From a virus, in the IMG/VR virus record IMGVR_UViG_3300018933_000009, positions 1-39,661 of that record: 39,661 bases of DNA; one strand, 5' to 3'. Position 1 is the stretch's first letter; every line of letters starts with the position of its first letter. The notes beneath the pieces were generated by a model. That model did not search any database. It worked only from the letters and a program-made list of their open reading frames with translations, and was not told the DNA's origin. This document shows positions 1 through 39,661 of this stretch, one piece after another. Made by a program: the position numbers and the translations under genes.

Positions 1-23
1 GTGCAACGAGCCGGAAATGAAAA

Positions 24-45
24 TGACCAGCGTTTCCGCTGGTCA
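24..45 (-). terminator. Intrinsic terminator downstream of tRNA-Arg (attL copy)
   Basis: A perfect 9-bp stem (24-32 with 37-45) closes a 4-nt loop. On the minus strand it is followed by a T-rich run (complement of 12-23). It lies just past the tRNA 3' end, so it is the tRNA terminator duplicated with the att repeat. Confidence 0.8.
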
Positions 46-56
46 GATGGGCTTTG

Positions 57-99
57 CGCCCCCGGCAGGACTCGAACCTGCGGCCAAGCGCTTAGAAGG
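57..99 (-). pseudogene. 3' fragment of tRNA-Arg left at attL
   Basis: This matches the 3' 43 nt of the intact tRNA at 39535-39607: part of the anticodon loop, the variable region, T arm and acceptor strand. The 5' half (acceptor 5' strand, D arm) is missing because the prophage starts here. It cannot make a functional tRNA. Confidence 0.9.
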
Positions 100-435
100 T
101 GTCACGCGGTTAGCGATGTGCTCACCTGCGTATTCGCAGGTCGCCTCAGACCAAACTAAGGAAAGGCGCTTGCCCTAAGATCTGCCCACTTTGGCGGGGA
201 GTCGATCCCCCGAATGGGGGGGGGCCGCCCCGGACCCACTGTAGGGCCCGGGGCGGCAGGGAGACCGCGGCTCCGCCATCCGGGCGGATAGGCGCCTCGC
301 GCGAGGGACCAACCGCAGCTCCCGCCTGTCGCGGCCCGAACGGTGCACGCCGCGCACCTGTCCGGTCCGCAAGATCACAAGATGCCTGGTGACACCAGGC
401 TGACACAGGATCACGCAGGTCACAGCGTTTGTCGA
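100..435. other. Gene-free attL-proximal stretch with hairpins
   Basis: I see no convincing gene here. It holds a 7-bp stem with a 4-nt loop at 124-141, a 10-bp GC-rich hairpin at 224-257 (arms 224-233 and 248-257), and the palindrome at 384-400. As phage DNA next to the recombination site it may carry integrase arm sites, but I cannot point to a specific one. The 224-257 hairpin could insulate the prophage end from host transcription. Confidence 0.6.
384..400. promoter_or_regulatory. 17-bp palindrome upstream of the XRE gene, candidate operator
   Basis: Two perfect 8-bp arms (GCCTGGTG and CACCAGGC) flank a single central base, ending 35 bp before the start codon of the XRE-type gene. Small XRE regulators commonly bind such dyads in their own promoter. 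The sequence is unlike the 18-bp operator of the right-end switch, so this would be a separate circuit. Confidence 0.5.
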
Positions 436-669
436 ATGCCAGCAGACCCGCCCGAGGCCCAGTTCCACCACGACGCGCAGCGCATCGGCCAGCGCATCCG
501 GGAGGTCCGCGAGGAGAAGACCCTCACCCAAGAGCGGGTCTTCCTGGCGGTGCCGATGAACCGCGCCCACTACCAGGACATCGAGGCCGGCCGGGCGAAC
601 CCCACCTTGCGGACGCTCTCCCACATCGCGCACGTCCTGGGGGTGCCGCTGTCCGACCTCGTCCGCTGA
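436..669 (+). CDS. Small XRE-family helix-turn-helix regulator
   Basis: The 77-aa product is nearly all one Cro/C1-type HTH domain: helices at about residues 15-70, with the recognition part around RAHYQDIEAGRANPTLRTL and the usual hydrophobic end LGVPLSDLV. It should bind DNA as a dimer. I chose the ATG at 436. The frame stays open upstream to 343, but the domain begins after this Met and the intervening residues look non-coding. No clear Shine-Dalgarno precedes it, so the message may be leaderless. It is the only rightward gene beside attL and is convergent with the zinc-ribbon genes, so it is probably expressed in the lysogen. Confidence 0.75.
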   Translation: MPADPPEAQFHHDAQRIGQRIREVREEKTLTQERVFLAVPMNRAHYQDIEAGRANPTLRTLSHIAHVLGVPLSDLVR

Positions 670-685
670 CACCCGGGCAGCGAGA

Positions 686-727
686 GGCCCCGCCCATCCG
701 CCACGGGGGGAGCAGACGAGCGGGGCC
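686..727. terminator. Hairpin between convergent genes
   Basis: An 8-bp GC-rich stem (686-693 with 720-727) with a 26-nt loop lies between the stops of the rightward XRE gene and the leftward 45-aa zinc-ribbon gene. The position fits a bidirectional terminator; the long loop lowers confidence. Confidence 0.4.
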
Positions 728-743
728 GGTCAGTAGCGACGGG

Positions 744-881
744 TCAGTTACCGCACTGAGCGCACGGGTAGCTGGCCAGACGGCCGATGATCTGGCCGTT
801 CTCGTCGACTTCATACACGTCGGCCCGCGACCCGTTGCAGCCGGGGGTCGGGCAGGGGACGTTCTGCGTTATCTGCGGCAT
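744..881 (-). CDS. 45-aa single zinc-ribbon protein
   Basis: This short gene starts at the ATG at 881, preceded by an AAAGG-like ribosome site, and stops at 744. Residues C10, C15, C40 and C43 (CPTPGC and CAQC) form a likely four-cysteine zinc site. It closely resembles the second half of the neighbouring 114-aa protein: both have VPCPT-GC-G, a DxYE segment and a second CxxC. That suggests domain duplication. It overlaps that gene's 3' end in another frame by 71 bp. The molecular role is unknown; zinc ribbons of this size bind nucleic acid or protein. Confidence 0.7.
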   Translation of the reverse strand: MPQITQNVPCPTPGCNGSRADVYEVDENGQIIGRLASYPCAQCGN

Positions 882-1155
882 GGTCTGCCTTTCGTGTCTT
901 GTCCGTCCCGCACAGCAGGCACCGGTGCCTGTCGATCCGGGACAGACGGCCAGTGGTGTCGTACTCGTAGGCGTCGCGTACTGATCCGGTGCAGCCGTCG
1001 GTGGGGCAGGGCACCGAGCCGACCAGCGTTCCCCGGGGAGTCGACCTGGTCGTGCCCGCGTTGCACTCCATACAGGGGAAGGGGTGGACTCCGGTGTCGT
1101 TGATCACGTACGCAACGGCTTCCGGGCTGTGGCAGTTGGGGCAGACGGCGGCCAT
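811..1155 (-). CDS. Double zinc-ribbon protein, 114 aa
   Basis: It starts at the ATG at 1155 behind a strong GGAGGAG site. Two CxxC-type pairs form the first ribbon (C5/C8 and C28/C31); CPTDGC (C50-C55) and CLLC (C79-C82) form the second. The second ribbon is paralogous to the 45-aa gene just downstream. The C-terminal 30 residues are low-complexity and lie where the reading frame overlaps that downstream gene. No enzyme motif is seen. Position at the attL end beside other small cysteine-rich genes suggests accessory cargo rather than virion structure. Confidence 0.65.
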   Translation of the reverse strand: MAAVCPNCHSPEAVAYVINDTGVHPFPCMECNAGTTRSTPRGTLVGSVPCPTDGCTGSVRDAYEYDTTGRLSRIDRHRCLLCGTDKTRKADHAADNAERPLPDPRLQRVAGRRV

Positions 1156-1242
1156 GGGACTCCTCCGACATAGGTAGGCGGGTGGCACAACGGCCAACGA
1201 CAGCTCGCCGTCTTGGTCACCTCCGTGGTCTCGGGGATGTGG

Positions 1243-1280
1243 GGGCCCGCCGCCGGGGGGAGATGTGCGACGGCGGGCCC
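1243..1280 (-). terminator. GC-rich hairpin downstream of the 1354-2405 operon
   Basis: Perfect 10-bp arms at 1243-1252 and 1271-1280 with an 18-nt loop. It lies 33 bp beyond a second, stronger hairpin (1313-1350) on the leftward transcript, so the pair forms a tandem stop before the next gene. The 1156-1353 gap otherwise holds no gene. Confidence 0.5.
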
Positions 1281-1312
1281 GCGGCGGCCACCTCGGGGGG
1301 CGAGTGGCCGCA

Positions 1313-1350
1313 CCCGCTCCCGGCGCGATCGGCGCCACACCGGGAGCGGG
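1313..1350 (-). terminator. Terminator hairpin of the left accessory operon
   Basis: An 11-bp perfect stem (1313-1323 with 1340-1350) and 16-nt loop sits 3 bp after the stop codon of the last gene of the 2405-to-1354 operon. There is no T-run, which is usual for functional hairpin terminators in Streptomyces-like genomes. Confidence 0.7.
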
Positions 1351-1353
1351 GGT

Positions 1354-1659
1354 CTACATGAGCCGGGCTATCTCCTCGGGGAGGAACAGGCTCCGGGCTC
1401 GGTGCTCGCGCCACAGATCTTCGGCACCGCCCACTGTGGCGTAGCTGGCGCACGCCTCGCACCCGTCGTCGTGGGGGCCGGGGACTTCCGCCGGGTGATC
1501 GATGGTGATGTGCCGGGCGAGCAACGCCTGCCCGCAGGCGTAGCCGTGGTAGCCGTGACCGAGCACGGCCTGCACCACGTCGTCGATCAGGGCGTCCAGC
1601 CACTTCTGGCACTGGCCGCACGTCTTCATGAACGGTGGCAGTGTGGGGCTCGACTCCAT
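1354..1659 (-). CDS. Cysteine/histidine-containing hypothetical protein, 101 aa
   Basis: The ATG at 1659 is chosen because it follows the stop of the 53-aa gene by a few bases, consistent with coupling. Residues include CGQC near the N-terminus and an HDDGCEAC segment, a plausible split metal site. I do not recognise a family with certainty. It is the last gene of a four-gene operon with tight 4-bp overlaps between its first three members, followed directly by a hairpin. No signal peptide or membrane segment is seen. Confidence 0.6.
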   Translation of the reverse strand: MESSPTLPPFMKTCGQCQKWLDALIDDVVQAVLGHGYHGYACGQALLARHITIDHPAEVPGPHDDGCEACASYATVGGAEDLWREHRARSLFLPEEIARLM

Positions 1660-1663
1660 CTCG

Positions 1664-1825
1664 TCACCGCCACGCGCGAGAAGGCGACGTCTGGACCCGC
1701 ACCGGGCGGCACGGCAGGGCATGCCGGTACAGCGTGGCGCCGGCGCACGACGGCGAGACCTTGTCGACCTCGGTGTACTCCTCGTCGGGCCTAATCACCT
1801 GGTCGCACCAGTTGCAGATCTTCAC
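1664..1825 (-). CDS. 53-aa CxxC protein of actinobacterial mobile elements
   Basis: It starts with GTG at 1825, which overlaps the stop of the preceding gene by 4 bp (GTGA), with GGAGG ahead of it. The product begins VKICNWCDQVIRPDEEYTEV and carries a later PCRPV segment, so three cysteines and a histidine could coordinate zinc. From memory, short proteins of this layout accompany GntR regulators in Streptomyces integrative elements; no function is established. Confidence 0.7.
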   Translation of the reverse strand: MKICNWCDQVIRPDEEYTEVDKVSPSCAGATLYRHALPCRPVRVQTSPSRAWR

Positions 1826-2172
1826 CGTCGGCCTCCGTGGATCGACAGGCGGTAGAGCGGGCGCCCCGCCGGGCAGAGGGCATCAGCGGTGCTGCACTCG
1901 CTGCACTCGCCCACGTGGTCGTACAGCGCAGCCAGGGCGTGCACGGTCACGCAGAACGAGCAGGCCCGGGGGTACCAGTCGTACGCTCCGTCAAGACGCT
2001 TCATGCGGCGCGGCCCGAGGTCGACCGCCTGCCCGTCGCCCTCAAAGGCCGAACCGCCCCAGACGCAAGCCGTGCCCCGCACCTGCTGCTCGGTCAGCCC
2101 GTCGAGACTCGGGAGCCGCAGACTGCGCAGCGCCTCGGCGCTCGTCGGCGGTGCTGTCGCTGGTGTCGTCAC
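1822..2172 (-). CDS. Hypothetical protein with clustered cysteines, 116 aa
   Basis: The GTG at 2172 overlaps the upstream stop by 4 bp and has GGAGG seven bases ahead. The C-terminal half holds CSFC, then CSECSTADALC, a possible zinc or Fe-S site, and a histidine cluster between them. The N-terminal third is alanine/proline rich. It belongs to the operon divergent from the GntR gene and is probably controlled with it. Function unknown. Confidence 0.6.
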   Translation of the reverse strand: MTTPATAPPTSAEALRSLRLPSLDGLTEQQVRGTACVWGGSAFEGDGQAVDLGPRRMKRLDGAYDWYPRACSFCVTVHALAALYDHVGECSECSTADALCPAGRPLYRLSIHGGRR

Positions 2173-2405
2173 CTGACGTCCTCCACTTCGGCCCAGATCT
2201 CGGGAGAGCCAGAGGCGTCCGTGCTGCCCCACGCGTCCGCGCTGCGCATCGCGTCGAGCACCGCGGCCCAGGTCCCGCGTGCCGAACCGGGCGGTGCGGC
2301 GGCGTACACCCGTATGCCGCGCGGCGTGGCGAGCAGGTGTACCGGCTCGTCCAGGGCACGCTCCAGGGCGGTGCGCAGCGCCGCTGCGCGCAGGCTCACA
2401 GGCAC
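2169..2405 (-). CDS. Hypothetical protein, first gene of the GntR-divergent operon, 78 aa
   Basis: It starts with GTG at 2405, 30 bp from the centre of the nearer palindromic operator. The ribosome site is modest (GAGG). The protein is a single alpha/beta-like domain with a helical N-terminus and no recognised motif. The stop overlaps the next start by 4 bp. Its promoter must overlap the GntR operators, so it is the most likely regulated target of that regulator. Function unknown. Confidence 0.55.
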   Translation of the reverse strand: MPVSLRAAALRTALERALDEPVHLLATPRGIRVYAAAPPGSARGTWAAVLDAMRSADAWGSTDASGSPEIWAEVEDVR

Positions 2406-2414
2406 GACATCCTC

Positions 2415-2449
2415 GCTCTCGTGCGAGAGAATGACTCTCGTACGAGAGT
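2415..2449. promoter_or_regulatory. Tandem palindromic operators between GntR gene and divergent operon
   Basis: Two dyads lie 19 bp apart centre to centre: 2416-2429 (arms CTCTCG and CGAGAG around TG) and 2434-2449, a perfect 16-bp palindrome around CTCTCGTACGAGAG. GntR/HutC regulators bind such short dyads, usually in their own control region. The position covers the leftward promoter and lies upstream of the rightward gene, so one protein could control both. Confidence 0.75.
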
Positions 2450-2501
2450 AGCCGCGAGCTGGCTAGTCTGTCACGCAAGTCACACGGAAGGGAGGCGGAC
2501 A

Positions 2502-3257
2502 GTGAGCGAGACGCCTCTGTACCTGCGCGTCGCCGACGACCTGCGGGCCCGCATCGAGTCCGGAGAGATGCCGCCCGGATCCCGACTCCCATCCGTGGCC
2601 GAGCTGATCCAGCAGTACGGCGGCAGCAACTCGATCGCAACCAAGGCGTACCGACTGCTCGTCGAGGAAGGGCTCGTCGTCTCCCGGCACGGCGCCGGCC
2701 ACTACGTCCGCAGCACCGAGACGCCCGAGCTGCTGGTCCGCTGCCACCGTCGGCGCAGCGAGGACTCGCCGTTCGCGGAGGGGGTGGCCGAGCAGGGCGC
2801 CGTGGGAACGTGGCGGCACGAGTCGACGACGGAGCCAGCCAGCGAGGCGGTAGCCGTCCGGCTCGGCGTCGCGGCCGGAGACCCGGTGATGAACACGAGC
2901 TACGTCTACCTCGCCGACGACCGGCCCGTGCAGCTGGCCGAGTCGTGGGAACCGCTGGCGCTCACCGGGCATTCCCTCGTTGCGCTGCCCGAGGTCGGGC
3001 CGTACGCAGGGGTGGGCGTGGCCGCGCGGATGCGGGTCCTCGGGATCGAGGTGGGCGACCCGGTCGAGCGGGTCCGGGCCCGGATGGCGACCCGTGCCGA
3101 GGCACAGGCACTCGGCATGGTGCCGCCCGGGCCGGTGATGGCCATCGAGCGGACCTACTACGACCAGGCCACCGGCCGCCCCGTCGAGACCGCGGACATC
3201 GTGATGCGCGGCGACCGGTGGGTGGCGGTGTACGGGCAGGCGCCCGCGCAGCACTGA
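2502..3257 (+). CDS. GntR-family (HutC/UTRA) transcriptional regulator
   Basis: The 251-aa product has an N-terminal winged helix (residues 5-70: YLRVADDLRARIESGEMPPGSRLPS, then the recognition helix region and RHGAGHYV wing) and a C-terminal UTRA ligand-binding domain from about 100 to 245 (ERVRARMATRAEA, AIERTYYD, VETADIVMRGDRW). The start is GTG at 2502 behind GGAAGGGAGG; the frame is open far upstream but the domain starts here. It likely represses itself and the divergent 2405-1354 operon through the 2415-2449 dyads, with release by an unknown small molecule. Similar regulators control transfer in Streptomyces integrative elements, hinting that this end was acquired from one. Confidence 0.9.
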   Translation: MSETPLYLRVADDLRARIESGEMPPGSRLPSVAELIQQYGGSNSIATKAYRLLVEEGLVVSRHGAGHYVRSTETPELLVRCHRRRSEDSPFAEGVAEQGAVGTWRHESTTEPASEAVAVRLGVAAGDPVMNTSYVYLADDRPVQLAESWEPLALTGHSLVALPEVGPYAGVGVAARMRVLGIEVGDPVERVRARMATRAEAQALGMVPPGPVMAIERTYYDQATGRPVETADIVMRGDRWVAVYGQAPAQH

Positions 3258-3272
3258 AGCCAGCCATGCCAT

Positions 3273-3302
3273 GCCCCCTCCCGCCCGCAGGGGAGAGGGG
3301 GC
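3273..3302. terminator. Bidirectional terminator between GntR and collagen-like genes
   Basis: An 8-bp stem (3273-3280 with 3295-3302) lies in the 50-bp gap between the stop of the rightward GntR gene and the stop of the leftward lysis/late operon. Confidence 0.65.
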
Positions 3303-3307
3303 TGCGT

Positions 3308-4027
3308 TCACCGGTACTGGCGGCGCTGCGGGTCGAGACCCGCAGACAGCAGGCCGCCGCCGCTGTCGGGCTCGTCCGGCGGTGGAGCGCCATCGCGGCG
3401 GCAGACGAGGGCGTCGGGGTCCCAGCTCGGGGCCTGGAGGGAGAAGCCGTCGGGGCAGTCCGGTCCCGGCGGTCCTTGCTCACCACGGGGCCCCTGCTCA
3501 CCCTGCGGCCCCTGCTCACCTTGGGGACCCTGCTCACCTTGGGGACCCTGTTCGCCCGGCTCGCCCTTCGGTCCCTGTGCGCCGTCTGCGCCGGGCGTTC
3601 CGTCCTGCCCCGGCTCACCGGCCTCCCCGTCCTCGCCGGGTTCTCCGGGTTCCCCCGGCTCGCCGGGCTCCCCATTGGCGCCTGGCTCCCCATCCCGGCC
3701 AGGCCTGCCCGGATCACCCTTCGGGCCCTCGATCGGTACAGGAACTTCAGCCCGTGCAGGCAGGTCATCGATCGCGTCCGACGGGTCAGGGGCGACGGGT
3801 GTTTCGCCCTCGCTGCGGACCTGCGCGCGCAGCGCCCGCACGTCGGTCGCCAGTGTCGACACAGCCTCACCACGTCGGTCGGCTTCGGCGGCCAGCTGGT
3901 CCGCGCGGCTGGTCTCAGCGTCGATACGCCCCCAGATGATGACGACCGCGCCGGACAGAGCGACCAGCCAGCACAGCAGCGCCATAGGGCGCCAGCGGCG
4001 GGCCAGAGCCCGCTCTGTCCGGGTCAC
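3308..4027 (-). CDS. Membrane-anchored collagen-like protein
   Basis: The 239-aa product has a membrane segment at residues 15-32, a charged coiled-coil-like stretch at 35-75, an acidic linker, then 30 uninterrupted Gly-X-Y triplets (101-190) rich in GEP and GPQ-GEQ. A 49-residue C-terminal tail with two cysteines follows. Such repeats form trimeric collagen-like helices. The ATG at 4027 overlaps the previous stop by 4 bp. It is the last gene of the lysis cassette, whereas phage collagen repeats are normally in tail fibres, so a role at the cell envelope or lysis is possible. The repeated DNA makes length variation likely. Confidence 0.85.
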
Positions 4028-4290
4028 GGGTGTCCTCCGAGAGAGATGATGACGGCGCGCAGCCGAGCTATCTCGGCCTGATCGGCCGCGCGCAGGCTGG
4101 CCAGCTCAGCCAGCTCCTTGTGCAGCTCGGTCACCTTGGCGTCGAGCCGGTCGCGCTCCTCTTGCAGGTTGTCGGTGAGCGATGAGTAGCCCGTGAGGGC
4201 GTTCTCGCTCCTCTTCCCGAGGTACGCCACCACGCCGCCGACGACCGCGCCCACGCCCACGAGCAGGCTGCCGAGGGTGGTGGCGTCCAA
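4024..4290 (-). CDS. Small membrane protein with coiled coil, lysis cassette
   Basis: The 88-aa product has one N-terminal membrane segment (residues 6-24, [19 protein letters not shown]) and then a charged heptad-like helix (about 38-80). It overlaps the collagen-like gene by 4 bp and follows the holin gene by 8 bp. The layout suggests an accessory lysis protein such as an antiholin or second holin, but no diagnostic motif is present. Confidence 0.7.
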
Positions 4291-4298
4291 CAGGGCTC

Positions 4299-4565
4299 CT
4301 AGACGCCGCGCGCCAGGGAGGCGCTGTTCTTGGTGCCGAACGCCCGCGCCAGCACGCCCTTCAGGAGGGTCCCGGCCGCGGCTATCCCGGCGGCGGCCAT
4401 CGTCTCCCAGAACGACGCGGTGAACATGTCGGCCGGGCCGGCAGCGATGGCGACGCCGCCGGCCGCGACGACGGCGGTGGCCAGGGTGCGCTCGGCGAGG
4501 TCGCGGGCGTAGGTCGTCGCGGTCTTCACGACGGTCTCGGCGGCGGGGAGGTTGATCTCGGACAT
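4299..4565 (-). CDS. Holin, r1t-like
   Basis: The 88-aa product has two hydrophobic segments (about residues 28-44 and 54-70) and a C-terminal GTKNSASL segment, resembling the G(D/T)xxSASL ending of r1t-type holins of actinophages. It lies between the endolysin and a second small membrane protein. Its role is to open the cytoplasmic membrane at a set time so that the amidase reaches peptidoglycan. The start is the ATG at 4565, preceded by AGGAGAA. Confidence 0.82.
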   Translation of the reverse strand: MSEINLPAAETVVKTATTYARDLAERTLATAVVAAGGVAIAAGPADMFTASFWETMAAAGIAAAGTLLKGVLARAFGTKNSASLARGV

Positions 4566-4604
4566 GAGGGTTCTCCTGTCGATGTTGGGCAGCGGGCCGG
4601 GCGG

Positions 4605-5435
4605 TCAGCTGCTGGTGGCGTCGAGGCGGATGTCGATGGACTCGATGGCCTGCTCAATGCGGGCGATCAGCGCGTCCGGGTCGATCGCCTTGGAGTTGGC
4701 GGCGAGCGCGGCCACGGTCCGGGTCAGCTCCGCGATCGCAGCGCCCTGCGCGGCGAACTTCGCCTCGCTGCGGCGGGCGATGATGTCCAAGTTCTGCACG
4801 GCCGTGGCGAGCGCGATGTGCGTGTTGTCCGCCGCGCCGCTCGGGTTCTTGATGACGCCGTCCATCGTGAGCACCCGGCGGGCGATCCGGTCGGCGTCGG
4901 CATCAGAGATGGGCATATCGGTGTCCTTCGTCGGTCGGGGTGCCCCTGCCTTGGCCCACGCGTAGACCGCGTCACCCGGGCAGGACGTGGCGTAGCCGTC
5001 GCGGTGCCCACCCAGCCACGCGCCGGCCGGGCCCTCGCTGCGGCAGTAGTCGATGGCGTCGCGGGCGCCGTGCAGCTGCTCGTCGGTCGGCTCGGTCAGC
5101 CCGGACGAGCCGACCATCAGCAGCACCGCATACGTCTCGTTGTTGAGGGTGGTGTTGCCGTTCGCTGAGTTGCGGCGGCGCAGGCCTCGGCCCTCGTACA
5201 CGTAGCCATGCGTGCAGACGACGAAGCTGTAGCCGATGTCCGACCAGCCGTTGCCGTCCATGTGCTGCGCTTGGATCTGCCGGACGTACGCGGCGCACTG
5301 CGTGTGCGCGCGGTCGGTGTACGGGGTGCCGAGGTAGTGCAGCTTCACCCCGCGGCGACTCCCGCTGTAGAGGGTGGCGCCGCCGGGCAGGCGGTAGTCC
5401 CGGGCCCCCCACTGCGCGCGCGTGACTAGCTTCAT
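4605..5435 (-). CDS. Endolysin, N-acetylmuramoyl-L-alanine amidase (Amidase_2/PGRP fold)
   Basis: The 276-aa enzyme cuts the amide between N-acetylmuramic acid and the stem peptide. Likely zinc ligands are H33 (LHYLG), H144 (GGHRD) and C152 (TSCPGD); Y68 in DIGYSF is a typical family residue. The catalytic domain covers about 1-165; the C-terminal 100 residues (MPISDADADRIARRVL onward) form a helical domain often seen in actinophage endolysins, probably for oligomerisation or wall binding. The ATG at 5435 has AAAGG ahead; the longer upstream frame overlaps the tail gene and is a shadow. No signal peptide, so export depends on the holin. Confidence 0.92.
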   Translation of the reverse strand: MKLVTRAQWGARDYRLPGGATLYSGSRRGVKLHYLGTPYTDRAHTQCAAYVRQIQAQHMDGNGWSDIGYSFVVCTHGYVYEGRGLRRRNSANGNTTLNNETYAVLLMVGSSGLTEPTDEQLHGARDAIDYCRSEGPAGAWLGGHRDGYATSCPGDAVYAWAKAGAPRPTKDTDMPISDADADRIARRVLTMDGVIKNPSGAADNTHIALATAVQNLDIIARRSEAKFAAQGAAIAELTRTVAALAANSKAIDPDALIARIEQAIESIDIRLDATSS

Positions 5436-5446
5436 GATCGTGCCTT

Positions 5447-5932
5447 TCAGAGGAGTCGGGCGTAACGGAAAGCCCCGCCGATCGAGCCGCCGCCGCCGTA
5501 CATGCCGCCGCTCGTGGCGCCCGAGGTGCGGCGCACCTGGAGCTGCACCTTCAGCTGCGAGTCGGCCCGGTACGGGGTGAGGTCGATGGACGCCGTAGCG
5601 AACACGAAGCTGAACGTGGCCGGGATGCTGCCGCTGGCCAGGGTGACGGAGTCGTTGGCGAGGATGCGCCACTCGCCGCCCGTGTTGGTGCCGCTCACCT
5701 GATCCCCGAAGAACACCAGACCCACGGCAAGCGTGGCCGCGCGCGGGGAGATGATCGTCTCCCACAAGGTGCCGAAGCTGCCGGTGAAGTCCTCGAAGAC
5801 GATGCCGTGCAGGCTGGTCGGGTAGACCGGCACCTCGTCCCGCTCCCACCCCGCCCGCTGAAGCCGAGCCACCTGGTCCTCAAGGGCGGCCAGCCGCTGG
5901 AGGAACGTGGGCGTCGTCCGCACTCTGGGCAC
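5447..5932 (-). CDS. Tail tip/fibre-associated protein, 161 aa
   Basis: The N-terminal 35 residues (TFLQRLAALEDQVARLQR) are a short coiled coil, followed by a beta-rich, glycine-ending domain (SGGMYGGGGSIGGAF). That architecture is common for small receptor-binding or fibre proteins at the end of tail operons. It starts with GTG at 5932, 1 bp beyond the preceding stop, and is followed by the endolysin. No family assigned. Confidence 0.65.
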   Translation of the reverse strand: MPRVRTTPTFLQRLAALEDQVARLQRAGWERDEVPVYPTSLHGIVFEDFTGSFGTLWETIISPRAATLAVGLVFFGDQVSGTNTGGEWRILANDSVTLASGSIPATFSFVFATASIDLTPYRADSQLKVQLQVRRTSGATSGGMYGGGGSIGGAFRYARLL

Positions 5933-5933
5933 G

Positions 5934-7142
5934 TCACACCCCCACGCAGGTGAGGCGTACGCGCTCGGGGCCGTTCGCCGCGGTGTTCTCGATACCGACG
6001 ATGCGGAGCACACCCTCCCGGCCGCGCGGGCTCTGCGGCTCGGGGTCGATGACGAACAGCGCCTCGTCGCCCACGCTGTAGCTGCCGAACGCGGGATCGC
6101 CGTCCGCCACCACCTCGAACCGCGGCTGCGCCTGCGCCTGCTGCCTCGCCGTGAGGTCCGAGTTCGTCATGCCCTGCACCTGCGCCTCGTCCACCACGTC
6201 CTCGTACGTGGCGACACCCTCCAGCAGCGGCCAGCCCGCATCGAGCATGTCCTGCGCCGACGCGGTCTTCACGATGCGGGCCTCGCCCGTGCCGGCGCCG
6301 AGGCCGCTCATCTCGGTGACGATCGACGTGCCGTCCTCGGGCCAGTCGTAGCTGATGATCGAGCCGTGGCCGCCGCCCTTGCTGAACACCAGGCCCGATT
6401 CCGCGACGGTCCGGCCGCGGCGCGGGTACCAAGTACGGATCCGCCGGTAGCGGGTGGGGGCCTGATTGTTCGCGGCGCTGGTCCAGCCGATCTCCACGCC
6501 GAAGTCGAACCCGTCGTCGGCCGCCGCGAGTTCGGCGATGGCCTTGTAGATCTCGGGCCGCTCGTACCCGAAGTAGCTGACGTTGCGGGTGATGCCGTGC
6601 GGCGGCCCGGCCAGCGGGTTGACGTCGAGGCCGATGCTCCCGCCCGGCTGGTCCTGGGCGTACCGCATCAAGGACCAGACGATCCACATCTGATCGCCGT
6701 ACAGGCGCTGCCCGCCCCGGTCCACGTACCGCGGATCGAGCAACAGCGACGTGTCCGTGGACAGGGTCTTCTTGATGTAGCGGCGCTGGAAGTACGACAG
6801 GAACTCGCTCGCCTGGATCGACTTGCCGCCCTTGACGTTCTGCCGCGTCCAGACGATGCCACCCCACACCAGCACCCCGTCCCGGTCCACGTAGACCGCG
6901 GTCCGGCCCGGCTGCGACGCGGTCTCCGGGTCGAGCGGCAGCGTCTCGTCGGTGTACGGGATCGTCGCGGACAGCTGGCCGATTCCGTTCAGCTCGTACG
7001 AGTACGAGACCTCCGACAGCGGCAGCTCGGCGAGCAGAGTGTCCGTGCGCAGGTCGCAGAACAGGTACGTGTACGTGTGCTCGGGCTGCTCGGCCGTGGC
7101 CGCGGCGTCGAGCAGAGCGGCGGCGGAGGCGAACGTCGTCAT
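5934..7142 (-). CDS. Minor tail protein, Gp37-like tail-associated family
   Basis: The 402-aa product resembles the ReqiPepy6 Gp37-like family found in siphophages of Gram-positive hosts, with the characteristic start YTYLFCDLRTDTLLAELPLS, ELNGIGQLSATIP and VLVWGGIVW in its first 100 residues. It sits after the Dit and fibre genes and likely contributes to the baseplate or adsorption hub. ATG at 7142 overlaps the preceding stop by one base (TGATG). Confidence 0.82.
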   Translation of the reverse strand: MTTFASAAALLDAAATAEQPEHTYTYLFCDLRTDTLLAELPLSEVSYSYELNGIGQLSATIPYTDETLPLDPETASQPGRTAVYVDRDGVLVWGGIVWTRQNVKGGKSIQASEFLSYFQRRYIKKTLSTDTSLLLDPRYVDRGGQRLYGDQMWIVWSLMRYAQDQPGGSIGLDVNPLAGPPHGITRNVSYFGYERPEIYKAIAELAAADDGFDFGVEIGWTSAANNQAPTRYRRIRTWYPRRGRTVAESGLVFSKGGGHGSIISYDWPEDGTSIVTEMSGLGAGTGEARIVKTASAQDMLDAGWPLLEGVATYEDVVDEAQVQGMTNSDLTARQQAQAQPRFEVVADGDPAFGSYSVGDEALFVIDPEPQSPRGREGVLRIVGIENTAANGPERVRLTCVGV

Positions 7143-8317
7143 CACGCCACCCTCGTCAGCCGCAGCCAGCTGTACCTCTTCAAGTTCACGCTCGTCGCAT
7201 TCGACACGGTCGGCGCCCAGTCGACCGACACGTTGCCCGCCGTGCCGGCCGTCTCGACCAGGCCGTGGACGGGCAGGCCGTAGATGGTGCCGGTGTTGGC
7301 GATGCCGTAGGAGCGCGAGCCGCCGTTGATCGTGGTGGCGGCCATGCGCTGCACGTCGGCGTCGGAGACGGCGGCCGAGGTAGGTGCAGCGGCGGGCGGC
7401 CCGACGATGTTCCACTGCCCGCCCGCGCCCGTCGGTCCGTTGATCGCCACGTTGAAGTCCGGGGTCAAGGAGGCGCTGGAGATGTAGAGCACGCCGTCCA
7501 TCTCGTACGTCGCGTTCGCGGCCACGGCGATGGACAGGTGATCGTCAGGCGCCAGCGTCGTCGTGTTCGCCCTCGCGGTGTCCGCGGTCTTGCGGGCCCG
7601 CAGCGCCTTGCCGATCGGCGACGCGCCCGCCGAGTCGAGTAGGACCGCCGTGGTGCCGTCGCTTTTGCCGTACACCCACGTGTCGGTATCCATCCGGTAC
7701 CGCAGCTGCGCGGGATGCGGCCGGGCCAGATCCACGCTGGAGGAGACGGGCACGGCCCCGCCCAGAGCGACGCTGTAGTTCCGGACATCGGTGATGTTCG
7801 CCGCCGACACGCTCGTCTGCGACGGGCCGATCGCGATATCGGCCAGGACCTGGGCGTTGTTCGGCAGGGTGCCGCGCACCGTTGCGCCGGCCGTCGCCGC
7901 GTACGGGCCCTGGATGATCTCCAGCCGCCATTCCGACACGGAACCGGCATATTCGGCGTCGTACACCGCGGCGACCACGGTGTCCTTCCGGTACTGCCCG
8001 GCGCCGCCCGCAGGCTGCACGTTCAGCGTCACGTCGCCGTCGTTGACGCAGACGTAGGTGCCCTGCCCGCCCGTGTCGTGCTGGTCGATGAAGCAGATCC
8101 CGCCCGACACGATCACCGTCATGTTCGGAGTGGGAGCGGCGCGAACCTTCAGCTGTTGGTTCTGGTAGCTCGGCTTCACGCCCTGCCGGATGCGGGTCGG
8201 GTACGGCTCATCCACGGCGAAACCTGGGTAGCTCAGCAGCGCGCTGACCACCAGCCGGTCAGTCCTGGCCGGGTAGCTACCGGCCTGCATCCACGCCGGG
8301 GGGTTGATCACAGCCAC
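7142..8317 (-). CDS. Tail fibre / receptor-binding protein candidate, 391 aa
   Basis: The product is beta-rich with low charge. The N-terminal 200 residues (MQAGSYPARTDRLVVSAL, GGICFIDQHDTGGQGTYVCVNDGDV) are typical of phage structural proteins that fold as the base of a fibre; the C-terminal part (ANATYEMDGVLYISSASLTPDF, then SVDWAPTVSNATSVNLKRYSWLRLTRVA) resembles C-terminal fibre domains. It starts with GTG at 8317, preceded by GAGAGGAGA. The gene is in the usual place for host recognition. Confidence 0.75.
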   Translation of the reverse strand: MAVINPPAWMQAGSYPARTDRLVVSALLSYPGFAVDEPYPTRIRQGVKPSYQNQQLKVRAAPTPNMTVIVSGGICFIDQHDTGGQGTYVCVNDGDVTLNVQPAGGAGQYRKDTVVAAVYDAEYAGSVSEWRLEIIQGPYAATAGATVRGTLPNNAQVLADIAIGPSQTSVSAANITDVRNYSVALGGAVPVSSSVDLARPHPAQLRYRMDTDTWVYGKSDGTTAVLLDSAGASPIGKALRARKTADTARANTTTLAPDDHLSIAVAANATYEMDGVLYISSASLTPDFNVAINGPTGAGGQWNIVGPPAAAPTSAAVSDADVQRMAATTINGGSRSYGIANTGTIYGLPVHGLVETAGTAGNVSVDWAPTVSNATSVNLKRYSWLRLTRVA

Positions 8318-8332
8318 GGTGGATCTCCTCTC

Positions 8333-9187
8333 TCACAGGCTGGTGTCGCGCCACGTGACAGTCAGTAGGGATGTCTGGCCCGGGGCGCCCGGCAAGGCGC
8401 TGCCCCGGTAGGCGAGTTCGTTGGAGCCGGGCTGAAGCAGCGGCCACACCGAGCCCGCCCTCACCCACGACCGGCGCGGGCTCGACCCCATCAGCAGCAC
8501 CGCCCTGGAGCGGGTGTCGATCAGCAGGTACTCGCCCGCCTGAAGCGTCGCGTCGAGGGTGAGGATGCTGCCGGTGTTGACCTGCTCGATCGCCGGGGAC
8601 GCCACCGGCCCGTCAATCCGCAGCACCGGGTACGCCGGGCTGGCCCCCTCGTTGACGGCGGTCAGCCGACCGGACGAGCCAGCGCTGCCGTACGACCGCG
8701 GATACGTCAGCGGGTACGACCGACCGGCCGACGGGCTGTACGCGGTCGTCGAGGCGCTGCGCTCTTCCAGTCCGTACAGGTACGGGTCGGGACAGTAGAC
8801 CTCCAGCGCGGCATCACCGATCCGCCACAGGTACTCAGCGTCATACGGGAGACTGCGCTTGCGGATCTTGCCCCACACCAGGACGCCCTGGTCGAGGAAC
8901 TGGAGGGGCTGCGGCTGGCGTTGCGGCTGCGTCGCGTTCCGCAGCGCGAGCGTCAGCGCCCGCAGCTCGTCCGGGCTGTCCGCGCGGATCCCGAGCTTCA
9001 GCTGCACGACCCTGGCCCCGGTGTAGTCCGGGCCGCTGTAGTCGCCGTGCTGCCCGGGCCGCTCGACGTCCTCGCCGCGGATCTCGGGCAGGTCGTCCAG
9101 ACCCTCGATCCCGGTCACCGCGTACGGTGTGCCGGGCCCGAACTGGAGGTCGCCCCACTGCACGCGGCCGAGTCGCTGCTGAGCCAC
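8333..9187 (-). CDS. Distal tail protein (Dit-like)
   Basis: The 284-aa protein follows the tape measure gene, the standard place for Dit. Its N-terminal half has the QWGDLQFGPGTPYAVTGIEGL, DLPEIRG and REDVE-like features of the siphophage tail-family (SPP1 gp19.1-like) barrel, and the C-terminal part is a galectin-like beta domain. Dit forms the ring joining tail tube and tip. GTG at 9187 follows GGGAGGGGA, which lies inside the tape measure gene end. Confidence 0.82.
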   Translation of the reverse strand: MAQQRLGRVQWGDLQFGPGTPYAVTGIEGLDDLPEIRGEDVERPGQHGDYSGPDYTGARVVQLKLGIRADSPDELRALTLALRNATQPQRQPQPLQFLDQGVLVWGKIRKRSLPYDAEYLWRIGDAALEVYCPDPYLYGLEERSASTTAYSPSAGRSYPLTYPRSYGSAGSSGRLTAVNEGASPAYPVLRIDGPVASPAIEQVNTGSILTLDATLQAGEYLLIDTRSRAVLLMGSSPRRSWVRAGSVWPLLQPGSNELAYRGSALPGAPGQTSLLTVTWRDTSL

Positions 9188-9190
9188 GGC

Positions 9191-12100
9191 TCATCCCCTC
9201 CCCACGAGGCCGAGCCACGACAGCTCGCGCACGATGCCCTGCGGCGTCGCGTCGGACCCGTAGAGGTTGATCGTGATGTACCGGTCTCCGCCGCCCGCGC
9301 CGCCCGCGTACACCTGCGCCAGCTGCGCCGCCGACGGCGCAGCCACGACCGCGCCCCGCAGCCCCGACGTCACGTCGAGCGCGGCGCCGGCCATCCTGCG
9401 CGCCGCCGCCCGCACCCGGTCCGTGCTCGCGAGGAAACCGTCCGCCAGGCCGCGGCCGTCCATCTCACCGATCCATGCGAACGCCCTGCTCGGGCTGCGC
9501 GTCTTGTGGACCTTCTTGACCACCGAGAGCATGCTCTCGGCGATCCGGCGCATCGCTGCCTCGATGGCGGATTCCTGTGCCTTCAGCCCGGCCACGAGTC
9601 CCTGCGCCGCGCGGATGCCAGCGCCGTACAGCGCATCGCCCACGGTGTTGCCGGTCGCCGTCGCCGAGGCCGCGAGCTGCCCTTGCAGCTGGTTGATCCG
9701 CGCCAGCTCGGCGGGCGTCGCCTTCGCCAGCGCGGAGGCCGTGGCCCCACCAGCCTCGACACCAGCGTCGGCGATCTGCTGGAGCAGGTCCGACCGGAGC
9801 CCCGCCTTCTCCAGCTTGGCGATGTTGTCCTCGAACTCGCGCGTCTTCTTCACCGCTTGCTGGAGCCCGACCGTGATGGCGCTCACGCTGTTCACGTCGG
9901 CGTGCCCGGTGGTGATGTTGGCCTCGTCGAGGATGCCCCCGCGAATGTCGGCCGCCGCCTTGCTGCGCGCCTTCACCAGGTCGTCGAGCTTCTTCTGAGC
10001 AGCCGCCAGCTTCTTGACCACCGCGTCCCGGCGCGCGACAAGGCGTTCCAGCTCGACGGTGGCCTTCTTCAGCGTCTTGCCGTACCCGCTCTTGACGTTG
10101 TCGGGCAGTGCCTTGGTGATCGACTGGAGCCTCGACCGCAGTTTCGCGGTGCTGTCGTTGATGCCCCGGATGAAGCCCTCGATCAGCAGGCGACCAGCCG
10201 GGGTGAGGATCCGGGCGTCCTTCGCGGGCGGGCCCTTCCAGCTCGTCAGCGAGTCGGTGATCCCGCCCAGCGTGCTCTTGACGCTGCCCACCATCGACTT
10301 GATCCCGTCGATGAAGCCCTGGATCAGGTCCTTACCGGCGTTCCACAGCACGCTGCCGATTGAGCCCAGCGCCGCCCGCGCCTGCCCCGGCAGACCCTTC
10401 ACCCACGTGACCGCGTTCGCGATGGAATCCCGGATCGCCTGCACCAGCAGCTTGCCCGCCGCGAGCGCAGGCGCAGCGATCATCCGACCCAGCGAAGCCA
10501 GCGCCGACCCCGCCCGCGCCGGCATGCCCCGCAGCCAGTCGATAGCGGCACCGACGCCCTGCCCCACCCACCGGCCGAGGGCGGTGGCCTGCTCCGAAAT
10601 CCACGACGCTGCACTGCCCACCGCCGACTTGGCCATGGCCCACGCACCGGAGAAGTCACCGGTCAGCAGTTTGCCGAGGAAGGTCAGGATCGGCACGAGG
10701 ACGTGGGTGATCGCCCCGCCGAGAATCTTCGCGAGCACCGTTGCCAGACCGGTGATCAGACCCATCAGCGGCTGGATCACCGGCATCAGCATCTCGATGA
10801 TCAGGACCGCGAGTTTCGCGAACGCGCCCAGGATTGGGGAGGCAGCCACCATCAGTTCACCGAACGCTGAGCCGAGCGCCGCCAGTCCGGGCGCGAGTTG
10901 CACGATCAGGTCGGCGAGGACGGGGAGCAGCACCTGCGCGAGCCGGGCCAGCATGTCCGCGAACGGCTGCACGAACCCGGGCATTTCCGCGAGGATCGGC
11001 GCGAGCGCGCCGAGCAGCGCGTCGGCGACCTCTTGCAGCACCGGCGCGATCTCCTGGAACACCTCGGACAGCGCCTGGAACAGGGGCAGCACAATCGGCA
11101 GCAGCGCGGTGATCAGCTCGCCGAACATCGTCAGCAGCGGCGACACGGCGACGATCAGTTCCCCGGCGGCCACGGCCACGGCCTGGAGGACCGGCCCCAG
11201 CGCCTTGATGATCGGGGTGAGGGCGGTGCCCAGCGCGGTGACCAGCGTCTGCACGGGCGGGCCGAGAGCCTGCACGACGGGGGCGATAGCGAGCAGTGCC
11301 TGCGCGAGGAGCGGCGCCACTGTCGTGCCGATCGTGGCCATCGTCTGGAACAGCTCGCGGAGCCCGCCCTGCACCTGCGCGCTGTTCATGACGTCGGCGA
11401 TGGCCGCCGTGACGTCCTGGAGGACGCCGACCATGCCGCCGCCGTCGGCCGGCATCGCCTTGAAGATGCTGCCGATGATCTTCGCGACGTTCCCGCCGAC
11501 CTCCAACAGATCCTTCAGGACGTCGATGGCGCGCTCGATCGCGTCCTGCATCTCGCCGGACTCGTACGCCTTGGTCAGCCGCTTGCCGATCCCCTCGGCC
11601 GCGCTGCCTGCGGCTGCGGTCAGCCGCTCGAAGCTGGGCCCGGCCGCGGCGCCGATCTGACCGAGGCTCGTCACCACGATGCCGGGTATGCCGGACAGGT
11701 TGTGCAGGCCCTTGCTGGCCGAGCCCAGCGCCTTGCCCAGGGTGCCGGTCTCGGCCAGCTCCCGCGCCGAGGTGGACACGCCCTTGGCCATGTCGTTGAG
11801 CGCCTTGCCCGAGGACACCAAGTTGGTGCGCAGGATCGGCAGCACCTTCGATCCGGTGCGCTCCAGCTCCCCGGCCAGGCCGCGGAACACCTCGTTCTGC
11901 ACCGCCTGCTGCATGTCCCGCAGGGCGGGCGCCGCGTCGTGCACAGCCTCGGCGAACTTCCGCGCCTCCGGGCTCAGTTTCTCCAGCGCCTCGGCGTACT
12001 CCTCCGCCTTGCTGGGGTCCAGAGCCGCGGAGAGCGCGTCCTCCATGCCGACCGCGGCCAGCTTCACCGCGCCCTGCGCCAGCTTCACGGCGGCCAAGCC

Positions 12101-12733
12101 GGTGACCGCGACGCCAGCGGCGGGCCCCACCTGGGCGAGGGTCTGCACGACGCCGGCCACAAGGGGCGCCGCCGCGCCGAGACCCGCCGCGGCCTTCCCG
12201 ACCCCGGCCAGCGCACCGGCCGCGGACCCTGCCACCGAGGTGAGACGCCCGAGGACGCCGGCCAGCCGGCGGGGCCGCTCGTCGTCCACGTCCACGTCGA
12301 TCTGGACGTCCGTGTCGTCCGCTCGGCGGGCGGCGTCGCGCAGTTCCTCCAGCTGGCGCAGCGCGCCGCGGGTGACCGCCTGCACGTTGATGTTCGGGTG
12401 GGTGTCGGACAGCCGCTGGAGGTGGGGCTCCAGCTGCTCCAGGCGGCGCAGCGCGTCGGTGATCGACACGTCCACGCCGATGCGCTCGCCCGCGAGGTCG
12501 TCGAGCTGCTGGCGCACCCGGGCGAGGTCGCGGTCTACCTCGTCGGTGGACGCGTCCACGTCGATGGTCGGCAGGTGGGCGAGCAGGTTCTGTAGCTCGC
12601 GCTGGATCCCGCCGCCGAGCGCGGCGCCGACGCTGGAGCCCTGCCTGCCCGCGTCCGCGACCGTGCCGGACAGCCCGTCGAGGGTGACCGCGAGGTGCGA
12701 GATCAGGTTCGGCAGGTTGATGTCGTCGGCCAC
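9191..12733 (-). CDS. Tail tape measure protein
   Basis: At 1180 aa this is the longest gene of the window and lies between the tail chaperones and Dit. The N-terminus is coiled-coil rich with charged heptads; the middle (about 500-750) has repeated hydrophobic, membrane-like helices (LLAQALLAIAPVVQALGPPVQTL and similar); the C-terminal third has MVGSVKSTL and RSPSRAFAWIGEMDGRGLADGF, typical of actinophage tape measures. It sets tail length and is ejected with DNA. GTG at 12733 follows GGAGGTGA. Length suggests a tail near 180 nm, an inference from about 1.5 angstrom per residue. Confidence 0.95.
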   Translation of the reverse strand: MADDINLPNLISHLAVTLDGLSGTVADAGRQGSSVGAALGGGIQRELQNLLAHLPTIDVDASTDEVDRDLARVRQQLDDLAGERIGVDVSITDALRRLEQLEPHLQRLSDTHPNINVQAVTRGALRQLEELRDAARRADDTDVQIDVDVDDERPRRLAGVLGRLTSVAGSAAGALAGVGKAAAGLGAAAPLVAGVVQTLAQVGPAAGVAVTGLAAVKLAQGAVKLAAVGMEDALSAALDPSKAEEYAEALEKLSPEARKFAEAVHDAAPALRDMQQAVQNEVFRGLAGELERTGSKVLPILRTNLVSSGKALNDMAKGVSTSARELAETGTLGKALGSASKGLHNLSGIPGIVVTSLGQIGAAAGPSFERLTAAAGSAAEGIGKRLTKAYESGEMQDAIERAIDVLKDLLEVGGNVAKIIGSIFKAMPADGGGMVGVLQDVTAAIADVMNSAQVQGGLRELFQTMATIGTTVAPLLAQALLAIAPVVQALGPPVQTLVTALGTALTPIIKALGPVLQAVAVAAGELIVAVSPLLTMFGELITALLPIVLPLFQALSEVFQEIAPVLQEVADALLGALAPILAEMPGFVQPFADMLARLAQVLLPVLADLIVQLAPGLAALGSAFGELMVAASPILGAFAKLAVLIIEMLMPVIQPLMGLITGLATVLAKILGGAITHVLVPILTFLGKLLTGDFSGAWAMAKSAVGSAASWISEQATALGRWVGQGVGAAIDWLRGMPARAGSALASLGRMIAAPALAAGKLLVQAIRDSIANAVTWVKGLPGQARAALGSIGSVLWNAGKDLIQGFIDGIKSMVGSVKSTLGGITDSLTSWKGPPAKDARILTPAGRLLIEGFIRGINDSTAKLRSRLQSITKALPDNVKSGYGKTLKKATVELERLVARRDAVVKKLAAAQKKLDDLVKARSKAAADIRGGILDEANITTGHADVNSVSAITVGLQQAVKKTREFEDNIAKLEKAGLRSDLLQQIADAGVEAGGATASALAKATPAELARINQLQGQLAASATATGNTVGDALYGAGIRAAQGLVAGLKAQESAIEAAMRRIAESMLSVVKKVHKTRSPSRAFAWIGEMDGRGLADGFLASTDRVRAAARRMAGAALDVTSGLRGAVVAAPSAAQLAQVYAGGAGGGDRYITINLYGSDATPQGIVRELSWLGLVGRG

Positions 12734-12747
12734 GGCAGGTCACCTCC

Positions 12748-13397
12748 TCAGATGCGGGGCATGCGGGCCATGTCGAGCAGGCCGGGGCCGGACTGCATGG
12801 CGGGCTCGGTGCGGGTGCCGCCGGTCTGGTGGGCGGCCTGGTGCTGCTCGGCGAGGGAGAGCAGCTGGCGGGGGGTCATGCCCCAGAATTCGCGGGGAGA
12901 AATGTGGAGGGCACCGACGGCGAGGTACTGGAACTCGTCCCAGGGGAAGCCGTCTCCAGGCCCGGCGTCACCGTCTCCACGGTGGCCGGGGCTGCGCCGT
13001 TTCCCCGGTTCTCCAGGGCGCGGCCGAGCGCGGCGGTGAAGGCATCGGTGTACTCGCCGAGGCGGCCCGGGTCGAGCAGATCCTCCAAGTTGGCGCCGTC
13101 GGTGCGGCGCCGGTACACGATGCTGGAGACGCTGCGGTTGCCGTTCGCGTCCACGTGCTCGCGGATCAGCGGCTCGAAACCGCCGGGGCCGATGGTGCCC
13201 GCGCCGATGATCTGCGCGAGGGGGCCGAACGCGGCGCCCTTGCCGGTCGAGTCGATGGCGTTCTGCACGGCGCCGACCGACCCGAAGCGGGCCTCCAGCA
13301 GGGCGAGCGCGCGGAACGAGTACCTGAGCGGCACCTCGGTGCCGTCGGTCAGGGTGATGCTGCCGCCCTCGGCGAGCAGGTCAAGGCCAGTCGTCAT
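12748..13397 (-). CDS. Tail assembly chaperone, frameshift product (gpGT analogue)
   Basis: The second reading frame downstream of the gpG-like gene encodes WDEFQYLAVGALHISPREFW and ends at 12748 with the tail-chaperone-like QLLSLAEQHQAAHQ. It has no start of its own and is reached by a -1 shift from the 13397 gene. A candidate slip site is TTCCCCT at 12942-12948 (minus strand). The fusion would be about 216 aa. Position just before the tape measure and the overlapping frames are the classic layout for lambda G/GT chaperones, which fold and coat the tape measure. The exact slip point is inferred. Confidence 0.7.
12876..13397 (-). CDS. Tail assembly chaperone (gpG analogue)
   Basis: The 173-aa unshifted product starts at the ATG at 13397. 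Residues 15-125 form the chaperone domain (LTDGTEVPLRYSFRALALLEARFG, AFTAALGRAL); the last 35 residues are Ser/Pro/Thr rich and are translated only when the ribosome does not shift. It follows the major tail protein and shares its 5' region with the longer frameshift product. Confidence 0.85.
   Translation of the reverse strand: MTTGLDLLAEGGSITLTDGTEVPLRYSFRALALLEARFGSVGAVQNAIDSTGKGAAFGPLAQIIGAGTIGPGGFEPLIREHVDANGNRSVSSIVYRRRTDGANLEDLLDPGRLGEYTDAFTAALGRALENRGNGAAPATVETVTPGLETASPGTSSSTSPSVPSTFLPANSGA
12942..12948 (-). other. Candidate -1 ribosomal slip site
   Basis: The minus-strand heptamer TTCCCCT, read TCC-CCT in the zero frame, allows re-pairing to TTC-CCC. It precedes the WDEFQYL frame directly. 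The two frames overlap for longer, so another nearby site is possible. Confidence 0.4.
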
Positions 13398-13452
13398 GGT
13401 CGTGGGTCCCTACGTGAGTGCCGGGTTTCGGCCTGCGGATGAGGGGTGGGGA

Positions 13453-13492
13453 CCGGGCGCGGCGCGCTGAGCGAGAGGCGCCCCGCGCCCGG
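13453..13492 (-). terminator. Hairpin after the major tail protein gene
   Basis: A 10-bp GC-rich stem (13453-13462 with 13483-13492) begins 3 bp past the major tail protein stop. It may attenuate transcription so that tail tube protein is made in excess over downstream chaperone and tape measure. Confidence 0.65.
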
Positions 13493-13495
13493 AGA

Positions 13496-14062
13496 TCAGG
13501 CGATCGCGGCGGCGGTCTCGTTCAGGACGGTCGAGATCCACAGCCCGGTGGACTGGAGCGGGTCCGCGTCGGCCGTGAAGGACACGATGCGGTAGTCCTC
13601 CTCGGCGAATCCCATGTCCGGGAACGCGGAGAGCGTGAGCTTGTGCAGGACCACGTGGTGGTCACCGCCGACGATGTCCACGCCGTTCGGCGGGGTGACC
13701 CCCTCCAGCTTGAACGGCGGGAGGTTCGCGTCGTCCGCGCTGAGATCCCACTGCGTCTTCTGGGTGGGCGTGGTGCCCGAGTCGGTGACGGCGCCGCCGA
13801 CGATCGCGGCGAGGACGTCCATCGACAGCTTGGCGTGCGACACGCTGACCTGAATGTTCGTGATCGCTGCGTTGGTCGCCAACTGGGTGTTGTCGCCGCG
13901 CAGCTTCTTGACCTCAACGTCGCCGGAAATCTCGAACGTCTTGATGCCGGGCACGTCGATCGGCGTCCCGTACGTCGGGGTCCCACCGGCCGGGTCGGCG
14001 GTGAGCGCGGAGATCTTGGCGTCCTGGATGCCGTAGACGCGGGTGAATCGCTGGAGCGGCAT
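13496..14062 (-). CDS. Major tail tube protein
   Basis: The 188-aa product follows the head-tail connector/terminator genes and precedes the chaperones. Features such as GIQDAKISALTADPAG, VPGIKTFEISGDVEVKKLRGDN and the regular beta-strand pattern fit siphophage tail tube proteins of actinophages. Start is ATG at 14062 with GGAAGGA ahead. Many copies polymerise into the tube. The stop is followed at once by a hairpin. Confidence 0.88.
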   Translation of the reverse strand: MPLQRFTRVYGIQDAKISALTADPAGGTPTYGTPIDVPGIKTFEISGDVEVKKLRGDNTQLATNAAITNIQVSVSHAKLSMDVLAAIVGGAVTDSGTTPTQKTQWDLSADDANLPPFKLEGVTPPNGVDIVGGDHHVVLHKLTLSAFPDMGFAEEDYRIVSFTADADPLQSTGLWISTVLNETAAAIA

Positions 14063-14094
14063 GGTCTGTCCTTCCTGGTGCCGGGGTTCGGCCC

Positions 14095-14400
14095 TTACGT
14101 GGTGGGGGTGTCGGCGGCGGTGAACTCGATGGGCGGGGCCTCGGGCTGCTCGGCCGGGATGGTGCGCATCTCGTCGCCCTCCAGCTGCGGCAGCGGTCCG
14201 GCGTCCTGCGGGACCAGCACCCCGTCCACGGCCCACCAGGTGGTCCCGGGCCGCGAGCCCTCCTGCACAGACACCGCGCCGTGCGCGGTCTCGGACAGGA
14301 AGGCGACGCGCTCAACGGTCGAGCCGGGGCGCGCCGGCCACGCGGGGCCGAGGTAGCCGATGACTTCCTCGCGGGGCATCTGGATGAAGGTGACGGTCAC
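14095..14400 (-). CDS. Small virion-region protein, 101 aa
   Basis: It lies between the tail terminator-like gene and the tail tube gene with a GTGA overlap at its start (GTG at 14400). The N-terminal part (TVTFIQMPREEVIGYLGPAW) is followed by a beta-rich core and an acidic, proline-rich tail. It is probably a head-tail joining or tail completion protein by position; no motif recognised. Confidence 0.6.
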   Translation of the reverse strand: MTVTFIQMPREEVIGYLGPAWPARPGSTVERVAFLSETAHGAVSVQEGSRPGTTWWAVDGVLVPQDAGPLPQLEGDEMRTIPAEQPEAPPIEFTAADTPTT

Positions 14401-14846
14401 TGGGGAACCACCTCGGTCTTCCGCAGCGGTCGGTGCACCTCGACGGTGATCGACTCGCGGACCTCGTTGTTGGCGACGGGGAATCGGTCGATGTCCTGCA
14501 CCCGAACTGCGGTAACAGGGCTCGGAGCGTCCGGCAGCTGACAGCCGTGCAGCGCCGCGGCGAGGACTTCGGCCAGCCCGTAACGCTCGGCGTTCTTCGC
14601 CAGCCGGGTGTTGACCTTTGCCCGGGCGGGCTGGATCAGGTCGACGGTGAGAATCTCGACGACGGCCAGGTCGGCACTCGGGTCGCCGAAGTCACCGTTC
14701 GCCACGGTGTTCAGGCGGATGTCCTGCCGTTGGACCACGCCGTACGGTGGGGTCTGCCCGGGTCGGGGGCCCTCGCGGAAGAACGGCACGCCGGACCCGA
14801 GGGCTTCGAGTCGGGCCTTGATCGCGCCCTCGGTCGTGGCGGCCAT
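14397..14846 (-). CDS. Tail terminator / minor tail connector candidate
   Basis: The 149-aa product occupies the slot of the tail terminator (after the gp10-like gene and before the tail tube). It contains a helical N-terminus (GAIKARLEALGSGVPFFREGP) and an alternating beta core (LAVVEILTVDLIQPARAKVN, ESITVEVHRPL), consistent with that fold. ATG at 14846 overlaps the preceding stop by one base. Confidence 0.65.
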   Translation of the reverse strand: MAATTEGAIKARLEALGSGVPFFREGPRPGQTPPYGVVQRQDIRLNTVANGDFGDPSADLAVVEILTVDLIQPARAKVNTRLAKNAERYGLAEVLAAALHGCQLPDAPSPVTAVRVQDIDRFPVANNEVRESITVEVHRPLRKTEVVPQ

Positions 14847-15316
14847 CAGCGCCTGCCGATCTGCGAAGCGTGCGCCCGCCAGAAGATGGGGGTCATCTCG
14901 ATCGCGGGGCGGAGGAACGGTTGCGCGCGGGTGCCGGGGTGGTTGACCTTGGCGACCGGATGCGCGGCGCCCGGCCAGTACAGGGCCTTGCGGTTGCGGG
15001 GCACGATGACGTGCGGGGCGGTGCCGTACTCCACGGCCGCCGCATACGAGACGTTGGTGCCGATGACGTAGCCCACCGACCGGCCCGACCCCTCCGCCCG
15101 CGACACGATCGACGAACGCAGACGGCCCGTGTCGACCGGCGCCCGGCGGCGCGCCTCGTTCTGCACGTCGATGCGGGTCCGCTCGACCGCGCGCGCCACG
15201 TCGTCCGACATGCGGCCGAAGTACCGGCGCAGGCCCCGCTCGTACGCCCTCGTGTTGATCTGCGCGGACACCTGCGTCGTCATCCGCACCGGCACCCGAG
15301 CCCGAAAGCGCGCCAC
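14846..15316 (-). CDS. HK97 gp10-like head-tail joining protein
   Basis: The 156-aa product shows the family pattern: basic helix (ARAVERTRIDVQNEARRRAP), VDTGRLRSSI, then YVIGTNVSYAAAVEYGT and a C-terminal RAQPFLRPAIE. I chose GTG at 15316 (GAGGGGG ahead) over a TTG at 15331 inside the previous gene. The family joins head and tail during assembly. Confidence 0.88.
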   Translation of the reverse strand: MARFRARVPVRMTTQVSAQINTRAYERGLRRYFGRMSDDVARAVERTRIDVQNEARRRAPVDTGRLRSSIVSRAEGSGRSVGYVIGTNVSYAAAVEYGTAPHVIVPRNRKALYWPGAAHPVAKVNHPGTRAQPFLRPAIEMTPIFWRAHASQIGRR

Positions 15317-15317
15317 C

Positions 15318-15998
15318 TCACACCCCCTCAATCAACTGACGGTTCAGATACGAGACGAGCAAGGCGTCCACCTGCGTCGATCCGGTCGACGACGACGGGG
15401 CGACGGGCGTCGTCGGGGCGTCGTCGGCGGCGTCCTCGATGGCCACGTTGTTGCCCTCGTCGTCCACCTGGAGCGAAGAGTCCGCGGCGGCGTCCGCATC
15501 CGATGGCTGCGCCTTGGCCTGGAGTTCGGCCGCGAGAAGCGCGCACCCCTCCTGCACAAGCAGCGGCGGCGAGGCGTACCCGAAGGTGCCCACCACCTTC
15601 ACCTGCTCAGCGCCCCACCGTGCGAGCAGCCCGGACCATCCGCCGTTCCACGACTCGGCCCCGGCCACCAGGTCGTCGTAGCCGTCGACCGCGAGGTGCA
15701 CGGCGTCGACCTGCCCGAGGACGTCCGCCGAGGTGACCCGGTACGAGGCGGCCGGGATCGACGGCCCGTCGTCGGCCTCCAGGACCGGCATGACGCTGGT
15801 GACCGAACGGACGCGGCGCGGGAGGATGACCAGTCCCCCCGGCGCCACGTCCGCCACCACCACCAGCGACGTTGGCTCGAAGCACTGCTGGGTGTACCGC
15901 TCGATCGCCTCTTGGGCAGCAGCGATCCACGCGGCCACCATGGCGTCGTCGCCGGTGCACCCCGCCTCTCGTGCAGCCTCGATCGAGCAGTACGCCAT
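15318..15998 (-). CDS. Head-tail connector (gp6-like adaptor)
   Basis: The 226-aa protein has the helical adaptor start MAYCSIEAAREAGCTGDDA and AAWIAAAQEAIERYTQQCFEP, then a beta region and VGTFGYASPPLLVQEGCALLAAELQAKA, as in connector proteins that sit under the portal. The last 60 residues are acidic and alanine/threonine rich and look disordered. ATG at 15998. It follows two small capsid-region genes. Confidence 0.8.
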   Translation of the reverse strand: MAYCSIEAAREAGCTGDDAMVAAWIAAAQEAIERYTQQCFEPTSLVVVADVAPGGLVILPRRVRSVTSVMPVLEADDGPSIPAASYRVTSADVLGQVDAVHLAVDGYDDLVAGAESWNGGWSGLLARWGAEQVKVVGTFGYASPPLLVQEGCALLAAELQAKAQPSDADAAADSSLQVDDEGNNVAIEDAADDAPTTPVAPSSSTGSTQVDALLVSYLNRQLIEGV

Positions 15999-16001
15999 GG
16001 G

Positions 16002-16259
16002 TCAGCCCTTCTCCGCGTCCGTGGACGTGGCAGGCTGCTCGCCGTCCTCGTCGGCCGGCGCCGACCGCAGCTCGGCCAGCTGCTCGGCCGTGACGGTGTC
16101 GCCCTCGGCGACGATCTGCCGGGCGTAGCCACCCGGGTGGGTGTCGACGACGGGCCCGACCGGCGTCTGCCGGTCCTCACCGAGGGCGCGGAACGCGTCG
16201 GCCGGGGCTGGCGTCCCTTCCTTCCAGCCGTCGGCGGCGGTGAAGCGGCGCGCTGCCAT
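16002..16259 (-). CDS. Small capsid-region protein, 85 aa (paralogue of the next gene)
   Basis: It shares with the 95-aa product next door the layout MAAR, then GW-(K/E)-G-(T)-(A)P-D-FR, a short loop, GG, a V-(A/T)-(E/K)-G segment, a T, and a leucine-ending helix (TAEQLAELRS). This looks like a tandem duplication. The acidic tail is low complexity. The ATG at 16259 overlaps the upstream stop by one base. Between connector and capsid, it may be a head decoration or completion protein, but this is positional inference. Confidence 0.6.
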   Translation of the reverse strand: MAARRFTAADGWKEGTPAPADAFRALGEDRQTPVGPVVDTHPGGYARQIVAEGDTVTAEQLAELRSAPADEDGEQPATSTDAEKG

Positions 16260-16546
16260 CAGGCTTCACCGCCCTCGGACTGCTCCTCGGCGGGCGCGAG
16301 GCCGCGCAGGACGTCGGAGGTGATCGGCGATCCCTTGGTGACGACCTGCACCCACCGGCCGCCGCCGCGGGCGGAGGCCTGCGGCTCGCCGATGAACCGG
16401 CCGTCGTCGTCGATCTGCCGGAAGCGGTCCTCCGGGGCGGTCTGCCCCAGCTCCCAGCCCTCGCCGCCGCTGTACTCCTGCGGCCGGACCGCCTGCATCG
16501 GCGGCTGCTCGGGCGTCTCGTCGGTGCTCTTGCTGCGTGCTGCCAT
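16259..16546 (-). CDS. Small capsid-region protein, 95 aa (paralogue of the previous gene)
   Basis: The ATG at 16546 lies 45 bp after the capsid gene. The conserved core (GWELGQTAPEDRFRQIDDDG, GGRWVQVVTKGSPITSDVLRGL) aligns with the 85-aa neighbour. It is proline/acid rich at both ends. Function unknown; a head accessory protein is possible. Confidence 0.6.
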   Translation of the reverse strand: MAARSKSTDETPEQPPMQAVRPQEYSGGEGWELGQTAPEDRFRQIDDDGRFIGEPQASARGGGRWVQVVTKGSPITSDVLRGLAPAEEQSEGGEA

Positions 16547-16591
16547 GAGGTTGATCTCCCGTCTGCTCGTCGTGGTTGGGGGCGCCGGCCG

Positions 16592-17797
16592 TTACGGGGT
16601 CGGGTCGCCGAACGTGCCCTTCACGAAGGCGCGCGGGGTGTGCACTGCGACCTCCAGCCGCGCCTCGACGAGGAGCGTCAGGATGTTGCTGGTGAAGTTC
16701 GAGGCGTGGGAGTCGGTCATGAGGATCGTGATCCCCTGCCGCTCCCAGAGGGTGGCGCCCTCGCGGAACCCGCCGACGAGGAAGTTGTTCTGCGTCATGG
16801 CGGTGGTGGAGATGACGCGCATGCCCCAGATGCGGGCGGGCGCGACTTCCTGCACGTTGCTGACGACGCGGAAGCGGGCGGTGTCGTCCGTGTCCAGCTC
16901 GACGTTCTGCCAGTCGACCGGGTGGAGGATCACGCCGTCCGGGGTGCGCTCGGACAGTTCGACGAGCGTGCGCGCCTTGCGGAGGCGGATCAGGTTGGAG
17001 TCCGTCTCCTCGGCCGCGGCCGGGGAGTACACCTGCACGCCGGTCGCGGTCATGATGCCCTGGAGCTGGCTACCGCTGCCGTTGCCGTTCAGGACCTGCG
17101 CGTCGATCTTCTGCTCCAGGCCCGTGGTCAGTCGACCGCGGATGTACCCCATGAGCTGGCCGTCGTCGTCGGCGGCCTGCCGGGTGATGTTCAGCCAGTG
17201 AGCCACCGTCTTGGTGGTCGTCGACACCGTGTCGAACGTGATCGTCGACTCGGGCTTGACCGCGCCTTCCGCGACGACCGCCGCAGAGTTGGTGAACACC
17301 AGCTCGCGCACGTACTCGATGGCGCCGCCGCTGGTGGTCTGCCGGTCCAGCAGGTCAGCCACGCGGAACGTGCGCTCGGGCTCGCGCAGGACGCCCGGGA
17401 CGCGGGTGGTGGTCTCCGGGTAGGTGGTCGTGGTGACGAGCGCGCGGGTGTCGAGGTCGGACGCCTCGACGCGGACCTGCCCGGACAGCTTGGAGCGGAA
17501 CGCGGCGAGGCCATCGGCCTTGACGAACCGCTCGGCCATGTCGAGGACGGGCACGTGGCCGCCGCGCTGCTCGGGCTGCTCGCCCGGCCGCTCCTGCCGC
17601 TGCTGCGGCGTCTCGCCCTCCGGGGCCGGCGGGTTCACGGCGAGCAGCTGGCGGCGGGCCTCGGCGCGCGCGGCCTGCCGCTTCAGCTTCTCGGTGATGT
17701 CGGCGGCGCGGGCGAGGAGTTCGTCCTCGTCGCCGTCGAAGTCGGGGTCGGCGAGCTGCGCCTCGATCTCGGCGCGCTCTTCCAGCAGGGTCGGCAT
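16592..17797 (-). CDS. Major capsid protein, HK97 fold
   Basis: The 401-aa product begins with a charged coiled-coil delta/scaffold region (about 1-100, LLEERAEIEAQLADP onward, then Gln/Pro-rich), probably removed by the prophage protease. The HK97-fold body includes DTRALVTTTTYPETTTRVPGV, FTNSAAVVAEGAVKPEST, MTQNNFLVGGFREGATLWER and a basic C-terminus. The ATG at 17797 follows GAGGGGG. It assembles into the icosahedral head. Confidence 0.95.
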   Translation of the reverse strand: MPTLLEERAEIEAQLADPDFDGDEDELLARAADITEKLKRQAARAEARRQLLAVNPPAPEGETPQQRQERPGEQPEQRGGHVPVLDMAERFVKADGLAAFRSKLSGQVRVEASDLDTRALVTTTTYPETTTRVPGVLREPERTFRVADLLDRQTTSGGAIEYVRELVFTNSAAVVAEGAVKPESTITFDTVSTTTKTVAHWLNITRQAADDDGQLMGYIRGRLTTGLEQKIDAQVLNGNGSGSQLQGIMTATGVQVYSPAAAEETDSNLIRLRKARTLVELSERTPDGVILHPVDWQNVELDTDDTARFRVVSNVQEVAPARIWGMRVISTTAMTQNNFLVGGFREGATLWERQGITILMTDSHASNFTSNILTLLVEARLEVAVHTPRAFVKGTFGDPTP

Positions 17798-17964
17798 AGC
17801 AGCCCCCTCGGTCCGTGGACGGCTCGCAGCCGCCCAGTGGTCTGGGTGTCTGCGTCCGTCTGTCACGGCCGGTGGAACGCGCCCGGCATGCTCGCGGCTT
17901 TTACGTCCGGTGCGAGCGGCCCGGATGGAGGGAGAGTAGATCGATTCGGGGTGTGCGTGTGTGG

Positions 17965-17980
17965 GGGGTCTGCAATTCGC
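17965..17980 (-). promoter_or_regulatory. 16-bp repeated element, capsid-side copy (candidate late promoter)
   Basis: The 16 bases are identical to 23463-23478 and in the same orientation (minus-strand GCGAATTGCAGACCCC). It lies in the 198-bp gap between the 46-aa gene and the capsid gene (17798-17995), which holds no gene. A phage-specific promoter or activator site giving extra capsid mRNA is the simplest reading. Confidence 0.55.
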
Positions 17981-17995
17981 CTTGCCGACGGGCGC

Positions 17996-18136
17996 CTACC
18001 TGCGTCGTCGTCCGCCCCGCGTCCGGCGGGGCAGCGCGCGGTACGACCGGGCGCAGTGGGCCCACTGCCGCGCCCACGGCATCCGGTTGGCGAACGCCCA
18101 CCGCCACTGGGCGCGGCTCTTGAACCGGCCGGCCAT
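17996..18136 (-). CDS. 46-aa basic phage protein (FKSRAQWRWAF family)
   Basis: It starts at ATG 18136, overlapping the protease stop by one base, and ends before the repeated element. The product begins MAGRFKSRAQWRWAFANRMP and ends in an arginine-rich tail. From memory, short proteins with this FKS-AQ-RWAFA pattern are widespread next to phage head genes and have no known function. The strong positive charge suggests binding to DNA or to the acidic capsid scaffold. Confidence 0.75.
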   Translation of the reverse strand: MAGRFKSRAQWRWAFANRMPWARQWAHCARSYRALPRRTRGGRRRR

Positions 18137-18807
18137 CAGTGGCCGCCGCCCGCTGCGGCCAGACCGAGAAGCGCCGCGGCCCGCGCCCGGCGGATCTGCT
18201 TGCGCTTCTCCTCCTGCCGGTAGGCGATCTCGGAGTCACGGCCATGCTCGCGGTCGTACTGCGCCAGCCGCTCGGCGAGCGTAGGCTCACCGGTCTCGGT
18301 GTAAAGCGCCCCGAGCGCGCTGCGCACCGTCTTCAGCTTGCTGCCCGGTACAGCGGCCATGCGTGCCGTGATCTGGCTGACCTCCACCAGCTTGGCCGAC
18401 CGGATGTTGTCGAGGACGTCCCGCCGCTCCTCGTCAGTCATCTTGGCCAGCTTCTCCCACGCGGGCAGATCGGTGCGCACGAACCCGACGGACAGCTCCC
18501 GGGCGCTGCCGGACCGGGCCATGACGCGCGCGTCCCGCCCGGCGGTCGTGTCGTCATATCGGCCGTCGATGTGCAGGAGGTTGCTCTGTTCGTCGGCTCG
18601 GAAGGTGCCGATCGGGTCGTACGGACTGTGCATCCACAGGTAGGCGTAGCTGCCCTTGTCGATGCCCTTGCGGAAGACGCCGGGGTGGAAGGTGGTGCCG
18701 TAGCTGTCCTTCTTCCCGTACTGGCAGGCGACGCCTTCGAAGGTGCCGTCCTGGTCCTCATCGACGCGGAACTCGTGCGTCTCGAAGACGCGGAACTCCA
18801 GTTCCAT
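18136..18807 (-). CDS. Prohead protease, HK97 (U35) family
   Basis: The 223-aa product contains the family motifs: YLWMHSPYDPIG (catalytic H60) and ARELSVGF (nucleophile S106), plus a later acidic position expected within the VEVSQIT region. It removes the capsid delta domain and matures the head. ATG at 18807 overlaps the stop of the preceding small gene. The gene order portal, protease, capsid matches HK97-type phages. Confidence 0.93.
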   Translation of the reverse strand: MELEFRVFETHEFRVDEDQDGTFEGVACQYGKKDSYGTTFHPGVFRKGIDKGSYAYLWMHSPYDPIGTFRADEQSNLLHIDGRYDDTTAGRDARVMARSGSARELSVGFVRTDLPAWEKLAKMTDEERRDVLDNIRSAKLVEVSQITARMAAVPGSKLKTVRSALGALYTETGEPTLAERLAQYDREHGRDSEIAYRQEEKRKQIRRARAAALLGLAAAGGGH

Positions 18808-19001
18808 CAGCTCTTCCTCCTCGTCCTACAGCGGCGGTTGCCGCAGTCGATCAGGCTCGGGTCCGCGTACTGGTCGGTGAAGCTGGCCGGGGGTGGTGAG
18901 ACGGGCATGCCCAGCTCTCGTTCGAGCCGCGATGTGGTGGCGTAGGCGGCTCGGTCGTGTGTCTCGCAGCGGCCCGCGATGGCCGCGAGTAGGCGCTTCA
19001 C
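18807..19001 (-). CDS. Hypothetical protein, 64 aa
   Basis: GTG at 19001 overlaps the previous stop by 4 bp and its own stop overlaps the protease start by 1 bp, which argues that it is translated. The product begins VKRLLAAIAGRCETHDRAAY and carries four cysteines in all, including a C-terminal DCGNRRCRTRRKS. A small zinc-binding or DNA-binding role is possible; no family known. Confidence 0.65.
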   Translation of the reverse strand: MKRLLAAIAGRCETHDRAAYATTSRLERELGMPVSPPPASFTDQYADPSLIDCGNRRCRTRRKS

Positions 19002-19321
19002 CGCGTTGGCCTGTGCTCGGCGTAGGCCTCGGCGACCGCGTCCATCAGCTGGTGGTGCAGGGGGCACAGCTTGGGCGCGTACCGGTAGGTGGCCTTCCCG
19101 TTGTGCACCAGGTCGAGGACGTACACGAACCGGCCGCCCTGGAAGGACAGTTGCGCGGGCGGTTCCCCGTTCGTCAGCAGCACGGCCGCGCGGGTGCCGT
19201 CGTAAGGGCCGCGGCGCACCTCGTGCAGCGGCACGCCCGGCGGCCGGTACGCCCCGTTGTACTGCTCGGGCCCCGCGGCCTGGAGGACGCACGGCATCTC
19301 GCCGCTCATCAGCGTGAGCAT
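18998..19321 (-). CDS. Hypothetical protein, 107 aa, between portal and protease
   Basis: ATG at 19321, three bases from the portal stop, is preceded by GAGGAGT. The product looks globular: a beta-rich middle (LHEVRRGPYDGTRAAVLLTNGE, GRFVYVLDLVHNGKATYRYAPK) and a short histidine-containing end (LCPLHHQLMDAVAEAYAEH). Function unknown. It belongs to the head operon and may be a head accessory protein. Confidence 0.65.
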   Translation of the reverse strand: MLTLMSGEMPCVLQAAGPEQYNGAYRPPGVPLHEVRRGPYDGTRAAVLLTNGEPPAQLSFQGGRFVYVLDLVHNGKATYRYAPKLCPLHHQLMDAVAEAYAEHRPTR

Positions 19322-19323
19322 GG

Positions 19324-21642
19324 TCAGGACTCCTCGAACTGGAAGGTGAGTGCGCACCGGCACTGGATGGACTGGTTGGCGGGGGCAGCGGGATCGCACG
19401 GCCAGCGGGACTCCGTGAGGGGGAACCGCTTGTTCATCGCCACGCTGGAGCCGCGCGCGGCCCGGTGCGTCGGCCGGGTGCGGGTGTCGTCCGTGCTGAG
19501 CCACGTCTTCCGTGTCGCGCCGGCGTCCAGCGCCGCCATGTGCGACGCCGCGTTGTACGCGCCGACCGTCTCCGTCCGGGCGATCATCGTCGCCCGGTAG
19601 CCAGACAGGTTCGTGAACACGGTCTGGATCCGCTCCCGCAGCTCCGGGATGGACTCGCCCTCGGCGACGCCGTGCGCGAGGAGCTGCGCCCGCAGCACCT
19701 GCTCCGTGGTGGCGGTCACCTGCCCGGACAGCTCGTCGACCCGGTCGTCCAGCGCGGCAGCCACCGCGGGCTCGTCGAGGTCGAAGCTGCCGGTGATGCT
19801 GGTGCCGCCGCGGCGCCATGCCCGCTCGACAAACGGCCGCAGCAGCTGCGCCGTGCGCCGCCGCCAGTACTTGCCATCGAACAGGTCACGGAGTGATATG
19901 CGCTCCTCCCACCCGTCCGGGCCCGCCGCGACGTCCATGTCCGTCATGCGGGCGGCCGGCACAACGTCGGGGTCCGGTGGGGCGAGGGCGAGGGTCTGCT
20001 CGCGGGCGAGGGCGCAGGCCTGCGCGCGGGTCTCCTCCAGCCACGCGGCCGAGCGCTCGGGCTTCTTCATCAGCCGGTCGAAGTCGCGCAGCACGCGCTC
20101 CCGCTGCTCCTTCGCGAGGGCTTGTACCGCGCGGCGGCCGGCGCCCTCCAGCTCGTCGTAGGCGGCGTTGATCTCGTCGATCGACGGCGACGACGGGGCG
20201 TCGTCCGCGCGCGTCAGCTCGGCGCGACGGGGCGTCGGTAGGGCGTCTGCCTGCGTCAACGCGGCGACGACGGCGGGCACGGCCTCGGCAACGGCCTGCC
20301 GCACGATCGCGTGCAGGTCCGGGCTGGGCGCGGCCGGGATGCGGGAGAAGTCCGCGTCCCACGACCGGGCCTCGTCACCGCTGGGGGCGCCCTGCACGGG
20401 GGCGAACTGCGCCCTGTACGGAGTGAGCGTGCGCTCGCCGATTCCGCCCGGCAGCGGGTCCCACCCGACCGCTGCGCGCGCCTCGTCGATCATCGCGATG
20501 TCCGCGTACACCAGGGCGCGCAGCCGGTTCGCCACCGAGTCCTGCGCCTCTTGCAGCGCCTCGACCCCCGACAGGTCGAACTCGGCCTCCTCGCCCTCGC
20601 TGGGCAGCAGCACGCGGTCGATTTCGGACGCGATGATCTCCAGCGCCGGGACGATCGTGTCCGACCACAGCGCGGTCTTGGACGCCGACCGGTTCTCGTA
20701 CGTCACCCCGCCCATCAGCAGGTCACGCGGCACACCGAACGCGAGCATGACCTCCTCGGCGGACTGCACGCGGGTCTCCAGGTAGGAAACCTCCTCGGCA
20801 GTCAGGCCGAGCCGCACGTACTCGATGCCCTTGCCGGGCGAGCCGGGAGGGCTGGCCACGAGCAGATGCCGGCGCGCGTTGGCCGGGCCCTCCACCGTCG
20901 ACCGGAACGACGCCTTGGCCTTGACGAACTCCTCAGGGGACATATCGCCGAGGTAGACCACACCGCCGGGCTGCGCCCCGTTTTCCAGCCCGGAGCGCTG
21001 CCACTCCCGCGCGAACGCGTCGACATCGACCGCGTGCCGCGCGGCCTTCCACGGGGCGACGGACAGCATCGGGTCGAACGGGTGCGGGAAGCGGAACCAC
21101 AGCATTTCGTCCGGCAGGACCGGCACCCGCACACCGTCAGCCCGGTTGATGACGAAGCCGATCACGTCCGCTGGCCGAGGGTCGGTGGCCTCACGGCGGG
21201 CGACGTACACCTCGACAGGGTCGAACACCGGGTAGATGGCCTGCACGTCCGCGCTGGGGTCGAGGGAGTCACCGCGGTCGCAGAACGCGAACGCCTTCCC
21301 GGCCAACTGGAGCTGCTGGAGCCACACGGACTTCAGCGTCCGGGCTGAAGACAGCTGCGGGTTCGGCCGCTTGTTCAGCAGCTGCGCCACGGGGTGCTGC
21401 TCGATGACCGAGCCGTCCGGCCGGCGCACGGCGAGGTTCACGCTGGAGCCGTTGTCGGCGATCTGCGCGACGCACCGGTAGGCGACGGCGGAGTGCGTCC
21501 AGCCACGGGACTCGGCATCGAGTTCCAGGGTCATGCTGCGGGCGTAGTCGGCGGACGCGAAGGAGACAGGCCGCTGCTCGCGCACGGCATCGAGCGCCGA
21601 CCTCTTCGTCAGTCCCGCCCATGCGTCTGCAAGGCGTCCCAT
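19324..21642 (-). CDS. Portal protein fused to a MuF-type minor head protein
   Basis: The first ~440 residues are an HK97-type portal (AVAYRCVAQIADNGSSVNLAV, KPNPQLSS-like RPNPQLSSARTL, MLWFRFPHPFDPM, EEVMLAFGVPRDLLMGG). An acidic/alanine linker follows, then a MuF-like domain from ~510 to 772 with TWLSTDDTRTRPTHR at ~713-727 and the closing CRC motif at 761-763. The ATG at 21642 follows GGAGACGACGCAG. The portal ring is the DNA entry point; MuF-like domains act in head assembly or are ejected. In most phages these are two genes. Confidence 0.9.
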   Translation of the reverse strand: MGRLADAWAGLTKRSALDAVREQRPVSFASADYARSMTLELDAESRGWTHSAVAYRCVAQIADNGSSVNLAVRRPDGSVIEQHPVAQLLNKRPNPQLSSARTLKSVWLQQLQLAGKAFAFCDRGDSLDPSADVQAIYPVFDPVEVYVARREATDPRPADVIGFVINRADGVRVPVLPDEMLWFRFPHPFDPMLSVAPWKAARHAVDVDAFAREWQRSGLENGAQPGGVVYLGDMSPEEFVKAKASFRSTVEGPANARRHLLVASPPGSPGKGIEYVRLGLTAEEVSYLETRVQSAEEVMLAFGVPRDLLMGGVTYENRSASKTALWSDTIVPALEIIASEIDRVLLPSEGEEAEFDLSGVEALQEAQDSVANRLRALVYADIAMIDEARAAVGWDPLPGGIGERTLTPYRAQFAPVQGAPSGDEARSWDADFSRIPAAPSPDLHAIVRQAVAEAVPAVVAALTQADALPTPRRAELTRADDAPSSPSIDEINAAYDELEGAGRRAVQALAKEQRERVLRDFDRLMKKPERSAAWLEETRAQACALAREQTLALAPPDPDVVPAARMTDMDVAAGPDGWEERISLRDLFDGKYWRRRTAQLLRPFVERAWRRGGTSITGSFDLDEPAVAAALDDRVDELSGQVTATTEQVLRAQLLAHGVAEGESIPELRERIQTVFTNLSGYRATMIARTETVGAYNAASHMAALDAGATRKTWLSTDDTRTRPTHRAARGSSVAMNKRFPLTESRWPCDPAAPANQSIQCRCALTFQFEES

Positions 21643-21654
21643 CTGCGTCGTCTC

Positions 21655-22998
21655 CTATCCAGCCATGTTGCCCGCAGGGGCGAGCATGAGATCGGTGAGG
21701 GCCCACACGTACGCGTCGAGTCGGTCGGGTGAGGCGTCGCCCGGGACCCACGTGGTCAGCTGCTCCTCCAGCTCGGGCAGTGAGCCGACGATGTGCGCCG
21801 AGCCCTGCTCGGTGAGCGCGGCCACCGGCTCGGCCCGCGTGACCTTGCCGCGCGACGCCGTGACGGTGCGGTAGTTCACGGTCGGGTCGATCTGCCGCAC
21901 GACGGTGCCGATCCACTCGCCGCCGTTGTTGACCTCGGCCACGATCGCGTCAGCCCGGTGCTCGTGGTACGCGCGGATCGCCCGCCGCGCGGCCTCCACC
22001 GGGGGCATCCGGCCGGACAGGTCATCGAGGGCGTACCCGTGCTGCCGAGCGAACCCGTTGCGGTCCGGGATGTACTGCTGGCCGAGCCCGGCCACGATGA
22101 TGCCCATCTCGTCGGACTCGTCGTGTGAGGTGGCTGCGGGGTCGAGGGCGACGACGATGCGGGCGAGCGGGGGCGCGGCGCCGACCCGGGCGGTGTCGAG
22201 CCCGCCGCGGGACCACAGGGCGCCCTCGATGTCTTCCAGCAGGATGCCGTCCAGCTCCTGCGCGGCGATCCGGGTCCCGGCGTACTTCCGCATGAGGTGG
22301 TCGCGCTGGGCCTGGGGCAGGTGGATCGCGTCCCGGGTCCGGCCCCGGGTGACCGTGACGTCCGTCCGCTTGGTGAGCGCGATCAGCTCGGTGCGCGGCT
22401 TGGGCGTGGTCGACGCGATGTAGTGCGGGTTCGGGCCGATACGGAGGCCCATCTCGCTGTGGGTGATGGCCTCGCCGAGTCGGCGCTGCGCGGCCACCTC
22501 CTCCATCCACACGAGGCAGCGGTTACCGCCGGCGCGCAGGCGCTCGACGTCGTCGGGGGTGTGTGCGCCGAACAGCTTGGCCTCGGCCCCGTTGGGCCAG
22601 CGCGCGAAGGTGCCGCCGGCCGTGGTGCGCAGCACTACGCGCGGGTCGTGCGCGCGAAGCCCGCTCGGGCCGTTGACGCAGGCCTCGACGGCGTCTCCCT
22701 GGGTGGGGGCGATGATGGCCATGCGGTGGCCGCCGCGCAGCCGCGGGTCGCACGGGGGCCCGTTGACGTGCTCGACCATGTACCGCGCGCACCCGTCCGT
22801 CTTGCCGGTGCCACGGCCGCCGAGCTGGAGCCACCATCCCAGCGTCTCGATCTGCGACGGAGGCACCTGCCACGGGTACGGCTTCCACTTCCCCCATCGC
22901 TTCTGCCACAGCCGGTCGGCCAACTCCTGCTCCAGCAGCTCCAGCTCGGCCGGGGATAGTCCGGCGAGACGCGCGTCAAGGTCGACGGGGCCGGTCAT
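21655..22998 (-). CDS. Terminase large subunit
   Basis: The 447-aa motor/nuclease has Walker A GGRGTGKTD (60-68), a Walker B-like CLVWMEE (161-167) and a nuclease domain starting VVALDPAATSHDESDEMGI with further acidic residues in ADAIVAEVNNGGEW and SPDRLDAYVWALTDL. It packages DNA through the portal. The ATG at 22998 overlaps the small-subunit stop by 4 bp; the longer upstream frame is a shadow of that gene. Confidence 0.95.
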   Translation of the reverse strand: MTGPVDLDARLAGLSPAELELLEQELADRLWQKRWGKWKPYPWQVPPSQIETLGWWLQLGGRGTGKTDGCARYMVEHVNGPPCDPRLRGGHRMAIIAPTQGDAVEACVNGPSGLRAHDPRVVLRTTAGGTFARWPNGAEAKLFGAHTPDDVERLRAGGNRCLVWMEEVAAQRRLGEAITHSEMGLRIGPNPHYIASTTPKPRTELIALTKRTDVTVTRGRTRDAIHLPQAQRDHLMRKYAGTRIAAQELDGILLEDIEGALWSRGGLDTARVGAAPPLARIVVALDPAATSHDESDEMGIIVAGLGQQYIPDRNGFARQHGYALDDLSGRMPPVEAARRAIRAYHEHRADAIVAEVNNGGEWIGTVVRQIDPTVNYRTVTASRGKVTRAEPVAALTEQGSAHIVGSLPELEEQLTTWVPGDASPDRLDAYVWALTDLMLAPAGNMAG

Positions 22999-23414
22999 GC
23001 GTCGTCCAGTGCGGCCAGCTCGTCGGCGATGTTCTTGATGCGGTCGCGCATCTCGTCGGTGACAGTCACGTTCGCCTTCACCGGGGCGTACAGGCCGAGC
23101 AACTTGGCCTGGTGGTCGAACAGCTTGACGAGTGCCTCGCTCGCCCGGACATCGCCCTTCATCACCTTGGGCATGAGGCTGTCGATGGCGATACTCAGGT
23201 TGGCCAGCTGCTCGCCGAGGTACTCCCCGTGCGCCTCGGCGGCCTGCGCGGCGAGGTCGGCCACGCCCCTCTTCCACGCCTTGTAGACGTTCTTGACGTC
23301 GCAGTCGAGGCGTTCGGCGATCTGCCGGAAGTGCAGCCGCTCTTGGGTGCGCAGGCGTACGACCTCGTGCTGTCGCACGAGGCCGAGATCGTGGTTCGCG
23401 TTCCGCCGCGGCAC
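22995..23414 (-). CDS. Terminase small subunit
   Basis: The 139-aa product has an N-terminal HTH (about residues 15-50, LRTQERLHFRQIAERLDCDV) and a helical body with EALVKLFDHQAKLLGLYAPVK, typical of small terminases that recognise the packaging site. It starts with GTG at 23414 behind GGGAGGTG. It is the first gene after the candidate late promoter element and a terminator. Confidence 0.88.
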   Translation of the reverse strand: MPRRNANHDLGLVRQHEVVRLRTQERLHFRQIAERLDCDVKNVYKAWKRGVADLAAQAAEAHGEYLGEQLANLSIAIDSLMPKVMKGDVRASEALVKLFDHQAKLLGLYAPVKANVTVTDEMRDRIKNIADELAALDDA

Positions 23415-23462
23415 TGCACCTCCCTGATGGGAAGGTACGGAAAATCGGGCGGCCAGGATCTT

Positions 23463-23478
23463 GGGGTCTGCAATTCGC
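23463..23478 (-). promoter_or_regulatory. 16-bp repeated element, terminase-side copy (candidate late promoter)
   Basis: Exact copy of 17965-17980 in the same orientation. It sits between a strong hairpin terminator (23489-23520) and the terminase genes, exactly where the late operon must start. Similar CCCGA-containing sequence follows each copy 13 bases later. A phage-encoded activator or sigma-like factor is a plausible partner. Confidence 0.6.
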
Positions 23479-23488
23479 GGACGCGGGA

Positions 23489-23520
23489 GGGCCCCGCTCG
23501 CGGCGTACGCGGCGGGGCCC
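23489..23520 (-). terminator. Terminator between the lipoprotein operon and the late operon
   Basis: A 9-bp GC-only stem (23489-23497 with 23512-23520) and 14-nt loop lies 15 bp past the stop of the 86-aa gene. It isolates the late genes from upstream transcription. Confidence 0.72.
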
Positions 23521-23534
23521 GGGTGGAGCGGCGG

Positions 23535-23795
23535 TCAGGAAGCGGCAGCGCGCGCCCTCATGGCCTCAGCGATCCTCGCTGCGGACGGCGACGCCTGAGC
23601 GAGGAGGGCGGGCGCGTTGGCGACCAGCTGCACCATCGCGTCGTGCACGGGGCGCAGCGCGCGGCCTGCCGCTTCCACGGCGGTCCGGGCGTCCTGCGCC
23701 ATCCGCTGCTGAAGCTGGGACAGCGGGGGCGCTGGGTGGTGGCGGTCGAGCTGGCTCAGGGCCCGCTCTCGGTCAGGGAAGCGGCGGTAGCTCAT
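23535..23795 (-). CDS. Alpha-helical hypothetical protein, 86 aa
   Basis: The product is mostly helix (LSQLQQRMAQDARTAVEAAG, ALRPVHDAMVQLVANAPALL) with no membrane segment. It follows the lipoprotein gene by 31 bp and is closed by a terminator, so the two form a small separate operon. The ribosome site ahead of the ATG at 23795 is weak. Function unknown. Confidence 0.6.
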   Translation of the reverse strand: MSYRRFPDRERALSQLDRHHPAPPLSQLQQRMAQDARTAVEAAGRALRPVHDAMVQLVANAPALLAQASPSAARIAEAMRARAAAS

Positions 23796-23826
23796 GACTC
23801 AGTCTCTCGTGTCTCGGGCTCGCGTG

Positions 23827-24309
23827 TCAGCAGGCGTCGTACTTCCAAGCGCCGCCCTCGCGAGTCCAGGGCTGCGCCTGCTGGTCGAACTTGGGCAGAC
23901 CCTCGACCTTGTATGTGACGCGGGCGAGGTCGCCGGACACCTGCGTCTTCACGTCGGTCGCCGGGTGGTCCGGCCCGTAGTCCTTCGCGGCCTCCTTCAG
24001 CAGCGAACCGAACACGATCTCGTCCATCTGCCCCTGGCAGCGCTTCGACAGCAGCCCGTACGCGGTGTCCGTGTCGGCGGCGAAGTAGGCGCTGGTGTAC
24101 TGCTGGACGGCTTGCTCCAGGCCGTCGTCCTCGGCCGGCGTCTCCGTCGGGTCCGGGGCCGACGGCGTCTCGCTGGGCTGGCTGGTGGTGGCCGGGGCGG
24201 TGGGGCTGCTGCTGGGCGCGGCGTCGGTGTCGTCGTCGCTGGACGAGGAACAGGCGGTGAGGGCGGCGAGCAGCAGGGCGGTGGTGGTGATGGTGGCGCG
24301 GGTGCGCAT
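23827..24309 (-). CDS. Prophage-encoded secreted lipoprotein
   Basis: The 160-aa product has a lipoprotein signal peptide: basic start MRTRATITTT, hydrophobic core and lipobox LTAC with C20 as the lipidated cysteine. A Ser/Thr/Pro/Asp linker (21-62) leads to a compact domain (AVQQYTSAYFAADTDTAYGLL, KTQVSGDLARVTYKVEGLP) resembling NTF2-like/Ltp-type exposed domains. ATG at 24309. As a surface lipoprotein in a gene separate from structural operons it is a good candidate for lysogenic expression, for example blocking superinfection, but this is inference. Confidence 0.85.
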   Translation of the reverse strand: MRTRATITTTALLLAALTACSSSSDDDTDAAPSSSPTAPATTSQPSETPSAPDPTETPAEDDGLEQAVQQYTSAYFAADTDTAYGLLSKRCQGQMDEIVFGSLLKEAAKDYGPDHPATDVKTQVSGDLARVTYKVEGLPKFDQQAQPWTREGGAWKYDAC

Positions 24310-24365
24310 GTGTCCCCCCAAGGACGTGCGGTGTGTGGGGGCATGGTGGCACAGGGGGCATGGGT

Positions 24366-24400
24366 CGGGCCCCGCCTCGGGGGGATTTCGGCGGGGCCCG
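24366..24400. terminator. Terminator closing the membrane-protein cassette
   Basis: An 11-bp perfect stem (24366-24376 with 24390-24400) and 13-nt loop lies between the lipoprotein gene and the 28-aa gene. With 27515-27558 it bounds the 24436-27507 cassette. The rest of 24310-24435 holds no gene. Confidence 0.75.
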
Positions 24401-24435
24401 GGTTCAGTGTGCCGGTGGGGTGTGACAGCGGTTGG

Positions 24436-24522
24436 TCAGTCCTGGGGGTGGCCGCAGTCCTTGACCCACCAGCCGCACACCTTGCAGTAGTCGTAGACGG
24501 CGGCGAGGAAGCGTTCGATCAT
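24436..24522 (-). CDS. 28-aa cysteine-rich microprotein
   Basis: ATG at 24522 overlaps the upstream stop by 4 bp (ATGA). The product ends YDYCKVCGWWVKDCGHPQD, with C14, C17, C24 and H26 as a possible zinc site. It is the last gene of a five-gene leftward operon and precedes a terminator. The overlap and conserved-looking motif support translation; function unknown. Confidence 0.6.
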   Translation of the reverse strand: MIERFLAAVYDYCKVCGWWVKDCGHPQD

Positions 24523-25145
24523 CGCTCGGTCACCTCCTCGACGGTGTGGTGCCGGTGGGTCTCGGCAAGGTCGTAGATGACCAGTCCGCCATCGGTGCGC
24601 TCAATGCGCACACCCTGTTGGTTGGTTGGTTGTCCCTGGTCAACGGGCCCAACAGGGGTCGCGGGAAAGGGCTGGGGGAGGGGCGGGATGTCGTCCCGGT
24701 GTACGCCCACGCCCGTGTCGTCGCCGTTGCGGACGGCCCGGCGGACGCGGATGCCGTGGGACTCCAGCACGGCGCGCGCAGTCTCCTTAGACGTGCCGGT
24801 CTCGGCGGCGAGGTCGGCGATGAACACGTGCGGCCTCGCGAGCCGGTGAAGCGTCTCGGCGATCGTCTCGCGCTGCTCGGCGTCCGGCGCCGCGGTGTCG
24901 TCCTCCCCCGGCTCGGTGCCGCGACGCCGGGCGAGCCAGCCGCGCGCCGCCTGCCAGCCGAGGGTGCCGAGGACACCGACGATGACGTACGCCACCTCGG
25001 GCAGCGCGGCGACGATCCCCCACATGGCGAGCAGCAGCACCCCGGCGAGGATGGTGCGCGCCGCGCGCTCGCTCATCCCGCCGGCCTCCCTCGGCTCCCC
25101 CGGCTCGGCGGTCTGCTCCTGCGGCTCGGCTTCCGTGGCGCTCAT
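24519..25145 (-). CDS. Two-TM protein with C-terminal winged-helix-like domain, 208 aa
   Basis: After a Glu/Pro-rich start come two membrane segments (about 31-48 and 50-67) and a basic WLARRRG stop. The cytosolic part (about 92-150) begins TIAETLHRLARPHVFIADLAAE and continues through a helix-turn-helix-like TSKETARAVLESHGIRVRR and a VGVHRDD end. Proteins with this layout occur in Streptomyces mobile elements. A membrane-tethered DNA-binding or partition role is possible. ATG at 25145 overlaps the previous stop by one base. Confidence 0.65.
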   Translation of the reverse strand: MSATEAEPQEQTAEPGEPREAGGMSERAARTILAGVLLLAMWGIVAALPEVAYVIVGVLGTLGWQAARGWLARRRGTEPGEDDTAAPDAEQRETIAETLHRLARPHVFIADLAAETGTSKETARAVLESHGIRVRRAVRNGDDTGVGVHRDDIPPLPQPFPATPVGPVDQGQPTNQQGVRIERTDGGLVIYDLAETHRHHTVEEVTER

Positions 25146-25648
25146 CAGAACACCGCCGTGAAGCCCGCGCCGGCGAGGTTGACGCCGGATCCGAGGGGGA
25201 CCGCGGCGAGCCCGGCCACGTTGCCGGACAGGGCGATCAGGATCCCGGCGAGCGCGCCCATAAGGATCTTGGTTTTGGACTGCTTCGGGCCCCACTTCAG
25301 CAGGCAGATCACGACGACCGTGAGCAGGAAGACAACGACGTATCCACCGTCGGTCAGGGCGAGCTGGTGGGCGCGGGTGACGTCTGGGGCGTTGCCGCCG
25401 ACGCCCCAGACCAGGGCCGTGTATCCGGCGACGTTGCCCGCCCAGAGGGCGACCCAGGTGGTGATGCCGAGGGCGGACCAGGAGCCGAGGGCGGCGAGGG
25501 CGGCCAGCATCCCGTAGAGCAGGGACAGGATGAAGGGGACGAGGGCGCCGAGACGGCGCTTCTCCCTCATGACCCAGCGCATTCCGAAGGCGATGATGAT
25601 CGCGACGCCGAAGGCGACGCCACCGAGGTTGATGGCCATGTAAGGCAT
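25145..25648 (-). CDS. Five-TM membrane protein, 167 aa
   Basis: Hydrophobic segments at about 5-22, 34-55, 60-83, 100-117 and 126-148, with a basic loop REKRRLG after the first and KWGPKQSKTK after the fourth. No transport motif recognised. ATG at 25648 is preceded by AAGGA; an internal Met at 25639 is possible. It lies in an operon with other membrane proteins and may form a complex with them. Confidence 0.65.
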   Translation of the reverse strand: MPYMAINLGGVAFGVAIIIAFGMRWVMREKRRLGALVPFILSLLYGMLAALAALGSWSALGITTWVALWAGNVAGYTALVWGVGGNAPDVTRAHQLALTDGGYVVVFLLTVVVICLLKWGPKQSKTKILMGALAGILIALSGNVAGLAAVPLGSGVNLAGAGFTAVF

Positions 25649-25659
25649 GGGATGGTCCT

Positions 25660-25803
25660 TCAGCGGAGGACGGCGACGCCGAGCGCCGCGAGGGTGAGGA
25701 TGAACGCGCAGGTGCCGCTCACGGGCGGGACGGTGCGCCAGTCGACGAGGGCCAGACCGCAGAGTCCGGCGACGGCCGCGAGCGTGAAGAACACGGCGAG
25801 CAC
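25660..25803 (-). CDS. 47-aa two-TM microprotein
   Basis: The GTG at 25803 lies 3 bp after the stop of the 271-aa gene, so it is probably translated by coupling; no good ribosome site is seen. Hydrophobic segments cover about 1-20 and 30-46, separated by DWRTVPPVSG. Function unknown; small-protein neighbours of Spd-type proteins are typical in Streptomyces elements. Confidence 0.55.
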   Translation of the reverse strand: MLAVFFTLAAVAGLCGLALVDWRTVPPVSGTCAFILTLAALGVAVLR

Positions 25804-25806
25804 GGG

Positions 25807-26622
25807 TCAGCCCGCGCGGTGCAGGGGCGACGGCCGGGCGGGCAGCGTGGCCAGCTCGGGCTCGTGCTTCTCGATCTCGGCGCGCAGCACGCCGCGCAGC
25901 GTGGACGCGGACGGTGCGGTGAGGTTCGCGGCCTCCAGCGCCTCGCGCATCTCGCCGGTGGTGGGCCGGAACCCCTCGTCGTACAGGGGCCGGATGATGG
26001 CGCACCGCGGGTCGCTGTACCGGATCGCCGGTCGCTCCGGTCGCTGCTCCTCGGCCGCGGGCTCCTCGGGCTCCTCGGCGGCCGGGAGGGCGGGGGCCTG
26101 CTCGGGCATCGGCGGGACCGGTGCGGCCGGGGGCTGCTCGGCCCGCTCGACGGTCACCGCGGGCGCGGCGGGGGCGGGCGCTTCCTCGACCCGCGGCACG
26201 GGCGTGGCCGCGAGGTGCAGCAGGTGCGCGAGGACGGCCGGCGGCACCATCGACGTGACCGCGATCAGCCACGCCTGGTTGTGGTCCATGTGGCCGGTCT
26301 GCACGAGGTGCGCGACGACCTGGGCGGCGAGGGCGAGGACGATGGCGAACCCGGCGCCGATGGTGGCCGAGGCCCGGCCGCGGGCGCCCTTGGGCCGGGT
26401 GGCGGCGACGACCGCGGCGATACCGGCGTAGGCCGAGAGGGAGAACGGCATGCCGTACGCCCACGGGTCGGTCCAGCCGGCGAACTTGGCGACGTGGTAC
26501 TCGCCGGGCATCGACATGATGAGCGTGGCGGCGAGGACGGCGGGGCGGCCGGCGGTGGTGGCGAGTCTGGCGTACCAGGGTCCCGTTGGGGGCGTGGATG
26601 TGCGAGGCTTCTTCAAGCCCAT
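25807..26622 (-). CDS. Four-TM protein with winged-helix-like C-terminus (Spd-like), 271 aa
   Basis: Membrane segments lie at about 27-40, 56-75, 87-107 and 116-139, followed by a long Pro/Ala/Glu linker and a DNA-binding-like helical domain at about 215-260 (YSDPRCAIIRPLYDEGFRPT, then SASTLRGVLRAEIEKHEP). The architecture recalls spread-type membrane proteins of Streptomyces plasmids and AICEs, though I cannot prove homology. ATG at 26622 has GGAGAG at suitable spacing; an in-frame GTG at 26631 is too close to it. It heads a leftward operon divergent from 26810. Confidence 0.6.
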   Translation of the reverse strand: MGLKKPRTSTPPTGPWYARLATTAGRPAVLAATLIMSMPGEYHVAKFAGWTDPWAYGMPFSLSAYAGIAAVVAATRPKGARGRASATIGAGFAIVLALAAQVVAHLVQTGHMDHNQAWLIAVTSMVPPAVLAHLLHLAATPVPRVEEAPAPAAPAVTVERAEQPPAAPVPPMPEQAPALPAAEEPEEPAAEEQRPERPAIRYSDPRCAIIRPLYDEGFRPTTGEMREALEAANLTAPSASTLRGVLRAEIEKHEPELATLPARPSPLHRAG

Positions 26623-26727
26623 GGAGGTCACTCTCCGGTGGTCAGAGCCTCGGCCGGTGTTCCCGCACCGCCGGGGCTCGCTTCAGTTGTGGGGCGTCGT
26701 CGGGCGTCGTCGGCCCGTCGTGACGCG

Positions 26728-26766
26728 GTGTCGGCTACCCGACACGGTGAAGGCTACCCGACACGG
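26728..26766. promoter_or_regulatory. Direct and inverted repeats in the divergent promoter of the cassette
   Basis: A 15-nt direct repeat (GGCTACCCGACACGG) occurs at 26733-26747 and 26752-26766, and the first copy is half of an inverted repeat GTGTCGG-CTAC-CCGACAC (26728-26745). The 26623-26809 gap separates two divergent operons and holds no gene. A 19-bp period and dyad fit cooperative regulator binding, perhaps by the 92-aa HTH-like protein next to it. Confidence 0.6.
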
Positions 26767-26809
26767 GCCCGGGTGTGCAGACCTACGCTCCAGCGGGGAG
26801 GTGCGGGGT

Positions 26810-27088
26810 ATGGCCGAGGAGAGGGACGAGGCGCGCGAGGCGGCCGACGAGGTGCTGGCGGCGGTGCGTGCTGCGCTGCGCGGGCTGGAGGCGATCCCGG
26901 ACGCGGCGGTCCGGGCGCGGGCGGCAGGCTTGGTGCTGCGGGAGTGGCCGGCGGAACGCGGGCTGGCATCGGAGATCCGGCGGGAGGCGGTGGACACGCT
27001 GCACCGTGGGGGGATGGACTTCCCGGAGATCGGTGAGGCGATCGGGACGGACCGGTCGCGGGCGTGGCGGATCTGGAAGGGGATGTAG
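26810..27088 (+). CDS. Small helix-turn-helix-like protein, 92 aa
   Basis: The N-terminal two-thirds is a charged helical stretch; the end (MDFPEIGEAIGTDRSRAWRIWKGM) resembles the HTH of sigma-70 region 4 or small regulators. ATG at 26810 follows GGGAGGTG. It is transcribed rightward with the 138-aa membrane protein gene, divergent from the Spd-like operon, so local regulation of the cassette is likely. Confidence 0.65.
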   Translation: MAEERDEAREAADEVLAAVRAALRGLEAIPDAAVRARAAGLVLREWPAERGLASEIRREAVDTLHRGGMDFPEIGEAIGTDRSRAWRIWKGM

Positions 27089-27090
27089 CC

Positions 27091-27507
27091 ATGGAGTGGG
27101 GGGACGCGCCCGGGTGGTTCGCGCTGCTGTTCTCGGCTGGCGCGCTGTGGGTGAGCCTGAAGGCGCAGAAGGATGGGAAGCGGGCGGCTGACGTCGCCGA
27201 GGCCACGCTTGCCCGGCAGATCGCGGCGGAAGAGGAAGCAGCCCGCCCGCGGGTTGACCTGCATCTGGAGCATGAGGAGAAGGACGCCTACCGGTTGCGC
27301 AACGACGGGGCAGCGCCAGCACGCAACATCGTCTTCAAGGATCAGGAACTGCCGTACGTCTTCGGGCTGAAGGGTGGCGAAGAGGTCTCGCTGGAGCAGG
27401 GTGAGGCGGTGGCCTTCCTGATGGCGGGGTCAATTCCTCCGCAGCTGTTCGCTCGTTGGGAGGGGCAAGACGAGTGGGTGCCGGTGCGGATTCCGCCGAA
27501 GCGGTAG
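27091..27507 (+). CDS. Membrane-anchored protein with cytosolic domain, 138 aa
   Basis: One N-terminal membrane segment (about 8-25), a helical connector (KDGKRAADVAEATLARQIA), then a beta-rich domain (PRVDLHLEHEEKDAYRLRND, APARNIVFKDQELPYVF, VPVRIPPK). The gene begins 3 bp after the HTH gene with GGAAGGGGA ahead, and ends at a 14-bp hairpin. Prophages often carry such proteins; function unknown, exclusion or sensing are possibilities. Confidence 0.65.
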   Translation: MEWGDAPGWFALLFSAGALWVSLKAQKDGKRAADVAEATLARQIAAEEEAARPRVDLHLEHEEKDAYRLRNDGAAPARNIVFKDQELPYVFGLKGGEEVSLEQGEAVAFLMAGSIPPQLFARWEGQDEWVPVRIPPKR

Positions 27508-27514
27508 GCGTGAC

Positions 27515-27558
27515 GACGCCCCGTCACCGGTCGTCGTCGGGCGGGGTGACGGGGCGTC
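27515..27558. terminator. Strong terminator between convergent operons
   Basis: A 14-bp perfect stem (27515-27528 with 27545-27558), 16-nt loop, lies between the rightward membrane protein and the leftward early operon. It is the strongest hairpin in the window and should stop transcription in both directions. Confidence 0.85.
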
Positions 27559-27570
27559 TGGCCTGCGTCG

Positions 27571-27792
27571 TCAGTCGTCGGCGGCGGGCGGCTGCTTGTC
27601 CATCCAGCGGGGCCGCATGACCTCGGTCGCGTCGTAGTCGCCGCTGTCGGTGCGGTGGCTGACGATGATCCGGACGTCGTCGGTGTCCTCGCCGCGGGCC
27701 CGCAGGTCGGCCAAGATGCGCTGCTTGTACTCGTCCAGCTTCTGCGCCTGGTGGACGATGCGTTCCACGTCTTCGGGGGTGGGCTCCTGCAT
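27571..27792 (-). CDS. Hypothetical protein, 73 aa, last gene of the early operon
   Basis: The ATG at 27792 has GGAGA eight bases ahead. The product is charged and mostly helical at the N-terminus ([20 protein letters not shown]), then has short beta strands ([21 protein letters not shown]). No motif recognised. Its stop lies 13 bp from the strong terminator. Confidence 0.65.
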
Positions 27793-27794
27793 GA

Positions 27795-27953
27795 TCACGT
27801 CTCCTTCATGGCGTCGAGGGCGGCGCGGGCCTGCTCGGTGGCGGCCTGTGCGCGGCGGGCGGACTCCTCGGCCTGCCGACGGTACCGGGCGGTGCTGCGG
27901 GCGCACCAGAGGGCGCCGAGGGCGCAGAGGGCGGTGAGGATGAGCGGGATCAC
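27795..27953 (-). CDS. 52-aa single-TM protein with helical tail
   Basis: GTG at 27953 overlaps the preceding stop by 4 bp. A membrane segment (residues 1-18, [18 protein letters not shown]) is followed by a basic/alanine-rich helix ([20 protein letters not shown]). Resembles small membrane proteins of phage early regions; function unknown. Confidence 0.6.
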
Positions 27954-28792
27954 GGTGCCTCCGTGGTGGTCTGGTCGGTGCCGTCGAGGGCGGCGAGCAC
28001 GCGGACGATGGCGGTGCGCATGCCGTCGTCCTCGGCCCCGTGCATGTCCCGCTCGATGGCGGCGCACGCGGCGCGCACGCGCTTGATGGCGGCCTGCGCC
28101 TGCTCCAGCTCGGCGTACATCACCTGGACGTGCCGCTTGTTTCCGGCGGCGACGGCGCGCGCGGTGTCGGCCTCGTGCATCTCGGTCTCGACGTGGTGCC
28201 GCAGGGTGCGCGCCTCATGCTCGGTGAGGGCGCGTCCGCGCTGCACGCGGGTGAGGAGCACGAGCAGGGGTTCGCGGCGGGCCCAGCGCAGCGCCTGGTC
28301 CTCGTCGGCGGCCGGGGCACGGCGGGCGTCCTCGACCTCACGGCGCAGGGCCGCTGCCATCCGCACCCGCCGCTGCTCGGGCGTCTCCGGGGGGAGGCCA
28401 GCCTTGATCGCGGCTGCCTCAGCTTCCATCTGACGGAAGACGGTCATCGTGTGGTCGTCGGCGGTCGGGGCCGGGCGCATGTCGGCGGGGTAGACGGTGC
28501 AGCTGCCGCAGTGGCCGCCGATGACCGGGGCGTGCGGGTGCTGCTCGCAGGGCCCGCCGAGGTCCGGGCGCGGGTCGGTGCAGGGGGTGTCCGAGCCGGG
28601 GCTGTGGATCCAGTGCGGTGGGTCGCCGCGCAGTTCGATGGGGTCGCCGCAGGCGCAGCGGGGCGTCGTCGGCAGGGCGTCGCCGAAGGCGGCGGTGGGC
28701 GTCTGGTGGGCGTCGGCGAGGCGTCGGACCTGCGTCGTCAGGGCGTCGAGGGCGCGGACGACGGCGCGCGCGTCGGGGCTGGGCTGGCTCAC
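27950..28792 (-). CDS. Large helical protein with cysteine-rich centre, 280 aa
   Basis: GTG at 28792 has GGAGGTG ahead and a 4-bp overlap with the previous gene. The first 50 residues are helical, residues 50-105 contain CACG, C, CEQH and HCGSC segments that could bind zinc, and the rest is long charged helix ([40 protein letters not shown]). Function unknown; common type in Streptomyces phage early regions. Confidence 0.65.
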
Positions 28793-28992
28793 CGCTGCAC
28801 CTCCGCCCCGCGCCGGGTCGGCTCGCTGGCGTCCAGCAGCGCGATCGCGTGCAGCAGCAGGGCACGGCACAGGACGCGCTCGCGGGGGTCGGCGACGGGC
28901 ACGCGGTCGATGTGGATGCTCTCCTGCGTCCCGTCGTCGTTGAGCGTGCTGGTGTAGGTCAGAACGGGGCCTGTCGGGTACGGGGCGGTCAT
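28789..28992 (-). CDS. Hypothetical protein, 67 aa
   Basis: The ATG at 28992 overlaps the preceding stop by 4 bp (ATGA). The product starts MTAPYPTGPVLTYTSTLNDD and ends in a helix with LCRALLLHAIALLDASEP. The end resembles short phage proteins of unknown function. No membrane segment. Confidence 0.62.
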   Translation of the reverse strand: MTAPYPTGPVLTYTSTLNDDGTQESIHIDRVPVADPRERVLCRALLLHAIALLDASEPTRRGAEVQR

Positions 28993-29246
28993 GTGGTCTG
29001 GTCCTTCCGGGTGCAGTGGGTGGGGTCGTGCTCGGCGCCCGCGGACGTCCACCAGCGCTCGCAGCAGGCGGCGGCGAGGGCGACGGCGACCACGCCGTCG
29101 ATGGCGGGGCGGCGGTCGTGGGGGCGGGCGGTGGCTTCGGCGGTGGTGGCGGTGGTGCGGGCGTGGGCGCGGTAGCCGAGGATCCAGCCGGCGGGTGCGG
29201 CGAGGAGCGCGGTGAAGGCGACGGTGGCGGCGAGGGCTGCGGTCAC
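28989..29246 (-). CDS. Single-TM protein with cysteines, 85 aa
   Basis: GTG at 29246 overlaps the 52-aa gene stop by 4 bp. A membrane segment at residues 2-24 (ALAATVAFTALLAAPAGWIL) is followed by a basic stretch and a region with CC and C-terminal HCTRKD. Function unknown. Confidence 0.6.
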   Translation of the reverse strand: MTAALAATVAFTALLAAPAGWILGYRAHARTTATTAEATARPHDRRPAIDGVVAVALAAACCERWWTSAGAEHDPTHCTRKDQTT

Positions 29247-29401
29247 AGGTAGTTCCCGGTGAGCGGGATGGTCTCCAGGTCGCGGTACTCGATGCGGCGG
29301 CGCTGGCCGTACAGGTCGGGGTTGAGGGGGCGGTGGGTGCAGCGGCAGGTGCCGGTGCGGGGGAGGAAGTGGCCGCGGGGGCAGCGCGGGCGGACGGTCA
29401 C
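29243..29401 (-). CDS. 52-aa small zinc-site protein
   Basis: Start GTG at 29401 and stop at 29243 both overlap neighbours by 4 bp. The product reads VTVRPRCPRGHFLPRTGTCR then CTHRPLNPDLYG, so C7, H11, C19, C21 and H23 may bind zinc. It is arginine-rich, suggesting nucleic acid binding. Unknown family. Confidence 0.62.
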   Translation of the reverse strand: MTVRPRCPRGHFLPRTGTCRCTHRPLNPDLYGQRRRIEYRDLETIPLTGNYL

Positions 29402-30006
29402 GGCTGCGCCTCGGCGCCCGGCTTCGTGGTGATGTGCAGCCGCTGCAGCAGGTACCGGGCGGCTTGGCGGTACTGCTTCTGGCCGGACTCGGCGAGGGTG
29501 TCGTAGGTGGGGTAGTCGCCGTGGTTGATCTCGACGTCTGCGGCGCTGAGCATGCGGGCGAGGGCGTCGACGGTCGGCTGCTCGGCGGGCTGCGCCTCGT
29601 TGGCCATGCGGCGCAGCCCCGTCACCACGTCACGGACCGCCTCGTACTGGATGCGGGACTCGTGGTCGATGGAGCCGTGCTCGGCGAGTTCGTAGGCCTC
29701 GTTCTGGTCCATGAGCGTGGCGTACTTGTCCGCGGCTTCCCGCAGCACGGCGGCCTGGTCGACGGACGGCGGCAGCACGGCCAGCACCGCGTCGGCGCGG
29801 CTGTAGGCGTTGGCGCGGACGGAGTCCAGGATGCCGGTCTCGGGGTCGGGGTCCTGGCCGCGGTACGTCCACCGGATGAGCGCCTCGGCGATGCGGTCGC
29901 GGAGCGCGGCCCGGTCGGCGAGGTACGCCTTGAAGGTCTCGACGGCCCGGCGGTCGCCGTCGGTGAGTTGGGCGCGGGGGTCGTTGCCGCAGCGGGGTCG
30001 GGGCAT
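29398..30006 (-). CDS. Hypothetical early phage protein, 202 aa
   Basis: It begins MPRPRCGNDPRAQLTDGDRR, continues with a helical domain (AVETFKAYLADRAALRDRIA) and ends near LLQRLHITTKP. From memory, proteins with this start are frequent in Streptomyces phages and elements but uncharacterised. ATG at 30006 follows a gap of 27 bp after the WhiB gene. Confidence 0.7.
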   Translation of the reverse strand: MPRPRCGNDPRAQLTDGDRRAVETFKAYLADRAALRDRIAEALIRWTYRGQDPDPETGILDSVRANAYSRADAVLAVLPPSVDQAAVLREAADKYATLMDQNEAYELAEHGSIDHESRIQYEAVRDVVTGLRRMANEAQPAEQPTVDALARMLSAADVEINHGDYPTYDTLAESGQKQYRQAARYLLQRLHITTKPGAEAQP

Positions 30007-30033
30007 GGCGTGTCTCCGTTCGGTGGTGGTGGG

Positions 30034-30591
30034 TTAGCTGGCGATGGGGAGGCGCTGTGTGCCCGTCTGAGCGCCCGGCAGCGCCCCGGTGGCCTTCCGG
30101 GCGCCCCCCTCGGCACACGCCCGCTCAGCGGCCTCACGCTCCCGATCCCGCCGCTCCTGCGACTGACGAGCACACGCCCGCTTGCACGGCACACACGCGT
30201 CCTCACCGAGACGGCGGTGCATCCAGTAGCCGCGGATCGTTCCGCCGGCCTTGTGCGCCTCGGCCAGGATCTGGCGCCGGTTGGCCTCCAGTGCCTCGTC
30301 GTGCGCCGCCTGGCACCTCGGGCAGACGGGCTCCTTGCGCCGCTTGTGGCTCTGGTAGCCGCGTTCGGTGCCGCAGCCGATGGCTCGCGCCTCGAAGTCG
30401 ACGCCGCCCCACACGCCGGCCTTCTCACCGGAGTTGAGGGCGTAGCGCATGCAGTCGAGCAGCAGGGGGCAGCGGTGGCATTCGCGGGCGGCGCTGGCGC
30501 GTTCGACGGCGTTGGGGCTGAACCAGCGGTCGGGGTCGGTGCGGCAGGGCAGGCCCGAGGTGGTGGCGGTGAGGTCGGCGAGGGTGGTCAT
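30034..30591 (-). CDS. WhiB-family Fe-S regulator with cysteine-rich C-terminal extension
   Basis: The N-terminal 65 residues have the WhiB signature: C16, C38, C41 and C47 (four ligands for a [4Fe-4S] cluster) and GVWGG at 59-63. WhiB proteins bind the principal sigma factor and redirect promoters. Unlike most, this 185-aa protein continues with CGTERGYQSHKRR, VCPRCQAAHDE, and CVPCKRACARQ segments that suggest zinc fingers, then an Arg/Glu-rich end. ATG at 30591. A phage-borne WhiB could shift host transcription or drive phage promoters. Confidence 0.9.
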   Translation of the reverse strand: MTTLADLTATTSGLPCRTDPDRWFSPNAVERASAARECHRCPLLLDCMRYALNSGEKAGVWGGVDFEARAIGCGTERGYQSHKRRKEPVCPRCQAAHDEALEANRRQILAEAHKAGGTIRGYWMHRRLGEDACVPCKRACARQSQERRDREREAAERACAEGGARKATGALPGAQTGTQRLPIAS

Positions 30592-30638
30592 GTGCGCTCC
30601 CCGGGGGTTGGTCGTGGGGCAGTTGGTCGGCGTGCTGG

Positions 30639-31181
30639 TCAGGCGGTGGTGGCCTGTGCTGCGCGCCAGGCGTCGAGCACGGTCTTCGGGACTCGGCCGC
30701 GGTCGGGGCAGGCGTGGCCGTTGGCCTTGGCCCATGCGCGGACTTCGGCGGCGGGGTAGTCGAGTGGCTTGCGGGTCTTCTTGGGCTTCGACGGGGCGAG
30801 TTCGGCTTCGCGGGCCTGGATCTCGGCGAGGCGTCGCTCCAGCTGCTCGCGCTCATCAGCGATTGCGGCCAGTTCCTGGTCTGCGGCGTGGCGGCGGCGC
30901 AGGCCGGTCAGGGCGACGCGGGCGCGGGTGGCCTGGTCGCGGATGTCCGGGTCGGGGTGCTCGTCGCCCCACTTGAGGAGCTGGCCGACCGGGATTGGTG
31001 CGGGCTCGGGGGTGGGGACGGCCTTCAGCTGGATGTTGACGGCCGGCGGTTCGGTGATCGGCTGGGCCATGGTGGGGCCTTCCTGTGGGTCGGGGAGGTG
31101 TAGGCGGTTGTGGCGGGCGGCTTCGGGTCCGCCCTGGGTGTCGATCTCGTCGAGGAGGCGGCGGAAGGCGGCGATGGTCAT
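30639..31181 (-). CDS. Lsr2-like DNA-binding protein
   Basis: The C-terminal segment (about 143-176) is EVRAWAKANGHACPDRGRVP followed by a helix ending AWRAAQ, matching the Lsr2 DNA-binding domain with its RGR AT-hook-like tip. A long charged coiled-coil-like helix (85-128) precedes it in place of the Lsr2 dimerisation barrel. The ATG at 31181 overlaps the replication gene stop by 4 bp and has GGAGAGG ahead; a second start at 31070 (GGAAGG ahead) would give 143 aa. It may silence AT-rich DNA or compete with host Lsr2. Confidence 0.85.
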   Translation of the reverse strand: MTIAAFRRLLDEIDTQGGPEAARHNRLHLPDPQEGPTMAQPITEPPAVNIQLKAVPTPEPAPIPVGQLLKWGDEHPDPDIRDQATRARVALTGLRRRHAADQELAAIADEREQLERRLAEIQAREAELAPSKPKKTRKPLDYPAAEVRAWAKANGHACPDRGRVPKTVLDAWRAAQATTA

Positions 31182-31996
31182 GCGGGTCGCCTCTCCGGGT
31201 TGGTGGTGGCGAGGTATCGCTCGCAGCCGTGGCAGAGGTCGCGGCCGGGGCGGATGAGGGGGATGTCGCATTCGCGGCAGCGGCCGGCGGTGGCGGGGGG
31301 TGGCGGTCCGGCGTTGGGGCGCTCGGGGTGGGGGTGTTCCTGGTGATCGATCTGCTCACCGGTGGGCCCATCTACCTGAGGTTGAGGAACCACCTCAGCC
31401 CCGTCATGGGAAATCCATGGGAACCCCCCTGGGTTGTTCGGGGCGCTGTCCCCCGAACCGGTCGGGGGACTGTCCCCCGAACTCATACGGGGCGCTGTCC
31501 CCCGAACTTCTTCAGCCGTACCGCCGGTAAGTTCGGGGGACTGTCCCCTGTTCTGGTTCGGGGCGCTGTCCCCCGAACTTCCCCCCTGCTGATCCCACGC
31601 CGGGGACCGCTTCCGGGCGGTCGACCGGAGGTGGTCCTCGGCGGCCTGCCAGTCCGGGAACGGGTGCACGACGATCACGTACCGGGCCGCCCGGCCGCGC
31701 TTGCGCTCGCCGAGCACCTGGACAACGCCGGCGAGCCGCGCGGCCTCCAGGTAGCGGCGGGCTTCCTTCTCGTCGCAGCAGGCGGCCTTGGCGATGTCCT
31801 GGATGCGGATGGGCTTGCGGTCGGAGGAGAACGCGATCTCTCCGGTGGCGTTGGCGAGGTTGCGCAGCTGGCAGAGGAGCAGGGGCAGGGTGGACCGTCG
31901 CAGGTAGGTGGACATCTGGCGGGTCCACTTCCACGACAGGGCGTTGCCGTAGGCGTTCGGCACGCCGCCGCTGGTGCGGCTGTCCTGCTCGTCCAT
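31178..31996 (-). CDS. Replication initiation protein candidate with winged helix
   Basis: The 272-aa product has a winged-helix-like domain at about 35-110 (STLPLLLCQLRNLANATGEI, IRIQDIAKAACCDEKEARRY, RGRAARYVIVV), a low-complexity linker with repeated SSGDSAPN (about 140-187) and a C-terminal zinc ribbon (CRECD and CHGC). The linker is encoded by five iteron-like palindromes, as in lambda O, whose origin lies within its gene. The ATG at 31996 is chosen; an in-frame GTG at 32002 is also possible. No helicase or loader gene is visible nearby, so host helicase is probably recruited. Confidence 0.72.
   Translation of the reverse strand: MDEQDSRTSGGVPNAYGNALSWKWTRQMSTYLRRSTLPLLLCQLRNLANATGEIAFSSDRKPIRIQDIAKAACCDEKEARRYLEAARLAGVVQVLGERKRGRAARYVIVVHPFPDWQAAEDHLRSTARKRSPAWDQQGGSSGDSAPNQNRGQSPELTGGTAEEVRGTAPRMSSGDSPPTGSGDSAPNNPGGFPWISHDGAEVVPQPQVDGPTGEQIDHQEHPHPERPNAGPPPPATAGRCRECDIPLIRPGRDLCHGCERYLATTNPERRPA
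31436..31578. repeat. Five palindromic iterons inside the replication gene (candidate origin)
   Basis: Five 23-bp units begin at 31436, 31460, 31485, 31531 and 31556. Each is a near-palindrome with arms GTTCGGGG and CCCCGAAC around a CGCTGTC or GACTGTC centre. Units 1 and 5 are identical; others differ at 2-6 positions. Spacing is 24, 25, 46 and 25 bp, so roughly every two helix turns with one slot empty. They lie in-frame in the coding sequence, giving SSGDSAPN-type peptide repeats. Confidence 0.82.
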
Positions 31997-32055
31997 GCTC
32001 ACGCGGGGGTCTCTCTCGTGCGGGGTGGTGAACCGTTCCGGCGGGGCCGGTGGGG

Positions 32056-32089
32056 GCCCGGGACGGCGTCCTGCGGGGCCGTCCCGGGC
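32056..32089 (-). terminator. Hairpin within the early operon, before the replication gene
   Basis: A 12-bp stem (32056-32067 with 32078-32089) and 10-nt loop lies between the stop of the 146-aa gene and the replication gene. It may attenuate early transcription or be read through by an antitermination mechanism. Confidence 0.6.
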
Positions 32090-32096
32090 GGCGGGG

Positions 32097-32537
32097 CTAC
32101 GGCTGCGAGCGGGCGTGCTCCAGAGCGCCGTTCGCGAGGCTGGCGGCGGTGGCGAGGAGCGCGGCGACCGAGGACACGTAGTCGTCGCTGCTGGACTCCA
32201 GGGCCGCGCGGAACAGGGCGAGCGCGCCGTCCCGGTCGTCGTTGGCGTAGGCGACGATGAACCGGATGGCGAACGTCTCGGCGGGGTCAGCGACCGTGCC
32301 GGGCAGCTGCTCCAGCGCCCACATGTCGCCGCGGGCGGGGTTCGGGGCCTTGTCCCCGTAGAACTTGATCAGGGCGGCCTTGCCGATCTCGGCGTAGGCG
32401 CAGCAGGAGCCGTACACGTCGCGCCAGGTGCCGTTCTGGCCGATCTCGACCATGGCGTTGGTGGCGCCGTCGGCGTCCTTCGCGAGGGCGCAGCCGATGG
32501 CTTTCATGGTCAGTTCGTAGAGCCAGTCATGATCCAT
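32097..32537 (-). CDS. Hypothetical helical early protein, 146 aa
   Basis: The product (WLYELTMKAIGCALAKDADG, TWRDVYGSCCAYAEIGKAAL, AFAIRFIVAYANDDRDG) is an all-helical fold, common in Streptomyces phages with unknown function. I chose the ATG at 32537, since the upstream frame is a shadow of the next gene. A hairpin follows its stop. Confidence 0.72.
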   Translation of the reverse strand: MDHDWLYELTMKAIGCALAKDADGATNAMVEIGQNGTWRDVYGSCCAYAEIGKAALIKFYGDKAPNPARGDMWALEQLPGTVADPAETFAIRFIVAYANDDRDGALALFRAALESSSDDYVSSVAALLATAASLANGALEHARSQP

Positions 32538-32742
32538 CAGAGGTTCCGTTCTGGTGGTGGTCGTCCGCGTCCTGGACGGCGCGGTAGGTGTAGAGGGAGC
32601 CGGGCCCCGGAGCCGGTGCGGGCAGTCCCTTGACGGACCACGGCGAGTGCCGATCGCACCGCCAGCCGGTGACGTAGAAGCGCACCTGGCCGTCGTGGTC
32701 GTTGCGGGGGACGTCACACGGTGCTGGGGCCCGGCCGGTCAC
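32527..32742 (-). CDS. Small hypothetical protein, 71 aa
   Basis: GTG at 32742 overlaps the preceding stop by 4 bp. The product has C9, and a later CDRHSPW segment (CDRH), so a metal site is possible; the C-terminus is polar (DADDHHQNGTSDGS). No good ribosome site, so translation is probably coupled. It overlaps the next gene's start by 11 bp. Confidence 0.55.
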   Translation of the reverse strand: MTGRAPAPCDVPRNDHDGQVRFYVTGWRCDRHSPWSVKGLPAPAPGPGSLYTYRAVQDADDHHQNGTSDGS

Positions 32743-32825
32743 GGTGTGGGCCCGTGTTTGGGCCGGGGCCCGGCCGCCGTGGTCGCGGCCGGACGCTCCG
32801 GGTCGAACAAGGTCGGCGCGGTCAC
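32739..32825 (-). CDS. 28-aa microprotein in the early operon
   Basis: Start GTG at 32825 and stop at 32739 each overlap a neighbour by 4 bp. The product (VTAPTLFDPERPAATTAAGP and a short basic end) is unstructured-looking. The double overlap in a tightly coupled operon supports translation; it could instead be a coupling element. Confidence 0.45.
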   Translation of the reverse strand: MTAPTLFDPERPAATTAAGPRPKHGPTP

Positions 32826-33049
32826 TGGGCCCGCCCCTTCCGCGTGAACGTGTTGCACGTCCAGCAGCGGCGGCCGTAGCGCCCGTAGGCGTGCAGCCGG
32901 TACGTGTCCTCGGCCGGGCAGTAGCCCCAGTCGGTGACCTCGCCCGGGTGGGTGGTGGCCGGGGTGAAGTACCAGCGGGACAGCAGGGCGCCGGAGGCCA
33001 GCGAGAGGACGAGGACGAGGGCGCCGAGGGCGATCTCCCACTCGGTCAC
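32822..33049 (-). CDS. Single-TM protein with zinc-ribbon-like end, 75 aa
   Basis: GTG at 33049 overlaps the ERF stop by 4 bp. A membrane segment at 5-26 (EIALGALVLVLSLASGALLS) is followed by a domain with C44 and RCWTC, which could form a zinc site. Function unknown. Confidence 0.62.
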   Translation of the reverse strand: MTEWEIALGALVLVLSLASGALLSRWYFTPATTHPGEVTDWGYCPAEDTYRLHAYGRYGRRCWTCNTFTRKGRAQ

Positions 33050-33849
33050 GACGTCACCCCCGGTCCGGGCTGACGCGCAGCGACGCGCTCGTTGTAGTGG
33101 CGCAGGCCGAGTGCGTCGAGGGTTTCCTCGTCGCCGTTCTCGTTCTGCACCAGCACGTGCAGCATCCCGGCGCTGCGAAGCTCGTAGCTGATCTGCTCCA
33201 GGCGCCCGGGGGACGTCTGCGGGTTGACGATCTCGTCGCGGTAGTCGTTCGCCGACCGCTGCGGGGCCTCGCCCCGCTCGACGTGAGCCGTCTCGGGCTC
33301 GGGGTCGCCCGTCGGGATCATGCCGGTGTTGAACAGCAGCGCCCGCAGCGCGAGGGACTGCGCCTTCGCGGTGCCCTTGTCGCCCGAGTCGAGGGATTCG
33401 CCGGCCGACTTCAGCAGCGGCAGGCTGTCGCCCTTGGGGCCGACGATCTGCCACGTCACCACGACGGTGCACTCCCGCATCGGGTTACCTCGGCTGGACT
33501 TGGTGTCGCGGTAGGACGTCTGCATGTCGACGGCCATCACGTTGATGCCGTGGCGCAGCGTGGCCGGGCCGAACGCGTTGAGGGCGGACTCGATACCGCG
33601 GAAGTGGTACTTCAGCTTGCCGTTCTCAACGTGCCGGTCGCTCTTGGCAACGGCCCGCACGTCGGTACGGACCCGCAGCCACGCGATGTGCACCGGCACC
33701 ATGTCGGGGGTGGGGTAGTCCTCGCGGGCCTCGAAGTCGTAGGCGGGCAGCGGCTCGCTCGCGGCCGGGGCGGTGAAGTCGGCGGTGGGGTGGACCACCG
33801 GGGCCGTGCCGCTGGCGTGCTGCTCGGCGCGCTCGGTCAGGGACGTCAT
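33046..33849 (-). CDS. ERF-family single-strand annealing protein
   Basis: The 267-aa product has the family blocks YHFRGIESALNAFGPATLRH (81-100) and GESLDSGDKGTAKAQSLALR (150-169) followed by LLFNTGMIPTGD. ERF proteins bind ssDNA ends and anneal complementary strands during phage recombination and concatemer formation. The ATG at 33849 overlaps the exonuclease stop by 4 bp, so the two are coupled as in lambda Red-type pairs. Confidence 0.92.
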   Translation of the reverse strand: MTSLTERAEQHASGTAPVVHPTADFTAPAASEPLPAYDFEAREDYPTPDMVPVHIAWLRVRTDVRAVAKSDRHVENGKLKYHFRGIESALNAFGPATLRHGINVMAVDMQTSYRDTKSSRGNPMRECTVVVTWQIVGPKGDSLPLLKSAGESLDSGDKGTAKAQSLALRALLFNTGMIPTGDPEPETAHVERGEAPQRSANDYRDEIVNPQTSPGRLEQISYELRSAGMLHVLVQNENGDEETLDALGLRHYNERVAARQPGPGVTS

Positions 33850-34892
33850 GCGGTGAACTCCTCGCGCACGTACTTGGGGATGGCGATGCGGTCGTGCGCG
33901 ACGTCGGTCACGCAGGCTCGGTACGCCTCGGGGAACTCCTCGGCGAGACGCGCGAGATCGGGCGTCTTTCGGAACGACTGCTCGATGGAGAAGAAGGGCC
34001 GCTCCTGCCGGACGGCGGCCTGTGCCGGGCCGAGGACGCCGAGGAGCTTCGCCTTCGCGGCCTTCTTCCGGCGCTTGCCCTCAGCCTCCAGGGCGGCGGC
34101 CTCCATGTACTCGGTCATCGCGTCGACCGCGTCCAAGTCGCGGTCGACGACGACGGCGCCCTCACGGTCGGGGTGCAGCCGGTCGTACAGGTCGATCAGG
34201 GCGTCCGGCGGTTCCTCGCCGGTCACGGCCGGCGGGCGGCCGGGGACGATGTGGTCGTGCCACAGGCGGGACGCCTCGGCGTGCAGGTAGGCGACCAGCT
34301 TCAGGTGTTCCTCGCGGCGCACGGTGTACTGCCGGTAGTCCTGTCCGCCGATCAGGCACACGACGTGGATGTGGTCGAGGCCGGTCACGAGGATCTGCCA
34401 CAGCACCTGTGCGAGGACGTCATCGGGCGGGCCCTGCCGCCAGAGGTTCGCAACGAACGCGTTGCGGGTCTTGACCTCCAGCGCGCACACGGACCGCCGG
34501 GACCGATCGAGGGGGCACTCGGTGCACAGCCGGTCGAGGGTGCACATCGCCCAGGGCTCGTCCACGTTGGCGAGCAGGCCGATGGGCTCGACCACGGTGC
34601 GGTTGCGGCGGGCCCAGTCGCGGGCGAGGGGTTCCTCGAACAGCACGCCGAAGTGGGCGGCGTCGCTGAACTCGTCGTCGTGCGGCAGTCGGCCGAGCTT
34701 GTCGTGGAAGACGTGCAGCGGCGTCTTGAAGCCGGACAGGTTCATCACGGCGGGCAGGTCGCTGGAGCCGATCCCGCGGCGCCGGGCGTCGAGCCAGACG
34801 TCACGCGGAGCGGTGTGCGGGAGGACGAGTCGGCCGGTGGGGACCGGGCCGGCGGCCGAGGCGTGAGCCCCGGCCTGCACGGTGGTCGTCAT
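33846..34892 (-). CDS. YqaJ-type (lambda-like) recombination exonuclease
   Basis: The 348-aa product has IGSSDLPAVM (41-50), FGVLFEEPLARDW (81-93), D120 in MCTLDRLC, the EVK motif (LEVKT, E139 and K141) and QVLWQ (162-166), all typical of this nuclease family. It degrades one strand of dsDNA ends to give substrate for the ERF partner encoded next. The ATG at 34892 overlaps the preceding stop by 4 bp. Confidence 0.93.
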   Translation of the reverse strand: MTTTVQAGAHASAAGPVPTGRLVLPHTAPRDVWLDARRRGIGSSDLPAVMNLSGFKTPLHVFHDKLGRLPHDDEFSDAAHFGVLFEEPLARDWARRNRTVVEPIGLLANVDEPWAMCTLDRLCTECPLDRSRRSVCALEVKTRNAFVANLWRQGPPDDVLAQVLWQILVTGLDHIHVVCLIGGQDYRQYTVRREEHLKLVAYLHAEASRLWHDHIVPGRPPAVTGEEPPDALIDLYDRLHPDREGAVVVDRDLDAVDAMTEYMEAAALEAEGKRRKKAAKAKLLGVLGPAQAAVRQERPFFSIEQSFRKTPDLARLAEEFPEAYRACVTDVAHDRIAIPKYVREEFTA

Positions 34893-35104
34893 CGGGCGCC
34901 ACCCCCGGCGGCGTTGATCCACTGCTGGACGTCGATGCTGCGTCCGGCGCCCTGGGGGGCGATCAGCGCGGTCGCGGCGGCGAGCGCGGCGGTCGCGTGG
35001 GCGGTGGCCAGCTGCGCCGCGACGAGCGCGGCGGCCTGGTCGTCCATGCCCTTGGCCTGCCGGGACAGGCGCTCGAACTCTCGGTAGTGCTCGGGGCCGG
35101 TCAT
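34889..35104 (-). CDS. Helical hypothetical protein, 71 aa
   Basis: The product starts MTGPEHYREFERLSRQAKGM and continues with a long alanine-rich helix (AALVAAQLATAHATAALAAA), then VQQWINA. It overlaps both neighbours by 4 bp. Such small helical proteins are often next to YqaJ/ERF genes in Streptomyces phages; function unknown. Confidence 0.65.
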   Translation of the reverse strand: MTGPEHYREFERLSRQAKGMDDQAAALVAAQLATAHATAALAAATALIAPQGAGRSIDVQQWINAAGGGAR

Positions 35105-35622
35105 GAGCAGCCGTCCTTCCTGGTCTTGAGGATGTAGTGGCGGTTGTCGGGCTCGTCGACGAGCACCAGGTGTCCGGCCCTGTTCAGCGCCGCGAGGTCA
35201 CGCCGGGCGGTGCCGCGCTGGACGACACCGGGGTCGGTCAGCGCGTACAGGTGCAGGACCCGGCGGGTCGTCCACTCGCCGCCGTGCGTGCGCATCGCGT
35301 CGAGGAGCCGGACCTGCCGGTCGGTGAGCCCGTGGGCGGCGGGGGCCTCGCGGCTGCTCTGCTCACGCGCCGCGTACGCGGCCCCCTCGTCGGCGGCGTG
35401 CTGCCACAGCAGCCGCCGTACCTCGGGCAGCGTGTTCTCCTCGCGCACCACGGTGCGGAGGGTGCGGACCAGGCCGCGCAGCATCGCCAGCTCGCCGGGG
35501 AACCGCTCGCCCTGCTCGGGCCTCGGGGAGCGGGCGGCGAGGGCGCAATCGATGTGCTCCCACCGGCCCCGCTCGTCGTAGTCGCAGTGGTTGCCGTCGC
35601 ATCCGAGGGGGCGCGGGGTCAT
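35101..35622 (-). CDS. Winged-helix protein, 173 aa
   Basis: The N-terminal part has CDGNHC and WEHIDCALA, a possible metal site; the C-terminal half is a winged helix (LTDRQVRLLDAMRTHGGEWT, RDLAALNRAGHLVLV). A DNA-binding, regulatory or replication-accessory role is likely. The ATG at 35622 overlaps the previous gene's stop by 4 bp. Confidence 0.68.
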   Translation of the reverse strand: MTPRPLGCDGNHCDYDERGRWEHIDCALAARSPRPEQGERFPGELAMLRGLVRTLRTVVREENTLPEVRRLLWQHAADEGAAYAAREQSSREAPAAHGLTDRQVRLLDAMRTHGGEWTTRRVLHLYALTDPGVVQRGTARRDLAALNRAGHLVLVDEPDNRHYILKTRKDGCS

Positions 35623-35702
35623 CGCTCGGCCCCCTTCACGACGACGGCGCAGCCGAGGACCCACAGGCAGAGGAAGGCCAGTTCGAGCCACAGGACGATC
35701 AC
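35619..35702 (-). CDS. 27-aa single-TM microprotein
   Basis: GTG at 35702 and stop at 35619 overlap neighbours by 4 bp each. The product is almost one membrane helix (VIVLWLELAFLCLWVLGCAV) with a short basic end. The position and overlaps support expression; function unknown. Confidence 0.55.
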   Translation of the reverse strand: MIVLWLELAFLCLWVLGCAVVVKGAER

Positions 35703-36316
35703 GAGACACCGCCCGTCTCGCCGGGCTCGGCCAGCGTGGGGCAGCCGTCTGCGTGCCGGTCGAATCGCCTCGGACAGCCGCACGGGTGGCACGGGTCCTC
35801 GGCAAGCAGGGTGTAGGTCGTCGTCGCGCTGACTACGCGCCACTTCACGGCGGGCTTGGCCTTCCGGTGCTCCGCCAGCAGGTCCTCGGCTGCCTCACGG
35901 CTGTCCGTGCGCAGGCCAGTTCCCCACCAGCACCCGGACTCCAGGACCTCCAGCTGCCACGAAGTGACCGAGGGGTGCACCTCGGTGGCCTGGGCCTGCT
36001 CGGTGAGCGTGTACCGGATCGGGTCCTCGTCCGCCGGCCGCTCGTACTCGGCGAGCCGGGCCCGCAGTTGGCGGCGGCCACGCTGCGCCGACTTCCACGC
36101 CAGCCGCAACCGAGCGTTCTCCTGCTCTTCCTCCCAGCGGGCGAGGCAGGCGCCGGTGATGTCGTTCCGCAGCTGCTCGCGCTCGGCAGCGGTCTCCGGA
36201 GACTGGAGCAGCTGCGCCGACTCCAGCGCCTCCGCGAGGACCATCGGGTTCGACGAGTGGTTACGCATCGCGCGAGCGATCACGTCCGCCGCACGGAACA
36301 CCTGGGGCGCCGTCAT
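35699..36316 (-). CDS. Hypothetical protein with cysteine-rich C-terminus, 205 aa
   Basis: The N-terminal half is helical (VFRAADVIARAMRNHSSNPM, EEEQENARLRLAWKSAQRGR); the rest is beta-rich and ends with HPCGCPRRFDRHADGCPTL, whose cysteines and histidines could hold zinc. The ATG at 36316 overlaps the preceding stop by 4 bp. No family assigned. Confidence 0.65.
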   Translation of the reverse strand: MTAPQVFRAADVIARAMRNHSSNPMVLAEALESAQLLQSPETAAEREQLRNDITGACLARWEEEQENARLRLAWKSAQRGRRQLRARLAEYERPADEDPIRYTLTEQAQATEVHPSVTSWQLEVLESGCWWGTGLRTDSREAAEDLLAEHRKAKPAVKWRVVSATTTYTLLAEDPCHPCGCPRRFDRHADGCPTLAEPGETGGVS

Positions 36317-36675
36317 GCCGCCACCGCCGCACGGATCCAGTCCTGCACCTGCTCACCCATCGGCACCGGCACGGACACCCGCACCGCCACCGACGAGCCA
36401 TCCCCGCGCGGCGGGGTCGACGTCAGCAGCGTCCACAGCTCCAGGCCATCGGCGGCCGAACTGCGGTGGATCCGCCCGCCCCGCTCGCGCAGCCACTCGC
36501 CGAGGTCGTCCAGGTCCGCGACCGCAACGAACACGGCGTCGGGCCGGGCGATCAGCGTCGGCGCGGGCAGCGGCAGGTAGTCGAGCATCGACTCGACGGC
36601 GAGCCGGTTGTCACTGGCCTGCCCGTACCGCTGGGCGAGTTCGCTCAGCGGGCGGACGGTAAGGTCTTGGGCCAT
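36313..36675 (-). CDS. First gene of the main early operon, hypothetical, 120 aa
   Basis: The product begins MAQDLTVRPLSELAQRYGQA and has an alternating alpha/beta pattern without a recognised motif. The ATG at 36675 has AGAGAGG ahead, and 91 bp upstream are gene-free, so an additional promoter may lie there. Function unknown. Confidence 0.65.
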   Translation of the reverse strand: MAQDLTVRPLSELAQRYGQASDNRLAVESMLDYLPLPAPTLIARPDAVFVAVADLDDLGEWLRERGGRIHRSSAADGLELWTLLTSTPPRGDGSSVAVRVSVPVPMGEQVQDWIRAAVAA

Positions 36676-36766
36676 CGGGGCCTCTCTTTCGGATCTTGTA
36701 GGGGCGCCGGTCGGGGGTCGCTCGGGCCTGCAAGCGGAGCGGCCCTTCGGCGCGTTCAGGGGTGGG

Positions 36767-37090
36767 TCAGGCGGCGGGTGCCGTGCGGGCCTGCGCCAGT
36801 TCCGCCTGCACGCGGTTCGCCTTCGCCTTCTGGGCCATCTCCCGCTTGATGCGGCGGGCCTGCGCGGACTTCAGCGCCAGCGCCTGGTAGTGCGCCTTCT
36901 TCAGCGACGCCGCGATGCCGGCCAGCTCGGCCTCGGTCGCGCCCGGGTTCTGCTTGCGCGCCATATCGAGGAACCGGGTGTGGTGGCTAGCGCGCCGGGC
37001 GGCGGCGGTGCGGCTCGACCTGTCCGGGGTCTTCGCCCAGCTGATGTGCGCCGCGAGCCGAAGCTGCATCGTGCGCTCGCTCGTGTTCAC
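36767..37090 (-). CDS. Helical basic protein of phage/ICE early regions, 107 aa
   Basis: The product includes ERTMQLRLAAHISWAKTPDR, HHTRFLDMA and SLKKAHYQALALKSAQARRI. From memory, similar actinobacterial proteins (RARLAAH, W/SxxDR, HARKAH/Y-LALKSARARR pattern) lie near phage and ICE regulators; function unknown. GTG at 37090 follows GGAAGGGA and matches the usual N-terminus. It overlaps the regulator gene upstream by 104 bp. Confidence 0.7.
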   Translation of the reverse strand: MNTSERTMQLRLAAHISWAKTPDRSSRTAAARRASHHTRFLDMARKQNPGATEAELAGIAASLKKAHYQALALKSAQARRIKREMAQKAKANRVQAELAQARTAPAA

Positions 37091-37370
37091 GGAGGGTCCC
37101 TTCCTTGTCGGGAGCGCCCACGCCCGTGGGCGTGGGCATTGGGTCGGGAAAGAGGCGGTGGCGCTGTATGTCGACAACTCGGCATATGCGCTCGGCAACC
37201 TCCGTTGTGACCGAAGGTCGCTCACCGCTCAGCAGTGCGTGAATCTTGCTCTTGGAGACACCGACGGCTTCGGCGAGGGCTCGTATGTCGAGTGAGCCGC
37301 CGTCGGGCGCCCGGCGCATCAGTCCGCGCAGCAGGTCGCTGTCGGTCAGATGAAGCCGGTCATCGGTCAT
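36987..37370 (-). CDS. Leftward HTH regulator of the switch (Cro-like)
   Basis: The 127-aa product has an HTH at about residues 25-72 (SLDIRALAEAVGVSKSKIHA, LLSGERPSVTTEVAERICRV) followed by a short basic tail. The ATG at 37370 has GGAGG ahead. It is the first gene of the leftward early operon and divergent from 37619, so it fills a Cro-like place. Its last 34 codons overlap the following gene in another frame. Confidence 0.82.
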   Translation of the reverse strand: MTDDRLHLTDSDLLRGLMRRAPDGGSLDIRALAEAVGVSKSKIHALLSGERPSVTTEVAERICRVVDIQRHRLFPDPMPTPTGVGAPDKEGTLREHERAHDAASARGAHQLGEDPGQVEPHRRRPAR

Positions 37371-37387
37371 GGTGCGCCTCCGTTTGC

Positions 37388-37521
37388 TGCCCACGATCGT
37401 GGACAGCTCCAGTAGAGCACACCGCTTAAGCGATGTCCACGATCGTGGGCAGGTCAGTAGGGGGTCAAAAATCGGACGTAACCGCAGCCCGGGGTCCCAT
37501 GCCTGCCCGTGATCGTGGACA
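37388..37521. promoter_or_regulatory. Switch operators O1-O3 between the divergent regulators
   Basis: Three copies of an 18-bp near-palindrome with core CCACGATCGTGG: 37388-37405 (TGCCCACGATCGTGGACA), 37434-37451 (its exact reverse complement) and 37504-37521 (two differences, at positions 6-7). They lie within the 248-bp intergenic region that must hold both promoters. The TGGACA end of O2 is itself a -35-like sequence for the leftward gene, 17 bp from TCTACT. Confidence 0.82.
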
Positions 37522-37618
37522 ATGTCACGCAGGCAAAAAAGGTTGTACGCCCTGACCTGCAATTTCGCGACCACATCCGGCTGAGGGTGTGGACTAGAGC
37601 GCCTGGAGAGGCGGAGGG

Positions 37619-37993
37619 ATGCCACAGCAGCGAGACGCACTGACCGAACTCGTGAAGGCGCATGTAGGCGCAGGACGCCGCATGTCCACGCGGGAGTTCG
37701 CTGCCGTAGCTGTGGACCCGGAAAGCGGCTGGGCGCCGAGCAAGAGCCTTGTTGCAAAGATCATCGCGGGTCAGGGGTACGACGTCACCCCTCAGCTCGT
37801 ATCCGCCATCTCCGTCGGCCTCGGTCTGGACCGCGAGATCGTCGCCGCCGCAGCGCACCTTCAGGTGATCGGATACACCGACGCAGAACTGTCTGGCGGC
37901 GCGCCGGCGAACCTGATCCGCACTCTCGACGCCGAGACAGAGGCGACCGAGAAGGCACGCTTGGTCGCCGAGCGGTGGGAGCGAGAGGACTAG
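37619..37993 (+). CDS. Rightward HTH protein of the switch, probable immunity repressor
   Basis: The 124-aa product has ALTELVKAHVGAGRRMSTRE and an HTH-like run GWAPSKSLVAKIIAGQGYDV followed by LVSAISVGLGLDREIVAAAA, then GYTDAELSGG and a charged C-terminal helix. Homologues, from memory, occur as regulators in Streptomyces prophages. The ATG at 37619 has GGAGAGG about eight bases ahead. As the rightward partner in the operator region it is the best candidate for the lysogeny repressor. Confidence 0.75.
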   Translation: MPQQRDALTELVKAHVGAGRRMSTREFAAVAVDPESGWAPSKSLVAKIIAGQGYDVTPQLVSAISVGLGLDREIVAAAAHLQVIGYTDAELSGGAPANLIRTLDAETEATEKARLVAERWERED

Positions 37994-37996
37994 TTG

Positions 37997-38012
37997 TCAC
38001 CCGATCGGGTGA
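37997..38012. promoter_or_regulatory. 16-bp perfect palindrome after the repressor gene
   Basis: TCACCCGATCGGGTGA starts 4 bp past the stop of the 37619 gene. With no loop it is better as an operator than a terminator, though an RNA hairpin followed by a GT-rich run is possible. The 37994-38179 stretch has no gene. Confidence 0.45.
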
Positions 38013-38126
38013 TTGGGTGTTTAGCCTGCGGGTATCTGGTGATCCGGTAGCTCGCTGTTGCCGTTGGTATGCCCTGTGCATTCGGCCCTGTGCGTCATAC
38101 AGTGATCAGGCCTCGCGCGTATCGAA

Positions 38127-38164
38127 CGTACGCACGATTTCGGCTGCCCGGAATCGTGCGTACG
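38127..38164. repeat. 13-bp inverted repeat upstream of the 64-aa gene
   Basis: Perfect arms CGTACGCACGATT (38127-38139) and AATCGTGCGTACG (38152-38164) flank 12 bp. It ends 15 bp before the GTG of the next gene, overlapping its leader. It could be an operator or a directionality-factor site near the integrase. Confidence 0.65.
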
Positions 38165-38179
38165 GGGAAAGGGGGTCTG

Positions 38180-38374
38180 GTGACAGTTGTGCGGGTGGAA
38201 CAGGTCGAACTCGACCGCGGCACTCCTGTGATGTACCGCGACTTTGGGAACGTCGTCCGACTCGCCCACGACCCTCAGCAGATACACGAGACCGCGGCAC
38301 TTGCGCTCCTGTGCATCCGGATGCCGCGGCTCGTAGGGAACATGCAGGTGCAGCACGTGCGGCCCGCCCGGTAA
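38180..38374 (+). CDS. Small protein next to the integrase, 64 aa
   Basis: GTG at 38180 has AGGGGG ahead. The product begins VTVVRVEQVELDRGTPVMYR and ends NMQVQHVRPAR; it looks like a small alpha/beta protein without a clear HTH. Position between the switch and integrase makes an excisionase or a regulator conceivable, but nothing in the sequence shows it. It ends at a bidirectional hairpin. Confidence 0.55.
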   Translation: MTVVRVEQVELDRGTPVMYRDFGNVVRLAHDPQQIHETAALALLCIRMPRLVGNMQVQHVRPAR

Positions 38375-38399
38375 CCCCCCACCCGAGCCGCATGGATAC

Positions 38400-38440
38400 G
38401 CCCCGGACACCGGTTCGCCGACACGAACCGGAGCCGGGGC
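38400..38440. terminator. Bidirectional terminator between the 64-aa gene and integrase
   Basis: A 7-bp outer stem (38400-38406 with 38434-38440) and an 8-bp inner stem (38410-38417 with 38424-38431), 6-nt loop, sit between two convergent stop codons. Confidence 0.8.
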
Positions 38441-38450
38441 GCACTACCGC

Positions 38451-39422
38451 TCAGCCCAGCCGATCAGCCGGTGACAGCCGGGCATGTGCCGACCGAGCCC
38501 GCTCGGCGCCGGCCGACGCCGCGTAGCGCGACAGCATCTGACGCGACCGCCAGCCGGTGATGCGCATCAGGTCGTCCTCGTTCCCGCCGTTCACCTTCCA
38601 CAGGTGGGCAAAGGTGTGCCGGAACTGGTGCGGGTGCAGCGGCTCGATCCCTGCCTCTGCACACCGCCGCTTCAGCAGCTTGTTCACGCCCGAGATCGTC
38701 AGCCGGTGCCCGTTGGCGCGGTCGCCCCACCACAGCCACATGTCCTCGTCGAGCGGTCGGCCCTTGTGTTTCGCCGCGGCCCGCAGGTACCGGTCGAGGG
38801 CAGCCGCGCAGGTGCGGCCGAACGGCACCGACCGCCACTTGTCACCCTTGCCGAGGACGCGTAGCACCATCATGTCGAGGTCGAGGTCGCCGACCCGACG
38901 CTCAGTCAACTCGCTGAGTCGAACGCCCGTGTCGAGGAACAGCATCAGGATCGCGGTGTCGCGGCGGTCGATGTAGCTCCGGCCCTTGCAGACCTTGAAC
39001 AGCGCCGCAAGGTCTTCCTCGGGGATGACGGGCACCTCGGTCTCGGGCACGGCCGGCGGCTTCATTGTCCGCATGGGGGAGCGGTCGATCTCCTCCTCGT
39101 CCAGCAGCCAGTTGAAGAAGGTCTTCAGGGCGCGGAAGTGCTGGTGTGCGTTCGCCGGGCTGGTCCGCTGGATCGTGGCGGCGATGTACGCCTCGATGTG
39201 CTCGCGGTGCACCTCGTCCAGGTCGGTCGGCGCGGGTCGGCCGGTGTTGCCGTCGTCGTCGGCGACGGGCCGGTACCCCTCTTCCGGGTCGAGGAGGAAG
39301 CGAGTGAACGATCTGACAGCGTTTCCGTAGATGCGGATGGTGTTGTCGCTCTTGTTCTGGGATTTCAGGGCGCGCAGCCAGGAGGCAGCCATCGGCCCGA
39401 TGTTGTAGCGCTCATCTGCCAT
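38451..39422 (-). CDS. int: Tyrosine integrase
   Basis: The 323-aa recombinase has an N-terminal SAM-like core-binding domain (about 5-115) and catalytic residues R168 (TGVRLSELTE), K192 (GKGDK), H265 and R268 (HQFRHTF), W291 in place of the second His, and nucleophile Y300 (MLSRYA). It catalyses integration into the tRNA-Arg gene 57 bp away at attR. Start is ATG at 39422. A copy of the switch operator overlaps the promoter region, suggesting control by the phage repressor. Downstream it is closed by a strong hairpin. Confidence 0.95.
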   Translation of the reverse strand: MADERYNIGPMAASWLRALKSQNKSDNTIRIYGNAVRSFTRFLLDPEEGYRPVADDDGNTGRPAPTDLDEVHREHIEAYIAATIQRTSPANAHQHFRALKTFFNWLLDEEEIDRSPMRTMKPPAVPETEVPVIPEEDLAALFKVCKGRSYIDRRDTAILMLFLDTGVRLSELTERRVGDLDLDMMVLRVLGKGDKWRSVPFGRTCAAALDRYLRAAAKHKGRPLDEDMWLWWGDRANGHRLTISGVNKLLKRRCAEAGIEPLHPHQFRHTFAHLWKVNGGNEDDLMRITGWRSRQMLSRYAASAGAERARSAHARLSPADRLG

Positions 39423-39428
39423 CGCCCC

Positions 39429-39457
39429 ACGATGCGCCCACGGTCGTGGACAGTCAA
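39429..39457 (-). promoter_or_regulatory. Integrase promoter region with fourth switch operator
   Basis: 39435-39452 matches the switch operator at 16 of 18 positions (CGCCCACGGTCGTGGACA). On the minus strand it fills the 17-bp spacer between a -35-like TTGACT (39452-39457) and a weak -10-like CATCGT (39429-39434). Binding would occlude polymerase. Confidence 0.65.
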
Positions 39458-39478
39458 GGCGCTTGCCCCTGTAGCGGT

Positions 39479-39577
39479 GTGCAACGAGCCGGAAATGAAA
39501 ATGACCAGCGTTTCCGCTGGTCAGATGGGCTTTGCGCCCCCGGCAGGACTCGAACCTGCGGCCAAGCGCTTAGAAGG
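39479..39577. repeat. attR: right copy of the 99-bp att direct repeat
   Basis: Identical to 1-99. It overlaps the 3' 43 nt of the intact tRNA-Arg gene and its terminator. The core crossover lies within this identity, probably in the tRNA segment (39535-39577), but its exact place cannot be set from one lysogen. Confidence 0.93.
39502..39523 (-). terminator. Intrinsic terminator of tRNA-Arg (attR copy)
   Basis: Same 9-bp stem and 4-nt loop as at 24-45, followed on the minus strand by a T-rich run. It lies 11 bp past the tRNA 3' end and is supplied by the phage. Confidence 0.8.
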
Positions 39578-39607
39578 CGCCTGCTCTATCCACTGAGCTA
39601 CGGGGGC
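39535..39607 (-). tRNA. tRNA-Arg (anticodon TCT)
   Basis: The 73-nt gene folds with a 7-bp acceptor (GCCCCCG with CGGGGGC), a D arm GCTC...GAGC, a 5-bp anticodon stem enclosing CTTCTAA (anticodon TCT, decoding AGA) and a T arm GCAGG-TTCGAGT-CCTGC. CCA is not encoded. The 3' half comes from the phage; the 5' half belongs to the host. Confidence 0.95.
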
Positions 39608-39661
39608 CGGTGTGGTGGCCTCTGTCGTGGTGCCCGGGTGTGGGCTGATCCGTGACGTTGC
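39608..39661. other. Host flank to the right of the prophage
   Basis: These 54 bases lie upstream of the tRNA (its promoter side). No gene is visible; the tRNA promoter should be here or just beyond. Confidence 0.6.

What the first reader, a model, noticed from the sequence alone, without database searches (positions are those of the whole stretch)
31436..31578. Five palindromic iterons inside a replication-protein gene: candidate phage origin
Five 23-bp near-palindromes spaced mostly 24-25 bp apart sit in the coding sequence of a wHTH protein, in its low-complexity linker. Lambda O has the same logic, with iterons in the initiator gene, but this protein has a C-terminal zinc ribbon and no helicase loader beside it. 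I know of no described Streptomyces phage origin of this exact form.
Basis: partly seen in the sequence, partly recalled or inferred. Interest (0 to 1): 0.78.

Follow-up and report, generated by a model that had tools for sequence, protein, structure and literature searches.

The report
Streptomyces phage origin inside initiator gene
A temperate Streptomyces phage appears to carry its DNA replication origin inside the gene for the protein that starts replication, as phage lambda does, and comparison of 54 relatives shows that one amino acid in the protein's DNA-reading helix changes together with the DNA letters of the origin repeats, which points to which protein reads which site.

Summary
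Five 23-bp near-palindromes (iterons) lie at 31436-31578 inside a 274-codon wHTH gene (31178-32002, minus strand) and nowhere else in the 39.7-kb phage record. I found 54 distinct homologues; every named source is Streptomyces. All carry an iteron array at the same place with conserved spacing, usually in three reading frames, so the DNA is selected, not the peptide. The iteron core differs between phages and changes with residue 77, at the start of the recognition helix: D goes with G8, R with C8/G16, S/N/A with T or C8 (per site 175/178, 37/37, 58/65). The tree needs ten switches of each trait; 7/7 independent pairs agree (p=0.016). This is strong in-silico evidence that the encoded protein binds these sites. 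Beyond the iterons lies a conserved lower-GC stretch with three CCCAxG repeats and an inverted repeat, written in rare codons and not co-varying with residue 77. The order resembles lambda ori. Weak O-like initiator matches, the slot beside recombination genes and a second wHTH family with other repeats in a similar slot support an origin. None of 22 phage records has a DnaC/IstB-type loader or DnaB helicase. Replication itself is untested. Verdict: new variant of the lambda-type initiator/origin.

The parts
31178..32002 (-). Candidate replication initiator gene: wHTH domain (about residues 13-130), iteron-coding linker, C-terminal CxxC...CxxC segment; start codon GTG or a nearby one
   Evidence: ORF; 54 homologues; AlphaFold2 gives a confident wHTH for about residues 20-130, low confidence in the linker; weak O-like initiator match phrog_391
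31772..31774 (-). Codon of residue 77 (Asp), immediately before the recognition helix; co-varies with iteron bp 8/9/16
   Evidence: helix starts at model residue 77 = residue 78 in this numbering
31556..31578 (-). Iteron 1 (GTTCGGGGGACAGCGCCCCGAAC)
31531..31553 (-). Iteron 2 (GAACAGGGGACAGTCCCCCGAAC), second reading frame
31485..31507 (-). Iteron 3 (GTTCGGGGGACAGCGCCCCGTAT), third reading frame
31460..31482 (-). Iteron 4 (GTTCGGGGGACAGTCCCCCGACC)
31436..31458 (-). Iteron 5 (GTTCGGGGGACAGCGCCCCGAAC), the copy next to the downstream element
31405..31433 (-). Three CCCAxG direct repeats about 12 bp apart (31428-31433, 31416-31421, 31405-31410) in a stretch of lower GC; candidate unwinding region
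   Evidence: Conserved in 54 homologues, mean GC 0.57-0.60 here against mostly 0.70-0.76 on either side; 44% rare codons against 9% in the wHTH domain; does not co-vary with residue 77
31376..31398 (.). Inverted repeat CTGAGGT-N9-ACCTCAG
   Evidence: Sequence; conserved in most homologues; 46% rare codons; ACCTCAGCCACAG, found at this place in L030, also occurs in the second family
32056..32089 (.). Perfect 12-bp inverted repeat upstream of the gene; many homologues have another GC-rich hairpin at the same place; perhaps a terminator or regulatory hairpin
   Evidence: not shown to belong to the origin

Best explanation
The gene encodes a phage replication initiator that works like lambda O, and its linker doubles as the origin. 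Inferred steps: the protein binds the five directional near-palindromic iterons through its wHTH; the resulting complex strains the adjoining lower-GC CCCAxG region and opens it; the C-terminal part then brings in the host replicative helicase, probably DnaB with the host's own loader DciA, since the phage has no recognisable loader or helicase. Supported by sequence evidence: the repeats are selected as DNA, the protein's recognition helix matches its own repeats, and the downstream element is conserved as DNA. Not shown: binding in vitro, unwinding, helicase recruitment, replication.
For: (1) Iterons only in this gene, one cluster per phage genome, in the window and 13 other family-1 records. 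(2) Kept in 54 homologues with conserved spacing (25 or 36, 46, 25, 24 in the main group), usually in three reading frames. (3) Residue 77 against iteron bp 8, 9, 16: 1.06, 0.84, 1.07 bits, all other iteron positions at most 0.31; ten changes of each trait on a tree built without the helix columns; 7/7 independent pairs agree, sign test p=0.0156. (4) Conserved, rare-codon, lower-GC downstream element that does not track residue 77. (5) phrog_391 'replication initiation O-like' hits this gene in 8 of 17 phage records (best 4.8e-6, E for one genome; window protein alone 0.017); the second family, related by profile comparison (E 1.9e-5, probability 77%), hits phrog_391 at 1.7e-7 and phrog_1032 at 3.8e-7. 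(6) Place after the RecE/YqaJ exonuclease and Erf annealing protein genes. (7) No other replication gene recognised in the window ORFs scanned; no DnaC/IstB or DnaB_C in 22 records.
Against: Covariation shows which protein reads the sites, not that replication starts there. For the window protein itself the similarity to known initiators is below accepted cut-offs, and its fold is a generic winged helix. The CCCAxG region is only modestly AT-rich. Seven independent pairs is a small number, some long branches make the tree unsure, and recombination could have moved helix and linker together. Not every ORF of the window was scanned for families.
Confidence: 0.82

Rival explanations
1. The protein is a transcription regulator and the iterons are operators, either for its own gene or for the genes after it (Lsr2-like, WhiB).
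For: Generic wHTH; best structural matches among solved structures are MarR-type regulators, none at E below 0.001; two of 54 homologues (L006 at -60, L054 at -80) have a copy of their own iteron upstream of the gene.
Against: The other homologues have no convincing upstream copy; the iterons lie about 420-570 bases inside the gene; the gene that follows is not conserved (methyltransferase in OnionKnight; Lsr2 or WhiB elsewhere); five ordered copies plus a conserved downstream element fit an origin better.
Confidence: 0.1
2. It is a small terminase subunit with its pac site inside its own gene, as in P22-like phages.
For: A DNA-binding protein with its sites in its own gene is a known pac theme (own knowledge).
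Against: The gene lies about 8 kb from the large terminase, beside recombination genes; three related phages carry a separate small terminase of family PF05119; the family matches are O-like, not terminase-like.
Confidence: 0.04
3. Centromere-like partition site or another segregation system.
For: Repeats bound by a small DNA-binding protein also occur in partition sites (own knowledge; an example in PMC6669507).
Against: The window carries a tyrosine integrase and homologues sit within large chromosomal contigs; no partition ATPase was recognised among the ORFs scanned; no plasmid record has a homologue.
Confidence: 0.04

Closest known systems
Bacteriophage lambda O protein and ori-lambda (and Stx phage origins)
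   Same: Origin in the middle of the initiator gene: inverted-repeat iterons next to an AT-rich tract (PMC7466680); place near recombination genes. From my own knowledge: winged-helix initiator, and a palindrome beyond the AT-rich tract of lambda ori.
   Different: Very weak sequence similarity; five 23-bp GC-rich iterons in three reading frames instead of four shorter ones; C-terminal cysteine-rich segment; no P/DnaC-type loader gene found.
PHROG 391 'replication initiation O-like'
   Same: Its profile picks this gene out of 8 of 17 phage records and matches the second family at 1.7e-7.
   Different: The window protein alone matches only at E 0.017.
Streptomyces linear plasmids pSLA2/pSCL1 with a 'phage-like' central origin (Chang, Kim and Cohen 1996, from memory)
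   Same: As I recall, iterons inside the rep1 gene, in Streptomyces.
   Different: The original paper was not in the library, so this is a lead only; no plasmid record matched either family by tblastn.
RepA-type origins of extrachromosomal mycobacteriophage prophages
   Same: Phage-encoded HTH initiator in actinobacteria, origin within or next to repA (PMC7157519).
   Different: They serve prophage maintenance as a plasmid, with partition genes; here the phage has an integrase.

Membership tests
Lambda-type origin (iterons inside the initiator gene plus unwinding region) | Repeated, imperfectly palindromic sites within the coding sequence of a DNA-binding protein | tested here: met
Lambda-type origin (iterons inside the initiator gene plus unwinding region) | The encoded protein binds those sites | tested here: inconclusive
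   Strong covariation of residue 77 with iteron bases; no binding experiment
Lambda-type origin (iterons inside the initiator gene plus unwinding region) | Adjacent AT-rich unwinding tract | tested here: inconclusive
   Conserved stretch of lower GC (0.57-0.60 against mostly 0.70-0.76), not strongly AT-rich
Lambda-type origin (iterons inside the initiator gene plus unwinding region) | Partner helicase loader gene (P or DnaC type) next to the initiator | tested here: not met
   No PF01695 or PF03796 match in 22 records; a loader of an unknown family cannot be excluded
Lambda-type origin (iterons inside the initiator gene plus unwinding region) | Replication starts there | not testable with these tools
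   Needs experiment
PHROG 391 O-like initiators | Significant profile match | tested here: inconclusive
   Window E 0.017; homologues down to 4.8e-6 per genome; second family 1.7e-7
MarR-type transcription regulators | Significant family match and operator at own promoter | tested here: not met
   No Pfam MarR match for the window protein; upstream operator convincing in only 2 of 54; structural similarity not below E 0.001
Small terminase with pac in its own gene | Gene next to the large terminase and no other TerS in the phage | tested here: not met
   About 8 kb away from TerL; separate PF05119 TerS in 3 of 17 records

The most novel reading that the evidence does not exclude
A loader-less initiator class of Streptomyces phages in which (a) one recognition-helix position sets a simple origin-specificity code (D, R, or S/N/A at residue 77 for G8, C8/G16, or T or C8 with A16), so that co-resident prophages can hold separate origins, and (b) exchangeable C-terminal modules, shared between two wHTH families with different repeats, recruit host DnaB-DciA directly.
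Probability: 0.35. Interest if true: 0.78.

Novelty: new variant of a known kind. Interest (0 to 1): 0.62.

Why it matters
It gives a concrete, testable origin for a common group of temperate Streptomyces phages (20 of 393 sampled genomes of the genus carry the gene, four of them known beforehand), annotated only as 'hypothetical protein' in the two named phages. The natural switching of residue 77 with the iteron core is a ready-made experiment on how origin specificity changes. If the phages really load DnaB without a loader of their own, they offer a small system to study helicase loading in DciA-using hosts, and small replicons for Streptomyces vectors.

Tried and rejected
A viral-contig scan for the CCCAxG pattern alone was too loose: most hits are unrelated, and those with an iteron array upstream were the same family, including one more member, L164. 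tblastn of both families against plasmids found nothing; the second family was not found in the phage collection either. A general autoregulation model was rejected because upstream copies are rare. Foldseek gave generic winged helices in the PDB; among viral models it listed one O protein (Min27) and an initiator next to many unnamed HTH proteins, so I give it little weight. Sequence search of the PDB found no significant relative. Cumulative GC skew of the window rises steadily from about 23 kb to 35 kb and shows no turn at the iterons, so it is uninformative. Secondary covariations (V78 with a changed bp 4 in L019, L124, L126; Q79 with A18 in one clade) rest on too few independent changes to be claimed. 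One family scan failed on a wrong coordinate and was repeated with other ORFs.

Full report
What is there. The window is a 39,661-bp virus record that reads as a temperate tailed phage: integrase at 38451-39422, RecE/YqaJ-type exonuclease at 33846-34922, Erf annealing protein at 33046-33849, then the gene in question at 31178-32002, Lsr2-like and WhiB-like genes, and further on large terminase, portal, protease and capsid, all on the minus strand. The gene encodes a winged helix-turn-helix domain, a poorly structured linker and a C-terminal segment with two CxxC pairs. No Pfam family passes its cut-off.

The repeats. Five 23-mers match GTTCGGGGNNCTGTCCCCNGAAC within 3 mismatches at 31436-31578; none occurs elsewhere in the record and shuffles give none. 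Spacing is 24, 25, 46, 25. The copies stand in three reading frames of the gene (SGDSAPN, RGQSPEL, VRGTAPR), so a peptide repeat cannot explain them; synonymous recoding of the same peptide gives 0.72 core copies on average against 5.

Relatives. Searches of phages, viral contigs and genome contigs and of 393 genomes of the host genus (20 with a match) gave 54 distinct proteins with at least 180 residues. Every named source is a Streptomyces phage or genome, among them phages OnionKnight (gene 46) and Chymera (gene 45), where the product is called hypothetical. All 54 have an array of four or more iterons at the same place; in the main group the spacing is 25 or 36, 46, 25, 24. In 22 phage records searched whole with a strict pattern, the sites of the 14 matching family-1 records fall in one cluster each; three divergent family-1 records and four of five family-2 records give no hit with that pattern, as expected from their other cores, and the fifth has one isolated weak match.

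Who reads the sites. Between phages the iteron core changes (GGGGGAC..., GGGTCAC..., GGGCCAC..., GGGCCCC...), while the arms mostly stay GTTCGGG/CCCGAAC and the copies within a phage mostly agree. In a first set of 38, residue 77 was D in 26 of 26 with core GG, and S, R or N in 12 of 12 with another core; no other wHTH column came close. In the enlarged set of 54, D goes with G8 in 34 of 34, R with C8/G16 in 7 of 7, and S/N/A with T8 or C8 in 13 of 13, with A16 in 12 of these. Per site: G8 in 175 of 178 for D, C8 in 37 of 37 for R, T or C in 58 of 65 for S/N/A. On a tree built without residues 66-91, each trait needs ten changes, and all seven independent pairs on supported branches agree (sign test p=0.0156). 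A telling case is L019, a close neighbour of the window protein with S77 and a TC core. In the AlphaFold2 model residue 77 is the residue just before the recognition helix. The information shared with residue 77 is confined to iteron bases 8, 9 and 16 and is low at all other iteron and downstream positions. The simplest reading is that the protein binds the iterons in its own gene. Recombination that moves helix and linker together cannot be excluded, but it would be favoured mainly if the two must match.

The downstream element. Right after the last iteron the homologues share three CCCAxG repeats over 29 bp and usually CTGAGGT-N9-ACCTCAG. Mean GC falls to 0.57-0.60 against mostly 0.70-0.76 around it. 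Rare codons make up 44-46% of codons there, against 9% in the wHTH domain and 11% in the C-terminal part, so this is selected as DNA. Since it does not follow residue 77, it is probably not read by that part of the recognition helix; a host factor, strand opening, or another part of the initiator are possibilities.

A second family. About ten further phage contigs carry, in a similar gene neighbourhood (WhiB, Lsr2 and small genes shared with the window), a different wHTH protein whose linker contains repeats of GGACAGCGTCC and a conserved hairpin TCCCTACCTCCGGTAGGGA, followed by ACCTCAGCCACAG in most. Its wHTH matches O-like and other initiator PHROGs (1.7e-7, 3.8e-7), and its profile aligns with family 1 (E 1.9e-5). 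The two families share C-terminal types, for example L053 and L104. This makes 'wHTH, iterons in the linker, exchangeable tail' a recurring design.

Mechanism. By analogy with lambda, where iterons and an AT-rich tract lie inside O (PMC7466680), I infer: binding of iterons, opening of the CCCAxG region, recruitment of the host helicase. No DnaC/IstB or DnaB_C match was found in any of 22 phage records, while the same searches found these families in control genomes. Mycobacteria and many other bacteria use DciA rather than DnaC/I (PMC5720831, PMC9865707; abstracts), so direct use of host DnaB-DciA is a reasonable guess, not a result.

Known or new. The kind is known (lambda-type). This family, its iterons, the residue-77 relation and the absence of a loader gene were not found in the papers I could search; subscription papers, among them the one I recall on pSLA2, were not available. 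I therefore call it a new variant of a known kind.

Noticed in passing
L009 5001-5912; L094-L104: Second wHTH initiator family in a similar gene neighbourhood, with GGACAGCGTCC repeats in the linker, a conserved hairpin TCCCTACCTCCGGTAGGGA and ACCTCAGCCACAG.
   Followed up: partly
L053 6001-7005, L089 3001-4017, L104 5001-5939: An alternative C-terminal module (about LLLPVR...ALRAAAT...ELGxTQAxRVYG...TGT in L053 and L104, a similar one in L089) is shared by members of both wHTH families, suggesting tail swapping.
   Followed up: no
window 32056-32089: Perfect 12-bp inverted repeat about 54 bp upstream of the gene; many homologues have another GC-rich hairpin at a similar distance (mean best arm 8.2 against 5.2 in shuffles).
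   Followed up: partly
L054 5921; L006 4941: A copy of the phage's own iteron 60-80 bp upstream of the initiator gene in just these two homologues, possibly autoregulation.
   Followed up: partly
L113 and L125 (one genome, G077): One host genome carries two homologues of different specificity (D77 and R77 types), compatible with avoidance of cross-talk.
   Followed up: partly
L019, L124, L126: Valine at residue 78 goes with loss of C at iteron position 4; a possible second specificity contact, but too few independent cases.
   Followed up: partly

Follow-up and report, generated by a model that had tools for sequence, protein, structure and literature searches.

An operator family shared by the lysogeny switch and the integrase promoter of a Streptomyces prophage, and its likely repressor

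The locus described here raises the question of whether a single repressor may hold silent both the early lytic genes and the integrase gene (int) of a temperate phage. In well-studied phages, int answers to a control other than the repressor, such as CII in lambda, and switch regulation in the temperate phages of Streptomyces has been little studied. A preliminary description had noticed three 18-bp copies of one operator between two divergent regulators and a fourth between −35- and −10-like elements of int, and had suggested that one repressor could thus control immunity and integration. We have followed these sites in related phages and prophages, and have asked which of the two regulators is likely to bind them.

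Operators at the switch and at the int promoter

The window, that is, the whole stretch of 39,661 nt analysed (IMGVR_UViG_3300018933_000009), corresponds to a nearly exact prophage of a soil bacterium, bounded by a 99-bp direct repeat, which covers the 3′ part of tRNA-Arg(tct) and the hairpin behind it (Table 1). Inward from the tRNA, the gene order is int, a small ORF and the two divergent regulators, separated by 248 bp. The leftward regulator heads the early lytic operon and is followed on the same strand by xis-like and recombination-type genes; the small basic ORF overlapping its 3′ end is kept next to it in nearly all relatives. A hairpin with 17-bp arms (94%), at 38127-38164, forms part of the leader of a small ORF (38183-38374), and relatives carry a different inverted repeat in its place.

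Table 1. Coordinates of the features in the window
Feature	Position	Strand	Remarks
att direct repeat, distal copy	1..99	.	99/99 identity with 39479-39577
Motif B, opposite attP arm	112..121	-	
Motif C, GGGCAAGCGCCTT, opposite arm	163..175	-	
Small basic ORF overlapping leftward regulator 3′ end	36767..37090	-	candidate directionality factor; phrog_2842 (unknown function), E 5e-7
Leftward regulator, 127 aa, HTH_31	36987..37370	-	Cro/MOR-like by position; Pfam HTH_31 E 1.7e-9; AF2 XRE fold
Operator O5, GCGCCCACGCCCGTGGGCGTGGGCA	about 37115..37138	+	two overlapping registers, inside leftward regulator CDS
Operator O1, TGCCCACGATCGTGGACA	37388..37405	+	over predicted start site of P_left
P_left, lytic promoter	37411..37439	-	TGGACA-N17-TCTACT, extended TGC; predicted
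Motif B, inverted pair GCACACCGCT...AGCGATGTCC	37417..37438	.	in P_left spacer
Operator O2, TGTCCACGATCGTGGGCA	37434..37451	+	exact reverse complement of O1
Operator O3, TGCCCGTGATCGTGGACA	37504..37521	+	16/18
P_right, rightward regulator promoter	37516..37544	+	TGGACA-N17-AAGGTT; predicted
Rightward regulator, 124 aa, XRE-type helix-turn-helix	37619..37993	+	proposed immunity repressor; predicted binder of O1-O5
int, tyrosine integrase, 323 aa, XerC/D-like	38451..39422	-	PF00589 E 1.2e-26; core-binding SAM-like domain from residue 14
P_int	39429..39457	-	TTGACT-N17-CATCGT; predicted
Operator O4, CGCCCACGGTCGTGGACA	39435..39452	+	16/18; fills −35/−10 spacer of int promoter
Motif C, int-side arm	39456..39468	-	overlaps int −35
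Motif B, int-side attP arm	39473..39482	-	
att direct repeat, tRNA copy	39479..39577	.	99/99 identity with 1-99
tRNA-Arg(tct), integration target	39534..39607	-	same target in relatives having sequence beyond int

Operators O1-O4 are 18-bp near-palindromes, three between the divergent regulators and one at the int promoter. Allowing up to three mismatches, they occupy the only four matching places in the whole window (six matches, the sites being near-palindromic), against 0.09 expected in shuffles. The positions first described are thereby confirmed, as is the reverse-complement relation of O1 and O2, whose starts lie 46 bp apart; the earlier description gave the four operators correctly, did not choose between the two regulators as binder, and lacked a fifth operator, O5, and a second motif, B. 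Beyond the four strong sites and the weak O5, the 39.7-kb window contains no further strong operator sites of the kind of genome-wide stoperators.

The promoters are consensus readings on the aligned sequence. In the case of P_left, the predicted −35 (TGGACA, 37434-37439, minus strand) forms the end of O2 and the start point is covered by O1, the −35/−10 distance being 17 bp in the relatives inspected. The predicted −35 of P_right (TGGACA, 37516-37521) likewise forms the end of O3, with a spacing of 17–18 bp in relatives. Ahead of int, O4 on the minus strand fills the 17-bp spacer of TTGACT-N17-CATCGT, and the arrangement TTGACT-operator-CATSGT is retained with small variations in the O4-bearing relatives. 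As the −10 ends only 6 nt before the int ATG (5–7 nt in relatives having O4), the int mRNA is probably leaderless. From the position of O4 within the spacer it follows that int would be silent in a stable lysogen.

IMG/VR, GTDB genomes and phage Kromp supplied relatives of the rightward regulator, and the family comprises at least 20 phages and prophages. In the aligned intergenic regions, O1, O2 and O3 stand out as conserved islands amid diverged DNA, spaced 46 bp (47 in L017) between O1 and O2 and 68–71 bp between O2 and O3, with O3 weaker and more variable than the other two. O4 is present in 13 distinct loci of Streptomyces phages and prophages (the window, L010, L011, L012, which equals L013 and L014, L015, L016, L018, L037, L038, L039, L045, L046 and L083), which supports the proposal that one operator family joins the switch and the int promoter; the sequences of L009 and L017 stop at the int start codon. 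No int operator above shuffles was found in the distant relatives L041, L051, L052, L055, L057 and L059, nor was an O4-type match found in L019. In two members of a distant clade, an operator copy is found in the int leader (L043, 15/18, 0/200 shuffles; L060, 13/18, 3/200 shuffles), and repressor control of int may therefore have persisted or re-emerged there in a different form.

Since the 13 phages and prophages retain the four sites in matching places and at nearly fixed spacing, we regard the operators as functional elements under selection. The operator core is a GC-rich palindrome, and a chance resemblance in GC-rich DNA might be invoked on that account, but the shuffle expectation together with conservation in the 13 loci rules out chance palindromes and leaves this explanation a negligible probability. 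It is also very improbable that O4 is an architectural element of recombination in the attP arm rather than a transcription operator. It lies about 27 bp from the att identity block, with motif C of the P′ arm on one side and int on the other, and is phage-side in free and integrated DNA alike, which could be read in this sense. However, there is no copy near the other arm, O4 sits exactly in a promoter spacer, and it is of the same type as the switch operators, to the point that in L038 it has the same altered centre as the O1 and O2 of that phage; the differently placed copies in the int leaders of L043 and, more weakly, L060 also speak against an arm site.

The regulator likely to bind the operators

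The rightward regulator has no match in Pfam, PHROG or NCBIfam. In its AF2 model only the helix-turn-helix part is confident (helices 24–30 and 42–49, pLDDT about 90; residues 108–124 fall below 50), and its structural neighbours, at middling Z, include the N-domain of TP901-1 CI, HigA, SinR and Stl. The protein has no recognisable C-terminal domain, so that any cooperativity would be hypothetical.

When all columns of the two regulators were ranked for covariation with several operator bases, the top column was S43 of the rightward protein, in the recognition helix, for base 6, and R25 of the same protein for base 2. In the model, R25 lies at the start of helix 2 and S43 at the start of helix 3, where XRE proteins usually make their contacts. 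On a tree built without the helix-turn-helix columns, S43T arises three times (L009, L017 and L041), each time together with a change of operator A6 to G, and T43 never occurs without G6; R25 is lost twice, and both times the outer TG has become CA (2/2 independent pairs). The pairs are too few for significance in an independent-pairs sign test (p 0.25 for base 6 and 0.5 for base 2). Three other G6 lineages (L021, L055 and L059) show other helix changes, and in L083 the G6 is found in O5 with S43 unchanged. The recognition helix of the leftward protein is unlinked to the operator changes in L009 and L017: in L009, which has a changed operator, the leftward helix is identical to that of L010, L012, L015 and L037, whose operators are unchanged. 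All this amounts to strong circumstantial evidence, not proof, that the rightward protein is the operator binder, and R25 and S43 are likely its specificity residues. The idea of a single repressor for immunity and integration thus finds support, as covariation points to one protein, the product of 37619-37993.

The next-ranked columns for base 6 were those of a linker in the leftward protein, and they led to the fifth operator. In the window alone O5 is weak, its two registers reaching 11.3 and 9.8 bits in the PWM with background up to 10.6. In the 25 loci compared, it stands directly after an ALFF-like motif and co-varies with the O1 of each phage; in L019, for example, O5 is CATCCACGGACGTGGATG and O1 is CATCCACGTCCGTGGATG, while L060 and L041 have CATCCCCGAATGAGGATG and CGTCCGCGGACGCGGACA, respectively, as O5. 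Across 13 representative lineages, paired O1 and O5 score 195 versus 153 when permuted (0/100,000 permutations); the control with the best match elsewhere in the CDS was unusable for L021. Because O1 and O5 match within the same phage, the linker residues encoded at O5 (PTPMGVG, SADGD, SMSMDMD) follow the operator.

A second motif in the attachment arms and the switch

Motif B (GCACAYCGCT), unrelated to the operators, has a single copy in either attP arm and two copies, inverted relative to each other, in the switch. The relatives in which both arms are available (L027-L033 and L083) keep it in both, and where the arm copy is altered (GCACGTCTGT in L052, GTACAGAGC in L055, GCACAGCG in L043) the switch copy is altered likewise, with p 0.0005 for the covariation over 8 representatives. 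As arm and switch copies change together, one protein probably binds both, and the sequence suggests a second, Cox/Apl-like protein. Int contains both tyrosine integrase domains, catalytic (PF00589) and core-binding (SAM-like), and no separate arm-binding domain was seen in the domain search, which makes it the less likely binder. When motif B was compared with protein columns, the top columns followed phylogeny in all three proteins, and none of the three was singled out. Motif C (GGGCAAGCGCCTT) resembles the core GGCCAAGCGCTTAG and overlaps the −35 of int, so that Int might regulate its own gene. In a group of metagenome and IMG contigs (L027-L032 and L083), both phage arms flank the att core, as in the attP of free or circular phage, and a third XRE-type ORF lies near the distal attP arm of the window (about 439-669, plus strand), with a similar ORF in L032, the attP contig of L016. 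In L071 (G707), a stretch immediately preceding the att core resembles the 5′ end of a second int, which suggests tandem elements at the tRNA.

The existence of motif B bears on whether the two regulators share the operators, as CI and Cro do in lambdoid phages. Both are XRE folds encoded on either side of the sites, and the evidence for the rightward protein leaves room for a second binder with a different preference; in lysogens the repressor of int would then be the rightward protein, and late in lysis it would be the leftward, Cro-like one. We consider such sharing unlikely, as the leftward recognition helix does not track the operator changes in L009 and L017 and motif B is available as a separate site for another protein; operator covariation is seen here with the rightward protein only. 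Much less probable still is that the leftward regulator alone is operator binder and repressor. The name 'immunity repressor' is carried by the lytic-side gene in the public annotations of Kromp and OnionKnight, and O1 and O2 lie at the promoter of the leftward gene itself. Nevertheless, covariation favours the rightward protein, L047 has the rightward gene and two operator-like sites without any leftward gene, and a repressor in this position would be co-expressed with the early lytic operon; with its gene at the head of an operon of xis-like and recombination genes, the leftward product is the less plausible candidate for maintaining repression. L047, L048, L061 and L062 carry homologues of the rightward gene in other gene contexts, with no leftward partner.

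Proposed circuit and comparison with known switches

We return to the rightward XRE protein as the probable immunity repressor, which would silence the leaderless int promoter together with the early lytic operon. From site positions, conservation and covariation in the sequence we infer the binding, repression, timing and motif B binder of the following model. A dimer of the repressor would bind TGYCCACGATCGTGGRCA at five places, O1-O5. Occupancy of O1 and O2 would cover the start site and the −35 of P_left and turn the lytic promoter off, whereas the weaker O3, covering the −35 of the repressor's own promoter, would make P_right self-limited. O5, inside the first lytic gene, may serve as a roadblock or as a cooperative partner, like OD in TP901-1, and O4, when occupied, would fill the spacer of the leaderless int promoter and turn P_int off. 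In the lysogen, the early operon and int would both be off; upon infection, with the repressor not yet made, or upon induction, both would come on together, allowing Int to act with early products in integration or excision. The leftward regulator, or else the product of the small ORF after it, would bind motif B at its copies in the two attP arms and within the P_left spacer; by acting on the att arms while lowering P_left, it would link excision with reduced activity of the lytic promoter. More tentatively, and with somewhat less than even confidence in the reading as a whole, the two sets of sites may interlock: the repressor would act on P_left and P_int, a Cox-like factor on P_left and the two attP arms, and one two-protein decision would set lysogeny, integration and excision. 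In this reading O5 would also have left its mark on the amino-acid sequence of the lytic regulator in whose gene it lies.

The switch appears to work like that of lactococcal phage TP901-1 (CI/MOR), with int added to the repressor targets. The likeness lies in the divergent regulators, the XRE fold of the N-domain and the topology of the OR, OL and OD operators (O1/O2, O3 and O5 here), OD being located in the distal part of mor (PMC7250872). The lytic promoter has two sites here and one in TP901-1 (PMC7250872), and the extra site at int is not a feature of that phage. In TP901-1, MOR also forms a complex with CI. TP901-1 CI, of about 180 aa, comprises an NTD, a dimerisation hook and a multimerisation CTD (PMC7250872), whereas the present protein has 124 aa and no recognisable hook or CTD. 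Since its repressor is without the C-terminal architecture of CI, we do not file this switch as a member of the TP901-1 type.

P2 Cox and coliphage 186 Apl are regulators that double as directionality factors. With them the locus shares a motif that is placed at the att arms as well as around the switch promoters, which implies one protein for both tasks, but those proteins have direct-repeat arrays 10–11 bp apart (PMC7498355), as opposed to a single motif B per arm and one inverted pair, and here the promoters are back-to-back (divergent). In P4 and KplE1, sites of the directionality factor overlap the int promoter (PMC7498355). Mycobacteriophage BPs gp33 (PMC4557955) is also a small repressor with an operator in a −35/−10 spacer and several promoters genome-wide; in our case, the sites are full 18-bp palindromes, the int promoter is a target, and attP is not inside the repressor gene, the att repeat 39479-39577 being about 1.5 kb from the rightward gene. 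One repressor with several sites is likewise found in the L5 stoperators and the phiC31 CIR sites, with 18–30 dispersed sites in those genomes (PMC4557955). The cluster A stoperators number dozens and are dispersed and asymmetric, in contrast to the five clustered palindromic sites (four strong, one weak) described here.

This is, then, a known kind of switch with new wiring, in which the repressor operator also stands on the int promoter; a literature search that took in few of the subscription papers found no immunity repressor placed on an int promoter. Through the proposed repressor, staying dormant and staying integrated would come under one control. The locus allows us to name candidates for the immunity repressor and for the residues that set its specificity, together with five operators and another motif common to att and switch. 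If the model is true, S43T should switch operator preference and O4 should decide the silence of int.

Genes 36–39 of Streptomyces phage Kromp (MH744420) include a homologous rightward gene (39%), the leftward gene and the next ORF. O1-, O3- and O5-like operators are present in Kromp, but its int faces the other way and is without an operator of the O4 kind. The gene annotated there as immunity repressor (gp38; L021 5438-5719) is a homologue of the leftward regulator, which suggests that the label has been given to the lytic-side regulator, gp37 being the likelier repressor.
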